A program made the translations under genes and the position numbers. This document shows positions 1 to 59,331 of a stretch of DNA of 59,331 nt, one piece after another. Every line of letters starts with the position of its first letter. Within the stretch, counting starts at the first letter, position 1. This DNA is from Psychrobacillus soli. Lineage in GTDB: Bacteria; Bacillota; Bacilli; Bacillales_A; Planococcaceae. The DNA is taken from NCBI RefSeq assembly GCF_006861775.1, contig NZ_VDGG01000023.1, positions 1 to 59,331 on the forward strand, read 5' to 3'. The notes beneath the pieces were generated by a model that saw nothing but the letters and a program-made list of their open reading frames with translations, did not search any database and had not been told where the DNA came from.

Positions 1-332
1 CCCTAAGCCATTTATTGGAATCACCTAGACGAAATACTGCAGAAATTTTGTTTTTTGCGAGTGGATACTGATTAAGTAAGCGATCTCTATTGATTTTCGC
101 TTCAGTCGGCAACTCCTGCCGTGGCCAACAGGATGTTGGTCACGAAGGCGTTGCCACACGATGTGGCGCCCTTACAGCGGATACTTCATCCAGCTCACTA
201 CCACGCAGTATCGCTATATTGCCCAACAATCTTTTATAGCTCCAGAGAACAAGCCACGAACACTTTTTATTTTGTTGTTTAAATAATCCTTTCAAAGCCT
301 ACACTAAAGTAAAAACGTTAAGGAGATTTAGT
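1..332. other. Left-end intergenic region with palindromic repeat relic
   Basis: I see no gene here. From about position 92 the sequence GATTTTCGCTTCAGTCGG resembles the start of the palindromic repeat found complete near the right end of the window. It is followed by two strong hairpins: 121-143 (arms GTGGCCAACA and TGTTGGTCAC) and 153-167 (arms GCCACA and TGTGGC, extended by GGC/GCC). The yqhR ribosome binding site AAGGAG lies just before 333. Confidence 0.5.
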
Positions 333-755
333 ATGAAAGGTTTAGCGATCAGTACTGGTTTTGCAGCGGCAGTAGTTACAGTAATCATGTTTAAAATATT
401 AGATTTTTTTCAATTTATCAAATGGGATCCAGTCGGTTTTTCAGATACTTTTAATGTTTTGAAGGATAGCAATGTGTTTATAAAATGGGGAATTTTGTTC
501 CTCTTCGTATGGGCAGCTAGCATTGTTTTATACTACATTAGTCTGTTGTTTATGAAAATACCGGTAGCTATTACGAGCATCGCACTTGGGCTGCTAATAG
601 CATTTGCACTGGAATGGATTATTCTAGATGCTAGTACAATCGAAAAAACGATAAAAAAAATGTCTATTCCCTTTATATGTATTGTTATCCTGGCTACGCG
701 GTTTTTAATGGAATCTGCTATTTTCCATGCGCAAGATAAACCATTAAGCAAATGA
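333..755 (+). CDS. yqhR: YqhR-like conserved membrane protein
   Basis: Small integral membrane protein of 140 residues with about four hydrophobic segments (roughly residues 4-20, 50-68, 75-97 and 108-125). It has no catalytic motif that I can see and its function is unknown. The identity rests on position, directly upstream of the peptidase YqhT and EF-P as in B. subtilis, together with length and membrane character. The start is supported by AAGGAG seven bases upstream. The dehydroquinase gene yqhS, which sits between yqhR and yqhT in B. subtilis, is not present here. It could be another small membrane protein, but the neighbourhood makes YqhR the best reading. Confidence 0.6.
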   Translation: MKGLAISTGFAAAVVTVIMFKILDFFQFIKWDPVGFSDTFNVLKDSNVFIKWGILFLFVWAASIVLYYISLLFMKIPVAITSIALGLLIAFALEWIILDASTIEKTIKKMSIPFICIVILATRFLMESAIFHAQDKPLSK

Positions 756-759
756 AAAT

Positions 760-787
760 TTACCATCCTTATTTCGTATGATAAAAT
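760..787 (+). promoter_or_regulatory. Candidate sigma-A promoter for yqhT-efp
   Basis: TTACCA at 760-765 and TAAAAT at 782-787 are separated by 16 bases and lie 41 bases before the yqhT start. This is a visual match only. Confidence 0.35.
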
Positions 788-828
788 AATAGGCAGTGGT
801 TATTTAGAAAACGAGATGAGGGGTAATA

Positions 829-1890
829 ATGAAACTTGCTAAATTACGCAGAGCGTTAGAAGAAAAAGGGATTGACGCTTTATTAATTACAAATGGATAC
901 AATAGACACTATATGACAGGCTTTACTGGAACGGCTGGTGTTGCGATTGTTTCCAAAACCGACGCCGTTTTTATAACGGATTTCCGTTACACTGAACAAG
1001 CGGCAAGCCAGATACAAGATTTCCGTATTGTAAAACATGAGAAAACGTTAATCGAAGAAGTAGCAACTCAAGTTTCGGAAATGGGCATTCAATCATTAGG
1101 ATTTGAAAAAGAGGATTTGACATACAGTAGCTTTGAATTGTATAAACAAGCTGTCAAAGCTGATTTAGTGCCACTAGCAGGATTAGTGGAAAAAATTCGC
1201 TTGATAAAGACCGACGAAGAGATTAGTATAATAAAGGCAGCTTGTCGTATTGCAGATGAGGCTTATGAGCATATCGTTACATACATAAAACCAGGAATGA
1301 CAGAGCTTGAAGTGTCCAATGAGTTGGAATTTTTCATGCGCAAGCGTGGCGCAACTTCCTCTTCTTTTGATACAATCGTTGCTTCGGGAGTTCGTTCCGC
1401 GCTGCCACACGGTGTTGCATCGGATAAAGTGATTGAAGTTGGCGACTTTGTGACATTAGATTTTGGAGCCGTATACAATGGCTATATTTCTGATACGACA
1501 CGAACAATTGCAGTTGGAGAGCCTAGCGAACAACTGAAGGAAATTTACCAAGTTGTTCTTGATTCACAATTACTTGCTTTAGAAAAAGTGAAACCGGGTA
1601 TGACTGGTAAAGAAGCAGATGCAATTGCACGTGATTATATTGCTTCTAAAGGATACGGAGAAGCATTTGGGCATTCATTAGGGCATGGTATTGGTCTAGA
1701 GGTGCATGAAGGTCCTGGATTATCATTCCGTTCGGATATTGTGCTAGAACCAGGCATGGTCATTACGATTGAACCGGGTATATACTTGCCTAATATCGGT
1801 GGCGTACGAATTGAAGATGATGCACTTGTAACGGAAAATGGTTTAGAGAAGCTAACGCACTCGACAAAAGAACTATTAATACTATCTTAA
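829..1890 (+). CDS. yqhT: Xaa-Pro aminopeptidase family (M24B), YqhT
   Basis: Cytoplasmic dimetal aminopeptidase of 353 residues that removes the N-terminal residue before proline. The N-terminal creatinase-like domain covers about residues 1-125 and the pita-bread M24 catalytic domain the rest. All five metal ligands can be read: Asp in LDFGAVYNG, Asp in SDTTRT, His in [11 protein letters not shown], Glu in EPGIY and Glu in RIEDD. The length is normal for the family. The gene is preceded by GATGAGGGG and followed after 17 bases by efp, so the two are probably co-transcribed, the same pair as in B. subtilis. Confidence 0.93.
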
Positions 1891-1907
1891 AATTTGGAGG
1901 AAAATAC

Positions 1908-2465
1908 ATGATTTCAGTAAATGATTTTAAAACAGGCTTAACAATTTTAGTAGACGGTGTACTTTACCGCGTACTTGATTTCCAACATGTAAAACCAGGA
2001 AAAGGTGCAGCGTTTGTACGTTCTAAACTAAGAAACCTACGTAACGGATCAGTGAATGAGAAAACTTTCCGTGCTGGTGAAAAAGTAGAAAAAGCACAAA
2101 TTGACAATAAAAAAATGCAATATTTATATGCAAGTGGGGATCAACATGTATTCATGGATACAGATTCTTACGAGCAATTAGAGCTAGGCGAAAAACAAAT
2201 CGAGTACGAATTGAAATTCTTACGTGAAAACATGGAAATTCATGTAATTCAGTACCAAGGTGAAACACTTGGAGTAGAATTACCAAAATCAGTTGAATTA
2301 GAAGTAACAGAAACAGAACCAGGTATTAAAGGAGACACTTCTGGTGGTGGTTCTAAAACAGCAAAACTAGAAACAGGTTTAGTAGTAACTGTTCCATTAT
2401 TCATCAACGTTGGAGATAAATTGATCATCAACACAGATGAAGGTTCATACGTTTCAAGAGCTTAA
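1908..2465 (+). CDS. efp: Translation elongation factor P
   Basis: EF-P, 185 residues, binds the ribosome between the P and E sites and relieves stalling at polyproline stretches. It begins [13 protein letters not shown] and shows the KOW-like N-terminal domain with the loop [12 protein letters not shown]. The central Lys of this loop is the residue modified in other bacteria, by 5-aminopentanol in Bacillus. Two OB domains follow, including the C-terminal signature [19 protein letters not shown] lies at the usual distance before the ATG. Translation is expected to be high. A strong hairpin follows the gene. Confidence 0.97.
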
Positions 2466-2504
2466 GATTAAAGCACAAGTAGCCTATCAGAGCATAAAAA
2501 TAAG

Positions 2505-2552
2505 TAGCGGGTCTTTCCTCGATTTTATCGAGAGAAGGCTCGCTATTTTGTT
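2505..2552 (+). terminator. Terminator after efp
   Basis: A long imperfect hairpin (arms around TAGCGGGTCTTTCCTCGA and TCGAGAGAAGGCTCGCTA) is followed by ATTTTGTTT. It ends the yqhT-efp unit. Confidence 0.75.
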
Positions 2553-2558
2553 TATGTT

Positions 2559-2775
2559 TAGGAAACTATAAAAATTAAGACATCTTGATAATTTTTTTCA
2601 AGTAACATAAGGTGGCATTCTTTACATTGTACGTGAGATAGAAATAATGCGTCGTAAAAAGCTTTATCAGGTGACGGCTGTGATTTTCGCTGCAGTCGGA
2701 CGTTTTCCGCCGGGTGAGCGATGAGCCAGTACCGCCGCCTAAAGCGCAAATCAAAGGATATAACTTATTTATCAG
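2559..2775. repeat. Dispersed palindromic repeat, middle copy
   Basis: This stretch shares, in the same order, several blocks with 58996-59247: TAGGAAACTA, ATTCTTTA-ATTGTACGT, the core GATTTTCGCTGCAGTCG (2682-2698), CCGGGT-AGCG, and the end TAACTTAT. This copy lacks most of the right half of the palindrome. It lies in the gap where spoIIIAA and spoIIIAB would be expected. No gene is visible in it. Confidence 0.7.
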
Positions 2776-2840
2776 TGTTGACCAGCTAAAAACAAAATTT
2801 TATATGGTTTTATCGAATATGTGCATCCAGTAAATGGATT

Positions 2841-2943
2841 AGGGCAACCAATTGATTATTGAAAGCAACCAGTTCTAATCGAAAAGCAATCAAATCAGCA
2901 TGAGAGCAACCAAAATGTCGATGAAAGCAACCAATTCTTAAAA
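2841..2943. repeat. Five imperfect 20-21 bp tandem repeats (GCAACCA type)
   Basis: Units start at 2841, 2861, 2881, 2902 and 2923. Each opens with a variant of GAAAGCAACCA (AGGGCAACCA, GAAAGCAACCA, GAAAAGCAATCA, GAGAGCAACCA, GAAAGCAACCA) followed by a variable 9-10 bases. There is no open reading frame across it and no CRISPR-like spacer length. The role is unknown. Confidence 0.8.
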
Positions 2944-3011
2944 TGCAAGTTTACTTGATGGGAAAGTATAGAGTTTTATTTGGAGAGTCTCACAATTTGC
3001 TATAATCTTTT

Positions 3012-3040
3012 TCATATTCTCGGATTTCCGTTCATATGTT
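3012..3040 (+). promoter_or_regulatory. Candidate sigma-E promoter of the spoIIIA operon
   Basis: TCATATT at 3012-3018 matches the sigma-E -35 consensus KMATATT fully. After 14 bases, CATATGTT at 3033-3040 matches the -10 consensus CATACAMT at five of eight positions. It is 24 bases upstream of the spoIIIAC start. In B. subtilis spoIIIA is sigma-E dependent, which fits. Confidence 0.5.
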
Positions 3041-3064
3041 ATTCGTATGGAAGGGGGAGGCATT

Positions 3065-3274
3065 GTGGAACTTCACGATGTACTTCGAGTTGCGGGTATA
3101 GGCTTATTAATTGCTATTCTTCACTTGTTTTTCGAATCGACTGGTAAAAAAGAATTTGCTTTTTTCTTGTTTTTTGTTGGGTATATATATATGACAATCG
3201 AATTGTTGCGCTTATTAAGGTTATTTTTTTATGAGATTTCGTCATTTTTAGAATGGCTTCTTATGACGAGTTAA
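3065..3274 (+). CDS. spoIIIAC: Stage III sporulation protein AC
   Basis: Membrane protein of 69 residues with two hydrophobic helices, part of the SpoIIIA-SpoIIQ channel that links mother cell and forespore during engulfment. The family pattern RVAGIGLLIAILH followed by GKKEFAFFL is clear. I place the start at GTG 3065 because the strong Shine-Dalgarno GGAAGGGGGAGG (3049-3060) lies just upstream; an upstream in-frame ATG at 3047 would put that site inside the gene. It is followed after 3 bases by spoIIIAD. In B. subtilis spoIIIAA (ATPase) and spoIIIAB precede it; here they do not. Confidence 0.88.
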   Translation: MELHDVLRVAGIGLLIAILHLFFESTGKKEFAFFLFFVGYIYMTIELLRLLRLFFYEISSFLEWLLMTS

Positions 3275-3277
3275 CCA

Positions 3278-3661
3278 ATGAGTGTATATGTTACGATTAT
3301 TCTCGCATTTTGCTTACTGCTATTAGTAAAAGAAACGTATCCACGATTACATTCGATTATCTATACGATTTATGTTTTTCTTTTTTTAACGTATTTAGTG
3401 ATGTCTATTGTAGTACCGTTTGTATCGCAGTATTTCTCCGTCGTTCCAGTTGCCCTACTACCCGTATTTAAATTACTCCTTTTTTCTGTGTTACTACTTT
3501 TTATCTCTCAAATTGTGGAAGAACTTCTTTTGGACTACGAATATACAAGCCTTGCAACAATGTTTACATTTACTACAAAAGCAATCATACTCCTCGCGTG
3601 GCTGCAACATATGAAGCAATTTTACGAAAAGTTTTTTTCTGTACTCGGATTACTTTCTTGA
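3278..3661 (+). CDS. spoIIIAD: Stage III sporulation protein AD
   Basis: Polytopic membrane protein of 127 residues (family about 130) with four hydrophobic segments. Conserved features are the N-terminal helix with LLVKETYP, the middle PVFKLLLFSVLLLFISQIVEE segment and the C-terminal FTTKAIILLAWLQHMKQF. Together with AC and AE it belongs to the membrane base of the SpoIIIA channel complex. The start is the ATG three bases after the spoIIIAC stop, so translation is probably coupled. Expression is expected in the mother cell under sigma-E. Confidence 0.85.
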   Translation: MSVYVTIILAFCLLLLVKETYPRLHSIIYTIYVFLFLTYLVMSIVVPFVSQYFSVVPVALLPVFKLLLFSVLLLFISQIVEELLLDYEYTSLATMFTFTTKAIILLAWLQHMKQFYEKFFSVLGLLS

Positions 3662-3676
3662 AGGAATGAACAGTGA

Positions 3677-4591
3677 ATGATGGATGAAATGTTACAGACA
3701 TTATTGCAGCCAGTGAAAGAAGTCATCCAAACATTTATGTATATTCTACTGTTTGGATTGGTGTTTGTTTGTTTAGAATGGTTGATACCAAAAAGTACAC
3801 GACTATTTAAATTTTTGTTCATTATGATTATTTGTTTTTATTGTTTAGAACCCGCAATTCGAACATTAGATATGATTCAAGCTCTCTCCAATCAACTGGT
3901 CACGCTTTTTTTAGGAATGTATCCTTTATTAACGGCGGGAATAGCGATATCTGGGGGCGCGTTATTAATCACTCTATGGAATCCGATGGTGATGGTATTT
4001 GCTTCTTTTACGACGATATTAGCCGAAAAAGTGTTAATACCTTCCATCATGGCAGCATTCATTTTCGATATCATTACCCGAATTCATCCGGCTACTTCTT
4101 TTTCGAAAATGTCGGACCTCATTCGGATGACACTAGTTGGGACTACCTCTATTATTTTAGTTTTATATAGTTTTTTTATGACTGTTAACGGGGTCTTCAC
4201 ATGGTCGGTCAGTGGTGCGGTTAGCGAATCAGCAAAACGACTAATCGCGAATAATATTCCATTTGTCGGATCTCTTTTAACAGAAAGTATTAGTACGATG
4301 AAAAGTTACTCATCTTCTGCTTCGGTTGTTACAGGTAATGCAGTGCTTTTTTCTGTATTAATCTTAGTATCGATACCGACGATTCAAACGATTTTAATCG
4401 CTTTTTTATACCGATTATTAGGAGCTATACTTGATCCTTTTATCGATGGCAATATTAGTGGTTTACTAGATGATATTGGTAGAACATTGTTCGTATTGTC
4501 CATACTTTCCGTTTTAATTGCATTTGCTTTCTTTTTTACGATTATTTTAACGATGCTTTTTGCGAAATTACTCATAAGTGTGAAAGGATAA
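3677..4591 (+). CDS. spoIIIAE: Stage III sporulation protein AE, short form
   Basis: Polytopic membrane protein of 304 residues with about seven hydrophobic helices, a core component of the SpoIIIA channel. The family part is clear, with ALSNQLVTLFLGMYPLL, WNPMVMVFASF and LLYR-type C-terminal helices. B. subtilis SpoIIIAE is about 399 residues and starts with a signal peptide and an extracytoplasmic stretch. This protein lacks roughly the first 90 residues and starts directly at the first membrane helix. The start ATG has AAGGAATG upstream, and there is no room for a longer reading frame before the spoIIIAD stop 15 bases away. Confidence 0.85.
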   Translation: MMDEMLQTLLQPVKEVIQTFMYILLFGLVFVCLEWLIPKSTRLFKFLFIMIICFYCLEPAIRTLDMIQALSNQLVTLFLGMYPLLTAGIAISGGALLITLWNPMVMVFASFTTILAEKVLIPSIMAAFIFDIITRIHPATSFSKMSDLIRMTLVGTTSIILVLYSFFMTVNGVFTWSVSGAVSESAKRLIANNIPFVGSLLTESISTMKSYSSSASVVTGNAVLFSVLILVSIPTIQTILIAFLYRLLGAILDPFIDGNISGLLDDIGRTLFVLSILSVLIAFAFFFTIILTMLFAKLLISVKG

Positions 4592-4596
4592 ATAAA

Positions 4597-4746
4597 ATCG
4601 TTTCCAGTTTCTTGTTTGGTCTCTTGCTGATTGCAGTCGTTGGGGAACTTCTTTCGATATTACTAGAAGGTTCAGGCAGTGAACGGATAGACTTTCTCGT
4701 AAAAATTGCGATAATCTTCTGGATCTTGTCCTTTCTCTTCATATAA
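4597..4746 (+). CDS. spoIIIAF: Minimal SpoIIIAF-like membrane protein with no standard start codon
   Basis: An open frame between spoIIIAE and spoIIIAG encodes two hydrophobic helices joined by a short polar loop: SSFLFGLLLIAVVGELL, then LEGSGSERIDFL, then KIAIIFWILSFLFI and a stop. The two-helix layout and operon position fit the N-terminus of SpoIIIAF. The family's soluble C-terminal domain of about 150 residues is missing. No ATG, GTG or TTG lies near the Shine-Dalgarno-like AAAGGA (4583-4588); ATC at 4597 is at the right distance, and TTG at 4612 would cut the first helix. It may be a reduced gene with a rare start or a decaying one. Confidence 0.5.
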   Translation: MVSSFLFGLLLIAVVGELLSILLEGSGSERIDFLVKIAIIFWILSFLFI

Positions 4747-4801
4747 ATAGTTTGTCTTGCATAAAGTATTGTATCCATCATGAAAAGAAGGGTGAAGCGT
4801 T

Positions 4802-5227
4802 ATAACATTCAAACAAAAGCCCACTTTTCGTTTTGTTGTCATAAGTATTGCTGTTCTCATCATCAGTCTACTTTTTTCAGAAATGTTCTTTTGGAATGAT
4901 GGAAGTAATGATCAAGATACAAAACTAGCTCCCAAAACAACAGAAGATTTAGGCTACATATTGGAGAAAATCAGTGGGGTTGGTCGAGTGGAAGTCTATT
5001 TTCATTATAAAGAGAGCACTGAAAAAACAACGGAAAGTGAAGTATCATTTTTCCAGTGGACAAGTGACAGTAGGGGGGACAAGGAAGAACTGATTGGAAT
5101 ACTAGTAGTAGCGGAAGGAGCGAGGGATAAACGCGTACAAAATAAATTGATCAAGACCCTTTCATCTGTTTTGCAAATAGCTCCACATCGAATTGTGATA
5201 CAAGAAATGGAAATGGAGGATAAATAA
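4802..5227 (+). CDS. spoIIIAG: Stage III sporulation protein AG, short, with irregular 5' end
   Basis: One N-terminal membrane helix (RFVVISIAVLIISLLF) and a C-terminal ring-building domain (YILEKISGVGRVEVYF, then GILVVAEGARDKRVQNKLI). In B. subtilis SpoIIIAG forms a large ring in the intermembrane space. This protein is about 140 residues against about 229; the segment between the two halves of the ring domain is much shorter. The frame runs open from 4796 but has no ATG, GTG or TTG before the helix. ATA 4802 is spaced correctly from AAGGGTG (4788-4794). Alternatively, ATG 4780 in another frame reads MKRRVKRYNIQTK and would join the gene by a one-base change in the A4 run at 4815-4818. Confidence 0.75.
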   Translation: MTFKQKPTFRFVVISIAVLIISLLFSEMFFWNDGSNDQDTKLAPKTTEDLGYILEKISGVGRVEVYFHYKESTEKTTESEVSFFQWTSDSRGDKEELIGILVVAEGARDKRVQNKLIKTLSSVLQIAPHRIVIQEMEMEDK

Positions 5228-5228
5228 T

Positions 5229-5762
5229 ATGAATATAAAAAAGAGATCAGTATGGTTTTTAACTTTAATCAGTTTAGTAGCGGTAGTGACGGTTTTCTAC
5301 TTATCGGATCGCCCATCCCCTTTTGATGGAATCGCCCTATTTTCCAATGACACTTTAGAGGATGTTGAATTAGTTGAAACATCCTCTACGAATGAAGAAT
5401 CATTTGCTTCTCACAGTAATGAATTCGAAGAGATGAGAATGGAAGTGCAACAAAAACGAAGTCAACTTCGGGACACATTAACATCAAAAGTCGGTTCGAA
5501 TGATTTTACTACAGAACAAAAAGATGCAGCGTTTAACGAAATTGAAGAATTAATTAAAATAGACTCCACAGAAGCGATGTTAGAGCTTGTCATTAAATCA
5601 CTAGGTTATGATGATGCACTTGTACGCATCGAAGACAAGGATGTCTTAATAGATGTTGTTGCGAACGAACAATCTACTAAAAAAGCTTCGGATATCATTT
5701 ACGCTGTAAAAAGAGAATGGCCACAAGCGTATAATGTCGAAGTAAAATTCAACGGATTATAA
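5229..5762 (+). CDS. spoIIIAH: Stage III sporulation protein AH
   Basis: Bitopic protein of 177 residues (about 218 in B. subtilis). It has an N-terminal membrane helix (residues 7-25), a polar linker, an alpha-helical stretch rich in Glu, Lys and Gln (residues 60-105), and a C-terminal ring-building domain ending YNVEVKFNGL. In known sporulators its outer domain binds SpoIIQ from the forespore and joins the two membranes. The start ATG lies one base after the spoIIIAG stop, with GGAGG overlapping the end of spoIIIAG. The fact that AH is complete suggests the operon still works despite the reduced AF and AG. Confidence 0.88.
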   Translation: MNIKKRSVWFLTLISLVAVVTVFYLSDRPSPFDGIALFSNDTLEDVELVETSSTNEESFASHSNEFEEMRMEVQQKRSQLRDTLTSKVGSNDFTTEQKDAAFNEIEELIKIDSTEAMLELVIKSLGYDDALVRIEDKDVLIDVVANEQSTKKASDIIYAVKREWPQAYNVEVKFNGL

Positions 5763-5764
5763 GA

Positions 5765-5793
5765 AAAAAGTGCCTTTTGTGGGCGCTTTTTTT
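5765..5793 (+). terminator. Terminator of the spoIIIA operon
   Basis: Arms AAGTGCC and GGGCGCTT (one G-U pair) around TTTTGT, followed by a run of T. It separates spoIIIA from accBC. Confidence 0.8.
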
Positions 5794-5898
5794 CATTCTT
5801 TCACAAGATTTCCTACCTAGCTATTTCAAATTATCGTAAAAACGTCTAAAATGGGTAGAGTAAGTATTAATAATGTATATAAAAGGGAGATAAGTAAC

Positions 5899-6396
5899 AT
5901 GAAAATCCAAGAAATCAGAGAAATTATTAAATTGATTGATCAATCCTCATTGGACGAATTTTTATATGAATCAGATGGTACGAAAATTAAATTAAAAAAG
6001 AATGACAAAGGAACTGTGACAACAGTTGGACAAACATTCGAAAGCTCTTCTGTAGTGGAACAACCAAAAATTGTAGAAGTACAACCAGAGCCTGTAAGTG
6101 AAGTAAAGGAAGAAGTAGTTGTGACGGAAGTGAAACCAGTTACAGAAGATCACTCACTACATAAAATTACCTCTCCAATGGTTGGTACATTCTATCAATC
6201 CTCTTCCCCGGATACGGCAGCTTATGTAGAAGTAGGCAGTAAAATATCGACCGAGTCAATCGTTTGTATTGTTGAGGCGATGAAACTATTCAACGAAATT
6301 GAAGCAGAAGTAGAAGGCGAAATCGTAGAAATTCTTGTAAAAGACGGCCAATTAGTTGAATATGGTCAACCGTTGTTCCTCGTAAAAGGAATATAA
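5899..6396 (+). CDS. accB: Acetyl-CoA carboxylase biotin carboxyl carrier protein
   Basis: BCCP of 165 residues carries biotin between the carboxylase AccC and the carboxyltransferase AccAD in the first step of fatty acid synthesis. It begins [14 protein letters not shown], has a Pro/Val/Glu-rich linker (residues about 50-90) and ends in the biotinyl domain with [13 protein letters not shown], where the Lys is biotinylated. I chose ATG 5899 because AAAAGGGAGA lies just before it; a longer frame from 5851 would contain this site. accC follows after 33 bases. A paralogue lies at 28363-28851. Confidence 0.95.
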
Positions 6397-6429
6397 ATAA
6401 ACAAAAGACGAGGAAAGGGGTTATAAAGA

Positions 6430-7779
6430 ATGAAAAAAGTATTAATCGCCAATCGTGGTGAAATCGCCGTTCGTATCATCCGTGCGTGCAAAGAGTTAGG
6501 GATTGAAACGGTCGCAGTATACTCTGAGGCAGATCGCGAAGCCCTTCATGTCCAAATTGCAGATGAAGCATATTGTATCGGACCAAGATTATCAAAAGAT
6601 TCGTATTTAAACTTTTCGAATATTATTAGCGTAGCGAAACTAACTGGTTGTGAAGGAATTCATCCTGGTTATGGATTTTTAGCAGAGAATGCTGAATTCG
6701 CAGAGCTTTGTGAAGAATGCGATATTAAATTTATCGGACCAACTTCTGGAGCGATTAGAAGTATGGGTATTAAAGACGTTGCAAAAGAAACAATGCAAAA
6801 AGCAGGTGTTCCAATAGTTCCGGGGTCAAAAGGAATTGTGGAAACAGAAGAAGATGCACTAAATATAGCGAGAGAAATCGGATTCCCCGTTATCATTAAA
6901 GCAACTGCTGGCGGAGGCGGTAAAGGAATTCGCGTTGCAAAAGATGAAGAAGACCTTATTAATGGGATTAAAATTACGCAAAAAGAAGCGGCTGCAGCAT
7001 TTGGTAACCCAGGTGTATACTTAGAAAAATACATCGAAGTATTTCGCCATGTAGAGATTCAAGTACTTGCAGACGGATATGGCAACGCAATTCACCTTGG
7101 TGAACGTGATTGCTCTGTTCAACGACGTATGCAAAAGCTGGTAGAAGAAGCGCCCTCTCCGGCATTATCAGAAGAACTTCGTGCGGAAATGGGAGAAGCT
7201 GCTGTAAAAGCAGCACTTGCAGTAGGTTATGAAAGTGCTGGTACGGTAGAATTTATTTTCGATCACATCAATCAGAAATTCTACTTCATGGAAATGAATA
7301 CACGTATTCAAGTAGAACACCCTGTAACGGAAATGATTACTGGGATAGATTTGATCAAACAAATGCTTCTCATTGCGTCTGGAGAAAAATTACCATACGA
7401 ACAAAAAGATATTAAATTTAATGGGTGGGCAATAGAATGCCGTATCAATGCAGAAAATCCTGCGAAAAACTTTATGCCTTCTCCAGGGCTAGTAGAATTT
7501 TACTTGCCACCGGGTGGTCTAGGTGTCCGTGTGGACTCTGCAGTTTATCCAGGGTATAACATTCCACCATTCTATGATTCCATGGTAGCAAAACTAATTA
7601 CGTACGGGGAAACACGAGAAGAAGCAATTGCTAAGATGAAACGTGCTCTTTCCGAATTTGCAATAGAAGGAGTAGAAACTACGATTGCTTTTCATGAAAA
7701 GCTCATGAATCATGAAGTGTTTGTATCTGGAGATTTTGATACGAAGTTTTTAGAGAAATACGATGTAATGAATTCATAA
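6430..7779 (+). CDS. accC: Acetyl-CoA carboxylase, biotin carboxylase subunit
   Basis: ATP-grasp enzyme of 449 residues that carboxylates biotin on AccB with bicarbonate. The N-terminal domain starts [19 protein letters not shown], the glycine-rich ATP loop is KATAGGGGKGIR, and the active-site segments [14 protein letters not shown] and GERDCSVQRR are intact. Length is standard. It is paired with accB and followed 15 bases later by the Asp23-family gene, as in B. subtilis. A second biotin carboxylase lies in the island at 28901. Confidence 0.97.
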   Translation: MKKVLIANRGEIAVRIIRACKELGIETVAVYSEADREALHVQIADEAYCIGPRLSKDSYLNFSNIISVAKLTGCEGIHPGYGFLAENAEFAELCEECDIKFIGPTSGAIRSMGIKDVAKETMQKAGVPIVPGSKGIVETEEDALNIAREIGFPVIIKATAGGGGKGIRVAKDEEDLINGIKITQKEAAAAFGNPGVYLEKYIEVFRHVEIQVLADGYGNAIHLGERDCSVQRRMQKLVEEAPSPALSEELRAEMGEAAVKAALAVGYESAGTVEFIFDHINQKFYFMEMNTRIQVEHPVTEMITGIDLIKQMLLIASGEKLPYEQKDIKFNGWAIECRINAENPAKNFMPSPGLVEFYLPPGGLGVRVDSAVYPGYNIPPFYDSMVAKLITYGETREEAIAKMKRALSEFAIEGVETTIAFHEKLMNHEVFVSGDFDTKFLEKYDVMNS

Positions 7780-7793
7780 AAGGAGTGTTCTAA

Positions 7794-8186
7794 ATGACAG
7801 AAACTAACGAACAAAAGTTTGTTCAAATGACTCCTGAAGGAAAAGAAAGCTTAGGAACAATTGAAATTGCTCCTGAAGTAATTACAGTAATTGCAGGTAT
7901 TGCAACAAACGAAGTAGAAGGAATTGCTGGAACTCGCGGTAATTTTGCTGCTGGTGTTGTTGAACGACTTGGAAAAAAAGTCCATGGCAAAGGGATTAAA
8001 ACAGAAATCACGAACGATGGATTGTTTATCGATGTCTATTGCTTAGTGAAATATGGCATTTCTGTACCTACTGTTGCAAGAGAAGTACAGTCACAAATCC
8101 GCCAAGCAATCGAGAATATGACGAGTCTTTCCCCGAAAGAAGTAAATGTTCATATTACCGGTGTGCAATTTGAAACAGCAGAATAA
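7794..8186 (+). CDS. yqhY: Asp23/Gls24 family envelope stress protein, YqhY-like
   Basis: Soluble protein of 130 residues with the Asp23 fold: GTIEIAPEVITVIAGIATNEVEGIAG in the N-terminal half and VPTVAREVQSQIRQAIENMTSLSPKEVNVHITGV in the C-terminal half. In B. subtilis YqhY is encoded with accBC and its loss disturbs acetyl-CoA carboxylase activity, so a role in lipid metabolism control is known but the mechanism is not. Here it follows accC after 15 bases with AGGAGTG as ribosome binding site, and a terminator follows, so it is the last gene of an accB-accC-yqhY operon. Confidence 0.9.
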   Translation: MTETNEQKFVQMTPEGKESLGTIEIAPEVITVIAGIATNEVEGIAGTRGNFAAGVVERLGKKVHGKGIKTEITNDGLFIDVYCLVKYGISVPTVAREVQSQIRQAIENMTSLSPKEVNVHITGVQFETAE

Positions 8187-8190
8187 TAAG

Positions 8191-8228
8191 AAAAGAGTCA
8201 CCCCTCTGGTGGCTCTTTTCATTTTTTC
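8191..8228 (+). terminator. Terminator of accB-accC-yqhY
   Basis: Arms AAAAGAGTCACC and GGTGGCTCTTTT around CCTCT, followed by a T-rich run. Confidence 0.9.
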
Positions 8229-8306
8229 TTTCTTCTCCTACGCATTATGGGGGGAAATATGCTATTATTGTTCTTTAGATAGCTACATTTAAAGGAGAAC
8301 TTATTC

Positions 8307-8684
8307 ATGAAACGAAGACAAGCAAGAGAGCTAGCATTGCAAGCACTATTTCAGTTAGACAATCACGAGATTTCCATAGAAGAGGCCATTGGGCATGTTA
8401 CAGAGAAACAAGACCCATTTTTAACGCAATTAGTAACCGGTACGCTTGCGCATAAAGAAGAGATTGACGCTTCTTTAGTAGACAAATTAGAGAACTGGTC
8501 ACTTGCTAGATTACCTAAAATAGAACGAACAGTTCTTCGTATAGCTGTATACGAATTATTATATACAGAGGAAACACCAGGAAAAGTAGTCATTAATGAA
8601 GCGTTGGAAATTTGCAAAGTTTTCGGTGATGAAAAGTCAAGTCGTTTCGTAAATGGTGTATTATCCAAATATAAAGTGCAATAA
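8307..8684 (+). CDS. nusB: Transcription antitermination factor NusB
   Basis: All-helical RNA-binding protein of 125 residues that joins NusE (S10) on boxA RNA in rRNA antitermination. The N-terminus KRRQARELALQALFQLD and the C-terminal EEETPGKVVINEALEICKVFGDEKSSRFVNGVLSK-type segment (residues 90-123) are typical of NusB. The start has AAGGAGAAC upstream. folD begins 27 bases later, probably co-transcribed, the same order as B. subtilis. Confidence 0.95.
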   Translation: MKRRQARELALQALFQLDNHEISIEEAIGHVTEKQDPFLTQLVTGTLAHKEEIDASLVDKLENWSLARLPKIERTVLRIAVYELLYTEETPGKVVINEALEICKVFGDEKSSRFVNGVLSKYKVQ

Positions 8685-8711
8685 TCTATATAAAATGAAG
8701 GAGCGTTAAAC

Positions 8712-9566
8712 GTGTCAAATAATAAAATTGATGGCAAGCAAATTGCAAGTCAAGTAACAGAAAAAGTTCAAGAACGAGTAGAGCGTTTAAAAGAACAAGG
8801 TGTCACACCTGGATTAGCAGTTGTTTTAGTTGGAAATAATCCAGCTTCCCAAACATATGTTAACAACAAAACGAAGACATGTGAAAGACTGGGCATGCAT
8901 TCTGTCATGATTGAACTAGAAGAAAATATTACAGAACAAGAACTACTAAAACATGTAGAAACGTTAAATAATGATAAAAAAATCCATGGTATTTTAGTAC
9001 AGTTACCTTTACCGAAACAAATAGATGAAGATCGCGTTATTGCAGCTATTTCTCCTCTTAAAGACGTAGACGGTTTTCATCCAGAAAGCGTTGGTAAAAT
9101 GATGATTGGTCAACCAACATTCCTTTCTTGTACGCCGTTCGGTATTATGAAACTTCTAGAATACAGTGATGTAGAAATAGCAGGAAAACATGCTGTAATT
9201 ATTGGGAGAAGTAATATTGTTGGTAAACCGATGGGGCAACTATTATTACAAAAAGATGCAACCGTAACGTATTGCCATTCCAAAACGAAAGATTTACATA
9301 CATTTACAAAGCAAGCGGATATTTTAGTAGTTGCTACAGGTCGTGCGAAAATGATTGATGCAAGCTTCATTAAAGAAGGCGCAGTTGTGATCGACGTTGG
9401 TATTAATCGTGATGAACACAATAAGCTTTGTGGCGACGTTGATTTTGCATCTGCACAAGCAGTTGCTTCTAAAATCACGCCAGTACCGGGCGGGGTAGGC
9501 CCAATGACGATTGCTATGCTAATGGAAAACACATGCTTAGCGGCGGAAAATACCCTTATCAACTAA
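8712..9566 (+). CDS. folD: Methylenetetrahydrofolate dehydrogenase/cyclohydrolase FolD
   Basis: Bifunctional enzyme of 284 residues that interconverts 5,10-methylene-THF and 10-formyl-THF using NADP. Signature stretches are [19 protein letters not shown] with the catalytic Lys, [11 protein letters not shown], the Rossmann motif [17 protein letters not shown] and the C-terminal [19 protein letters not shown]. Initiation is at GTG 8712 with AAGGAG upstream. A hairpin follows before xseA. Confidence 0.96.
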
Positions 9567-9571
9567 TAATG

Positions 9572-9609
9572 CTAAAAGCTGTTTTTCTACAGAAAGACAG
9601 CTTTTACCT
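9572..9609 (+). terminator. Hairpin between folD and xseA
   Basis: Arms TAAAAGCTGT and ACAGCTTTTA with a 14-base loop. The T tract after it is weak, so it may only partly terminate before xseA. Confidence 0.55.
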
Positions 9610-9638
9610 TGCCAATAGTCTGAGGAGTTGTTTCGTTC

Positions 9639-10991
9639 GTGACATCACATACATACTTAACTGTAAAAGCGTTAACTAAGTACATAAAAAGAAAATTTGA
9701 TGCAGATACGCACTTGCGTGATGTGTACGTAAAAGGGGAGCTTTCCAATGTGAAAGTCCACTCAAGCGGGCATATTTATTTTACGTTGAAGGACGAGGCG
9801 GCAAGGGTCACATCCGTCATGTTTGCGATGAATGCCAGAGCGCTCAAATTCACTCCGGAGAGTGGGATGAATGTACTTGTTCGTGGAGATATTAACGTAT
9901 TTGAAGCAGCAGGACAATATCAACTTTACGCATCTAGTATACAACCGGACGGCATTGGAGAACTTTTCCTCGCTTTTGAACAATTAAAAAAGAAATTAGA
10001 ACAAGAAGGATTATTTCACCCAAGCCGCAAAAAAGAAATTCCGGCATTCCCTAAAAAAATCGGGGTCGTTACTTCGAAAACTGGTGCAGCAATACGTGAT
10101 ATATTAACCACTTTAGAACGCAGGTATCCGATTAGCGAAGTAGTTGTGTTTCCGAGTATTGTACAAGGTCCCCAAGCGGCACCTTCGATTGTCAAATCGA
10201 TTGAGCAAGCAAATAGTTTACGTTCCATAGACGTACTCATTGTTGGACGAGGTGGAGGATCCATTGAAGATTTGTGGGCATTCAACGAAGAAATAGTAGC
10301 AAGGGCAATTGCAAATAGTGAGATACCAATCATTAGTGCTGTTGGACATGAGACGGATACGACGATTGCGGATTTCGTTTCTGACTTGCGTGCCCCTACC
10401 CCAACTGCCGCTGCAGAAATGGCTGTTCCAAGTAAAGAAAATTTAATGAAGAACATTTTATCCTATCAATCGGCTTGTTTACATTTTGTATCCAAAAAAC
10501 TAACGGATGAGAAAAATAGATATAAGCGTGCGATTGAATCTCCCGTGCTTGCAACTCCTGAAAAGTTATATCGTCCTTTTATAGAGAGATATGTCCGCGC
10601 GGAGCAGCAATTACAAAGAGAAACAAATCGTTTGTACCGAGATAAGTGGCTTCATTTCGGTCAAATGCAAAATAGATTGATGCAACTTTCTCCCCAAAAG
10701 CTAATAGACCAGCATTATAAATCAGTACAATCTATTACAAACCAACTGAACCAAGTGGCCTTTTCAACTTATGAAAAGCATCAACAACAATTTATTGGAT
10801 CTATTCGCACGTTAGAAGCATTAAATCCATTAAAAATCATGGATCGTGGATATAGTATTACGTATAAAGATGGAAAACTCGTGAAATCAGTCAACGATGT
10901 TAGGCTAGGCGATTCTATCGTTGTCACACTATCAGATGGTCGTGTCGAAGCGATCGTAGAGCAGGTAGAAGTGAAAGAGAAAGGGGACTAA
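9639..10991 (+). CDS. xseA: Exodeoxyribonuclease VII large subunit
   Basis: Catalytic subunit of 450 residues of the single-strand-specific exonuclease XseA-XseB. It has an N-terminal OB domain (residues about 10-105, with [23 protein letters not shown]), the catalytic domain with [29 protein letters not shown] and [27 protein letters not shown] segments, and a long coiled-coil region (residues 280-390) that holds the small subunits. It starts at GTG 9639 with TGAGGAG upstream. xseB follows after 5 bases. Confidence 0.95.
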
Positions 10992-10996
10992 AATTC

Positions 10997-11218
10997 ATGA
11001 CAAAAAAAGAAATACCATTCGATGAAGCAATGCTACAATTGGAAAATATCGTTCGCCAACTGGAACAAGGGGATGTACCACTAGAAAACGCTATAGAATT
11101 GTATCAAAAAGGCATGGAGCTTTCGAAACTTTGTAGTGAAAAATTACAAAGTGCAGAAAAGCAATTAGTCTCTTTCATGGGAGAAAAGACAGAAGAAGTT
11201 GGTAATGCAAATGAGTAA
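10997..11218 (+). CDS. xseB: Exodeoxyribonuclease VII small subunit
   Basis: Helical hairpin of 73 residues that binds the coiled-coil arm of XseA. The signature [23 protein letters not shown] followed by [17 protein letters not shown] is complete. It starts 5 bases after xseA and its end overlaps the ispA start, so the three genes are translationally coupled. Confidence 0.94.
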
Positions 11219-12095
11219 TGAATTACAAGCTTTCATCCAAACCAATCAGCCGATTATTGAACAAAAACTTGCCGAGTTAATACAAGAAATTCATGCCCCT
11301 AAAAAGTTAAAAGAAGCGATGGCATACTCGCTTCAAGCAGGTGGGAAAAGAATTAGACCATTGTTTACACTTGCAGTATTAGAAGAACTGAACATAAAAA
11401 GTGAAGACGCAACAATTGTGGCTTGCACGATTGAAATGATTCATACGTATTCCCTTGTTCATGACGATCTTCCAGCAATGGATGATGACGATCTTCGACG
11501 AGGAAAACCAACAAATCATGTAGTTTTTGGAGAAGCACTTGCTATTTTAGCAGGGGATGCACTTCTGACACTTGCGTTTGGAATAGTAGCACGACTTCCT
11601 GAATTAACAGCAGAACAGAAAATACAATTGATCGAACGACTAAGCTATGCCGCAGGAGCGGAAGGGATGGTTGGTGGACAAGTACTAGATATATTAGGTG
11701 AAGGCAAATCGTTGACACTTGATGAACTAGAAAAAGTTCATATAAATAAAACAGGGGCACTTCTTTCCTATAGCATATTAGCCGGTGGAATTATAGCAAA
11801 TGCTTCGGAAGAAATTATGAAAGCGTTACAAACTTATGCATTTCATATAGGTTTGGCATTTCAAATTCAAGATGATATTTTAGACATCGAAGGAACTTCA
11901 GAGCAACTTGGAAAAACCGCTGGAAAAGATGTATTAAGTGAAAAAAATACATATCCTTCAATCTTAACGCTAGCCGGTGCGAAAGAGCAGTTGCAAAAAC
12001 AGTATGAATCAGCGATAGGCGCATTAAAAGAAGTGAATATGCATGAAGGTCTTCTTGTAGAATTTGCTAATTATATTACAAAAAGGTCGAACTGA
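11205..12095 (+). CDS. ispA: Farnesyl diphosphate synthase
   Basis: Trans-prenyltransferase of about 296 residues that condenses IPP with DMAPP and geranyl diphosphate for quinone and undecaprenyl precursors. The first aspartate-rich motif is in [17 protein letters not shown] and the second in [20 protein letters not shown] gives the diphosphate-binding Arg. The frame opens with ATG 11205 and ATG 11211 after GAAGAAG; either could be used, and both overlap the end of xseB. dxs, from the same pathway, follows. Confidence 0.94.
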
Positions 12096-12178
12096 CAGCG
12101 TAAAACTTTGTTTTAATGCCGTTTATTGATATTATATTAACTAGTTGTAAAGAAGGAAATCAAAAAAGAAGGTGTGTG

Positions 12179-14080
12179 ATGGCAATGGATTTAACTTCAA
12201 TTTCTAGCCCATCCTTTTTAAAAAGTTTAGATAATGAACAATTAAAGGAATTAAGTGAAGATATTCGATCGTTTTTAATAGAGAAATTATCTGTAACGGG
12301 TGGTCATATTGGACCGAATCTAGGCGTTGTCGAATTGACAATTGCACTTCATAAATCGTTTAACAGTCCAGAAGATAAATTTCTTTGGGATGTTGGGCAT
12401 CAAGCATATGTGCATAAAATTTTAACAGGACGAGCGGATCAGTTTGATACACTACGTCAATTTAAAGGGCTTTGTGGTTTTCCTAAAAGAATTGAAAGCG
12501 AACATGATGTGTGGGAAGCAGGGCATAGCTCCACATCCCTTTCTGCTGCAATGGGAATGGCGAAAGCGCGTGATCTCCAAAACAAAAAGAACTACGTCGT
12601 ACCGATTATTGGAGACGGAGCGTTAACAGGCGGAATGGCATTAGAGGCGCTCAATCATATTGGACATGAAAAAACAGATATGATTGTTATTTTAAATGAT
12701 AACGAAATGTCCATCGCTCCGAACGTAGGCGCGTTGCATAATGTGTTAGGAAAACTACGTACACATGGTACGTACAATAAAGCAAAAGATGAATTAGAAT
12801 ATTTACTAAAAAAAATTCCCGCAGTTGGTGGGAAACTTGCAGGAACTGCGGAGCGAGTAAAAGATAGCTTAAAATACTTACTTGTGTCTGGTGTTTTCTT
12901 TGAAGAAATGGGCTTCACATACCTAGGTCCAATTGATGGGCATAGTTTCGAAGCATTAGAAGAGAACTTAAAAAATGCGAAGAAAATGAGAGGACCTGTT
13001 CTCCTTCATGTCATTACAAAAAAAGGAAAAGGTTATAAACCTGCCGAACAAGATAAAATTGGTACTTGGCATGGAACTGGTCCATATAAAATGGAAACAG
13101 GCGCTTTTGTTAAATCAGTAACTAAAGCACCGTCTTGGAGTGGACTGGTCGCAGAAACTGCACGTAAGTTAGCGCGTACAGATAAGCGCATTGTTGCGAT
13201 TACACCTGCTATGCCAGTTGGTTCTAAACTAGAAGGATTTGCTTCTGAGTTTCCAAATCGGATGTTTGACGTTGGGATTGCGGAGCAACATGCGACAACA
13301 ATGGCAGCTGGAATGGCAGCAGATGGGATGAAACCATTTTTAGTTATTTACTCGACGTTTCTTCAAAGGGCATATGATCAAGTGCTTCATGATATTTGCC
13401 GACAAAACTTGAATGTGGTAATCGGTATTGACAGATCTGGACTAGTGGGAGCAGATGGTGAAACGCATCAAGGTGTATACGACATTTCTTTTTTACGTCA
13501 TATGCCAAACATGGTCATTATGATGCCAAAAGATGAAAACGAAGGGCAACATATGGTGAAAACGGCATTTGAATATTCAGACGGTCCGATTGCACTTCGT
13601 TATCCAAGAGGAAACGGATTAGGCGTGCCAATGGATGAGAACTTAAAAACAATTCCTATTGGTTCATGGGAAGTAATAAAAGATGGTACACAAGCTGTCA
13701 TTTTAACGTTTGGAACGACGATTCCAATGGCTATGAAGGCAGCAGAACAATTGACAGAAGCGAATATTTCGGTCGAAGTCGTGAATGCGCGGTTTATTAA
13801 ACCACTAGATGAACAGATGCTTCGAAGCTTGCAAGAGCGAAATATTCCTATTATTACAGTGGAAGAAAGTGCGCTTCAAGGTGGTTTCGGTAGTGCTGTT
13901 CTCGAGTTTTTCAACGAGGAAAATCTGCAAGCGAACGTAAAACGAATTGGAATTCCGGACGTATTTATCGAACATGGCGATGTTAGTCAATTATTAGAGG
14001 AAATTCATATTACGACAGAAGATATCGTAAAGCTAGTAAAGACTTCTGTAAATGAAGGTTCTAGGTATATTTCGTCATGA
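12179..14080 (+). CDS. dxs: 1-deoxy-D-xylulose-5-phosphate synthase
   Basis: Thiamine diphosphate enzyme of 633 residues that makes DXP from pyruvate and glyceraldehyde 3-phosphate, the first step of the MEP pathway. The ThDP-binding [15 protein letters not shown]...NDNEMS region, the central transketolase domain with [16 protein letters not shown] and the C-terminal domain are in order. I use ATG 12179 because AAGAAGG lies just before it and the resulting length equals that of B. subtilis Dxs; an upstream in-frame start at 12116 has no ribosome binding site. Its TGA overlaps the next start (ATGA). Confidence 0.96.
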
Positions 14081-14895
14081 CAAAAGTACCGAAAGAGCGT
14101 GTAGATATACTATTAGTAGAACAAGGTTTATTTGAAACGAGAGAAAAAGCAAAGCGTGCTATCATGGCAGGGCTTATCTATAGCAAAGAAGAACGCGTGG
14201 ATAAACCAGGAGAAAAAATAGGAATCGATTCTGTTTTAACCGTGAAGGGTCAAGTATTGAAATATGTAAGCAGAGGTGGGCTAAAGCTAGAGAAGGCATT
14301 AGAACAGTTCGATCTTACCGTTCAAGACAAGATAATGTTAGATATCGGTTCCTCAACTGGTGGATTCACAGATTGTGGATTACAAAATGGTGTAAAGCAT
14401 GCATACGCACTAGATGTGGGAAGCAATCAATTAGCATGGAAAATTCGTCAAGATCCGCGTGTAACTGTAATGGAGAAAACGAATTTCAGATATTCGACTC
14501 CTGCTGATTTTGGTGAAGGTCTACCATCGTTTGCCTCGATTGATGTATCATTTATTTCTTTAAAACTAATTTTTCCAACGTTAAAAACCATTTTGGTTCC
14601 AAATGGTGATGTAATTGCACTTGTAAAACCACAGTTTGAAGCAGGGAAAGATCGTGTTGGGAAAAAAGGTATTGTAAGAGATGCCAGTGTACATGTAGAC
14701 GTATTAAATGATATTGCTAATTTTGCGGAAAACAATCATTACCAATTGATAAATGCCTCCTACTCGCCGATTACTGGTGGGGAAGGGAATATCGAGTTTC
14801 TGTTTCATTTAAAAAGTGTAAACGAGGGACAAGTTATCCCACATGAAATAGATTTTACAAAACTCGTCAGTGTTGCACATAATTCCCTCAAATAA
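14077..14895 (+). CDS. yqxC: TlyA-family rRNA 2'-O-methyltransferase, YqxC
   Basis: Protein of 272 residues with an N-terminal S4 RNA-binding domain (residues 5-65, [21 protein letters not shown]) and a FtsJ-like SAM methyltransferase domain ([17 protein letters not shown] as SAM loop, [19 protein letters not shown]). TlyA in mycobacteria methylates 16S and 23S rRNA cytidines; the family is also often mis-named hemolysin. The start overlaps the dxs stop. A strong terminator follows. Confidence 0.92.
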
Positions 14896-14897
14896 TT

Positions 14898-14926
14898 CGC
14901 GACTCTACAAGAGAGTCGCGTTTTTT
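14898..14926 (+). terminator. Terminator after yqxC
   Basis: Arms CGCGACTCT and AGAGTCGCG around ACAAG, followed by TTTTTT. Confidence 0.92.
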
Positions 14927-14994
14927 CTTGTGACTTTTAAGGTGAAGTGCTAATGTATAAAGTAACTAGTATAAATATACAATGGGGTGACCGC

Positions 14995-15444
14995 ATGAAT
15001 AAAGGACAAAGGCATATACGTATTCGTGATATTATTGCCAATAACGAAATAGAAACACAAGACGATTTAGTCGACTTTTTAAAAAATACGGGATATAACG
15101 TAACGCAAGCTACAGTCTCTAGAGATATAAAAGAATTACATTTAGTGAAAGTTCCATTACCAAATGGTAACTATAAGTACAGTCTTCCAGCAGACCAAAG
15201 ATTTAATCCAACCCAAAAATTACGTCGTGCTTTAACCGATGCATTTGTAAGTATCGACGGGGCAAGCCATTTTTTAGTCATGAAAACTTTACCTGGTAAT
15301 GCACACGCAATCGGTTCATTAATCGATTATTTAGATTGGACAGAAATACTTGGGACGATTTGTGGGGATGACACCTGTTTAATCTTATGTCGAGAACAAA
15401 CGGACAGTGAAATCGTTAAAAACCGACTCTTAGAGATGCTTTAA
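14995..15444 (+). CDS. argR: Arginine repressor
   Basis: Regulator of arginine synthesis and breakdown (AhrC in B. subtilis), 149 residues. The N-terminal winged helix has the recognition segment [19 protein letters not shown]. The C-terminal oligomerisation and arginine-binding domain contains [27 protein letters not shown], with the paired Asp residues that bind arginine. ATG 14995 gives exactly the B. subtilis length and has GGGGTGA upstream; a longer frame from 14947 is unlikely. The dxs-yqxC-argR-recN order is conserved in Bacillales. Confidence 0.95.
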
Positions 15445-15479
15445 CCTGGATCAGCAAAAATAAATGCTGATTCAAGTTA
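15442..15479 (+). terminator. Hairpin after argR
   Basis: Arms AACCTGGATCAGCA and TGCTGATTCAAGTT (two non-canonical positions) around AAAATAAA-type loop. No T tract follows, so termination is uncertain. Confidence 0.5.
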
Positions 15480-15480
15480 A

Positions 15481-15570
15481 GCCTATGGCGGATGTCACAG
15501 ATTTTGAAAGGAGTTAATTGCGTTTGCGCAAATCAAAATCTGGACGCAATTACGCCGAGGTGTAATTGAT
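15481..15570 (+). promoter_or_regulatory. Structured element upstream of recN with interleaved inverted repeats
   Basis: CAGATTTTGA (15498-15507) pairs with TCAAAATCTG (15533-15542). TAATTGCGT (15515-15523) pairs with ACGCAATTA (15544-15552). The two pairs are interleaved as A-B-A'-B', the order of a pseudoknot. In addition CAATTAC (15547-15553) can pair with GTAATTG (15562-15568), which would compete with the second stem. It lies 20-110 bases before the recN start. Whether it acts as RNA or is a dispersed DNA repeat cannot be told from one copy. Confidence 0.5.
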
Positions 15571-15585
15571 AAAAAGAGGTGAAGA

Positions 15586-17292
15586 TTGTTGTTAAAGGAA
15601 TTATCCATTAAAAACTTTGCGATTATTGATGAACTAACCGTTAGTTTTGAAGAAGGGTTAACGGTATTAACGGGAGAAACTGGAGCAGGAAAGTCTATTA
15701 TTATTGACGCTGTTCATTTATTATGCGGTGGAAGAGGTTCTCAAGAATTTATTCGTCATGGAGCAAAAAAAGCAGAATTAGAAGGATTATTTATCATTTC
15801 AAAACCAAAGCATGGTGTGTTCAAAAAAATGATAGATGTCGGGATCGACATAGACGAAGAGTCCATTATTTTAAGAAGAGATATTAATGATTCAGGTAAA
15901 AGTGTTTGTCGAGTGAACGGGAAACTTGTCACAATAGGTATTTTAAGAGAAATTGGCGCCTCGTTAATCGATATTCATGGCCAACATGAAAGTCAAGAAC
16001 TGATGGATGACAAAGCGCATATCCATCTGTTAGACCAATTTGCGGGCGAAGATTTAAAACTCGTAAAAGAATCCTATAAAGAGCTATATACGCAATATAA
16101 AAAATGGAAAAAAGAACTTTCAACCTTAACAGAAAATGAACAACAAATCGCCCATAAAATCGACTTATATACATTTCAAGTAGAAGAAATAGAAGAGGCG
16201 AGTCTAGTCATTGGGGAAGAAGAACAGCTACAAGAAGAAAAAAAGAAGCTGCAAAATTTTCATAAAGTATTTGATAAAATGAGTAATGCATACGAATCCA
16301 TTTTATCCGAATCAAGAGGACTAGATTATATCGGTACTGCAATGGCAGACCTACAAGATATAGCAGATATAGATAAAAACATGCAAGAACTAAGTGAAAA
16401 TGTCTCCACTGCATTTTACATGTTACAAGACGCTGCATACCAATTAAAAAATGAATTAGATGAAATGGAATACGATAGCAATCAATTGCAACTTGTAGAA
16501 GATAGACTCGCTTTGCTCCAAACATTGAAAAGAAAATATGGTGCATCAATTGAAGAGATTCTACAATATAAGGAGCAAATCGAGCATAGCCTAGGACAAC
16601 TAGTAAATAGAGATGAACAAATCCAAAAAATGGCAGAAAAAATAAATCAAATCGAAAAAGACTTAGAACTAGAAGCGAATGATTTAACGCATAAACGAAA
16701 AGTTGCTGCGAAACAATTAAGTAAAGCAATAATGGAGCAATTGCAAGAGCTTTACATGGAAAAGGCTACTTTTTCCGTTATGTTCCAAGATTCAGCGAAA
16801 CCGACATATAATGAAAACGGGCTAGATGAGTTGTCTTTTTATATTTCCACCAATGTAGGAGAACCTCTAAAAGCACTAACGAAAATTGCTTCGGGTGGTG
16901 AGCTTTCTCGAATGATGCTTGCCCTTAAAAGTATTTTCTCCAAACATCAAGGTATTACGTCCATTATTTTTGATGAAGTAGATACAGGTGTAAGCGGGCG
17001 AGTAGCACAAGCCATTGCTGAAAAAATTTCCGGTATTGCTACTAATTCACAAGTATTATGTATTTCTCATTTACCGCAAGTCGCAGCAATGGCGGACCAA
17101 CACTTGATGATTAAAAAAGTAGTTAACGGCAATCGTACATTTACGGTTCTAGAAGAAGTAATCGATGACAAACGTGCCGAGGAACTAAGTCGCATGATGT
17201 CTGGCGCCGAAATTACAAGCACGACATTCCAACATTCAAAAGAGCTGTTAAAATTAGCAAAAGATCGGAAAAAAATATTACGAAATGTGTGA
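15586..17292 (+). CDS. recN: DNA repair protein RecN
   Basis: SMC-like ATPase of 568 residues acting early in double-strand break repair. Walker A is GETGAGKS in the N-terminal head (residues 29-36). A long coiled coil covers about residues 160-380 and is broken by a hinge-like middle. The C-terminal head has the ABC signature KIASGGELSRMMLALKS and Walker B TSIIFDEVDTGVSG. It starts with TTG 15586 or the next TTG, after AAGAGGTGAAG. A terminator follows. Confidence 0.95.
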   Translation: MLLKELSIKNFAIIDELTVSFEEGLTVLTGETGAGKSIIIDAVHLLCGGRGSQEFIRHGAKKAELEGLFIISKPKHGVFKKMIDVGIDIDEESIILRRDINDSGKSVCRVNGKLVTIGILREIGASLIDIHGQHESQELMDDKAHIHLLDQFAGEDLKLVKESYKELYTQYKKWKKELSTLTENEQQIAHKIDLYTFQVEEIEEASLVIGEEEQLQEEKKKLQNFHKVFDKMSNAYESILSESRGLDYIGTAMADLQDIADIDKNMQELSENVSTAFYMLQDAAYQLKNELDEMEYDSNQLQLVEDRLALLQTLKRKYGASIEEILQYKEQIEHSLGQLVNRDEQIQKMAEKINQIEKDLELEANDLTHKRKVAAKQLSKAIMEQLQELYMEKATFSVMFQDSAKPTYNENGLDELSFYISTNVGEPLKALTKIASGGELSRMMLALKSIFSKHQGITSIIFDEVDTGVSGRVAQAIAEKISGIATNSQVLCISHLPQVAAMADQHLMIKKVVNGNRTFTVLEEVIDDKRAEELSRMMSGAEITSTTFQHSKELLKLAKDRKKILRNV

Positions 17293-17323
17293 AGACCTGT
17301 TCTTATAGGTCTTCATTTTTTTT
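17291..17323 (+). terminator. Terminator after recN
   Basis: Arms GAAGACCT and AGGTCTTC around GTTCTTAT, followed by ATTTTTTTT. Confidence 0.9.
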
Positions 17324-17370
17324 ACCAGACATAGCCGCCTGCGCTTTTCTTTATTATCAATTATTTACCT

Positions 17371-17400
17371 CACATAGAGTTCTTTCTGCGGGACATAGTA
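17371..17400 (+). promoter_or_regulatory. Possible sigma-G-type promoter of spoIVB
   Basis: CACATA (17371-17376), 17 bases, then CATAGTA (17394-17400). This is close to the forespore sigma-G pattern (GMATR, CATNMTA) with one mismatch in each box. It is 20 bases before the spoIVB start. spoIVB is forespore-expressed in B. subtilis. Confidence 0.35.
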
Positions 17401-17419
17401 TTTGTATAGGAGGTGAAAT

Positions 17420-18376
17420 ATGAAAAAAAACTATCGTAAATGGTCGCTAATGCCAATACTTTTCGCCGCATTATTCTTTGCGAGTAATCCTACTTTTGCA
17501 CAGCAAACCTCTGTTGTTCCACTTGGTCAATCGATTCAAATTGATCTTCAATATGGTGCCGTTTTCCTCAGTCATGATGTTATGCTTACAGATGAAGAAT
17601 GGTTACGGGCTGGTGATTCCATTCACCAAATAAACGACCAAACGATAACGAATGTAGAAGATGTAAAAAAGCACGTAAAAGATAAAGAACAAATTAGTAT
17701 TCAGTATGAGCATAATAAAAAAATGCATACAAAAGAAATTACTTCCGAACAAACATTGAAACTTCTTCCATTTTTACGAGATGCGACAGAAGGAATTGGC
17801 ACATTGACTTACTTTGACCCTGTTACAAAAGAATTTGGAGCACTCGGTCATCAAATTGTCGACCATACGACAGGAGTAACTCCGAAATTTTCGGAAGGAT
17901 CCATTTATTTATCTTCCATTGAACAAATAAAGAAAAGTATCCCAGGTCAACCAGGCTATAAGATCACTTCCCATGAGGCAGATACATCGCCAATAGGTGG
18001 TGTCGATGAAAACAATGTATATGGCATATTTGGTAAATTAGAGGATAACGCTTTAGAAAATATCCCATTGCAACAAGTAGAAATTGCAGACGTAGAAACG
18101 ATAATGACAGGTGAAGCAATTATGCGAACATCCATCGATGGTGAAAAAGTACAAGAATTTTCGATAAATATTTCTTCGGTCGATGGACATCTTTTTCAAT
18201 TCACTGTTACGGATAAATCGCTTATACAAAAAACAGGCGGAATTTTACAAGGTATGAGTGGAAGTCCGATCATCCAAAAAAATAAGTTAATTGGTGTGGT
18301 CACACATATGTATGTAGACAAACCTAAAAATGGTGCCGCGCTTGCCATAACTGAAATGATGAAAAAAAATCCATGA
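17420..18376 (+). CDS. spoIVB: SpoIVB sporulation signalling serine peptidase, short form
   Basis: Peptidase of family S55, secreted from the forespore, which triggers pro-sigma-K processing by cleaving SpoIVFA. It has an N-terminal signal or anchor segment (residues 8-26), a PDZ domain (residues about 40-105, LRAGDSIHQIND), and the catalytic SpoIVB domain with His in GALGHQIVD and Ser in GMSGSPII. At 318 residues it is about 100 shorter than B. subtilis SpoIVB; the shortage is in the region before and around the PDZ domain. The catalytic residues are present. TAGGAGGTGAAAT marks the start. spo0A follows as in B. subtilis. Confidence 0.9.
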   Translation: MKKNYRKWSLMPILFAALFFASNPTFAQQTSVVPLGQSIQIDLQYGAVFLSHDVMLTDEEWLRAGDSIHQINDQTITNVEDVKKHVKDKEQISIQYEHNKKMHTKEITSEQTLKLLPFLRDATEGIGTLTYFDPVTKEFGALGHQIVDHTTGVTPKFSEGSIYLSSIEQIKKSIPGQPGYKITSHEADTSPIGGVDENNVYGIFGKLEDNALENIPLQQVEIADVETIMTGEAIMRTSIDGEKVQEFSINISSVDGHLFQFTVTDKSLIQKTGGILQGMSGSPIIQKNKLIGVVTHMYVDKPKNGAALAITEMMKKNP

Positions 18377-18388
18377 ATATGATTATGC

Positions 18389-18421
18389 AGGGTAGGCCGC
18401 AATTAGGTCTACCCTTTTTCA
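18389..18421 (+). terminator. Terminator after spoIVB
   Basis: Arms AGGGTAGGCC and GGTCTACCCT around GCAATTA, followed by TTTTTC. Confidence 0.88.
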
Positions 18422-18453
18422 TCCAGTAAAGATACAATGAATACATAGAGAAA

Positions 18454-18471
18454 TCGACAAAATTGTCGAAA
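18454..18471 (+). promoter_or_regulatory. Inverted pair of 0A boxes
   Basis: TCGACAAAATTGTCGA is a perfect palindrome made of two facing copies of the Spo0A box core TTGTCGA. The right half reads TTGTCGAAA, the full consensus. It lies about 65 bases upstream of the sigma-H-like promoter, so Spo0A feedback on its own gene is likely, as known in B. subtilis. Confidence 0.7.
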
Positions 18472-18534
18472 CAATTATTTAAATATCGAAAAAGGTAGAA
18501 ACTGTAATAGGAAAGACTTATTTTTAGCAAAAAT

Positions 18535-18561
18535 AAAGGAAGTAGTCTAAAAATAGCGAAT
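18535..18561 (+). promoter_or_regulatory. Sigma-H-type promoter of spo0A
   Basis: AAAGGAAGT (18535-18543), 11 bases, then AGCGAAT (18555-18561). This fits the sigma-H pattern RNAGGAWWW N11-12 RNNGAAT with one weak position. In B. subtilis spo0A has a sigma-H promoter (Ps) that is activated by Spo0A. Confidence 0.65.
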
Positions 18562-18599
18562 AGTACTAAAGTCAAAAAATACAAAGGTGGATGAGTATG

Positions 18600-19391
18600 A
18601 TGGAGAAAATTAAAATAGCAATTGTAGACGACAATAGGGATTTACTTCGGACAATGGGATCTTATTTTGATCAACATCCAGAAATAGAAGTTATCGGTAC
18701 CGCAAGTAACGGGAAACTTTGTTTGGAATTATTAGAAACACAAAAACCAGACGTCCTGTTACTAGATATTATTATGCCTCATCTAGATGGAATTGCAGTA
18801 CTGGATAGCTTACAAAAAAATAACCAATTGAACGGTATTCAAATTATTATGCTAACTGCTTTTGGTCAAGAGGACGTAATGAAGCAGGCGGTCGATTTAG
18901 GAGCATCCTATTTTATGTTAAAGCCGTTTGAATTTGATCGTCTTGTTACACAAATAAAACAAGTTGCAGGCAAAAAAGAATTTGTCCAAGACATTCCCGC
19001 GAAGTCAAATCCAGAAAAAGAAGCAGCACAAAGTAAACGTCTGATTGATCACATCATAACAAATGTCATTAAAGAAATTGGCGTGCCTGCACATATTAAA
19101 GGCTATTCTTATTTACGCGAAGCAATTCAAATGGTTTATACGGATGTTGAGCTACTTGGTTCTATCACGAAAGTATTATATCCAGAAATCGCTAAAAAAT
19201 TTCAAACAACTCCATCCCGTGTAGAGCGTGCCATTCGACATGCTATCGAAGTCGCATGGAACAGAGGAAACTACGAAACTATTTCGAAAATGTTTGGCTA
19301 TACGGTACATCATCTTAAGTCAAAACCTACCAACTCAGAATTTATTGCGATGATCGCAGACAAAATTCGTATGGAGAATATGGCTAGTTAA
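18600..19391 (+). CDS. spo0A: Sporulation master regulator Spo0A
   Basis: Response regulator at the end of the sporulation phosphorelay, 263 residues. The receiver domain (residues 1-120) has the acidic pocket Asp10-Asp11, the phosphorylated Asp56 in [12 protein letters not shown] and Lys in LKPFEFD. The C-terminal DNA-binding domain (from about 145) contains [27 protein letters not shown] and the recognition helix [17 protein letters not shown], nearly as in B. subtilis. ATG 18600 matches the B. subtilis start (MEKIK); ATG 18597 is also possible, while 18591 is too close to AAAGGTGG (18583-18590). It is intact and followed by a terminator and a partial duplicate. Confidence 0.97.
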
Positions 19392-19430
19392 TCGTTGGTA
19401 TTACTGGACTTATTATAAATTATAAACCTT

Positions 19431-19462
19431 AACCAACGAATTATTGATTCGCTGGTTTTTTT
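19431..19462 (+). terminator. Terminator of spo0A
   Basis: Arms AACCAACGAAT and ATTCGCTGGTT (one mismatch) followed by a T tract. Confidence 0.8.
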
Positions 19463-19557
19463 ATGTTTTAGAAATTATAAAATCGATAGCATGTGGATTA
19501 TTCTCTCCCCACTGTTTTACATTCAATCTTATATAGTATTTCTTGTAAATAAAAACT

Positions 19558-19590
19558 AATAAATGGTTGAATACGACAAACCGGCCGGCA
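19558..19590. repeat. Short sequence shared with the right end of the window
   Basis: AATAAATGGTTGAA (19558-19571), then CGACAAACCGG (19574-19584). The same two blocks occur at 59262-59309, separated there by 22 additional bases. Here the pair sits between spo0A and its partial copy. Confidence 0.6.
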
Positions 19591-19624
19591 GATGGTGTGC
19601 TTTATCCCTATACAGCCTATTATT

Positions 19625-19993
19625 CATCATAACAAACGTCATTAAAGAAATTGGCGTGCCTGCACATATTAAAGGCTACTCTTATTTACGCGAAGCAATT
19701 CAAATGGTTTATACGGATGTTGAGCTACTTGGTTCTATCACGAAAGTATTATATCCAGAAATCGCTAAAAAATTTCAAACAACTCCAGCCCGAGTAGAGC
19801 GTGCCATTCGACATGCTATCGAAGTTGCATGGAACAGAGGAAACTACGAGACTATTTCGAAAATGTTTGGCTATACGGTACATCATTTTAAGTAAAAACC
19901 TACCAATTCAGAATTTATTGCGATGATCGCAGATAAAATTCGTATGGAGAATATGGCTAGTTAATCGTTGGTATTACTGGACTTATTATAAAT
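19625..19993 (+). pseudogene. Partial duplicate of the spo0A DNA-binding domain
   Basis: 369 bp that copies 19052-19420 with 10 substitutions and no gaps (about 97% identity). It covers most of the Spo0A DNA-binding domain plus 29 bases after the stop. The frame is open from ATG 19563, which adds an unrelated leader, but there is no ribosome binding site there. TCA to TAA makes an in-frame stop at 19893, removing the last helix. Of the ten changes seven are silent, two are missense (Ser to Ala before the recognition helix, Leu to Phe) and one is the stop. The receiver domain and promoter are absent. Probably non-functional; a truncated DNA-binding polypeptide cannot be excluded. Confidence 0.85.
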
Positions 19994-20058
19994 ATTATCT
20001 ATCAATTTATAATAAAATAACTGGAATACAACCCCTAAAATCTATACGATGCGACTAT

Positions 20059-20092
20059 AAAAGCCAATGAATTGATTCATTGGCTTTTATTT
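20059..20092 (+). terminator. Strong terminator downstream of the spo0A copy
   Basis: Perfect 13-bp arms AAAAGCCAATGAA and TTCATTGGCTTTT around TTGA, followed by ATTT. No intact gene precedes it directly. The rest of 19994-20340 shows nothing I can name. Confidence 0.8.
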
Positions 20093-20340
20093 AAAAAAAA
20101 CATTGACATAGAATGAACAGTCAAAGCAGCTCATGAGATGGCAATGTTTAAAGTATTTATTAAAAATCTAAATTACAAGCAGTTAGGGGTGCTTTAAAAT
20201 TCTATATGCATTGAACAGTTGATAATGGCATCTCTTACTATAATCACGTAAGCAATTCTTTTTTTCAGGTGCAAGATCAATGTAAACAAAATACTTTTCT
20301 GTTGATATAAATAACTTTATAAAAATAGGCTTAATAAAAA

Positions 20341-21549
20341 TTATAAGCCTTTACTAGAAAAACTGTTACTTTGTCTTTTTTTTACAGTAATATATAGGAG
20401 CAGACAATGATCAAAGTTATTTAAGTCTAATTTTGTTAATTCATGAATCTTTTCTAATCGATAAATTAAAGAGTTTCGATGAATATACAGATGGCGTGCG
20501 GCTTCACTTACATTCATTTTGCATGTACAATACACGAGAAAGGTAGAAGACAGCGTTTCATAGTTTTCATGTTCCATCAAGCAACTGAACTTTTCATTTA
20601 ATTCTTCAAAAGAGTTTGTTGACAAATCGTTTAGTAACATTTCGAACTTGATAGATAGGTCTTCATAATGAAATACATTGTCTTCACCCGAGATTTTCTT
20701 TCCAGCAGATAACGTTTTTAATGCGTTGTGGTAAGAATCTTTTACGCCTTTAATGCCAGTATGGAAATCACCAACTGCAATGATCGTAGACAATTGATAT
20801 TTGCTTGCCAAATGTTGTGTTAGTTTTTTTGTTTTATCCCCGATTTCCTTCATGAAAGTTTCATATGTCTGATGACAAGGTACGGTTTTTAAAACGGTAA
20901 ATTGATCAAAATGTAAGCTGCCTATTAAACTTTCTTGGTCTTCATGAAAGAGACGATGAAGATATTCTACTAATTCAACCTGAATTTGTTGCAATGTAGG
21001 TCGATCTACGTTATCAATCGACAGGGATTTAACCTCAATCATTATGCAAATACGGTTCAAACTTAGATTGAAGCCTAACATTTTACCATAGTCTATAATA
21101 TATTCCATGCTGCTTGTACTTTTATCAAAATGTAGTATGTGGTGAATTAATGTGTTTAAATTGCTGGTTTCAATCGATTTCATTTCTTTTCGTAATGCTT
21201 CGTGGCAGACCATCTCTATATGATTTTTAACAAGTTGAATATAATTATAGGTTTCAGAGTCTTCCTCGACTTTTCCTACGATACCTACCGCCCCTAAAAC
21301 CTCTCCATTTAGGATAATCGGGATTGCAACACCCGGAAAAATATTAGGTAAATTGGATACATCCTTTTCGCTATAGTAGGTTAACTCCTTTGTTTTTATA
21401 ACGCCTTCCAGTAATTTATCGAATATTCCGAGTCGTTTTGGATCTGTTACACCGATTAGAATCCCATTTTCATCTGAGATACTTACAGGGTAACCGATGA
21501 TCTTAGTTGTATCTTCTGAAATTTTTTGAGCAATTTGTTTTAAAATCAA
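20341..21549 (-). CDS. CdaR/PucR-family transcriptional regulator with diacid-recognition domain
   Basis: Regulator of 402 residues. The N-terminal 135 residues are the putative sugar-diacid recognition domain (QKISEDTTKIIGYPVSISD, NIFPGVAIPIILNGEVLGAVGIVG). The middle is the degenerate GGDEF-like CdaR domain, with VGDFHTGIKGVKDSYHNALKTL. The C-terminal PucR helix-turn-helix is NVSEAARHLYIHRNSLIYRLEKI. It starts at TTG 21549 with GGAAGGA upstream. In E. coli CdaR activates glucarate and galactarate uptake; here it is divergent from the oxidase-SDR-Pxp run and is the likely controller of it. The effector is unknown and need not be a sugar diacid. Confidence 0.85.
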   Translation of the reverse strand: MILKQIAQKISEDTTKIIGYPVSISDENGILIGVTDPKRLGIFDKLLEGVIKTKELTYYSEKDVSNLPNIFPGVAIPIILNGEVLGAVGIVGKVEEDSETYNYIQLVKNHIEMVCHEALRKEMKSIETSNLNTLIHHILHFDKSTSSMEYIIDYGKMLGFNLSLNRICIMIEVKSLSIDNVDRPTLQQIQVELVEYLHRLFHEDQESLIGSLHFDQFTVLKTVPCHQTYETFMKEIGDKTKKLTQHLASKYQLSTIIAVGDFHTGIKGVKDSYHNALKTLSAGKKISGEDNVFHYEDLSIKFEMLLNDLSTNSFEELNEKFSCLMEHENYETLSSTFLVYCTCKMNVSEAARHLYIHRNSLIYRLEKIHELTKLDLNNFDHCLLLYITVKKRQSNSFSSKGL

Positions 21550-21788
21550 TCATTTTCATCCTTCCTCTATCAAAATATGCAAGTGGCAATCTGTCCATAA
21601 CAGTTTTAGCTAAATTGGCTATTGTGGTATCGACCTAATGCTGCAGCAAATATAAGGTCCAAAGAACTCTTTATTTCAGGTACATTGTGCGACAAGTTAA
21701 ATGGAAGTAGTCCGAAGTGAAGTCTGTTCAAATATAGGCGGCTAATGAACCTATTTCTACTAAATACAAATTCAAATATCTACTATTT

Positions 21789-21801
21789 GTGCAAGTTGCA
21801 C
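21789..21801. promoter_or_regulatory. Perfect 13-bp palindrome, candidate operator
   Basis: GTGCAA-G-TTGCAC, flanked at 21782-21787 and 21809-21814 by ACTATT and AATAGT, which are also inverted. It lies between the divergent regulator and the oxidase operon, so it may be the regulator's own site. Inference only. Confidence 0.35.
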
Positions 21802-22156
21802 TATAGCCAATAGTAAATCATTTTGATTTATTGTTCAATATAACCGTAGATATAGCCAGATATATCAACTAAAATTAGCTCTACAGAATATTTATTCAAA
21901 CTATTTTAATAGTTTTGATTATTCTTAATTTCAAGAAGGAGGAAAATGGTTTACTATTACTGAAAAATTCTCATGCCTCATCTATTGGAGAATTAATGCT
22001 CTTTATATGTAAAAAAACAGCATAAGTAAATTAAGTGTGTTGAACTAAAGAATCCTTTCAAACCTAATTAGGCGCAAGGGGTTGCCAACGTTTATTTTAT
22101 ATAGGTATTCATATGTTCAACAATATAGATGAAAAAAGTTGTTCATTTCTCAAAAA

Positions 22157-22170
22157 TGAAAGCGTTGTCA
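22157..22170 (+). promoter_or_regulatory. cre site for CcpA
   Basis: TGAAAGCGTTGTCA agrees with the catabolite-responsive element TGWAANCGNTNWCA at every position. It lies 50 bases before the oxidase start, a position typical of carbon catabolite repression. Confidence 0.7.
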
Positions 22171-22219
22171 AACCATCAGAGTAACATGACACTATTTACT
22201 AGGTGAAGGGGAGAAGACT

Positions 22220-23386
22220 ATGACTAAAAAATTTGATGTGATTATTGTTGGCGGGGGCATTATGGCAGGTAGTCTTGCGTACAACCTGATGAAAGATGGT
22301 TATACAGGGAGCATAGGTATTTTTGAAAAAGATCGAGCGTATGAATATTCTTCTACACCCCGAAGCGAAGGTGGCATTCGACAAACATTCAGTACGGAAG
22401 TCAATATTAAAATGAGTCAGTATAGTTATCGAGTCTACAAGAATTTTGAAGAAGAGATGGCGATTGACGGAGAGCCTTGCCACATCGATTTTCGACAAGA
22501 TGGCTATTTGTATTTATTGAACGACAGAACACTTCCGATTTTTAAGGATATTATGAAGATTCAAGAAAGTCTTGGAGTTCAAGCCAACTTGATGGATCAG
22601 CGGGAAACGAAAGACTTTTTCCCGGAACTGAATGTAGAGGATTTGACCGGGGCGGTGTTCGATCCGGATGCAGGGAATGCGGACCCGTACTCCGTGTTAC
22701 AAGGATATATCAAAAAAGCCAGGCAAATGGGCGTTACATTCATTTACGAAGAAGTCGACACAATCGTAACTGAGCAACAGAAAGTGAAAGGCGTTATAAC
22801 GAAAAATGGAGAAATGTATCATGCTCCAATCGTTGTCAACGCAGCGGGTCCATGGTCAGGAGAGTTAAGTAAAAAAATAGACATTGATATTCCTGTTCAA
22901 CCATTGCGGCGCCAATTGTTTTCAATAGATACGACAATGAAATTTCAAAATACGATTCCATTTACGTTTGATCCTACAGGATTACACTTCCGTGGAGAAA
23001 GGTCGAAGATTGTAGTGGGGTGGGCGAATGATGTGCCCTTTGGCTATGATTTCCGACTAGAAAAGTCTTTTTTTGAAGAAGAAATTTGGCCAGTATTGGC
23101 TCATAGATCCCTGAATTTTGAGCAATTAAAAGTCGATGGTGGTTGGGCAGGTCTCTACGATTATAATCCGGTAGATCATAACGCAATTATTGGCGGACAC
23201 CCGTCGATGGCAGGCTACTACGTGATTAGCGGATTTAGTGGGCATGGATTCCAGCACGCACCTGCGGCCGGCAAGGGTCTTTCAGAATTAATTCGTTTAG
23301 GAAAATTCGAGACAATTGATATGTCTGCATTATCTGTTGAACGTTTCGCGACAAAAAATCTTGTGTTAGAAACGGCTGTATTTTAA
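22220..23386 (+). CDS. FAD-dependent oxidoreductase (DAO/sarcosine oxidase-like)
   Basis: Flavoprotein of 388 residues that probably oxidises an amine or amino acid. The FAD-binding Rossmann motif is at the N-terminus (FDVIIVGGGIMAGSLAYNL, then IFEKD). STPRSEGGIRQTF follows, as in the sarcosine oxidase and glycine oxidase group. The C-terminal FAD contact is DHNAIIGG...YYVISGFSGHGFQHAPAAGKGLSELI. No signal peptide. GGTGAAGGGGAG precedes the ATG. First gene of the island run and closest to the cre site. The substrate cannot be told from sequence. Confidence 0.85.
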   Translation: MTKKFDVIIVGGGIMAGSLAYNLMKDGYTGSIGIFEKDRAYEYSSTPRSEGGIRQTFSTEVNIKMSQYSYRVYKNFEEEMAIDGEPCHIDFRQDGYLYLLNDRTLPIFKDIMKIQESLGVQANLMDQRETKDFFPELNVEDLTGAVFDPDAGNADPYSVLQGYIKKARQMGVTFIYEEVDTIVTEQQKVKGVITKNGEMYHAPIVVNAAGPWSGELSKKIDIDIPVQPLRRQLFSIDTTMKFQNTIPFTFDPTGLHFRGERSKIVVGWANDVPFGYDFRLEKSFFEEEIWPVLAHRSLNFEQLKVDGGWAGLYDYNPVDHNAIIGGHPSMAGYYVISGFSGHGFQHAPAAGKGLSELIRLGKFETIDMSALSVERFATKNLVLETAVF

Positions 23387-23432
23387 GTAGCCGCAAATAT
23401 ACTCATTTAATGTGAAGAAAGAGGAGGAGCTT

Positions 23433-24221
23433 ATGATGAGATTAAAAGAAAAAGTAACGATCATTACGGGTGGTAGTCAAGGGATTGGGGAAGCTACTGC
23501 GAAGAAGCTTGGTGAACATGGCTCTAAAATTGTCATTGCGGATATCGATAAAGAGACTGGATTGAAAACGGTAAGGGACTTGCAAGCGCAAGGAATTGAG
23601 GCTATTTTTTGGAAAACCGATGTCAGTAATGAGCAAGATGTTCAAGATTTAATGCACGTAACGGTCGAGCAGTTTGGAGGGGTAGATGCCTTAGTCAATA
23701 ATGCAGCGGCTACGATTCGTAAATCTGTGCAAGACACATCATTGGAAGAGTGGCAAAAAGTGATCAATGTCAACTTGACGGGTGCATTTCTTTGTTCGAA
23801 GTATGCCATTCCGAAAATGGAAAAACGGGGTGGTGGAGCGATTGTGAATATGGCATCTTGGCATGCCTATCGAACCATTACACGATTTGCCGCTTATGCT
23901 GCATCCAAAGGAGGCATGACCGCGTTGACAAGACAAATGTCCTTAGATTGTGGACCTTTAAATATTCGTGTCAACGCAGTTTGTCCAAGTACGGTAGATA
24001 CGCCAATGTTGTATGAAACATTTAAAAGTTTGCCAGATCCGGAAGATGCGTTTCAACAAACGTTGGACTATCAACCTCTAGGTAGAATTGCTACTGGTGA
24101 GGACATTGCGAATGCATGTCTATTCCTTATTTCGGATGAATCGAATTATATTAGTGGGCATTCGTTAATGGTTGATGGCGGAACGTTTAATAAAGTAGCA
24201 CGGCCATTGATGTTTGACTAA
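23433..24221 (+). CDS. Short-chain dehydrogenase/reductase
   Basis: Classical SDR of 262 residues. The cofactor motif is TGGSQGIGEA, then NNAA, and the catalytic Ser, Tyr and Lys are in MASWHAYRTITRFAAYAASKGG (Tyr and Lys of YAASK). An Asp after the second strand (IADID) suggests NAD rather than NADP. I start at ATG 23433 because GAGGAGGAG ends just before it; the frame is open to GTG 23412, which would contain the site. It follows the oxidase by 46 bases and probably works on the same compound. Confidence 0.88.
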   Translation: MMRLKEKVTIITGGSQGIGEATAKKLGEHGSKIVIADIDKETGLKTVRDLQAQGIEAIFWKTDVSNEQDVQDLMHVTVEQFGGVDALVNNAAATIRKSVQDTSLEEWQKVINVNLTGAFLCSKYAIPKMEKRGGGAIVNMASWHAYRTITRFAAYAASKGGMTALTRQMSLDCGPLNIRVNAVCPSTVDTPMLYETFKSLPDPEDAFQQTLDYQPLGRIATGEDIANACLFLISDESNYISGHSLMVDGGTFNKVARPLMFD

Positions 24222-24352
24222 TCAAGTTAATTCAACAATAGACAAGTTAAACTTATGAAAAGGAAAGGGCGATGAATAGAAAGTGTTGAATGCTGTGAAT
24301 AGCCAATTGACTATAGAAGTGAAATTCCAATAGGGGGAGTTGTCCTAAAGTT

Positions 24353-25810
24353 ATGAAAGAAAAACAAATTCATTTACCCAAACCGTTTGAATTATTTATC
24401 GTAATGGGATTGTTTTTGGCAATCATGTATTTTTCTCTTGCAGTGTATGAACTACCTATTCATCTGGCGTTAATAGCTGTCTGGTTTGTGCTGATTTTTC
24501 TCGGAATACGGATTGGACATACCTATGACAATTTACAAAAATCAATTGTCACAGGTATTTTCACAGGACTAGAAGCCATTCTCATTATTATTTTTGTCGG
24601 GACGTTAATAGGTTCGTGGATCGCTGGGGGAATTGTCCCGACGCTTATCTATTTCGGATTACAGATGATTCATCCAAGTATATTTCTATTGGCTACATTA
24701 CTAATATGTTCGTTAACCTCTATTGCGACAGGAACTTCTTGGGGAACAGCAGGGACTGCGGGGATTGCGATGATGGGAATTGGTGAAAGTTTTGGTTTAC
24801 CATTACCGCTCGTTGCTGGAGCAGTTGTGTCAGGTGCCTATTTTGGGGATAAATTGTCGCCGATTTCCGATTCGACAGTGATGACAGCTTCTCTCGCAAA
24901 AGTGGATCTTATTAAGCATGTTAAATCCATGTTATTAATCAGTTTTCCGGCACTTGTACTTTCGGGAATCATGTTTTTAGTGGCAGGCTTTTTCTTTACA
25001 AGTAGAGGCAATGATTTAAGTATCGTGATAAATAATATTCAAGCATTGAGCGCTAATTTTAACGTCTCTTGGTACATGCTCATCCCGATGGTCGTCGTCA
25101 TTGTCATGTTGATGAAAGGGATACCTGCTATGTTGACCTTAGCCTTTGGTTCTGTACTCGGAATTGTATGGGCAATTGTTTTTCAAGGTATGGATGTCAT
25201 TACAGCAATAGGGACATTGTATAGCGGGTTTGTTATCGAGTCAGGAGTCCCTTTTATAGATTTATTATTTAATCGTGGTGGAATTGAATCTATGCTAGGT
25301 GTCATTGCCATTATGATTTTGGCATTGGGCTTGGGTGGGCTAATGGAACAGGTTGGAATTTTAACTGTACTTACTATTATATTGTCAAAGTGGATTACGA
25401 ATGCGGGCAGGTTAACTTCTTCAACCATTTTTGCAGCCTTTTTAGGGAATTTCTTTGGAAGTGCCGGCTATGTCTCTTTAATAACCGGGTGTAAGGTAAC
25501 AGAAAAAAACTATGACCTTTTAAAGATTGACCGACGTGTTTTATCAAGAAACATGGAAACGGGTGGAATCCTAACGTCTCCCTTAGTTCCGTGGGCAGAT
25601 AACGGAATCTATATGGCTGCAGTTCTGGGTGTGTCTACTATGTCTTATCTTCCGTTTGCCTGGTTAAATCTCGTAGGTCTAGCGATTGCTTTATTTTACG
25701 GGTTTTCTGGTAAGTTCATCTGGTATACAAAGGATGTCGAGGGCGAAGTCAACAAGGATAGAAAAAAAACGGTTGTCGTGGAGAAAAAAACTGAACAACC
25801 TGTTAGTTAG
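24353..25810 (+). CDS. NhaC-family Na+/H+ antiporter-type transporter
   Basis: Membrane protein of 485 residues with 11-12 hydrophobic segments. The NhaC family motifs are SIATGTSWGTAGTAGIAMMGIG and GAYFGDKLSPISDSTVMTASLA, in half one, and the repeat AGYVSLITG plus SPLVPWADNGIYMAAVLG in half two. NhaC members exchange Na+ for H+, and some relatives (MleN) swap malate with lactate, so here it could import the substrate of the island rather than serve salt balance. A Lys/Glu-rich cytoplasmic tail ends the protein. GGGGGAG lies upstream of the ATG. Confidence 0.85.
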   Translation: MKEKQIHLPKPFELFIVMGLFLAIMYFSLAVYELPIHLALIAVWFVLIFLGIRIGHTYDNLQKSIVTGIFTGLEAILIIIFVGTLIGSWIAGGIVPTLIYFGLQMIHPSIFLLATLLICSLTSIATGTSWGTAGTAGIAMMGIGESFGLPLPLVAGAVVSGAYFGDKLSPISDSTVMTASLAKVDLIKHVKSMLLISFPALVLSGIMFLVAGFFFTSRGNDLSIVINNIQALSANFNVSWYMLIPMVVVIVMLMKGIPAMLTLAFGSVLGIVWAIVFQGMDVITAIGTLYSGFVIESGVPFIDLLFNRGGIESMLGVIAIMILALGLGGLMEQVGILTVLTIILSKWITNAGRLTSSTIFAAFLGNFFGSAGYVSLITGCKVTEKNYDLLKIDRRVLSRNMETGGILTSPLVPWADNGIYMAAVLGVSTMSYLPFAWLNLVGLAIALFYGFSGKFIWYTKDVEGEVNKDRKKTVVVEKKTEQPVS

Positions 25811-25828
25811 TATTGGGAGGGATTAAAA

Positions 25829-26602
25829 GTGACGAAAATAATTGATCTGAACTGCGATATGGGTGAAAGCTTTGGAGCCTATAAATTGGGGATGGATGAA
25901 GAGGTCATTCAGTTAATTTCTTCGGCCAATATTGCTTGCGGATTTCACGCAGGGGATCCGAATGTAATGGATCATACAGTGGCCATGGCTAAGGAATATA
26001 ACGTAGGGATTGGCGTTCATATAGGATACCCAGACTTATTGGGATTTGGCCGGAGGGATATAGATATTTCACGCAAAGATTTAATGAATTATATTATTTA
26101 CCAAATCGGCGCGTTAGAAGCATTCTGCCGAAAACACCAAGTGCAGGTACAGCATGTCAAAGCACATGGCAGCATGGGCAACATGTCATTTGTCAATCGA
26201 AACATAGCGGATGCGATAGTGGATGCGGTCCAAGAAGTGCTGCCAACTACAAAGCTATTTGTCTTACCGGGAACTGAAATTCATAAAGCAGCAGAAGAAA
26301 AAGGACTATCGCATGTGCTAGAAGTATTTGCGGATCGCGCTTATAACCGGGATGCTACGCTCGTGTCGCGCAAGTTACCGGGTGCCGTCATCAAAGATCC
26401 CCAGGAAGCTGCCGACAATGTATTAAGAATGATTCTTGACGGAAAAGCCAAGACCATTGACGGAGAGTTCATTGATATCAAAGCAGATAGCATCTGTGTG
26501 CATGGAGATACGCAAGGGGCATTGGATATTGTTCGGCATTTGAGAAGGTGCATTGAGGAGAAGGGGATCGAAATTGCGCCTGTAGGTCGTTGGCATGCGT
26601 AA
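25829..26602 (+). CDS. pxpA: 5-oxoprolinase subunit A (LamB/YcsF family)
   Basis: Protein of 257 residues of the LamB/YcsF family. The N-terminal signature is IDLNCDMGESFGAYKLGMD, followed by ANIACGFHAGDP and VHIGYPDLLGFGRR; later KAHGSMGNM and the C-terminal SICVHGDTQGAL. PxpA with PxpB and PxpC forms the ATP-dependent prokaryotic 5-oxoprolinase that opens 5-oxoproline to glutamate. The start is GTG 25829 with GGGAGGGA upstream. It is followed by pxpB and pxpC, then by biotin enzymes, an arrangement that suggests a wider set of substrates. Confidence 0.92.
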   Translation: MTKIIDLNCDMGESFGAYKLGMDEEVIQLISSANIACGFHAGDPNVMDHTVAMAKEYNVGIGVHIGYPDLLGFGRRDIDISRKDLMNYIIYQIGALEAFCRKHQVQVQHVKAHGSMGNMSFVNRNIADAIVDAVQEVLPTTKLFVLPGTEIHKAAEEKGLSHVLEVFADRAYNRDATLVSRKLPGAVIKDPQEAADNVLRMILDGKAKTIDGEFIDIKADSICVHGDTQGALDIVRHLRRCIEEKGIEIAPVGRWHA

Positions 26603-26646
26603 GAAATAATCGATAGGACCTAATCCATTAGAAAAGGAGCATGCTC

Positions 26647-27381
26647 ATGACGACGAATACAGCAAGCAGGACCCCGCTCTACTTACCGATGGGTGATCAG
26701 GCAATCATCATTCAATTTGAACACGTTATTTCTCTAGAGACGAACAAGCGTGTACAAACGATAGCTTATTTGATAGAAAGTAGTCAGATTGTGGGAGTCA
26801 CGCAACTGATTCCTGCATTTAATAATCTAACCGTTTGTTATGATCCTGTCGTAATTGGGTTCGACGAATTAGTTGAAACGTTGAAGAAGTTTGAAGGGGA
26901 CGACCTGGAACAAATTCAGATAAACAGCAAAACATTGCACATTCCCGTTGTCTTTGGCGGAGACTACGGGCCGGACTTAGAAGAGATTGCCGATCATGCG
27001 AAGTTAAGTATAGAGGAAGTAGTTTCATTGATTCAATCCAAACGTTACTTTGTCTATATGATTGGATTCATTGCCGGCTATCCGTATTGTGGTGATATTG
27101 ATCCGAGATTGTCACTTCCAAGACGGGCAAATCCACGGGGAAAGGTAGAGAAAGGGACGATTCAAATCGTGAATAATTTAACGGGTATTTTTACGATGAC
27201 TGCGCCTTCCGGGTGGCATATTGTTGGCTGGACACCTATGGAAATCTTCAATCCAAAATCAGATCCACCAAGTCTCCTTCAGGCAGGGGATTACATCCAA
27301 TACATCCCTATAAGTGAAGAAGAAGCACAGCGGTGGAATCAAGATAGCCAGAGAGAGTGGGACCAAAAATGGAATATGTAA
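26647..27381 (+). CDS. pxpB: 5-oxoprolinase subunit B (KipI/AHS1 family)
   Basis: Protein of 244 residues of the carboxyltransferase-like AHS1 family. Typical segments are GDQAIIIQFE, IPAFNNLTVCYDP, and the cyclophilin-like core YMIGFIAGYPYCGDIDP with LPRRANPRGKVEKG. Homologues include KipI, the inhibitor of the sporulation kinase KinA, and one half of the carboxyltransferase domain of urea carboxylase. Start at ATG 26647 (spacing of 8 from AAGGAG) rather than ATG 26641. The 3' end overlaps pxpC. Confidence 0.9.
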   Translation: MTTNTASRTPLYLPMGDQAIIIQFEHVISLETNKRVQTIAYLIESSQIVGVTQLIPAFNNLTVCYDPVVIGFDELVETLKKFEGDDLEQIQINSKTLHIPVVFGGDYGPDLEEIADHAKLSIEEVVSLIQSKRYFVYMIGFIAGYPYCGDIDPRLSLPRRANPRGKVEKGTIQIVNNLTGIFTMTAPSGWHIVGWTPMEIFNPKSDPPSLLQAGDYIQYIPISEEEAQRWNQDSQREWDQKWNM

Positions 27382-28343
27382 GCGTACTGAAACCGGGGTT
27401 ATTGACAACCATTCAAGATTTAGGTCGTCCGATGTATCGGACGTTGGGTGTGTCTGCTTCTGGAGCGATGGATCCTTTGTCATTCCGTTTGGCAAATATT
27501 CTTGTCGGCAATGAAGAAGGGGAGGCGGCATTAGAAGTAACGCTTATTGGCCCTTATTTACAGTTTCATAACGATGGGGTCATTGCGATAACAGGAGGCA
27601 ATCTTTCTCCAAAACTAAATGGGCAAGCGGTTACGATGTGGAAAGCGTTGCGGGTAAAGCAAGGGGACGAACTACGGTTCGGAAATTGTGTGGATGGTTG
27701 CCGAGCGTACATCGCTTTTGCAGGAGGCATTGATACACCAGAAATTATGGGAAGTCAATCGACATTTATTCGTGGAAACTATGGAGGCAAGGATGGAAGG
27801 GCGCTGAAGGCAGGGGATCGTCTGCCGTTGGGAATATCTTTCTACGGGGTGGACGATTTAACGGGTCGAAGGATACGCCCGGCGGATGTCCCAGATTTTA
27901 CAACCGATCGTCCCGTGCAATTTATAGTAGGGCCACATGAACAAGAATTTACAGACGAATCATTTGCTTCTTTTTTGAATAAGCCCTATACCGTATCGAA
28001 TGAATCAGATCGAATGGGCTACCGTTTACAAGGGCCGATCTTGGAACATGTCAACAGTCCGGATATTATTTCTGACTTTATTACGGTGGGAACAATACAA
28101 GTTCCAGGCAGCGGCCAACCTATTATTCATATGGCGGACTGCGGAACATCGGGGGGCTATACCAAAATCGGCGTAATTACAACGATTGATCTCCCCTATG
28201 TTGCTCAACGAAAACCTGGAGACAATCTAACGTTTCAACCTGTCGCAATGAAAGTAGCACAGCTGCAGTTGCGAAAACAAGAACGTTTTATCGCAGAGTT
28301 ACGCCTTGTGAATAAAAGTATGACAAAACTCAGAGTAATTTAA
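27369..28343 (+). CDS. pxpC: 5-oxoprolinase subunit C (KipA/AHS2 family)
   Basis: Protein of 324 residues of the AHS2 family, partner of PxpB. The N-terminus is typical ([33 protein letters not shown]), and later NRMGYRL-like [11 protein letters not shown] and the C-terminal [12 protein letters not shown] are present. The start ATG 27369 overlaps the pxpB end by 13 bases, so translation is coupled. The next gene starts 19 bases later. Either oxoprolinase or, with the following biotin proteins, a carboxyltransferase-type role is possible. Confidence 0.9.
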
Positions 28344-28362
28344 TATACGGGGAGTGTTGGTT

Positions 28363-28851
28363 GTGTTTAAAATGGCAGAAGTTCGAGAGATTTTCCAACT
28401 GTTCAATGATTCATCCGTTCAGGAATTTTTATTTGAACAAGATGCTACAAAAATTGCATTGAAAAAAGAGTTTGGCGCAACGCCAGCAACGGATACGGGG
28501 ATTGCTGAAGGCTCCAATGCTATCGCGAGTTCGGCTGTTATCGTTCAGGAACGTTCAAATGAAGCTACTGTGGCAAGCCCGAAAGAGCTCGTAAATGAGA
28601 CAGCTACTATGGTACGAGAAATTACGTCGACAATGGTCGGGACATTTTATTTACGTGAAAATCCAGAGTCAGATCCTTATGTGGAAATAGGGAAAAAAAT
28701 TCAACCAGATGATGTAGTCTGTATCGTAGAAGCGATGAAGCTTTTTAATGAAATTGAAGCGGAAGTACATGGAGAAATTATCGATATTTTAGTGGAAGAT
28801 GGCCAAGTCGTTGAATATGGCCAAGCACTATTCCTAGTAAAAGAATTGTAG
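28363..28851 (+). CDS. Second biotin carboxyl carrier protein (AccB paralogue)
   Basis: 162 residues. It keeps the AccB N-terminal block ([19 protein letters not shown] against the acc[15 protein letters not shown]), a divergent linker (residues 35-85), and the biotinyl domain with [18 protein letters not shown], including the biotinylated Lys. Start at GTG 28363, eight bases after GGGGAG. The link with accC2 and pxpABC marks it as the carrier of an island-specific biotin enzyme, not simply a spare AccB. Probably a copy of accB that was recruited. Confidence 0.9.
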
Positions 28852-28900
28852 TACTTGCCTATCGAGTTAGAAAAATAAATGGATAGGAGGAGAAGTGAGC

Positions 28901-30277
28901 ATGTTTAAAAAAGTACTCATCGCTAACAGGGGAGAAATCGCGGTTCGGATCATCAGGGCATGTCGCGAACTTGGGATTGAAACGGTTGCAGTGTACTCGG
29001 AGGCTGATAAAGAGGCGTTACATGTACAAATGGCTGACGTGGCATATTGTATTGGCAAAGCAGCAGCGAAAGACAGTTATTTAAATATGAAAAGTATACT
29101 GAGCGTTGCCGCCGTTACAGGGGCGGATTCGATTCACCCGGGATACGGTTTTTTAGCAGAAAACGCTGATTTTGTTGAAATTTGTGAAGCGAGCCAGCTA
29201 ACGTTTATTGGGCCGAGTGCGACGGCAATTCGAAAAATGGGCGACAAAGCTATTGCAAGAGAGACGATGCGTCAGGCAAAGGTGCAGACAGTACCAGGAA
29301 CAGATGGACTGATTGATGACGCAGAAAACGTTATGGACATCGCAGCTGAAATTGGGTATCCCGTGATTGTCAAAGCCACCACTGGAGGTGGAGGCAAGGG
29401 CATGAGAGTTGCCTACGAAGAACAAGAATTAGTAAAAGCGATTCGACAAGCACAACAAGAGGCACAAACGGCTTTTGGGAATGCTAGAGTGTATTTGGAG
29501 AAGTATTTGGAAGAGCCGCGTCATGTGGAAATTCAAATTATGGCAGATCGGCAAGGAAACGTTATTTACTTAGGCGAAAGAGATTGTTCTATCCAAAGGC
29601 GACATCAAAAATTGGTGGAAGAAGCACCGTCACCGGCCCTCGATGACAAACTACGTAAAGAAATTGGCGAGGCTGCTGTTTTGGCGGCGAAAGCCGTTCG
29701 CTATGAAGGAGCTGGTACCGTTGAATTTCTTGTAGATAAGGATGGGGCATTCTACTTTATGGAAATGAATACGCGCATTCAAGTAGAGCACCCTGTCACT
29801 GAATTCATTACAGGAGTGGATTTGATCAAAGAACAAATTGCAGTCGCTGCAGGCGAGTCACTATCCATCCGTCAACAAGATGTGCAAATAAACGGTTGGG
29901 CGATCGAATGCAGAATCAATGCTGAAGATCCGGCAAGAAACTTTCTGCCGAGCCCAGGCAAAGTAGAGATGTATCTTGCACCTGGTGGAAATGGTGTTCG
30001 TATTGATAGTGCCGTCTACCCTGGATATGTCATTCCTCCATTTTATGACTCCATGGTTGCGAAAGTCATCGTTTGGGGGAAAGACCGGAAGGAAGCTATT
30101 AGCAGAATGACGAGAGCCCTTGAAGAATTTGTAATTACAGGTATTGAAACGACAATTCCTTTCCATTTACAGTTGATGAAACACGAAAAGTTCATAGAAG
30201 GAAATTTTAATACGAAATTTTTGGAACTACATGATCTAGAAATCGAAAAGAGGCAACCTGTTCTTAGTAAAGCATAA
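28901..30277 (+). CDS. Second biotin carboxylase (AccC paralogue)
   Basis: 458 residues, the same fold as Acc[24 protein letters not shown] at the N-terminus, [12 protein letters not shown] as ATP loop, [22 protein letters not shown] and [15 protein letters not shown] in the active site. All catalytic residues that I can check are kept. ATG 28901 is placed best from AGGAGGAG. It is nearer to AccC than to the biotin carboxylase part of urea carboxylase by eye. It would carboxylate the carrier encoded just upstream. Confidence 0.92.
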
Positions 30278-30329
30278 ATATTTTCATAATGAAAAATCAA
30301 ATTATTTCAAAATTTGGAGGAGTGTAAAT

Positions 30330-31076
30330 ATGAATAAAGTTAATGAAGTTACTAGTATTGAACAAGAGCGTCAATCACGCAAAGAAAAGCTAGCAGGAGC
30401 GTTTCGTTTATTCTCTCTATTTGGATTTGACGAAGGAAACGCTGGACATATTACTGTCAAGGACCCCGGCTTCGATGATTGTTTTTGGGTGAATCCTTAT
30501 AATATGCATTTTAGCCAAATTAAAGTGTCTGATCTTGTAATGGTTAATCATGAAGGGGAAGTTGTAGATGGTAATAGAGAAGTCAATAAGGCCGGATTTA
30601 CAATTCATTCTCAAATTCATCAAGCACGTCCTGATGTTGTAGCAGCCGCTCATGCACACTCTGTTTATGGAAAGTCATGGTCTACTTTAGGAAGATACTT
30701 GGATCCAATAAATCAGGAAGCTTGCGCATTTTATAATGATCACGGGCTGTATTCTGATTATACAGGAGTCGTACATCAGTTAGACGAAGGAGCTAGAATT
30801 GGAAAGGCCCTCGGGAACAACAAGGCCTGTATTCTTCAAAATCATGGTTTACTTACAGTTGGGGGTTCGTTAGAGGAGACCGTTTGGTGGTTTGTGAGCA
30901 TGGAGCGTTCATGCCAAGTTCAGATGTTAGCTGAATCTGTAGGAAAGCCCATTTTAATAGCAGAGGATCATGCCAAACATACAGCTGCTCAAGTTGGGTC
31001 ACCAGAAGAAGCAAAGCGCTGCTTCCAGCCTTTGTGGGAAAGAATTGTGAACCAACAACCTGACTTCTTAGATTGA
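30330..31076 (+). CDS. Class II aldolase/adducin family protein
   Basis: 248 residues with the class II aldolase head domain. Zinc ligands are the two His in AAAHAHS and the His in LQNHGLLTVGG; an acidic residue in the EEA-type stretch GNAGHITVKDP region shapes the site. Relatives cleave or epimerise sugar phosphates, or decarboxylate. GGAGGAG precedes the ATG. Its codon use and AT content look more like the core genome than pxpABC do. It is the last gene of the island run, and its substrate is not known. Confidence 0.85.
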   Translation: MNKVNEVTSIEQERQSRKEKLAGAFRLFSLFGFDEGNAGHITVKDPGFDDCFWVNPYNMHFSQIKVSDLVMVNHEGEVVDGNREVNKAGFTIHSQIHQARPDVVAAAHAHSVYGKSWSTLGRYLDPINQEACAFYNDHGLYSDYTGVVHQLDEGARIGKALGNNKACILQNHGLLTVGGSLEETVWWFVSMERSCQVQMLAESVGKPILIAEDHAKHTAAQVGSPEEAKRCFQPLWERIVNQQPDFLD

Positions 31077-31346
31077 TATAAAGTTACCTACGAAATGAGA
31101 AAAACATAAAATACCCATTTAGGCTGCCGCAATGCCAAATTTTTTTGGTGTAAGGTAGCTTAATTTTTTGTTCCTAAGAAAGTCTATTATTGCTGAGAAT
31201 TTAACGTACACAGACATTCGGTTATCAGAGCTTGTCGAGGACTAGATACACTCGTGATTTTTCAAAAGTATGCATTATTTCATCAGGTTGGAGAACTTCG
31301 TGAGTTTCGATATATTTTTGGGATTTAGCGACATAAATTCATATAA
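31077..31346. other. Intergenic region without a supportable gene
   Basis: AT-rich, all frames are closed by frequent stops. I see no clear terminator after the aldolase gene. Confidence 0.5.
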
Positions 31347-31550
31347 AAAGTTAAGATTAGGTCTTTTATCTTAATTAATGTGGCAGAAGAAACAACTAAA
31401 CGTCTGTATTTAACAGTAAGCTTTTATCGTTTTTTGAGTAAGTTAGGTATTAATAAGGAAATTCCACTACCCTTCTATTTTTTTCGTACGTTAATCTGTA
31501 TTAGACGTATAATAATGTTGGAAAGGAAGTGTGTACATGATGATTATTGA
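31347..31550 (+). pseudogene. Possible relic of a tyrosine recombinase
   Basis: A 67-codon open stretch without ribosome binding site reads in part VAEETTKRLYLTVSFYRFLSKLGINKEIP. This recalls the helical core-binding (SAM-like) domain of site-specific integrases, where a similar R-L---SFYRFL pattern is common. No catalytic domain follows: the frame ends inside the start of the next gene. It marks the right edge of the accessory island. Resemblance is by eye only. Confidence 0.25.
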
Positions 31551-33111
31551 AAAAAATGATGAAATAACATTGTCAGAAGAGAATGGACGTGTTTTTATTG
31601 CGATAAATAACGATGGATATAACTTAAAAAAATTTGATGAATTAACACGCAAGCACACACGCCTGAAAGTATCTAATTTTTTGGCGTTGAAAAAAGCATT
31701 GGAAAATAAATCACATGATCCTATTGAAATAGGCAGTTGGATAGAAAGTATGGAGTTAGTAATAAGTGCAGATAAAATGGAAGCGTTCCTGACGATTTAT
31801 GAATCACAAAATTACATCCAAGAAAATTTAGCAGAAATTCATACGAACATTCAGAAAGTATTACAGGAACAGCGCATTACTTATGGACATAAACCAATTG
31901 ATTTACTAACTGTAAAGACAGGAAAAACATACATAGTTGCAAAAGGGTTACCTCCTCAAAAAGGAGAAGATGCGAAAGTGACCTATTTAAACCAAGCGGA
32001 AAAAAAGCCTCTTGTCAAAGACGATGGTAAAGCCGACTTTTTTGACATGAATTTTATCGTCGAAATAAAAGAAGGTTCCTGGTTAGGGGAAAAAACACCT
32101 CCTCAAAAGGGTGTAGAAGGCATAAATATATTTGGGGAGACCGTTCCTGCTGAACTAGGCGATGATGTTCCGTTAAAATATGACATGAAAAGTGCGTATG
32201 AAGTGGAAGAAGGCGGTAAAACTGTACTTCGTTCTAAAACAAAAGGTGTTATTGGAGAAGTGAATGGAGTGCTTTCTGTTCAAAAGCATCTTGTCATTGA
32301 TGGAGATGTTGGGTTAGAGACAGGAAATCTAACATTCGACGGATCGATTCAAGTGAAAGGAACGGTTATGGCAGGGTATTCCGTTATCGCATCAGGAGAT
32401 GTTTCAATTGAAGGAAAAGAAGGTGTAAATGCTGCGGAATTGATAAAATCAACAGAAGGAGATGTCTTCATAAAAGGGGGTATTTTCGGACGTAGTGTGA
32501 CAAAAGTCGAAGCACACAAAAATATTTATATAAAGCATGCAAACGAATGTACTTTAGAAGCAAAAGAGAATATCTATATAGGATTCTATACACTCGGTTC
32601 TACTATTGCAGCGAACCAAATATTTCTAGATGAGCGCAAAGGGAAAATAATTGGTGGTAAAATGATGGCAATCAATTCTATCACTGCTGCATATTCTGGT
32701 AATAGCTTGGAAAGAAAGACGGAACTGATCGTCCAAGGGATTGATCGAAAAATATTAACGGAAAACGCAAAAGTAAAAGCGGAAGAAATGATAAAGTTGC
32801 AAGAGGAAATGCCGAAGTTGAGTGATCAAATTAGTCATTTCAAACAACTAAATAATACAATGACCGTTCAACAAATAGCGGCATATGAACAGACAAAGCA
32901 AAAGTACAACCAATTGCAAGTGGAAGTAAAAGAAATCGATGCCGAAATTCAACGAATATTAAAAATGCTACGCCAAACAAGTAGCTATCATATTCATATT
33001 ACAAAAGAAGCAAATGCTGGGACGATCATTCAAATAGGTTATAAATCGTCTGTCCTATCGAGTGCAACAAAAGGGAAATTTAAAATAGAAAATGGGGAGT
33101 TAAATGTCTAA
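31537..33111 (+). CDS. DUF342 (FapA-type) polymerising protein
   Basis: 524 residues. A long N-terminal region (1-150) is followed by the DUF342 core with repeating beta-helix turns (LVIDGDVGLETGNLTFDGS, VKGTVMAGYSVIASGDVSIEG, VEAHKNIYIKHA, LEAKENIYIGF), then a coiled coil (residues about 400-470) and a short C-terminal domain. DUF342/FapA proteins in Vibrio parahaemolyticus and B. subtilis relatives affect polar localisation or cell shape, but the function here is unknown. ATG 31537 is preceded by GGAAAGGAAG. The stop overlaps the next start by 8 bases. Confidence 0.8.
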   Translation: MMIIEKNDEITLSEENGRVFIAINNDGYNLKKFDELTRKHTRLKVSNFLALKKALENKSHDPIEIGSWIESMELVISADKMEAFLTIYESQNYIQENLAEIHTNIQKVLQEQRITYGHKPIDLLTVKTGKTYIVAKGLPPQKGEDAKVTYLNQAEKKPLVKDDGKADFFDMNFIVEIKEGSWLGEKTPPQKGVEGINIFGETVPAELGDDVPLKYDMKSAYEVEEGGKTVLRSKTKGVIGEVNGVLSVQKHLVIDGDVGLETGNLTFDGSIQVKGTVMAGYSVIASGDVSIEGKEGVNAAELIKSTEGDVFIKGGIFGRSVTKVEAHKNIYIKHANECTLEAKENIYIGFYTLGSTIAANQIFLDERKGKIIGGKMMAINSITAAYSGNSLERKTELIVQGIDRKILTENAKVKAEEMIKLQEEMPKLSDQISHFKQLNNTMTVQQIAAYEQTKQKYNQLQVEVKEIDAEIQRILKMLRQTSSYHIHITKEANAGTIIQIGYKSSVLSSATKGKFKIENGELNV

Positions 33112-33829
33112 TATACCTGTATATGCGCATCGTGGTGCACCAAATAGGGAAGTCGAAAATACAATGAAAGCTTTTCAACGAGCAATAGCACTAGGAGCCG
33201 ACGGAATTGAATTAGATTTACAACTTTCTGCTGACGGAGTTGCTTTTGTAACGCATGATATTGACTTTTTTCGATTAGCTGGAAGTAATCGACGTATTAC
33301 AGATATGAGTGCAGAAGAAATTTTACAGCTTAAATTGGGGCGAACGCTCACCCGTAAATTTTATTACAGCCGCGTTTTGACTTTCGACGAGTTTTTACAA
33401 TTTGCAATTCCCGCTCGTATAAAATTGAACATTGAGCTGAAAGAATCGTTTCTAGGAAAAATAGAAAAAATTATAGAAGTTGTAGAAAAAACAAAAGGTA
33501 TAGAAGATGTACATTTTTCTTCGTTCGAATTTAGCATATTGCAAACGATTCATGCGATGGGTTTGAATGTACAAACGGCTTTTATAGGCAAAAAAAATGC
33601 CGATTGGGACTACGTTTTATCCATAAAAAAAATCGATGCAATCCATCTAAACAAAAAGTTTTATGATTCGGAACTGATGCACAAAATATGGGATGCGGGG
33701 TTTCCTATTCGCTTTTACAATGTCAAAGGAAATGAAAAGTACATTGTCCATCCACATGAATCGGTCATTGGATGGATTACGGACTATCCGGGAAAAATAA
33801 TACAGCGACAAAAAAGGAATCCGACTTAA
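33104..33829 (+). CDS. yqiK: Glycerophosphodiester phosphodiesterase, YqiK-like
   Basis: Cytoplasmic enzyme (no signal peptide) of 241 residues that hydrolyses glycerophosphodiesters to glycerol 3-phosphate and an alcohol. Signature: YAHRGAPN...ENTMKAFQRAI, then GADGIELDLQLSADGVAFVTHD, which holds catalytic His and the metal-binding Glu and Asp. Downstream EL-K-type NIELKE. It matches B. subtilis YqiK in position (between spo0A and bkdR). Its 3' end is part of the bidirectional terminator shared with yqzF. Confidence 0.9.
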   Translation: MSNIPVYAHRGAPNREVENTMKAFQRAIALGADGIELDLQLSADGVAFVTHDIDFFRLAGSNRRITDMSAEEILQLKLGRTLTRKFYYSRVLTFDEFLQFAIPARIKLNIELKESFLGKIEKIIEVVEKTKGIEDVHFSSFEFSILQTIHAMGLNVQTAFIGKKNADWDYVLSIKKIDAIHLNKKFYDSELMHKIWDAGFPIRFYNVKGNEKYIVHPHESVIGWITDYPGKIIQRQKRNPT

Positions 33830-33850
33830 AAAGTCAGGATTCCTTTTTCT
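33811..33850. terminator. Bidirectional terminator between yqiK and yqzF
   Basis: Arms AAAAAGGAATCC-G-ACTT and AAGT-C-AGGATTCCTTTTT with T tracts on both strands. The left arm overlaps the last codons of yqiK. Confidence 0.9.
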
Positions 33851-34088
33851 TTTGAAATCGTGGAGCTACTTTTCCGTTTTTTCGATCCCTGTTTAATAAA
33901 AATCCGGCAAAGAAGCCTAATCCTAAAACAGTGAAAATAATTCCGCTTATAAATTGTAAAGCTAAGCCCCCTACAGGGAGAATTTGTAATCCGAAAAACG
34001 TATCTCTCATTAATTTAATTCCAAATGCAGCTAAAATTCCAGGAATTAATAACACGATTAAAGCCGCTAAACGACCCATTTTCTTCAC
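33834..34088 (-). CDS. yqzF: DUF2627 family membrane protein YqzF
   Basis: 84 residues with two hydrophobic helices (residues 5-25 and 45-63) and a basic C-terminal tail (RKNGKVAPRFQKKKES). The sequence MGRLAALIVLLIPGILAAFGIKLMRDTLFG-type start fits DUF2627. It lies between yqiK and bkdR on the opposite strand, exactly as in B. subtilis. AGGAGTG precedes the ATG at 34082; the frame opens at 34088 (MKKMGR). Function unknown. Confidence 0.85.
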   Translation of the reverse strand: MKKMGRLAALIVLLIPGILAAFGIKLMRDTFFGLQILPVGGLALQFISGIIFTVLGLGFFAGFLLNRDRKNGKVAPRFQKKKES

Positions 34089-34208
34089 TCCTGTTCCTAC
34101 ATTTTTAATTTTACATGCAAGAATATGATTGTCAACGAAAGAAACTTACGTTATGATGAATGAGAAGTGCAATAAGTTGCGAAAAAGAAAACGGGGGTGT
34201 GCATATTT

Positions 34209-36224
34209 TTGCAAAACATACTCATTGTAGGCGCAGGTAACGGTGGATATGCACTTCTGAAGTTGATTGAACTAGCTGAATACCTACAAGTAACAGCAAT
34301 CGTCGACATCAACGAAGAAGCTCCTGGAATGATTTACGCAAAAGAGCACGATATTCCAACCTTTTCAGATTGGAAATCTCTTATAAGTGGTGACATTCAA
34401 ATCATCATAGATGTAACAGGGCAAAAAGCGGTGTTTCAAGAACTGCTTGCAAATAGACCTGCTACAGCAGTTGTAATACCAGGTGAAATTGCTAACTTAA
34501 TCGTTACATTAGTGGAAGAAAAAAATGACTATATTCAAATTATTGACCGAAAAAAAATGATGCAAGAACTGATTTTCAACTCTGTCGAAGAAGGTATGAT
34601 TGGAATTGATGACCTAGGAATCGTCAATTTTTTCAACAAAAGCGCAGAGAGAATGACGAAAATATCTGCAGAAAATGCAATTGGAAAAAAGGTCCGTCAA
34701 GTAATAAGTCTAAGTGAATTACCAAGAACCTTCGAGACTGGTCGTGTCGAACTAAACAAAGAACTCACTCTTGAAAGCGGTACCAAAATAGTCACATCAA
34801 GGTATCCGATGATCAATGAAGAGGGAAAAAGAGTTGGCGCAATTGCAGTTTTTAAGGATATTACCGAAGTACTTCAACTGGCAGAAGAAATTACTAATTT
34901 AACAGAAATTCAAAAAATGTTAGAAGCAATTATTTATTCGAGTGATGATGCTATTTCCGTCGTGGATGAAGAGGGGAAAGGGATTCTTATTAATCCTGCA
35001 TATACTCGAATTACTGGTTTCAGTGAAGAAGAAGTGATCGGTAAACCGGCAACGGCGGATATTTCAGAAGGGGAAAGTATCCACTTAAAAGTGTTGCAAT
35101 CGAAAAAGCCGATCCGTGGGGTAAATCTTCGCGTTGGAAAACAGAAAAAAGACGTGATCGTCAATGTTGCTCCAATTCTTGTGAATGGCAATTTAAAAGG
35201 GAGTGTCGGGGTAATTCATGACATGACCGAGATGCGCGGACTCATGAAAGAACTGGACCGTGCAAAGACGCTTATTCGTACGCTAGAATCATCGTTTTCA
35301 CTAGAAGATATTTCGGGAACATCCGAAAAGATTAATTTTGCAATAGATCAAGCAAGACTAGCGGCAAGTGTACCTGTCACCGTCCTCTTAAGGGGAGAGG
35401 TTGGTGCGGGGAAAGATTTATTTGCTCATGCGATTCATAGCGAGAGCAATCGCTCGTACCATCCATTTATCCGTGTTAATTGCAGTGCAATGGAAGAACA
35501 TGTATTGGAAAGAGAATTGTTTGGCTTTGAAGAGAGTGGATTAAGTCATGCAGGATTGTTTGAGGATGCTACAAATGGCACTATTTTCTTGGATGAAGTT
35601 GGGGAACTTACGAAAAAGACGCAAGCGAAATTACTTCGCGTTCTTAGAGAAAATGCTATCATTCGAGTTGGGGGAACTTCTTCCATTCCCGTAGATGTCC
35701 GAATTATTGCAGCAAGCAGTTTAAATCTTGAAAAAGCGATGCGTGAAGGCACGTTTAGAGAAGATTTTTATTTCCAATTAAATCGTATGCCTATTCATAT
35801 TCCAGCACTAAGGGAGCGAAAAGAAGACATTCCACTTATAGCGGAACATTTACTTGTGAAGCTTAACCAAGAATTTGGTCGCAATATAGAAGGTTTCACA
35901 GAAGAAGCGATGGAAAGTTTGCTTCAATATGATTGGCCAGGGAATGCTCGAGAACTTGAAAATATTATAAGTCGTTCCATGATTTTCTTACAGCCGAATG
36001 ATCGATTCGTCGAAGAACAGCATTTGCCAAGATCAATGCTTGTTATAGAAGACGAGGATGACATGCCTGATGGAACGCTTGCGGAACAGATGGATGAGAT
36101 GGAGAAGAAAGTGCTAGCACGAACGTTAAAAGTTTGTGGAGGAAACAAATCGCAAACTGCAAAAAAATTGCAAATTTCGTTGCGCACATTATATTACAAA
36201 TTAGAGAAATATAATTTGGTCTAA
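34209..36224 (+). CDS. bkdR: BkdR-like AAA+ activator lacking the GAFTGA loop
   Basis: 671 residues: an N-terminal NAD/CoA-binding-like domain (NILIVGAGNGGYALLKL, 1-115), two PAS domains (about 125-225 and 240-345), an AAA+ domain (Walker A GEVGAGKD; Walker B GTIFLDEVGEL), and a Fis-type helix-turn-helix (NKSQTAKKLQISLRTLYYKL). BkdR of B. subtilis drives the bkd operon with sigma-L. Here the sigma-54 contact loop is missing: between ELFGFE and GLFED there is only ESGLSHA (35532-35552) where GAFTGA and its flanks belong. The rest of the AAA+ domain is intact. The start is TTG 34209, nine bases after GGGGGTG. Confidence 0.88.
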   Translation: MQNILIVGAGNGGYALLKLIELAEYLQVTAIVDINEEAPGMIYAKEHDIPTFSDWKSLISGDIQIIIDVTGQKAVFQELLANRPATAVVIPGEIANLIVTLVEEKNDYIQIIDRKKMMQELIFNSVEEGMIGIDDLGIVNFFNKSAERMTKISAENAIGKKVRQVISLSELPRTFETGRVELNKELTLESGTKIVTSRYPMINEEGKRVGAIAVFKDITEVLQLAEEITNLTEIQKMLEAIIYSSDDAISVVDEEGKGILINPAYTRITGFSEEEVIGKPATADISEGESIHLKVLQSKKPIRGVNLRVGKQKKDVIVNVAPILVNGNLKGSVGVIHDMTEMRGLMKELDRAKTLIRTLESSFSLEDISGTSEKINFAIDQARLAASVPVTVLLRGEVGAGKDLFAHAIHSESNRSYHPFIRVNCSAMEEHVLERELFGFEESGLSHAGLFEDATNGTIFLDEVGELTKKTQAKLLRVLRENAIIRVGGTSSIPVDVRIIAASSLNLEKAMREGTFREDFYFQLNRMPIHIPALRERKEDIPLIAEHLLVKLNQEFGRNIEGFTEEAMESLLQYDWPGNARELENIISRSMIFLQPNDRFVEEQHLPRSMLVIEDEDDMPDGTLAEQMDEMEKKVLARTLKVCGGNKSQTAKKLQISLRTLYYKLEKYNLV

Positions 36225-36309
36225 AATGGGAGTTACGTTCAAGCAACAAGGGGTATTCATCATATATAGATAGACAAACTAATCATTTAACTACTAGGAG
36301 GAACTACAC

Positions 36310-37404
36310 ATGGAAATTTTTAAATATATGGAAACTTACGATTATGAGCAATTAGTATTTTGCCAAGACAAAACTTCAGGATTAAAAGCAATTATTGCGA
36401 TTCACGATACTACACTTGGACCTGCACTTGGTGGAACCCGTATGTGGAATTATGCGTCAGAAGAAGAAGCAATTGAAGATGCCTTGCGACTAGCAAAAGG
36501 CATGACATACAAAAATGCTGCTGCTGGTCTTAATCTTGGTGGCGGTAAAACAGTTATTATTGGAGATCCATTAAAAGACAAAAATGAAGAAATGTTCCGT
36601 GCATTTGGTCGTTTCATCCAAGGGTTAAATGGTCGTTATATTACAGCAGAAGATGTAGGTACTACTGTAGCAGATATGGACATTATTCATGAAGAAACGA
36701 ATTATGTGACTGGTATTTCTGAAGCATTCGGTTCATCAGGTAATCCATCACCAGTAACTGCTTACGGTGTATATGTAGGGATGAAAGCCGCTGCAAAAGA
36801 AGCGTTTGGCTCTGATTTATTAGAAGGAAAAACAGTTGCAGTTCAAGGAGTAGGAAACGTTGCATTTACGTTATGCGACTACTTACATAAAGAAGGTGCG
36901 AAACTGATTGTAGCGGATATTAACCAAGCTTCGGTAGATCGTGCTGTAAATGCATTCGATGCAGTTCAAGTAGACGTAGATGAAATTTACGCACAAGATG
37001 CGGATATTTTCGCTCCATGTGCACTTGGTGCAATTATTAATGACAACACAATTCCGCAACTAAAAGTAAAAGTAATTGCAGGTTCAGCAAATAACCAACT
37101 AAAAGACACAAAACATGGTGATTTAATCCATCAAATGGGCATTGCATATGCACCAGATTATGTGATCAACTCAGGTGGCGTAATTAACGTTGCAGACGAG
37201 TTAAATGGCTACAATCACGATCGTGCAATGAAGCGTGTTGCTGGTATATATGATACAATTGAAAAGATTTTCGCTATTTCTAAAAGAGATGAAATTCCAA
37301 CATACGTTGCAGCAGATCGACTTGCGGAAGAGCGCATTGAACGCTTAGGAAAATCAAGAAGCCAATTTTTACAAAATGGCAAACATATTATTACAGGGCG
37401 TTAA
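36310..37404 (+). CDS. bcd: Leucine dehydrogenase
   Basis: NAD-dependent deamination of leucine, valine and isoleucine to 2-oxoacids, 364 residues, octamer in relatives. Catalytic region [15 protein letters not shown] with the substrate-binding Lys, an upstream LALGGTRMW-type block ([11 protein letters not shown]) and the cofactor domain with [18 protein letters not shown] lies before the ATG. It feeds the dehydrogenase complex encoded downstream. No ptb or buk gene flanks it, unlike B. subtilis. Confidence 0.96.
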
Positions 37405-37449
37405 TTTCATTAAATGAGGAACAAGAATAATAACATATAACCAAATGAT

Positions 37450-37480
37450 GGCCGACTTTGAAAAAAGCGGCCTTCTTCGT
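37450..37480 (+). terminator. Hairpin between bcd and lpdV
   Basis: GGCCG-A-CTTT and AAAGCGGCC with a GAAA-type loop and one bulge, followed by TTCTTCGTT. It could lower read-through from bcd into the complex genes. Confidence 0.55.
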
Positions 37481-37520
37481 TCGAATTTTATCTTGTTTTT
37501 TGAATTAGGAGGCTAATACG

Positions 37521-38951
37521 TTGGCAAAAGAATATGATGTAGTCATTATTGGTGGCGGTACTGGTGGGTACGTAGCTGCTATTAGATCCGCACAATTGGG
37601 TTTAAAAACTGCAATTGTAGAAAAAGGAAACCTCGGAGGCACATGTTTACATAAAGGATGTATTCCGAGTAAAGCATTGCTACGTAGTGCGGAAGTATAT
37701 GCAACTACTAAAAATCATGCTGCTGACTTTGGGGTTAACACGTCTGAAGTGACGCTTGACTTTAGTCGAGTACAAGCACGAAAAGAATCCATTGTTAGCC
37801 AGTTACATCAAGGTGTACAAGGACTAATGAAAAAAGGTAAAATTGATGTGTATGAAGGTACTGGAAGAATGCTTGGTCCATCCATCTTTTCGCCATCACC
37901 AGGTGGCACAATTTCAGTTGAAATGAATAATGGCGATGAAAATGAAATGCTTATTCCGAAAAATGTAGTCATTGCAACTGGTTCTAGACCACGTACTTTA
38001 CCAGGACTTACAATAGACGGGACATTTGTCATGAGTTCTGACGAAGCATTAGCAATGACGGAATTACCAAAATCGATCCTGATTGTCGGTGGTGGTGTGA
38101 TCGGAATCGAATGGGCTTCCATGTTGAATGACTTCGGAGTAGAAGTGACGGTTATTGAGTATGCAGATCGTATCATACCTACAGAAGATAAAGATATTTC
38201 CAAAGAAATGCAAAAACTACTTGCTAAAAAAGGAATTACATTTGTAACAAGTGCAAAAGTGCTTCCAGAAACACTTCAAACAGGAGACAATCAAGTTACG
38301 ATTTCTGCAGAACTAAATGGAGAAAACAAAACATTCACTGCTGAAAAAATGCTTGTATCTGTAGGGCGTCAAGCAAATGTGGAAGGCATTGGGATTGAAA
38401 ATACCGATATCGTTGTGGAAAAAGGATTTATCCAAGTATCTGAAACATTCCAAACAAAAGAATCTCATATATATGCTATTGGTGATGTGATTGGAGGACT
38501 TCAATTGGCGCACGTGGCCAGTCATGAAGGAATTACTGCAATCGAGCACCTCGCTGGAAACGAAATTTCACCGATTGACTATAAACTAGTTTCTCGCTGT
38601 ATTTATTCGAGTCCTGAAAGCTCAAGCGTTGGTATTACAGAACAACAAGCAAAAGAGCAAGGATTTGATGTGAAGATTGGTAAATTCTCATTTAAAGCTA
38701 TAGGGAAAGCACTAGTTTACGGCGAGTCGGATGGCTTTGTGAAAATTGTTGCGAATAAAGCAACAAATGATATTTTAGGTGTTCATATGATAGGTCCACA
38801 TGTAACCGATATGATTTCAGAAGCGGGTCTTGCTATGGTTCTTGATGCAACTCCTTGGGAAATCGCACATACGATTCACCCGCATCCTACACTTAGTGAA
38901 GTAATGGGTGAAGCGGCACTTGCTGTAGATGGTAAAGCTATTCATATGTAA
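37521..38951 (+). CDS. lpdV: Dihydrolipoyl dehydrogenase (E3) of the branched-chain complex
   Basis: FAD enzyme of 476 residues that re-oxidises the lipoyl group of E2 with NAD. Features: N-terminal FAD motif VVIIGGGTGGYVAAIRSAQ, the redox disulfide in GGTCLHKGCIPSKALL, the NAD motif ILIVGGGVIGIEWA, and the C-terminal His-Glu pair in HTIHPHPTLSEVMGEA. TTG 37521 with AGGAGG upstream. bkdAA follows after 16 bases. Dedicated to this complex by position. Confidence 0.95.
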   Translation: MAKEYDVVIIGGGTGGYVAAIRSAQLGLKTAIVEKGNLGGTCLHKGCIPSKALLRSAEVYATTKNHAADFGVNTSEVTLDFSRVQARKESIVSQLHQGVQGLMKKGKIDVYEGTGRMLGPSIFSPSPGGTISVEMNNGDENEMLIPKNVVIATGSRPRTLPGLTIDGTFVMSSDEALAMTELPKSILIVGGGVIGIEWASMLNDFGVEVTVIEYADRIIPTEDKDISKEMQKLLAKKGITFVTSAKVLPETLQTGDNQVTISAELNGENKTFTAEKMLVSVGRQANVEGIGIENTDIVVEKGFIQVSETFQTKESHIYAIGDVIGGLQLAHVASHEGITAIEHLAGNEISPIDYKLVSRCIYSSPESSSVGITEQQAKEQGFDVKIGKFSFKAIGKALVYGESDGFVKIVANKATNDILGVHMIGPHVTDMISEAGLAMVLDATPWEIAHTIHPHPTLSEVMGEAALAVDGKAIHM

Positions 38952-38967
38952 AAAGGAGGAGTTCTAC

Positions 38968-39978
38968 ATGACAACAAATCGTCACGCAGAATTAGGGTTA
39001 ACAAATGAAGATGTGTTGAAAATGTTCGAAACGATGCTAATGGCACGTCGTATTGACGAACGTATGTGGTTATTAAACCGCGCTGGTAAAATTCCTTTCG
39101 TTATATCTTGTCAAGGTCAAGAAGCAGCACAAGTAGGAGCAGCATTTGCACTGGACAATACGAAGGATTATATCGCACCTTACTACCGTGATATGGGCGT
39201 TGTTTTACATTTCGGTATGACTGCAAAAGATTTGATGCTATCTGCCTTTGCAAAAGCGGAAGATCCAAACTCTGGCGGTCGCCAAATGCCTGGTCATTTT
39301 GGACAAAAGAAAAATAGAATTTTGACTGGTTCTTCACCGGTTACTACTCAATTGCCACATGCTGTGGGAGTAGCACTTGCTGCAAAAATTGAGAAAAAAG
39401 ATTTTATTACGTTTGTAACTTTAGGAGAAGGTTCTTCTAACCAAGGTGATTTCCACGAAGGGCTAAACTTTGCGGGCGTTCACCAATTACCATGTATTAC
39501 AATGGTTGAAAACAACAACTACGCAATTTCTGTTCCATTTGAACGCCAAGTAGCAAGTAAAACCGTTGCAGATCGTGCATCTAGTTATGGTATGCCCGGT
39601 GTGAGGGTGGATGGAAAAGATCCAATTGCTGTTTATAAAGTAGTAAAAGAAGCGGCAGATCGCGCTCGTACTGGAGAAGGTCCAAGCTTAATCGAAGCGG
39701 TAACCTACCGTTTAACTGCGCACTCTTCGGATGATGATGATCGTCAGTACCGTACGGCAGAGGATATTGCAGAAGGTAAAGCGCTAGATCCACTTATTAC
39801 GTTTGCAAAATATTTACGTGATAATGATATTTTAACGATAGAACAAGAGAAAGAGATTAACGACCGCATCATGAAAGAAGTAAACGAAGCAACAGATTAT
39901 GCAGAAAACGCACCTTATGCTGCTCCGGAAGATGCATTGAAATATGTATATGCAGAAAAAGATGGGGGGAACGCATAA
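38968..39978 (+). CDS. bkdAA: Branched-chain 2-oxoacid dehydrogenase E1 alpha
   Basis: 336 residues, thiamine diphosphate-dependent decarboxylase subunit. ThDP region GEGSSNQGDFHEGLNFAGVHQLPCITMVENNNYAIS, with the GDG-type and NN motifs, and the phosphorylation-loop-like RLTAHSSDDDDRQYR. I use ATG 38968 because AAAGGAGGAG lies just before it; the frame upstream to 38929 overlaps lpdV. Its stop overlaps the bkdAB start as TAATG. Confidence 0.95.
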   Translation: MTTNRHAELGLTNEDVLKMFETMLMARRIDERMWLLNRAGKIPFVISCQGQEAAQVGAAFALDNTKDYIAPYYRDMGVVLHFGMTAKDLMLSAFAKAEDPNSGGRQMPGHFGQKKNRILTGSSPVTTQLPHAVGVALAAKIEKKDFITFVTLGEGSSNQGDFHEGLNFAGVHQLPCITMVENNNYAISVPFERQVASKTVADRASSYGMPGVRVDGKDPIAVYKVVKEAADRARTGEGPSLIEAVTYRLTAHSSDDDDRQYRTAEDIAEGKALDPLITFAKYLRDNDILTIEQEKEINDRIMKEVNEATDYAENAPYAAPEDALKYVYAEKDGGNA

Positions 39979-40961
39979 TGGCAATCATGTCTTATATCGA
40001 TGCAATCACACTTGCAATGAAAGAAGAAATGACTCGCGATGAGCGCGTATTCGTTCTTGGAGAAGACGTAGGTCGAAAAGGCGGTGTATTCAAAGCAACG
40101 AATGGTCTGTATGATGAGTTCGGTGAATACCGCGTCTTAGACACACCTCTTGCTGAGTCAGCCATTGCTGGTGTAGGTATTGGTGCGGCAATGTACGGTC
40201 TTCGTCCAATTGCGGAAATGCAGTTTGCAGATTTCATCATGCCTGCTGTGAACCAAATTATTTCCGAAGCGGCACGTATTCGTTACCGTTCCAACAATGA
40301 CTGGACGTGTCCAATCGTTATTCGTGCTCCGTTTGGTGGTGGTATACACGGTGCACTGTATCACTCACAATCAGTGGAAGCCATTTTTGCTAACCAACCA
40401 GGATTGAAAATTGTTATTCCTTCCACTCCATACGATGCGAAAGGATTATTAAAAGCGGCAATTCGCGATGAAGATCCAGTGATGTTCTTTGAGCATAAAC
40501 GTGCATATCGCCTTATTAAAGGCGAAGTTCCGGAAGAAGATTATACAATTGAAATCGGAAAAGCAGATGTAAAACGTGAAGGGGAAGATATTACGGTCAT
40601 TACGTATGGTCTTGCTGTTCACTTTGCATTGCAAGCGGCAGAACGTTTAGAAAAAGACGGAATTTCCGCACATATCCTTGATTTACGTACTATTTATCCT
40701 TTAGATAAAGAAGCAATCATAGAAGCTGCTTCTAAAACAGGAAAAGTACTGCTCGTTACTGAAGATAACAAAGAGGGCAGTATCATTGGGGAAGTAGCTG
40801 CAATCATTGCAGAAAATTGCTTATTTGATCTAGATGCTCCAATTATGCGCCTTGCTGGTCCAGATATTCCTGCTATGCCATATGCGCCAACGATGGAAAA
40901 ATTCTTTATGATCAATCCAGACAAAGTCGAAAAAGCGATGCGCGAACTAGCGGAATATTAA
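39978..40961 (+). CDS. bkdAB: Branched-chain 2-oxoacid dehydrogenase E1 beta
   Basis: 327 residues, equal to B. subtilis BkdAB. It completes the E1 heterotetramer. Conserved parts are LGEDVGRKGGVFKATNGL, DTPLAESAIAGVGIGAAM, FADFIMPAVNQII and the C-terminal DLDAPIMRLAGPDIPAMPYA. GATGGGGGG in the end of bkdAA serves as ribosome binding site, so the two subunits are coupled. Confidence 0.95.
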   Translation: MAIMSYIDAITLAMKEEMTRDERVFVLGEDVGRKGGVFKATNGLYDEFGEYRVLDTPLAESAIAGVGIGAAMYGLRPIAEMQFADFIMPAVNQIISEAARIRYRSNNDWTCPIVIRAPFGGGIHGALYHSQSVEAIFANQPGLKIVIPSTPYDAKGLLKAAIRDEDPVMFFEHKRAYRLIKGEVPEEDYTIEIGKADVKREGEDITVITYGLAVHFALQAAERLEKDGISAHILDLRTIYPLDKEAIIEAASKTGKVLLVTEDNKEGSIIGEVAAIIAENCLFDLDAPIMRLAGPDIPAMPYAPTMEKFFMINPDKVEKAMRELAEY

Positions 40962-40973
40962 GGAGGAACTTAC

Positions 40974-42272
40974 ATGGCTTTAGAACAAATCAAAATGCCT
41001 CAACTCGGTGAAAGTGTTACAGAAGGAACGATCGAAAAATGGTTAGTAAAACCAGGCGATCATGTCAATAAGTACGACGCTCTAGCGGAAGTAAATACAG
41101 ACAAAGTAACAGCTGAAGTGCCTTCTTCTTTTACTGGTGTTATTAAAGAACTAATTGCAAACGAAGGAGACACACTTGCAGTTGGAGAAGTCGTTTGTAC
41201 GATTGAAACAGAAGGTGGGGCTACAGAAGAAGTAGTGGAAGCTGCACCAGAACAGCCAACTGCTGAAACAGTAAAACCAACAGAAGTGCAAAAGCATACT
41301 ACTCCAGTCAACCGTGAAAAAGGAGCAAAAGCTCGTTACTCACCAGCAGTACTTAAGTTATCGCAAGAACATGGAATTGATCTTACGTTAGTGAATGGCA
41401 CTGGCAATGAAGGACGAATTACACGTAAAGATTTGCTGAAAATTATTGAAAGCGGAGAAATTCCAGTAGCTACACAAGCAGAACCAAAAGTGGAGCAAGC
41501 CCAAGCGACACCACAAGCCCAAATAACAGCTGCACCAAAAGCAGCTCCGGTAAATGTCCCTGTGGCAGTTGGAGATATTGAAATTCCAATAACAGGTGTT
41601 CGTAAAGCAATCGCAGCAAATATGTTACGTAGTAAACATGAAGCTCCACATGCTTGGACGATGATTGAGGTGGATGTAACAAGCTTAGTACAATATCGTG
41701 ATTCACTCAAAACGGAATTTAAAGCAAAAGAAGGCTTCAACTTAACGTACTTCGCATTTTTCGTAAAAGCTGTTGCCCAAGCACTGAAAGAATTCCCAAT
41801 GATGAATTCAATGTGGGCTGGTGACAAAATCATACAGAAAAAAGATATCAATATTTCCATCGCTGTTGCGACAGAAGATGCACTATTCGTTCCAGTCATC
41901 AAAAACGCTGACGAGAAAACGATTAAAGGCATCGGACGTGAAGTAAACGAACTTGCCGCAAAAGTTCGTTCTGGTAAGTTAAAATCAGACGAAATGCAAG
42001 GTGGTACTTTCACTGTAAACAACACAGGATCATTCGGTTCGGTTCAGTCAATGGGAATTATCAACTACCCACAAGCAGCGATTCTTCAAGTTGAATCCAT
42101 CGTAAAACGTCCAGTAATTATGGATGGTGGAATGATTGCTGCTCGTGATATGGTAAACCTATGTCTATCACTAGACCACCGTGTACTTGACGGTTTAGTT
42201 GCTGGTCGTTTCCTAGCACGGGTGAAAGAAATTTTGGAGAATATAACAAAAGAGAATACATCTATTTATTAA
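40974..42272 (+). CDS. bkdB: Branched-chain 2-oxoacid dehydrogenase E2
   Basis: 432 residues. One lipoyl domain (1-78, with lipoylated Lys44 in VNTDKVTAE), a Glu/Ala/Pro linker, the peripheral subunit-binding domain (about 122-160, ARYSPAVLKLSQEHGIDL), a second Ala/Pro/Gln linker and the acyltransferase domain with the catalytic LSLDHRVLDGL. It forms the core of the complex and makes isobutyryl-, isovaleryl- and 2-methylbutyryl-CoA, primers of branched fatty acids. GGAGG lies before the ATG. Terminator follows. Confidence 0.95.
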   Translation: MALEQIKMPQLGESVTEGTIEKWLVKPGDHVNKYDALAEVNTDKVTAEVPSSFTGVIKELIANEGDTLAVGEVVCTIETEGGATEEVVEAAPEQPTAETVKPTEVQKHTTPVNREKGAKARYSPAVLKLSQEHGIDLTLVNGTGNEGRITRKDLLKIIESGEIPVATQAEPKVEQAQATPQAQITAAPKAAPVNVPVAVGDIEIPITGVRKAIAANMLRSKHEAPHAWTMIEVDVTSLVQYRDSLKTEFKAKEGFNLTYFAFFVKAVAQALKEFPMMNSMWAGDKIIQKKDINISIAVATEDALFVPVIKNADEKTIKGIGREVNELAAKVRSGKLKSDEMQGGTFTVNNTGSFGSVQSMGIINYPQAAILQVESIVKRPVIMDGGMIAARDMVNLCLSLDHRVLDGLVAGRFLARVKEILENITKENTSIY

Positions 42273-42281
42273 TGAAAAGTG

Positions 42282-42319
42282 ACTCAAAATCGTTTTAACA
42301 ACGGTTTTGAGTTTTTTTT
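42282..42319 (+). terminator. Terminator of the bkd operon
   Basis: Arms ACTCAAAATCGTT and AACGGTTTTGAGT (one wobble) around TTAAC, followed by eight T. Confidence 0.92.
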
Positions 42320-42428
42320 ATATCTGAATTTGAAAATAGACTATCAAAATATTGGAAGTTGATGGTTCAGGATCGAAGGGATAATACTTTTAAATGATTT
42401 GATTTGCACTTTCATAAAAGAATGGGAC

Positions 42429-42458
42429 TGATGTTATATCATTTTATCATTGTATAAT
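42429..42458 (+). promoter_or_regulatory. Candidate sigma-A promoter of the GAF/PucR regulator
   Basis: TATAAT at 42453-42458, preceded after 18 bases by TGATGT (42429-42434), a weak -35. Confidence 0.35.
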
Positions 42459-42526
42459 GAGTATTAAGAATGTTCCCATTTATTGAAGTTGAATTTGCCA
42501 TACAAGTGATTAAGGGGGTCTCCATA

Positions 42527-44143
42527 ATGCATGGGTTAACTTATGAACAGTGTTTGAAATTGTTTGAGATTAATCGTTTGATTACTCAAAGTCTAGATGT
42601 AAAAGAAGTCTTAAGAAACTTAGTCAATGCCGCTCTTGATCTGGTTCTACGTGCGGATACAATCATTATTTATGAGTGGAAGGAAGATGGCTATTTACAT
42701 TTTACGGATGGTATAGGATTAGGGAGTGAATCGGCAAAGAAAATTCGAATTAAACCAGGTGAATCAATAACTGGTCGAGTTTTTCAAGAAAGAAAAATCT
42801 ATAATATTTCTGGTGATAAATCCATAGAATTGATGAAGAACATGGAGTATGAAAATATGGAACACTTTAAGAAAGCAGTTAACTTCAAAAAAATAAAAAG
42901 CGTTATTTCTGCCCCGCTTATTTATAAAGATACGTGTATAGGCGTTATTGTTGTTGACAATTTCGAAGATGATAGTGGGGTTTTTACGGAACAAGAAACA
43001 CGAATCATTGAAATTTTAGCGAATCAAGCAGCTATTGCATTGTCTAATAGTCGATTTTATGAAGAGCTTCAATATCGAAATAATGATTTGGTCTATGCTC
43101 AGGAGGTTCACAACCGTTTCTCCAAAATTTTAATAGAGGGAAGGGGTATTCCACAAATTGTTCAAGTATTAGCACGAATTTTGAAACATGACGTGAGCTA
43201 CTCTGAGACATATACAGATCTATCTAGATCGTTTCCGATCATTTCATCTCAAGAAATACTAGGTTATCTACTTTTTAAACTGCCCGTTGACCATTTTTCT
43301 AGACTTGAAAAGGTAGCCATCGAGCAAGCAGCAACATCCATTGTAATTGAGCTTATTAAACAAAACAATCTATTTGAAAGAGAGATACACTTAAAGGAAG
43401 ATCTTTTTTTACAGTTACTCGATGGGGTGAATATAAAGAATTTATCAGGATATGAAAAAATTCAAGAGATTTCTAGTTATTCCTCTATTACTTGTGTACT
43501 TATAGATGGTAGGGTCAAACCACTTTGGAGTATGGATTCTTTCATTTCTAAAGAGAGGTTTTTACGAAACTTAGAGAGGGAATTAAGGACAATCCAAGAC
43601 AATGTTTTATTGTTTTGTCGTGGATTTGAGATAATTACACTGTTCCCTCAGTTCACTTCTGTTACCTTTAATAAACTGAAAGGTATAGTTGAAAAGGTAT
43701 TTTTGGATGATTTAGATGTGATCGTGGGTGTAGGTCGGACTGTAACTGTCCAAGCGTTGTCTGAAACGTATCTTGAAGCAAAAGAATCATTGCAAATAGC
43801 TAAAAGAAAAATTGCAGAACCTATTGTAAGATTTGAAGATTTAGGGTTTGAACGGTTATGGCATGGTCTTGACCAAAAGGTGTTGAGAAAATATGTCCAA
43901 GATCATCTGGGAAAATTAATTAATAAAGAAAATCCCGATTATCTTACACTAAGGAAATATGTTGAACTGAATGGAAAACACAAAGAAACTGCACAGGAAT
44001 TAATGATTCATCCGAATACATTAACTTATCGCTTGAAGAAAATTGAAGAAGAGTTATCAATTGATTTGCGCATTAAAAAAGATTTATTAGCAATTATGAC
44101 TTCGTTTGAAATGCTTGATTATTTGCAAGAGAGTTTGTTATAA
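42527..44143 (+). CDS. GAF domain PucR-family transcriptional regulator
   Basis: 538 residues. The N-terminal GAF domain (about residues 15-175: FEINRLITQSLDVKEVLRNL, KPGESITGRVFQE, VISAPLIYKDTCIGVIVVDN) is a small-molecule sensor. The central part (250-440) is the CdaR-type degenerate GGDEF-like domain, ending VGRTVTVQALSETYLEAKESL. The C-terminal helix-turn-helix is LNGKHKETAQELMIHPNTLTYRLKKIEEE. TAAGGGGG supports ATG 42527. It precedes the aldehyde dehydrogenase operon on the same strand and likely controls it through the 33-bp palindrome at 44183. The ligand is unknown. Confidence 0.87.
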   Translation: MHGLTYEQCLKLFEINRLITQSLDVKEVLRNLVNAALDLVLRADTIIIYEWKEDGYLHFTDGIGLGSESAKKIRIKPGESITGRVFQERKIYNISGDKSIELMKNMEYENMEHFKKAVNFKKIKSVISAPLIYKDTCIGVIVVDNFEDDSGVFTEQETRIIEILANQAAIALSNSRFYEELQYRNNDLVYAQEVHNRFSKILIEGRGIPQIVQVLARILKHDVSYSETYTDLSRSFPIISSQEILGYLLFKLPVDHFSRLEKVAIEQAATSIVIELIKQNNLFEREIHLKEDLFLQLLDGVNIKNLSGYEKIQEISSYSSITCVLIDGRVKPLWSMDSFISKERFLRNLERELRTIQDNVLLFCRGFEIITLFPQFTSVTFNKLKGIVEKVFLDDLDVIVGVGRTVTVQALSETYLEAKESLQIAKRKIAEPIVRFEDLGFERLWHGLDQKVLRKYVQDHLGKLINKENPDYLTLRKYVELNGKHKETAQELMIHPNTLTYRLKKIEEELSIDLRIKKDLLAIMTSFEMLDYLQESLL

Positions 44144-44182
44144 ACCCCAAGTAATTTCACTTCTATTTGTTCTTCCACACAT

Positions 44183-44215
44183 ACTAATTACAGTAGTTAA
44201 ACTATTATAATTAGT
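44183..44215. promoter_or_regulatory. 33-bp near-perfect palindrome, likely operator
   Basis: Left arm ACTAATTACAGTAGTT (44183-44198), central A, right arm AACTATTATAATTAGT (44200-44215). The arms match as inverted repeats at 14 of 16 positions. TATAAT lies inside the right arm, so a protein bound here would control promoter access. It is 32 bases before the aldehyde dehydrogenase start. Confidence 0.65.
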
Positions 44216-44247
44216 GTGAATAAACAAACTACTAAGGAGTGAGTACA

Positions 44248-45741
44248 ATGGTATCGACATCAGTCAATCAAACAGGAGAGCCTAAATTGGAAGTACCTGT
44301 ATACCAAAACTATATTAATGGGGAATGGGTAACGTCTAAAACGAATGAACTATATGAAAGCATTAACCCAGCTAATACCAATCAAGTTTTGGGGAGATTT
44401 CAGAAGTCATCAGTTGAAGATGTACGGTTGGCAATTGCTGCTGCAAAAGAAGCTTTTCCAAAATGGTCAAAAGTTTCAGCACCTACTCGAGGAGATGTCA
44501 TTTTCAAGTTAATTAATCTATTAGAAGAACATAAGGAAGAGTTGGCGTTGATTCTCACAAAAGAAGTTGGTAAAGCAATCCGTGAATCTAGAGGCGAAGT
44601 CTTGAAGACTATTCAAGCAATGAAGCAATTTAGTGGAGAAGCCACACGTCTAGCAGGTGAAACATTGCCTTCATATAATGATGAAATATTTGCTTACACC
44701 GTTCGGGAACCGTTAGGAGTTGTTGGTGTTATTGCACCGTACAATTTTCCGTTAGGAATTGGAATATGGAAAATTGCACCTGCTATTATTGCTGGAAATA
44801 CAGTGGTATTCAAGCCAGCTAGTACAACTTCACTTATCAGTGTGAAAATAATGGAGTTATTTGAAAAGGCTGGTGTACCTGCTGGAGTTGTGAATATGGT
44901 TACTGGTTCCGGAGCAGTTATTGGAAAAGAATTTGGTGAAAATAAAGAATTGAAAGCGGTATCATTTACAGGTTCTACAGAAGTCGGGGTAGCTTTAGGA
45001 AAAGCAGTGACGCAACACGGAGGTAAAATGCAAGCAGAAATGGGCGGTAAGAACCCTGCGATTATTCTAGAAGATGCCGATTTGGATTTAGCGATTGAAA
45101 GCATTATAACGAGTGGTTTTTTTGATAATGGGCAGCGTTGTACAGGTACTAGTAGACTAATCGTTCCAAAACCTATTTATCGAGAAGTAATTCATCGCCT
45201 TGTTGCAAAAGCAGAATCTCTCGTAATCCAAGACGGACAAAGTGAGGAAGCAACGAATGGAGCAGTAATTGATGAAAATCAGTTAAACACTTATTTACAT
45301 TATGTACAAAGTGCGATAGATGAGGGAGCAACGTTAGAGACAGGTGGAAAACGCTTAACAAAGGGTGATTTGAAAAATGGATATTTTGTGGCACCTACTG
45401 TTTTTAGCGGAGTTCGGACGGACATGACAATTGCAAAAGAAGAAATATTTGGGCCTGTTATTGGGGTGTTTGAAGTAGATGATTATGAGGAAGCTCTTGC
45501 AATGGCTAATCATATAGAATTTGGTTTATCTTCAACGATTTATACGAAGGACTTGGAGAAAGCATTCCATTTTGTTCGAAATGTACAATCGGGTGTGACA
45601 CATGTAAATCTTCCATCTACTTATTTTGAAAACCATTTTCCTTTCGGTGGAAAGAAGGAATCTAGTATCGGACCAAGAGAACAAGGGAGTGCTGCATTAG
45701 ATTTTTGGACGGATATCAAAACAGTTTACATGAAACCGTGA
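44248..45741 (+). CDS. Aldehyde dehydrogenase family protein
   Basis: NAD(P)-dependent oxidation of an aldehyde to the acid, 497 residues. The cofactor motif is FTGSTEVG, the general base Glu is in EMGGKNPAIIL, and the catalytic Cys is in FFDNGQRCTGTSR. By eye it is nearest to the semialdehyde and vanillin-type dehydrogenases (APYNFPLGIGIWKIAPA). ATG 44248 is chosen over an upstream GTG because AAGGAG fits it. It is the first gene of a four-gene run with the hydroxyacid dehydrogenase and the DUF3100 pair. Confidence 0.92.
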   Translation: MVSTSVNQTGEPKLEVPVYQNYINGEWVTSKTNELYESINPANTNQVLGRFQKSSVEDVRLAIAAAKEAFPKWSKVSAPTRGDVIFKLINLLEEHKEELALILTKEVGKAIRESRGEVLKTIQAMKQFSGEATRLAGETLPSYNDEIFAYTVREPLGVVGVIAPYNFPLGIGIWKIAPAIIAGNTVVFKPASTTSLISVKIMELFEKAGVPAGVVNMVTGSGAVIGKEFGENKELKAVSFTGSTEVGVALGKAVTQHGGKMQAEMGGKNPAIILEDADLDLAIESIITSGFFDNGQRCTGTSRLIVPKPIYREVIHRLVAKAESLVIQDGQSEEATNGAVIDENQLNTYLHYVQSAIDEGATLETGGKRLTKGDLKNGYFVAPTVFSGVRTDMTIAKEEIFGPVIGVFEVDDYEEALAMANHIEFGLSSTIYTKDLEKAFHFVRNVQSGVTHVNLPSTYFENHFPFGGKKESSIGPREQGSAALDFWTDIKTVYMKP

Positions 45742-45755
45742 TAGGAGGAGTCTAG

Positions 45756-46643
45756 GTGAAAATAGGAATGATAGGTTGCGGGGCAATGGGAGCAGGTATT
45801 GTAAAAAACTTATTGAAAAATCATCATCAAGTATGGACTTTCGATCCGGATCCAAACAAGCAGGATTCCATGAGGGAACTCGGTGCCATTCCTGTTTCTT
45901 CAATGGAGTCTGTAGCATCAACACTAGAAGTCATCATGCTATCCTTGCCACTGACGGAACTAGTGGAAGACGCTATTGTAGGGGAAGGTGGTATCCTTGC
46001 TCATTTAGAAAAAGGAACTTATATACTGGACATGAGTACAACAGATGTAAACATTACGAAAAAATTGGCGCAGTATGCTAAAGAAGCCGGGGTATATTTT
46101 TTCGATTGCCCAGTTAGTAATGGGCCGGTTGGAGCTGAAAATGGTACATTGACGATAATGGTAGGTGGAGAAAGAGAAAAATTCGAAACAATTCAGCCAA
46201 TCTTAAGTGTTATAGGGAAGGAAATAAGATATATTGGTCCTGTTGGTTCAGGACAGGTTGTAAAGCTTTGCAATAATATGGTGGTTGCTGGAATTATGGT
46301 ATTGCTTAGCGAAACGTTGGTGGCAGGAACTAAGGCAGGTGTAGATGCAAAAATAATTGCGGAAGTAATGTCGATTGGTTCAGCTCAGAGTAAAGTTCTT
46401 TCTGTCTTCGGACCAAATCTAATAAATGACACACATGAAAATGTGAATTTTCTACTCAGCCATATGGCTAAAGATGTACGCTTGTTTACTGAATTAGCAA
46501 AAGACGCACAAGCTTCCATATTTGTTAGTCCTATTGTGGACCAACTTTTTGAAATTGCAAAAATACAAGGAAAGGGAAGTTTAGACACGAGTGCAGTTGG
46601 CCAAATGTTAGAAGTATTAAGCAATCATAAAATAGTAAACTAA
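45756..46643 (+). CDS. NAD(P)-binding beta-hydroxyacid dehydrogenase
   Basis: 295 residues of the 3-hydroxyisobutyrate/tartronate semialdehyde reductase family. N-terminal cofactor motif KIGMIGCGAMGAGIVKNLL, the family signature DCPVSNGPVGAENGTLTIMVGG, and catalytic Lys in GQVVKLCNNMV. GTG 45756 with AGGAGG upstream, 14 bases after the aldehyde dehydrogenase. With that enzyme it could pass an alcohol to an acid through a semialdehyde; the substrate is unknown. Confidence 0.9.
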   Translation: MKIGMIGCGAMGAGIVKNLLKNHHQVWTFDPDPNKQDSMRELGAIPVSSMESVASTLEVIMLSLPLTELVEDAIVGEGGILAHLEKGTYILDMSTTDVNITKKLAQYAKEAGVYFFDCPVSNGPVGAENGTLTIMVGGEREKFETIQPILSVIGKEIRYIGPVGSGQVVKLCNNMVVAGIMVLLSETLVAGTKAGVDAKIIAEVMSIGSAQSKVLSVFGPNLINDTHENVNFLLSHMAKDVRLFTELAKDAQASIFVSPIVDQLFEIAKIQGKGSLDTSAVGQMLEVLSNHKIVN

Positions 46644-46661
46644 CTTTTTGGGGGGATATTA

Positions 46662-47459
46662 TTGCGGAAAGATTGGAAGCTTCATATTATTGTCTTGTTC
46701 TTTGTATTTATTGGGGAAGCAATTGGCGTTAAACAATTCAATTTAGGTGTAGGTACCGTTGCTTTGTTCCCAATGCTCTATGTATTATTAATGGGTGGAA
46801 TTGTAAGTTTTCCAAAGCTAAAATGGATGAATGAAGTGCAGATGAAGAAAGCAGCTGGAATACTTGGGATATCCTTCATGCTGTTTGTTGCAAAACTCGG
46901 TTCCATGTTGGGTCCGTCATTGCCAAAGATTTTTGAAGCAGGAGCATCATTAGCTGTTCAAGAAATCGGACATGTCATTGGAACAATTATTATTGGATTG
47001 CCAATCGCATTACTTCTTGGTATGAAACGGGAATCAATTGGTGCAACTTTTTCAATTGATAGGGAACCAAACTTAGCCATTATTTCAGAAAAGTATGGAG
47101 CGGATTCTCCAGAAGGAAGAGGAGCATTAGGTGTCTACATCTGCGGGACAGTTTTTGGCGCAATCTATTTAGCTTTACTTGCAGGTTTTTTGGGAAGTCT
47201 TGGTATTTTTCATCCGATTTCATTGGCCATGGGAGCTGGGGTAGGTTCTGGAAGCATGATGGCAGCAGCATCAGGCGCATTGGCTGTAACATTTCCAAAT
47301 GATGCTGACGATATAGCATTATTTGCAGCAGCGGCCAACTTGATAACGACTATTTTAGGAACTTATATTTGCGTATTCTTCTCGCTACCTGTGACTGCGC
47401 GTCTATATGAGTGGCTCGAGCCTATAATCGGACGTAAAAGTAAGGAGGCTGAAAAATAA
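46662..47459 (+). CDS. DUF3100 membrane protein, copy 1
   Basis: 265 residues with about seven hydrophobic segments. Charged loop GATFSIDREPNLAIISEKYGADSPEGRG in the middle and GAGVGSGSMMAAASGALAVTFP, which looks like a transport or ion path. DUF3100 has no proven function that I know of. Start TTG 46662 with GGGGGG upstream. Its stop overlaps the next start as TAATG, so the two products are made together. It follows two dehydrogenases, which points to uptake or export of their substrate. Confidence 0.82.
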   Translation: MRKDWKLHIIVLFFVFIGEAIGVKQFNLGVGTVALFPMLYVLLMGGIVSFPKLKWMNEVQMKKAAGILGISFMLFVAKLGSMLGPSLPKIFEAGASLAVQEIGHVIGTIIIGLPIALLLGMKRESIGATFSIDREPNLAIISEKYGADSPEGRGALGVYICGTVFGAIYLALLAGFLGSLGIFHPISLAMGAGVGSGSMMAAASGALAVTFPNDADDIALFAAAANLITTILGTYICVFFSLPVTARLYEWLEPIIGRKSKEAEK

Positions 47460-47896
47460 TGCTTGAAAAAACAAAAGTATTAGCATTGATTGGTTTTATT
47501 GCTATTGTTGGAAACTGGGTAGGGTACGACGTGTCTCCAATTGTAGCACTTCCTGGTATAATTCTTATCGTATTATTTACAATAATCGGTTTAGGCTTAA
47601 ATACTCTTATTCCTAAAATGCCAGCTGTTGTGTGGATTTCGTTAATTGCTTTAATCGCGACTACTCCAATTTTCCCTGGTAACGAATGGATTGTTGAAAA
47701 AACAGGAAAAATTAATTTTATGGCATTAGCGACACCAATCCTAGCATATGCCGGGTTATCTCTCGGGAAAGATTTAGAAAGTTTTAAAAAGTTAGGTTGG
47801 AGAATTGTTGTAGTTTCATTAGTAGTCTACACAGGGACGTTTTTATTCGCTACATTATTTGCTGAAATTGTTTTTAAACTACAAGGTAGATTTTAA
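47459..47896 (+). CDS. Small membrane partner of DUF3100, copy 1
   Basis: 145 residues with four to five hydrophobic segments. Conserved-looking parts are SPIVALPGIILIVLFTIIGL, PGNEWIVEKTGKINFMALATPILAYAGLSLGKD and the GWRIVVVSLVVYTGTFL helix. I cannot give a family with certainty. The start overlaps the DUF3100 stop, and the same coupling is kept in the second pair, so it is probably the second subunit of one membrane complex. A terminator follows. Confidence 0.8.
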   Translation: MLEKTKVLALIGFIAIVGNWVGYDVSPIVALPGIILIVLFTIIGLGLNTLIPKMPAVVWISLIALIATTPIFPGNEWIVEKTGKINFMALATPILAYAGLSLGKDLESFKKLGWRIVVVSLVVYTGTFLFATLFAEIVFKLQGRF

Positions 47897-47946
47897 TTCG
47901 CTATAGATGATTATTAATTGCTTAGATTTTATTGTTAGTAACATTG

Positions 47947-47981
47947 GAAACCAATCAATATCTGTTGATTGGTTTCTTTTA
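47947..47981 (+). terminator. Terminator of the aldehyde dehydrogenase operon
   Basis: Perfect 12-bp arms GAAACCAATCAA and TTGATTGGTTTC followed by TTTTA. The rest of 47982-48209 holds a hairpin at 48118-48150 (CGAAAG/CTTTCG) and AATAAT-type promoter sequence, but no gene. Confidence 0.9.
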
Positions 47982-48209
47982 TTGCAATAAAAAAATACAG
48001 GTAAATCTCAATATCAAGTTGAAAGGATGCTATTCTTACACAAATAACACTCCAGTGATAGTTGCCGAACTTTTATTTAATATGGATACCAACCTACAAT
48101 TGTTGGACTTGCCTTTAACATGCTCGAAAGGAAAGTCTTCTTTCGGGAATGTGTTAGAATAATAGTGAATATAAACTAATAACTCCAAAAAGAGAGGTAG
48201 ATTAGAAAA

Positions 48210-49511
48210 TTGAAGAAAATTCGATTGGGCTTGTTTGGTGCGGAAGATTCTATCGAAATAATGGAATCAGTAGTGATGAAATACCCTGAATTCAGCTATA
48301 TTTCTATTTCCTACTGGCGCGATGAAGAGATAGTAGAAAAATTGACAACGTACATGAATGAGGTAGATATGTGGCTTTTTTCTGGACAGATTCCGTATGG
48401 ATTTGCAAAGAAATGGGCGGGAATTACGCAACCAATGTTTTACGTACCATCTTCCGGCTCTAGCTTGTATAAAACGTTATTGCAAATATCCTATAATCAG
48501 AAAATACCATTCGATCAGATAAGTTTCGATATGTTCCATCCTGCTGAACTAGAACGAGCGTTTAAAGAATCCAACATAGCTGTTAAACCTAAGTATTTAA
48601 AACATTATGAAGGAGAGGTCCCTACGGATGAAATAGTGCGCTACCACTATGAACTTTGGAAAACAGGAAAGACTTTAGCAGCAGTCACTTGTCTTAAAAA
48701 TGCTCAACATGAGCTTAATAAACTTGGCGTTCCTGCATTTCGCGTTCTTCCCACTCAATCAGCCATCGTTTCAACTTTAGCCCTTATTCTTCAAACGAAT
48801 GAGACGATGCATTTTAAAGATACCCAAATTGCGGTACAGATGATTGAATTCGATTCCTTTTCTAGTTTAACGAAAGATACCTTTAGCACAGATGAAATTT
48901 ATAAAATCGAAATCAAAATGACGGAAAAGCTACTAGAATATACGAAAAAAATAAATGGTTCGCTTAAATCAGCAGGCCCTGGCCGGTTTGTCATATTTAC
49001 GACGCATGGACTTCTTCGAGAAATGACGAAAGATTTTACCATCGTTCCAGATTTCGCAATCCTTCAGTTGACGAGTAGTGATGCAGTCACATGCGGTATT
49101 GGAATTGGACAAACTGTCTATGATGCCGAAATAAATGCTGGGACCGCCTTGCTGCATGCAAAAGAATTTCACAAAGGATCGTCGATGGTTGTCTTTGACG
49201 ATAAAACGATTGTCGGTCCATTAGGACAGCCTGAGCAAATTACATATGGATATGCCCCGGAGCATCTCCAGTCGCTAAGTGAGCAAACATCACTTAGTAT
49301 TGCTACTTTAAGTAAACTGGAATCGATTTTAAGAAAAATGGGGAAAACGGAAATCAATGCGCATGATCTAGCCCAACAAATGAGTATTATGCCAAGAAGT
49401 GCCCGTAGAATTTTGACGGAGTTAGAGTCAAAAGGATTGGCGCAAGTAGTAGGAGAAGAAAGCCCTCATCCAAGAGGAAGGCCAAGAAAAGTTTTTCAAA
49501 TTATATTATGA
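48210..49511 (+). CDS. Multidomain regulator with C-terminal winged helix
   Basis: 433 residues that I cannot assign to a named family. Visible parts: an N-terminal alpha/beta domain (MKKIRLGLFGAEDSIEIM, MWLFSGQIPYGF) like the sensor part of PrpR-type regulators; a middle domain with GIGIGQTVYDAEINAGTALLHAKE, which resembles the degenerate GGDEF-like domain of CdaR; and a C-terminal winged helix (INAHDLAQQMSIMPRSARRILTELESKGL, then HPRGRPRKVF as wing). TTG 48210 follows AGAGAGGTAG. It lies just before the amidohydrolase-carrier genes and probably controls them. Confidence 0.7.
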   Translation: MKKIRLGLFGAEDSIEIMESVVMKYPEFSYISISYWRDEEIVEKLTTYMNEVDMWLFSGQIPYGFAKKWAGITQPMFYVPSSGSSLYKTLLQISYNQKIPFDQISFDMFHPAELERAFKESNIAVKPKYLKHYEGEVPTDEIVRYHYELWKTGKTLAAVTCLKNAQHELNKLGVPAFRVLPTQSAIVSTLALILQTNETMHFKDTQIAVQMIEFDSFSSLTKDTFSTDEIYKIEIKMTEKLLEYTKKINGSLKSAGPGRFVIFTTHGLLREMTKDFTIVPDFAILQLTSSDAVTCGIGIGQTVYDAEINAGTALLHAKEFHKGSSMVVFDDKTIVGPLGQPEQITYGYAPEHLQSLSEQTSLSIATLSKLESILRKMGKTEINAHDLAQQMSIMPRSARRILTELESKGLAQVVGEESPHPRGRPRKVFQIIL

Positions 49512-49679
49512 CAAGATCCTTTGAGGACTTGTCTTTTTATTTTTTTTCGATTTTAGAAAATTAGGACTTGATTAAAATGTTGTAATTAATATATAATTTT
49601 GGTCATAGCCGTAAATGAACCTAAAATGAATCTAAGCTCTCGCAAAAGAGTATATACATAGATTACGAGGAGAAGAGAG

Positions 49680-50855
49680 ATGAATAATACTACATTTAGT
49701 GATTTGATTGAAGCGATTCAGGACGATGTTATCACTTGGAGAAGATATCTTCATACATATCCCGAATTGTCATTTCAAGAGGAGAGGACAGCTCGTTTTA
49801 TTTATGAAACGCTACAGACTTTCGACAATCTAGAAATTTCCCGTCCTACGAAAACAAGTGTGATGGCGCGTTTGATTGGGAAGCGGCCGGGTAAAGTGCT
49901 AGCAATTCGTGCGGATATTGATGCCTTGCCGATTAAAGAAGAAACTTCCCTTTCATTTTCTTCCCAAAATCCAGGTGTTATGCATGCTTGTGGTCATGAT
50001 GGTCATACGGCAATCTTGCTAGGAACAGCCAAGATTCTTTCTACATTACAAGATCAATTAAAAGGCGAGGTCCGTTTTTTATTTCAGCATGCGGAAGAGT
50101 TAGCCCCTGGTGGTGCAGAGGAAATGGTGCAGGCGGGTGTTATGGATGGAGTGGATATGGTCATTGGAGCCCATCTTTGGTCACCTCTAGAAACAGGAAA
50201 AATCGGTGTTGCAGCAGGTCCTGTAATGGCGTCGCCTGACACGTTTACTATTACGATTAATGGACAGGGAGGTCATGCAGGGCTTCCACATCAAACGGTC
50301 GATGCTATAGCGATTGGGGCACAAGTGGTTAGTAACTTACAGCATATTGTTTCTCGAAATGTGGACCCGTTAGATACGCTAGTCCTTTCCATAACGAAAT
50401 TTGCAGGTGGTACGGCCATGAACATTATTTCAGGATCCGTGGAAATTGCGGGAACAGTTCGTCTTTTTAGTACCGAACTTCGACCGGTTGTGACGGAATT
50501 AATGGAACGAGTGGTAAAAGGAATAACGGAAGCTCATGGTGCAACTTATCACTTTGAGTATATGGAAGGTCCTGCACCTGTCGTTAACGATTATGAAGTA
50601 ACGCAAATAATCGAAGAAACAGTGCGTGAACAATGGGGAGAAGAAGCGTTAGTTTTAGTGAAACCTAATATGGGTGCAGAAGATTTCTCTGCTTTCCTAC
50701 AAAAGGCACCTGGTACATACTTCTTCACAGGGTCAGGTAATAAGGAAAAAGGAACGGACTATCCACATCATCATCCTCGATTCGACATTGATGAAAACGC
50801 TTTATCGAACGGAATAAATATGTTTGTTCATGCAACCTTTAAACTTTTAGATTAA
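49680..50855 (+). CDS. M20 family amidohydrolase (N-acyl amino acid hydrolase type)
   Basis: 391 residues; a dimetal peptidase-fold enzyme that removes an acyl group from an amide such as an N-acyl amino acid. Metal ligands in MHACGHDGHTAILLG and QHAEELAPGGAEEM, then GAHLW, with the dimerisation domain in the middle (residues 185-295, GQGGHAGLPHQTVDAI) and C-terminal NMGAEDFSAFLQKAPGTYFF with the last ligand His in PHHHPRFDI. GAGGAGAAGAG before the ATG. It is followed by a carrier, so the substrate is likely imported from outside. Confidence 0.93.
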   Translation: MNNTTFSDLIEAIQDDVITWRRYLHTYPELSFQEERTARFIYETLQTFDNLEISRPTKTSVMARLIGKRPGKVLAIRADIDALPIKEETSLSFSSQNPGVMHACGHDGHTAILLGTAKILSTLQDQLKGEVRFLFQHAEELAPGGAEEMVQAGVMDGVDMVIGAHLWSPLETGKIGVAAGPVMASPDTFTITINGQGGHAGLPHQTVDAIAIGAQVVSNLQHIVSRNVDPLDTLVLSITKFAGGTAMNIISGSVEIAGTVRLFSTELRPVVTELMERVVKGITEAHGATYHFEYMEGPAPVVNDYEVTQIIEETVREQWGEEALVLVKPNMGAEDFSAFLQKAPGTYFFTGSGNKEKGTDYPHHHPRFDIDENALSNGINMFVHATFKLLD

Positions 50856-50899
50856 TGTGTCTATGAGGGATAGTTTGCTTTTTACAGAAGGAGGAGCTT

Positions 50900-52309
50900 A
50901 TGGAAACTAAAACAAAAAAAGAAAAACGATTTTCCTTGAAAATGCCAGATACCTATGTCTTACTATTTGGAATACTATTAGTCGCTGCAATAGCTACTTA
51001 TCTAGTTCCAGCAGGACAGTTTGAAAGAATTGAAAAAGATGGGTTAACGATGGTCGTGCCTGGGACTTACGAAAGTGTGGAGAGTAGTGGGGTCGGAGTG
51101 ATGGATATTCTCCTATCCCTACAAAAAGGAATGGTGGAATCTGGTAGTATCATTTTCCTCGTGTTATTTATCGGTGGATTAATGGAAGTCATTGAATCGA
51201 CGGGGTCTATTAAAGCAGCGGTAATGAAGGCGATAGATAAAACAAGAGGGAATGAATTTATTTTAATAGCTGTTATTACGATTCTTTTCGCTTTAGGAGG
51301 TGCGATAGGTGCTGTCGCTAACTCGGTCATCGCTTTTGTTTCCATTGGACTCATTATTTCCAAAGCATTACGACTGGATCCGATTATTGCGGTTGCGATT
51401 ACATTTGGAGCTACCTTCGCAGGGTTTAATGTTGGGTTCATCAACCCATATTCAGTTGGGATAGCGCATAAAATCGCTGAATTGCCACTATTTTCTGGGC
51501 TACTCTTCCGTGTTATTGTATTTGTGGTAATTGTTTCGATTACGATTTGGTATACATGGCGCTATGCAAAAAAAGTATTGAAGGATCCTAATAATAGCAT
51601 CCTTTCAAGTGCATTTTTAGATGACGAGGACCAAGATGAAAGTGAACTTCATACTGAATTTACGAATAAGCATAAGGGCATACTGATTTTTGTAGGGCTT
51701 GCCTTTGCTTTTATGGTTTTTGGAACGATACAGTACAAATGGACACTTGATCATATGTCTGCTTACTTCTTGGGCGTTGCAATTTTGGTTGGAGTAATCG
51801 GAAAAATTCACTACAATCAGTTTATCGTTCATTTTATGAGAGGTGCTGAAAAATTACTTTACGGAGCACTCATTGTAGGTGCAGCACGTGCAATATTAGT
51901 CGTATTGGAACAAGGGCAAGTATTAGATACGATTGTGTATGCTTTATCAAATCTATTTACTGGTCTATCGCCAATAATGGCTACAATGGCTATGTTTGTT
52001 GCAAATACGATTATTAGTATTGTCGTACCATCTGGGAGCGGACAAGCTGTACTTATTATGCCGATCATTACTCCTTTAGCCGATATGCTAGGAGTTACAA
52101 GACAGGTTGCAGTTCAAACTTATTTGTTCGGAGACGGGTTTACGAATAGTATCATTCCAACGTCGGGAACATTAATGGCAAGTCTTGCGATTGCTGGAAT
52201 CCCGTATACAAAGTGGTTTAAATGGATGTTCCCATTGTTCCTTATTTGGATGGTTATCGCTGTCATTACACTAATCATTGGGGTTTCAATCAATTGGGGA
52301 CCATATTAA
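50900..52309 (+). CDS. YfcC family carrier (basic amino acid/C4-dicarboxylate type)
   Basis: 469 residues with about 12 hydrophobic segments. Family segments are PDTYVLLFGILLVAAIATYLVPAGQFER at the N-terminus, GGLMEVIESTGSI, NVGFINPYSVGIAHKIAELPLFSG and the C-terminal IVVPSGSGQAVLIMPI. Relatives take up short peptides, arginine/ornithine or dicarboxylates. AAGGAGGAG lies before the ATG. Together with the M20 hydrolase it forms an import-and-cleave module, like the AbgB-AbgT pair for p-aminobenzoyl-glutamate in E. coli, though the carrier family is different. Confidence 0.88.
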   Translation: METKTKKEKRFSLKMPDTYVLLFGILLVAAIATYLVPAGQFERIEKDGLTMVVPGTYESVESSGVGVMDILLSLQKGMVESGSIIFLVLFIGGLMEVIESTGSIKAAVMKAIDKTRGNEFILIAVITILFALGGAIGAVANSVIAFVSIGLIISKALRLDPIIAVAITFGATFAGFNVGFINPYSVGIAHKIAELPLFSGLLFRVIVFVVIVSITIWYTWRYAKKVLKDPNNSILSSAFLDDEDQDESELHTEFTNKHKGILIFVGLAFAFMVFGTIQYKWTLDHMSAYFLGVAILVGVIGKIHYNQFIVHFMRGAEKLLYGALIVGAARAILVVLEQGQVLDTIVYALSNLFTGLSPIMATMAMFVANTIISIVVPSGSGQAVLIMPIITPLADMLGVTRQVAVQTYLFGDGFTNSIIPTSGTLMASLAIAGIPYTKWFKWMFPLFLIWMVIAVITLIIGVSINWGPY

Positions 52310-52351
52310 GGTAGTAGAATAATAATGAATGAAAGATAATCTCATGAAAAT

Positions 52352-52391
52352 AACTCAAAATTGTTCTCACTACAGTTTTGAGTTTTTTCTA
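52352..52391 (+). terminator. Terminator after the YfcC carrier gene
   Basis: Arms AACTCAAAATTGT and ACAGTTTTGAGTT with one wobble, followed by TTTTTCT. In 52392-52766 I see no gene; a GTGCAT/ATGCAC inverted repeat lies at 52723-52747 before the next start. Confidence 0.9.
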
Positions 52392-52766
52392 TTATATGTA
52401 AAAAGTCCACTAAACAAGTTATTTTAATGAGCTACAAATGAAGCTACTTATTCAGATTGGCCTATATAATTAAGGAAGATTTAAAAAATGCTTTATACGA
52501 TGAGGGCTAGATGGTATTATTCTATAATGAAAAGAAAATCTTCCTATAAAAATGTTTGTATACTAGACATTCTTCAAGAAGGATTTTTTTTAATATTCAT
52601 TAAAATCTGTCTCCATTTTCATCAACGACAAAGTGATTTTGAGAGTTATAGGCAGCATGGGGAGGTAGATGTAAAATAACTATATTATCGATAAGAAGTT
52701 TTCAAATTGTAGAAAAATTGTGGTGCATGAAAAAATAGGGAATGCACTTTCGAGGAGGAGATATCA

Positions 52767-53564
52767 TTGCTGAAAGATTGGAAACTTCATATTATCGTTT
52801 TATTCTTTGTGTTGATAGGTGAAGCAATAGGTGTTAAACAGTTCAATTTAGGAGTCGGTACAGTTGCTTTGTTCCCGATGTTATATGTTTTGATAATGGG
52901 TGGAATCGTTAGTTTTCCTAAGTTGAAACTAATGAATGAGACTCAGATGAAGCGTGCAGCAGGAATACTGGGAATATCTTTTTTGTTATTTGTAGCTAAA
53001 CTCGGGTCGATGTTAGGACCATCATTGCCTAAAATTTTCGATGCTGGAGTGTCATTAGCTGTGCAAGAAGTCGGACATGTCTTAGGAACGATTATTATTG
53101 GATTACCAATAGCATTACTTATTGGTATGAAAAGAGAAGCAATTGGTGCAACTTTCTCGATAGATCGGGAGCCGAATTTAGCCATTATTTCTGAGAAATA
53201 TGGAGCAGATTCACCAGAAGGAAGAGGGGCATTAGGTGTCTACATATGCGGGACTGTATTTGGAGCTATCTATTTAGCTATTTTAGCAGGGTTTTTAGGA
53301 AGTCTCGGCATTTTCCATCCAATTTCATTGGCAATGGGAGCTGGGGTCGGTTCCGGTAGTATGATGGCGGCTGCTTCTGGAGCACTTGCTGTCACATTTC
53401 CAAACGATGCAGAGGATATTGCATTATTTGCGGCGGCAGCCAACTTGATCTCTACGATATTAGGAACGTACTTATGTGTATTCTTCTCACTTCCAGTAAC
53501 AGCACGACTTTACGAGTGGCTTGAACCTAAAATTGGCCGCTTACGTAAGGAGGCTGCAAAATAA
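52767..53564 (+). CDS. DUF3100 membrane protein, copy 2
   Basis: 265 residues, the same length as copy 1 at 46662 and about 92% identical by my count (21 differences, mostly conservative). All notable segments are kept: SIDREPNLAIISEKYGADSP and GAGVGSGSMMAAASG. Start TTG 52767 after GAGGAGGAG. The gene again overlaps its small partner as TAATG. DNA identity is clearly lower than protein identity, so the two copies have been under protein-level selection for some time. It has its own upstream region rather than being in the dehydrogenase operon. Confidence 0.82.
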   Translation: MLKDWKLHIIVLFFVLIGEAIGVKQFNLGVGTVALFPMLYVLIMGGIVSFPKLKLMNETQMKRAAGILGISFLLFVAKLGSMLGPSLPKIFDAGVSLAVQEVGHVLGTIIIGLPIALLIGMKREAIGATFSIDREPNLAIISEKYGADSPEGRGALGVYICGTVFGAIYLAILAGFLGSLGIFHPISLAMGAGVGSGSMMAAASGALAVTFPNDAEDIALFAAAANLISTILGTYLCVFFSLPVTARLYEWLEPKIGRLRKEAAK

Positions 53565-54001
53565 TGATTGAAAAAACAAAAGTATTAGCATTGATTGGAA
53601 TCATTGCCATTCTTGGGAACTGGGTAGGCTATGGTGTATCTCCGATTAAAGCTCTTCCTGGTATAATTCTTATCGTATTATTTACAATAATAGGTTTAGT
53701 TTTAAATAAGTACTTACCTAAAATGCCTGCAGTAGTATGGATTTCCTTGATAGCGCTAATTGCGACAACTCCAATTTTCCCAGGAAACGAATGGATTGTG
53801 GCAAAAACGGCGGATATTAACTTTATGGCATTAGCTACACCAATCCTTGCTTATGCTGGCCTTTCTCTCGGTAAAGACATAGAAAGTTTCAAAAAGCTAG
53901 GTTGGAGAATTGTTGTTATCTCATTAGTTGTCTACACTGGAACTTTCCTATTCGCTACATTGTTTGCAGAAATTGTATTTAAAATACAAGGTAGGTTTTA
54001 A
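53564..54001 (+). CDS. Small membrane partner of DUF3100, copy 2
   Basis: 145 residues, about 90% identical to copy 1 (15 differences by my count), with the same ending EIVFKIQGRF. Four to five hydrophobic segments. Coupled to DUF3100 by the overlapping start. The conserved order and overlap in both copies support a two-subunit membrane protein. A strong terminator follows. Confidence 0.8.
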   Translation: MIEKTKVLALIGIIAILGNWVGYGVSPIKALPGIILIVLFTIIGLVLNKYLPKMPAVVWISLIALIATTPIFPGNEWIVAKTADINFMALATPILAYAGLSLGKDIESFKKLGWRIVVISLVVYTGTFLFATLFAEIVFKIQGRF

Positions 54002-54070
54002 AGCGAGCTGGATTGTGTAGATTTATGGTAGTAATTTTAATGAGTTTACCATATTAAAATAAATAATTCT

Positions 54071-54109
54071 AAAGCTGACAGAAGTAATTAATCTGTCAGC
54101 TTTTTTTTG
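54071..54109 (+). terminator. Terminator after the second DUF3100 pair
   Basis: Perfect 12-bp arms AAAGCTGACAGA and TCTGTCAGCTTT followed by eight T. Confidence 0.95.
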
Positions 54110-54261
54110 ATTTCTATTCGAACGAAATTCTTCCTATGTAAACACAACCAGATAACCTATTATTATAATTTATTATAGCTGCCCCTATTGCCATGGAGTC
54201 ATAGGGCTTCCGCGAAGATTCTATTATAAAATTTGTTTAGATTTATTATGTGGTCAGCCCT

Positions 54262-54289
54262 ACTATCTTATGAATCTTTGCATTAACTA
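54262..54289 (+). promoter_or_regulatory. Possible late mother-cell (sigma-K-like) promoter
   Basis: AC at 54262-54263, 17 bases, then CATTAACTA at 54281-54289, one mismatch from the sigma-K -10 pattern CATANNNTA. It is 28 bases before the DUF4183 gene. A weak visual match. A hairpin (GCCCCTAT/ATAGGGC) lies further upstream at about 54181-54209. Confidence 0.25.
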
Positions 54290-54316
54290 TAGAGTAAGAG
54301 AATGGAGGTGAATCAA

Positions 54317-54637
54317 ATGGCATTATCACTTATTAATATTAATGTAAATGTATCAAGTACTTCAACAAGATTTTTTAATGTATTGGCAGCACCTTTAGTT
54401 GTTACGGATGGTACTACTGTCGCTGCAACAGCTTTTCTAGATGACAGTGGAGTAGCTGCAACAGCTTTTCCAGTAGTGGCGAATGGCTACTATAATCTTT
54501 ACTTGAATGGTGTACTACAAGAAGGAGGTTCCTATACAATTTCTGCTACTGAATTGACCTTCAATACAGTAACTGGAACTATCACTGCTGGAACACCTCT
54601 AGTAGTAGAGGCTGTGGAATTAGCTACAGTAATTTAA
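54317..54637 (+). CDS. DUF4183 family protein
   Basis: 106 residues, no membrane segment or signal peptide, and no Cys. Rich in Thr, Ala, Val and Asn, with a predicted all-beta pattern. The family core GYYNLYLNGVLQEGGSYTISATELTFNT is clear. DUF4183 proteins are found in spore-forming Bacillales, some linked with the exosporium or spore surface by context, but the role is not settled. ATG 54317 is placed after GGAGGTGAATCAA; an ATG at 54302 would contain this site. Single gene with its own terminator. Confidence 0.85.
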   Translation: MALSLININVNVSSTSTRFFNVLAAPLVVTDGTTVAATAFLDDSGVAATAFPVVANGYYNLYLNGVLQEGGSYTISATELTFNTVTGTITAGTPLVVEAVELATVI

Positions 54638-54656
54638 TAGCTATTTAAAGATTTTT

Positions 54657-54710
54657 CAAAAGAGACTTTCAATCGACGTTTTCCGATTTGGAGTCTCTTT
54701 TGTTTACTTT
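54657..54710 (+). terminator. Terminator after the DUF4183 gene
   Basis: Arms CAAAAGAGACT and AGTCTCTTTTG with a 24-base loop, followed by TTTACTTT. Confidence 0.75.
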
Positions 54711-54890
54711 CTATTTTTAAACCGATACATTTTAATAAAGTAGCCAAGTTTGTATATACATAAGAAAAGAGAAAAATTGAGATGAAGTCAAGCGCACTTA
54801 ACAGTAAGAAATACAAGGTAGAGTTTAAAATTATGGTAAGAAACCAATTGGTGTATAACTAATTAGTTTCTTTGATTCATGGGAATAAAT

Positions 54891-54932
54891 AAAGCACACT
54901 AACACTTTTAATAAAGTGGAAAGTGTGCTTTT
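54891..54932. terminator. Hairpin downstream of the lipoprotein gene
   Basis: Outer arms AAAGCACACT and AGTGTGCTTT with an inner ACACTT/AAGTG-type pair. Works in either direction; on the reverse strand it ends the lipoprotein gene. Confidence 0.7.
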
Positions 54933-54946
54933 GAAGGAATAAGTGT

Positions 54947-55156
54947 TTAGGGTGTAGAGTTTTCACTCGACTCTCCATATTTATTCGTTTCTTCCTCATT
55001 TTCACCATCGGGAACGCCAACGTCATTTTGACCATCATCTTCTAATAATGGGTCATTTACTTCAATATCATCTAAATCATCATCACTATCGCTGCAAGCA
55101 CCTAATAATAAGGCAGTAGATAAGGCGAATGGTAAAGCTATCAATTTTCTTTTCAT
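54947..55156 (-). CDS. Small acidic lipoprotein
   Basis: 69 residues. Lipoprotein signal peptide MKRKLIALPFALSTALLLGAC with lipobox LLGAC, then a very acidic tail (SDSDDDLDDIEVNDPLLEDD, then NEEETNKYGESS) with no further fold. It is expected to be anchored on the outer face of the membrane. ATG at 55156 is supported by AAGGAGGAA upstream; a longer frame begins at 55177. I know no function. It may bind cations or act as a spacer. Confidence 0.75.
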   Translation of the reverse strand: MKRKLIALPFALSTALLLGACSDSDDDLDDIEVNDPLLEDDGQNDVGVPDGENEEETNKYGESSENSTP

Positions 55157-55352
55157 CGTAAATTCCTCCTTTTTCATTTTCCAAAGTTTGATGTTCTTAT
55201 TTTCTATGTACCTCCTTTTTCTTTATGTAAACTTATTTATAAGAATAGAGTTAGAAAGTCACTTTTGTTTACCTTCCAATTGGGAAGGAATACAATTTAA
55301 CAAAGAGAAAAATTTGTTGCTACTTTACATAAGTAAGAAGGGAAGATAACGA

Positions 55353-56345
55353 ATGAAATTAAGTGTTCTAGATCAAGCGCCTATCACAGTTGGAAATACT
55401 GCCGTAGATGCGTTAAAAAAAGCAGAGGAACTTGCAATTTTGGCAGATAAACTGGGCTATCACCGTATGTGGATGGCGGAGCATCATGGTACTGGGACGA
55501 TTGCTAGCTCAGCTCCAGAAGTTATTGCTGCGCATTTAGCAGCGAAAACGAACAATATTCGTATCGGGACTGGTGGGGTAATGATGATGCATTATTCGCC
55601 ACTAAAACTTGCCGAAGTGTTTAAAACATTAAGTGCATTTTCACCGGGTCGTATCGATTTCGGTGTAGGACGTGCTCCAGGTGGAGATAATTATGCAATG
55701 TATGCACTTTCTGAAGGACGCCAGCCGATGTTAGATAATATGTACGAAAAATTAAAGACTACATTGCAATTACTAAATGATGAGATGCCAGAAGATAGCT
55801 TATATAATCGAACAATTGCCACTCCGTCGAATGTCGTTCTACCGGAAGCTTGGCTACTCGGATCTACTGGAAATAGTGCGATGCAAGCGGGACGGCTAGG
55901 AGTAGGTTATTCTTTTGCGCAATTTTTCCAAGGCGGCATGACAAAAGAAATTTTTGATACTTACCGACGTAATTTTCAACCTTCTGCACTGATGGTAAAG
56001 CCAGAAATCAACGTAACGTATATGGTAACAGTTGCTGAAACGAAGGAAGAAGCGGAGTATGAAGCACTTCCACAAGATATTTCTAGATTATCGCTAATGA
56101 GAGGCCAAATACGTCAAACATTAACGCCAGAAGAAGCACAAAATTATCCTTTAACCGAAATGGATCGCATGGCTATTCAGCAAAATCGCAAAATCCATTT
56201 AGTTGGAACAGCAAAAGAAGTTGCATCGATTTTACAAGAGGAGCAGAAACAGTACGGGTTTGAGGAAGCGATGATCTGTAGCATTCCACACTCCCAACAG
56301 AAACGGTTAGATGTGTACCGATTGCTTGCACGTGAATTATTTTAA
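55353..56345 (+). CDS. Luciferase-like (LLM class) flavin-dependent oxidoreductase
   Basis: 330 residues with the bacterial luciferase TIM-barrel fold. Typical of the MsnO8/YceB-like group: LSVLDQAPITVGNTAVDAL at the start, YHRMWMAEHHG, GTGGVMMMHYSPLKLAEVFKTL and RIDFGVGRAPGG. It uses reduced FMN from another enzyme; the substrate is unknown. The ATG has GAAGGGAAG upstream. Neighbouring genes are unrelated, so it is likely monocistronic. Confidence 0.9.
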   Translation: MKLSVLDQAPITVGNTAVDALKKAEELAILADKLGYHRMWMAEHHGTGTIASSAPEVIAAHLAAKTNNIRIGTGGVMMMHYSPLKLAEVFKTLSAFSPGRIDFGVGRAPGGDNYAMYALSEGRQPMLDNMYEKLKTTLQLLNDEMPEDSLYNRTIATPSNVVLPEAWLLGSTGNSAMQAGRLGVGYSFAQFFQGGMTKEIFDTYRRNFQPSALMVKPEINVTYMVTVAETKEEAEYEALPQDISRLSLMRGQIRQTLTPEEAQNYPLTEMDRMAIQQNRKIHLVGTAKEVASILQEEQKQYGFEEAMICSIPHSQQKRLDVYRLLARELF

Positions 56346-56353
56346 CAATGATG

Positions 56354-56386
56354 GACACACTTTTCTTCTGAGTGTGTCTTTGTCTT
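56354..56386 (+). terminator. Terminator after the flavin oxidoreductase gene
   Basis: Arms GACACACT and AGTGTGTC around TTTCTTCTG, followed by a broken T tract. Confidence 0.75.
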
Positions 56387-56393
56387 GTTCCGC

Positions 56394-56420
56394 TATAAAA
56401 AGGACCAAAAATTTGGTCCT
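56394..56420 (-). terminator. Terminator of speD on the reverse strand
   Basis: AGGACCAAA and TTTGGTCCT, a near continuous palindrome at 56401-56420. On the reverse strand it is followed by TTTTTATAG. Confidence 0.8.
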
Positions 56421-56426
56421 AATACT

Positions 56427-57242
56427 TCATTCTTTTCTTGCCATGTTTTTAGCGTAAAAAATCTCATCCATTTCTGTTTTTAACTTCTTCGTAATGGATA
56501 TTATTTCTTCATCCGTTAACTCGTCTTCTGTGTAGCCGAATAAGTAGTTATTTATATCAAATTTCTTGAGTTTACATTTCGTATGAAAAATATTTTCCTG
56601 ATAGACATTAACGTCAATCATTTGATAATATTCTTGTATATCAAGGGGTATATAGTTTTGGATAGAATTAATGTCATGATCGATAAATAATTTATGACCA
56701 GTTACATCTCTTGTAAAGCCGCGTACGCGATAATCCATTACCATTACATCTGTCTCAAATGAATGAATCAAATAATTCAACGCTTTCAAAGGAGAAATTT
56801 CTCCACAAGTGGAAATATCAATATCCGCTCGGAATGTACTAATCCCCTCATCCGGATGATACTCAGGATAAGTATGAACAGTTATATGACTTTTATCTAG
56901 ATGACCGACTACTGCTTCAGGTAGCGGTCCTGGGGATTCCTTAAAAGAATCCACTGGAGAATCATCAACAGGTCCTTCGGAAACTAAAATGGTAACACTT
57001 GCTCCTTGTGGTTCATAATCTTGCTTCGCGATATTTAAAATATTTGCCTCAATAATATCCGACACTTTACTTAATATTTTAGTCAAACGATCCGCATTAT
57101 ATTGTTCATCGATATAGTCAATATATGCCTCTCGTTCTTCTTTTGTTCTTGTGTAGCAAATATCATACATATTAAAACTTAAAGTCTTTGTAAGGTTATT
57201 AAATCCATGTAACTCAATTCTTTGCTTAGGAGTTAAGCTCAT
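56427..57242 (-). CDS. speD: S-adenosylmethionine decarboxylase, long (E. coli-type) form
   Basis: 271 residues. Makes decarboxylated SAM for spermidine synthesis. The proenzyme cuts itself before Ser118 in [13 protein letters not shown], turning the Ser into the pyruvoyl cofactor. The long-form hallmarks are [39 protein letters not shown] and [13 protein letters not shown], all close to E. coli SpeD. B. subtilis SpeD is a short form of about 126 residues, so this is a different class. No speE lies next to it. Start ATG 57242 with GGAGTTCC-type site upstream on the reverse strand. Confidence 0.94.
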
Positions 57243-57511
57243 CTGGAACTCCTCTCTTTCACTTAAATTTTGGACCAGTTAAAACGATATAATAAGTATG
57301 CGTTAAAACTAGATATACATTCCCTATAGCTTTATTTTTCCATAAACAACCTTTCTGAAACATATTATTTTTTCATTAGTTTATCTACAATTAGCGAACA
57401 AATAAATCATCTCTTTTTAAAAAATGTATTTGTTTTGAACATATAGAAGTAACGAAATAGGATTGTTTTGCAATAAAATTTATTAAATAATATTATTTGG
57501 AGGTCAGTATA

Positions 57512-57862
57512 ATGAAAATCAAAGGTTTTGGTGGAGTTTTTTGGAGATCGAAAGATGTTGATTCCTTAAAAAAATGGTATGAAGAGACGCTAGGAATTTC
57601 GATGGGAGATTGGAATGCTACTATTATCAAACCAGATGTCGACAATGAAACGATCTTTTCTTTCTTTAAAGAAGACAGTGAGTATTTTCCAGAAAATCAA
57701 TCTGTGATGCTAAATTTTCAAGTAGAAAATATAGAAGCTTGGATAGAGCATTTTCATAAAATTGGGGTACGACTATTAAAAGAACCAGAAAAAAGTGAGT
57801 ATGGTACATTTGTTTGGATTTCGGATCCAGATGGAAGATGGATTGAAATGTGGGAGAAATAA
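57512..57862 (+). CDS. VOC (glyoxalase/bleomycin resistance) family protein
   Basis: 116 residues with one vicinal-oxygen-chelate unit pair: GFGGVFWRSKDVDSLKKWYEETLGI in the first half and MLNFQVENIEAWIEHFHKIGVRLLKEPEKSEYGTFVWISDPDGRWIEMWE in the second. The metal ligand positions hold Glu at the C-terminus (IEMW) and a less typical residue in the first half, so metal binding is unsure. ATG 57512 after GGAGG; the frame also opens at 57497. Substrate unknown. Confidence 0.87.
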   Translation: MKIKGFGGVFWRSKDVDSLKKWYEETLGISMGDWNATIIKPDVDNETIFSFFKEDSEYFPENQSVMLNFQVENIEAWIEHFHKIGVRLLKEPEKSEYGTFVWISDPDGRWIEMWEK

Positions 57863-57978
57863 GGTCTCAGACTAAAAATACAGGCATCCCTTTATAAAAT
57901 CTTGTCAAACATAGAGAATCAATACAAGTGAAACTTCCATCCTTGTGAATTCGTACATAAGGAAAGGAGGAATGTTCA

Positions 57979-58929
57979 ATGTGGCAACACTTACAAGAGC
58001 AACAAGCGCAGTTAATCGTAAAGAAAAATGAGCGTAATCGGCTGCAAAGAAAGCAGGCATCACTCCAAACACAGTGGTTGGAATTAGAAGCCGTTCGCAA
58101 AGATTTGGAAAAAGCACTTACAAAAGAGCAGAAAGATGTACTGAAATTAGACAAGTTCTCTTTATCCAATTTAGTTAGCCAATGGAAGGGAACGATGAAC
58201 GAAAAACGCAAAAAAGAAATTGCAGAAGCAGCAGAAGTTGAATTGAAATATAATGAGGCGGAAAAAACATTAAAGGATCTCCAGAACGATATTGAAATCG
58301 TGAAATCGGAAATAGAAACTGGTGATTATAGTTTAATAGATCAGCATTGGACATCGTTAATGCAAGAAAAGGAGCAGTGGCTTTACGCTAACACTCTCGA
58401 TGACCGACAAGAGTTAGAAAACCTATATAAAAACCGAGCTAATTTAGAGTCGATGCAAAAAGAAATAGAAGAAGCATTGATAGCAGGGAAGGATGCCCTG
58501 AGCGCATTAGAACAAGCAAAAAGTGAACTTGATTCAGCATCTGCGTTGTCTACCTGGGACACCTTTCTTGGAGGCGGAATATTTGTAACAGCAATGAAGC
58601 ATAGTAGTCTAAACAGTTCTCAAGACTATATCCACTTAGCACAGAAGGCCCTTCGTCGGTTTGAAACCGAATTGATGGATGTGAAAAACGTTGTCACAGG
58701 AGTCATTCAAGTAGATCGAAGTAATTTCATGACATTCACCGATTATTTCTTTGATAACATTTTTACGGATTGGATGATTCATTCGCAAATCAATACGTCA
58801 AAAGATCGTCTGGATGAAACCATGCACCAAGTCGAAGATGTGTTAGAAAAATTGAGCACTAAGGCAAGTGAAGTGGAGTCGGAATTAGAAAATGTCAGAC
58901 ATAAGTTAAAAAGCATAATAGAAATGTAA
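57979..58929 (+). CDS. Unrecognised coiled-coil protein
   Basis: 316 residues, no signal peptide. Long heptad-rich helices cover residues 1-195 and 270-316 (QEQQAQLIVKKNERNRLQRK, then VESELENVRHKLKSIIEM). Between them is a short Gly-rich turn (SALSTWDTFLGGGIFVTAMKHSSL) and a compact segment (RRFETELMDVKNV, MTFTDYFFDNIFTDW). The layout, with a hydrophobic Gly-rich knot between two coiled coils, recalls proteins that dimerise through a central hairpin. I do not recognise a family and suggest no function. GGAAAGGAGG precedes the start. It is a single gene with its own terminator. Confidence 0.75.
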   Translation: MWQHLQEQQAQLIVKKNERNRLQRKQASLQTQWLELEAVRKDLEKALTKEQKDVLKLDKFSLSNLVSQWKGTMNEKRKKEIAEAAEVELKYNEAEKTLKDLQNDIEIVKSEIETGDYSLIDQHWTSLMQEKEQWLYANTLDDRQELENLYKNRANLESMQKEIEEALIAGKDALSALEQAKSELDSASALSTWDTFLGGGIFVTAMKHSSLNSSQDYIHLAQKALRRFETELMDVKNVVTGVIQVDRSNFMTFTDYFFDNIFTDWMIHSQINTSKDRLDETMHQVEDVLEKLSTKASEVESELENVRHKLKSIIEM

Positions 58930-58960
58930 TAATCGAACTCATCATTTCAATTTTCGTGTA

Positions 58961-58990
58961 AAACGCCCTAGAGCAGGGCGTTTTTTTTAT
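58961..58990 (+). terminator. Terminator after the coiled-coil gene
   Basis: Arms AAACGCCCT and AGGGCGTTT around AGAGC, followed by a run of T. Confidence 0.92.
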
Positions 58991-58995
58991 TGGCC

Positions 58996-59247
58996 TAGGA
59001 AACTAAAAAATTTAGACATGTAATTTTTTTCGATATAACATTCTTTATATTGTACGTCATATAGGGATACTGCGACGTAAACAGTGACCGCTAAGATTTT
59101 CGCTGCAGTCGTACGCTTTCCACCGGGTAAGCGGCGATGAGCCTTCACCGCCGCTTAGGCGGACGCCTGAGAAGTCTCATTATGCTCACTTATCCGGTAG
59201 GAGTCGACGCCTGCAGCGAAAATCTATGGTAAAGACTAACTTATCAG
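58996..59247. repeat. Dispersed palindromic repeat, complete copy at the right end
   Basis: About 250 bp. The inner part, 59094-59225, begins with AGATTTTCGCTGCAG and ends with its exact inverse CTGCAGCGAAAATCT. Inside, AGCGGCG and CGCCGCT form a further stem. The flanks (TAGGAAACTA at the left, TAACTTAT at the right) are shared with 2559-2775. No reading frame of note. It is likely a non-coding repeat mobilised in this genome. Confidence 0.75.
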
Positions 59248-59261
59248 AATCTAACATTAAA

Positions 59262-59309
59262 AATAAATGGTTGAACGAGACACTATTCCCTTTGAACGCG
59301 ACAAACCGG
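59262..59309. repeat. Short sequence shared with 19558-19590
   Basis: AATAAATGGTTGAA and, 23 bases further on, CGACAAACCGG. The same blocks adjoin each other next to the spo0A partial copy. The last 22 bases of the window show nothing else. Confidence 0.55.
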
Positions 59310-59331
59310 TCTAACAAATACTAGACTGGCG

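Follow-up and report, generated by a model that had tools for sequence, protein, structure and literature searches.

In the 59,331-nucleotide stretch of DNA analysed here (the window), the bkdR gene of Psychrobacillus soli encodes a regulator that is without the sigma-54 loop, and the noncoding gap ahead of the bkd genes is without a -24/-12 promoter. Change in both loop and promoter is common to several genera and is not confined to Psychrobacillus. We consider it reasonably likely that BkdR here is sigma-54-independent and serves, probably, as an autorepressor of a bkdR-bkd transcript. An earlier note on this DNA had proposed that the bkd operon was moved from sigma-L to sigma-A control with BkdR adapted to fit. 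This idea is supported by the co-occurrence of loop and promoter in 140 proteins, by the loss of ATPase-coupling residues, by a sigma-A-type promoter and a palindrome before bkdR, and by the state of sigL, which is not linked to gapA in this genome, is missing from the gapA slot and was not found in 6/17 Psychrobacillus genomes. One correction is needed, in that the sigma-A-type promoter and the palindrome precede bkdR and not bcd; we infer that bkd would be transcribed by sigma-A.

We take the regulator to be BkdR because bcd, lpdV, bkdAA, bkdAB and bkdB lie downstream of it; ptb is absent between bkdR and bcd in the window. Full-length similarity, two PAS domains and the bkd neighbours identify it as a BkdR ortholog (54-64% identical to 22 aligned rows of other genera), with Pfam matches to PAS (two stretches), Sigma54_activat (PF00158, 173.9 bits), AAA_lid_14 and HTH_8. 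The NCBIfam models for TyrR (243.5 against a cut-off of 576) and NtrC (233.3 against 558.6) both score far below threshold; the tree covered BkdR rows alone, and it is likeness over the full length together with the neighbourhood that point to BkdR. The protein has 675 residues from the GTG at 34197, or 671 if the TTG at 34209 is the start; the TTG is the likelier of the two, having a better fit to the ribosome site and to relatives.

Orthologs for comparison came from several sets. BkdR was present in 71/151 genomes of the family, of which 70 entered the comparison (all but G140, whose match reached no further than residue 446), and in 111/200 genomes of a second set, which contributed just the ones that came back as loci; for relatives the best 80 of 510 were used. 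Groups were assigned from genus codes and from identical proteins in named records, the named genera being ones we take to belong to the family. Fifty outgroup rows are from Bacillaceae genera by title, except one Paenibacillus, one 'Bacillales' MAG and one uncultured source. The Psychrobacillus sample consists of 18 distinct rows, namely 17 genomes (g1) and P. lasiicapitis; the genome analysed here carries the code g1, as do genomes with a BkdR identical to that in named Psychrobacillus records.

At the loop, relatives that retain the motif have the pattern ELFG[YF]E[ED]G[AS]F[TS]GA-x6-G[LF]FE or a near variant. Residues 440-457 of the P. soli protein read ELFGFEESGLSHAGLFED, in which GAFTGA is not recognisable, with a net loss of six residues against relatives that carry the motif. 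The earlier note had described the motif and its flanks as deleted. The motif is indeed gone, but the deletion of flanks is slightly too strong a statement, since SGLSHA can also be aligned on GAFTGA as a decayed copy (1/6 positions identical), in which case the next six residues are the deletion. Alignment with homologues, which had been suggested, shows the motif in some relatives and its absence, with identical loop length, in 18/18 distinct Psychrobacillus rows.

The remainder of the AAA+ domain is altered more selectively. Walker A (K406), Walker B (D466 and E467) and a Fis-type helix-turn-helix (the HTH_8 match) are present, as had been read from the sequence at the outset, and so is the first arginine finger, R521. 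Across all 18 Psychrobacillus rows the Walker A lysine, Walker B D/E, first arginine finger and sensor II arginine are retained; the second arginine finger is Q in 18/18, and sensor I is S-S in 14 and S-Y in 4. Outgroup rows have R at the second finger in 50/50 and T at sensor I in 50/50, followed by N (44) or H (6). Planococcus rows retain every ATPase residue counted, except that N428 is S in 3/32. The roles of the arginine fingers and sensor sites in BkdR are presumed here from work on PspF. With Walker motifs, finger 1 and sensor II kept, and finger 2 and sensor I lost, the pattern suggests that Psychrobacillus BkdR would bind ATP and not productively hydrolyse it.

Loop and promoter were scored together. 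A site was called -24/-12-like when it matched TGGCAC-N5-TTGCW at 9 or more of 11 positions within the noncoding stretch ahead of ptb or bcd, and the 178 BkdR proteins, reduced to 140 distinct ones, were divided by the motif class G[AS]F[TS]GA into 62 with and 78 without. Such a site was present for 61/62 proteins with the motif and for 1/78 without it (L054, in which the -24 GG is missing); requiring both GG and GC as well gave 60/62 versus 0/78. Outgroup rows make up 50 of the 62, and within Planococcaceae alone the site was present for 11/12 with the motif and 1/78 without. The motif-bearing exception, L045, comes from a MAG placed next to Paenisporosarcina and has the loop retained and the promoter lost. 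In the window no site of the 85-nt gap before bcd scored above 7/11, which agrees with the earlier reading that no GG-N10-GC promoter lies there. On a quick tree with the loop columns excluded (105 of the 140 proteins, 16 of the 50 outgroup rows, L076 left out) the loop state requires at least three changes, and by our own reading the losses number four if the loop was never regained. As only three changes are needed, a relatedness-aware test of the association has 3 independent pairs, gives p of 0.25-0.5 and is unable to reach significance.

Upstream of bkdR itself we found a sigma-A-type promoter (Table 1) whose hexamers and spacing recur across Psychrobacillus. The promoter scan overall was no richer than shuffles (8 sites versus a mean of 9.5), so it is conservation that carries the argument for the bkdR promoter. 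Just downstream lies a palindrome, TGCAA-N4-TTGCA, which was spotted by eye in these regions and counted afterwards, the counts excluding L076 with its split frame. Box 1, with at most one mismatch, is present in 17/17 Psychrobacillus rows (13 exact; shuffles gave 0.25 and 0.05), and in 17/17 its distance from the -10 hexamer is the same, the box beginning 10 nt past it. The position of the possible second box is occupied by an exact box in 4/4 rows of the sister genus g2. When one mismatch is allowed, boxes upstream of bkdR are widespread, being found in 32/32 Planococcus, 10/10 Sporosarcina-like, 8/8 Bhargavaea-like and 4/4 g2 rows and in 47/50 of the outgroup (12 exact), and in only 2/4 Rummeliibacillus rows. 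Genome-wide there were 8 exact boxes versus 4 for a backward control; each of the 8 falls within an open frame, and a BkdR regulon is therefore not indicated.

In the gap downstream of bkdR, exact boxes lie upstream of ptb in 8/8 Paenisporosarcina (L038-L045) and 32/32 Planococcus rows, and the outgroup has a box there in 29/50 with one mismatch allowed (9 exact); none was found in the gap in 17 Psychrobacillus, 8 Bhargavaea-like, 10 Sporosarcina-like or 4 g2 rows. Median gap lengths are 35 nt in Bhargavaea-like, 24 in Sporosarcina-like (one row has 115) and 14 in g2 rows. No terminator-like site was found in the 85-nt bkdR-bcd intergenic stretch, and bkdR itself contains one (35311-35328). 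A weak promoter-like site (9/12) at the 3' end of bkdR, 36168-36195, could drive bcd separately. Most Psychrobacillus gaps before bcd (L022-L037) have TTCAA..GGGGTATT..TATA in common, and those of L031 and L035-L037 differ, with GGGGATG-type stretches. Before ptb, on the downstream side of the BkdR boxes, Planococcus and Paenisporosarcina conserve a sequence similar to ATAAARCGYTTWCA, which we take to resemble the CcpA cre site consensus; the outgroup consensus in this gap is TAAAGCGTTTTCA.

Table 1. Features of the bkdR-bkd region, in positions of the window
Feature	Position	Strand	Detail
Sigma-A-type promoter of bkdR	34129..34157	+	TTGTCA-17-TATGAT; 10/12 consensus matches
Putative BkdR box 1	34168..34181	.	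TGCAATAAGTTGCG; consensus TGCAA-N4-TTGCA, one mismatch
bkdR	34197..36224	+	PAS-PAS-AAA+-Fis HTH regulator without sigma-54 loop; Pfam and orthologs
GTG start of bkdR	34197..34199	+	Taken from ORF tool list
Possible second box, imperfect	34200..34213	.	TGCATATTTTTGCA; covers likely start codon; spacing to box 1 is 32 bp
Decayed loop 1 of bkdR	35514..35570	+	ELFGFEESGLSHAGLFEDA; comparison with intact relatives
Sensor I, residues 507-508	35715..35720	+	S-S; most orthologs with intact loop have T-N
Second arginine finger, residue 527	35775..35777	+	Q (YFQLN)
Gap before bcd	36225..36309	+	85 nt; without -24/-12, box or terminator-like site
bcd-like Leu/Val dehydrogenase	36310..37404	+	Pfam
lpdV, bkdAA, bkdAB, bkdB	37521..42272	+	Pfam; lpdV also NCBIfam dihydrolipoyl dehydrogenase

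We reason that BkdR would bind box 1 as a repressor, and that bkdR and bkd would be transcribed together by read-through from the sigma-A-type promoter of bkdR. This reading is preferred because of the position of the box, the absence of a terminator-like site from the gap, the placement of bcd directly after bkdR in 18/18 distinct Psychrobacillus rows and the short gaps in relatives. Branched-chain amino acid status would be sensed through the N-terminal and PAS domains, and on sensing branched-chain amino acids or keto acids BkdR would release the box or change its oligomer state, a state that ATP binding by the AAA+ ring, and not hydrolysis, may set. An old autorepression arm of BkdR would now govern the whole operon.

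Binding downstream of a -10 hexamer usually represses. The Psychrobacillus box stands in just such a position and the gap has a box in 0/17 rows, which tells against the main rival, namely that BkdR is a sigma-A activator working at its own promoter or at a weak promoter before bcd. We hold this to be rather unlikely, yet there are points in its favour: the NtrC of Rhodobacter capsulatus, which is without GAFTGA, is reported to activate through sigma-70, with ATP binding and not hydrolysis being essential (PMC10274813); the Psychrobacillus gap has the partly conserved TTCAA-to-TATA stretch; and the boxes far upstream of ptb in all Planococcus rows would suit activation. Planococcus, with upstream boxes kept, may well work in this manner.

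It also should be considered that BkdR is decaying toward a pseudogene, its activator role lost, with bkd constitutive or under other regulators. Median dN/dS of the AAA+ domain is 0.065 in Psychrobacillus, roughly four times the 0.017 of Rossellomorea-like rows (0.013 in Anoxybacillus-like rows); these values come only from pairs with dS of 0.05-1.5 (for AAA+, 23/120 Psychrobacillus pairs), dS being near saturation. That elevation would fit decay, as would the lost ATPase residues and the split frame in 1/17 genomes. The split case, G057:C1:391179-393208 (L076), has bkdR in two frames, through sequencing error or recent damage. Against decay, the other 16 genomes have open frames of 675-689 aa (G141 and G147 with one TGA within the matched stretch), dN/dS medians across three parts of the protein are 0.065-0.08, and the palindrome is retained. 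Purifying selection still acts on BkdR, including the AAA+ domain without GAFTGA, and we regard decay as improbable.

The P. soli genome has a sigL gene (PF04552 match at C7:67370), and absence of sigL as the simple cause is rejected for this genome. The earlier note had set a sigL gene together with a -24/-12 promoter before bcd against its own claim; sigL was found and the promoter was not, so that this test is only half decisive. PF04552 was found in 83/151 family genomes and 11/17 Psychrobacillus genomes, and the BkdR motif is missing in 17/17 of the latter, in the 11 where sigL was found as in the 6 where the PF04552 search did not find it. Among the sigL stretches examined (40 from the family, L210-L249, a subset of its PF04552 matches, and 10 from the outgroup), sigL is near gapA in 10/10 outgroup genomes and in only 5/40 family stretches, three belonging to g5 (Viridibacillus) and one each to the Paenisporosarcina genomes G082 and G047. 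The P. soli copy adjoins hutH and falls in a different clade from the gapA-linked copies on a quick sigL tree that carries long-branch warnings; a further type with long branches occurs in some Psychrobacillus (L218-L222), and G082 has three sigL genes (L223, L224, L225) of two clades.

Stretches next to gapA were taken from 16 genomes, in two of which they were too short, and the stretch upstream of cggR-gapA in P. soli has no sigL. Between lemA/tpm-like genes and cggR (L290 2613-4323, G000:C59), the place that bears sigL in relatives, stands an apparent ECF sigma factor with a partner gene, both named by eye. The cause of the change in BkdR could be that a gapA-linked sigL was lost in an ancestor and that the present sigL was acquired later and serves other activators. 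A GAFTGA-like loop is present in 13/16 strong Sigma54_activat proteins of the genome. Two Sigma54_activat proteins without GAFTGA, L014 (G000:C14:39832-40329) and L015 (G000:C13:39521-40009), read LFGTEKDTLTATPD and ELFGKLDLATGKFSRG, and other activators besides BkdR may have been converted too.

These same facts, a sigL gene and intact loops in most other activators, are what could be said for BkdR still activating through the present sigL by means of an altered loop and an atypical promoter. We think this very unlikely: no -24/-12 site lies before bcd, the six Psychrobacillus genomes without a sigL found have a BkdR loop of the same kind, and changes at the F and T of GAFTGA mostly abolish activity (PMC3162934). 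An assembly or sequencing artefact is refuted by the loop length shared by all 18 distinct Psychrobacillus rows, and its probability is negligible.

The genomes of Paenisporosarcina differ in the gapA slot. With the slot filled (G082, G047) the loop is GAFTGA and the promoter, TGGCACACTTTATGCT, scores 10/11. With the slot empty, G061 retains GSFTGA but has TGCCAC in its promoter, and G100 has lost both loop and promoter. Three further slot-empty genomes of one clade, G030, G011 and G072, have the loops GAFVGA, DAFAGA and DAFVGA and promoter scores of 8, 8 and 7, with GG and GC still retained. The slot could not be scored in two genomes whose contigs end there: G091, with loop and promoter intact and no sigL found, and G107 (81% complete), with the loop intact, no promoter and no sigL found. 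Such a pattern would be expected if sigL loss came first and loop and promoter then decayed in either order, and the order is not fixed, G061 and L045 being opposite to G011, G072 and G030. Loss of the gapA-linked sigL does not force the change, however, as the four Rummeliibacillus genomes have only the other type of sigL and retain loop and promoter (G035 is the one in which the slot was examined). The Rummeliibacillus copies cluster with the second sigL gene of Viridibacillus, and the system may there have been rescued by a second copy present early on.

Taken further, and more tentatively, the related genomes may record the operon's sigma-factor switch. Deletion of the gapA-linked sigL would be followed by decay of the -24/-12 promoter and of the GAFTGA loop, in either order, and later, in some lineages, ATPase-coupling residues and enhancer boxes would be lost and the gap would shrink. 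An ATP-driven remote activator would in this way become an ATP-binding roadblock repressor, with autorepression at its own sigma-A promoter as the operon's only control. We give this scenario less weight because decay followed no single order and because GG and GC persist in one clade. Activators independent of sigma-54 have so far been described singly, and the way in which protein, promoter and sigma factor change jointly while control is maintained has been difficult to observe. Close relatives here allow loop, promoter, boxes, ATPase residues and sigL all to be followed, and a single genus, Paenisporosarcina, supplies intermediates. There is a practical consequence also, in that a Pfam match alone is unsafe ground for annotating such proteins as sigma-54-dependent.

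Among the literature matches listed, no title dealt with a Planococcaceae BkdR that had lost GAFTGA. The BkdR proteins of B. subtilis and B. thuringiensis share with that of Psychrobacillus the two PAS domains, the AAA+ domain and the place before the bkd genes; they have a GAFTGA or GAFSGA loop and a -24/-12 promoter, and Psychrobacillus BkdR has neither. The B. thuringiensis sigma-54 promoter, TTGGCACGGTATTTGCT, was assayed with lacZ in a bkdR mutant (PMC4428206). GAFTGA is substituted or deleted in TyrR, DhaR, HupR, VpsR and YplP, with sigma-70 dependence shown for the first three and sigma-54 dependence doubted for the last two; these belong to families other than BkdR, and the available part of that account describes no intermediate series tied to promoter and sigma-factor loss (PMC3162934). 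The NtrC proteins of R. capsulatus and Caulobacter have a deletion in loop 1 around GAFTGA and regulate sigma-70 promoters, according to a preprint (PMC10274813). NtrC in these genera is a response regulator, and the deletions differ from that of BkdR; furthermore, a need for ATP hydrolysis was inferred for Caulobacter NtrC by its authors (PMC10274813), whereas Psychrobacillus BkdR has lost an arginine finger and sensor I. Loss of GAFTGA from an NtrC-like protein is thus common to TyrR, Rhodobacter NtrC and BkdR, the last remaining under purifying selection, and while such loss is known elsewhere, the coupled loss of loop and promoter in BkdR looks new.
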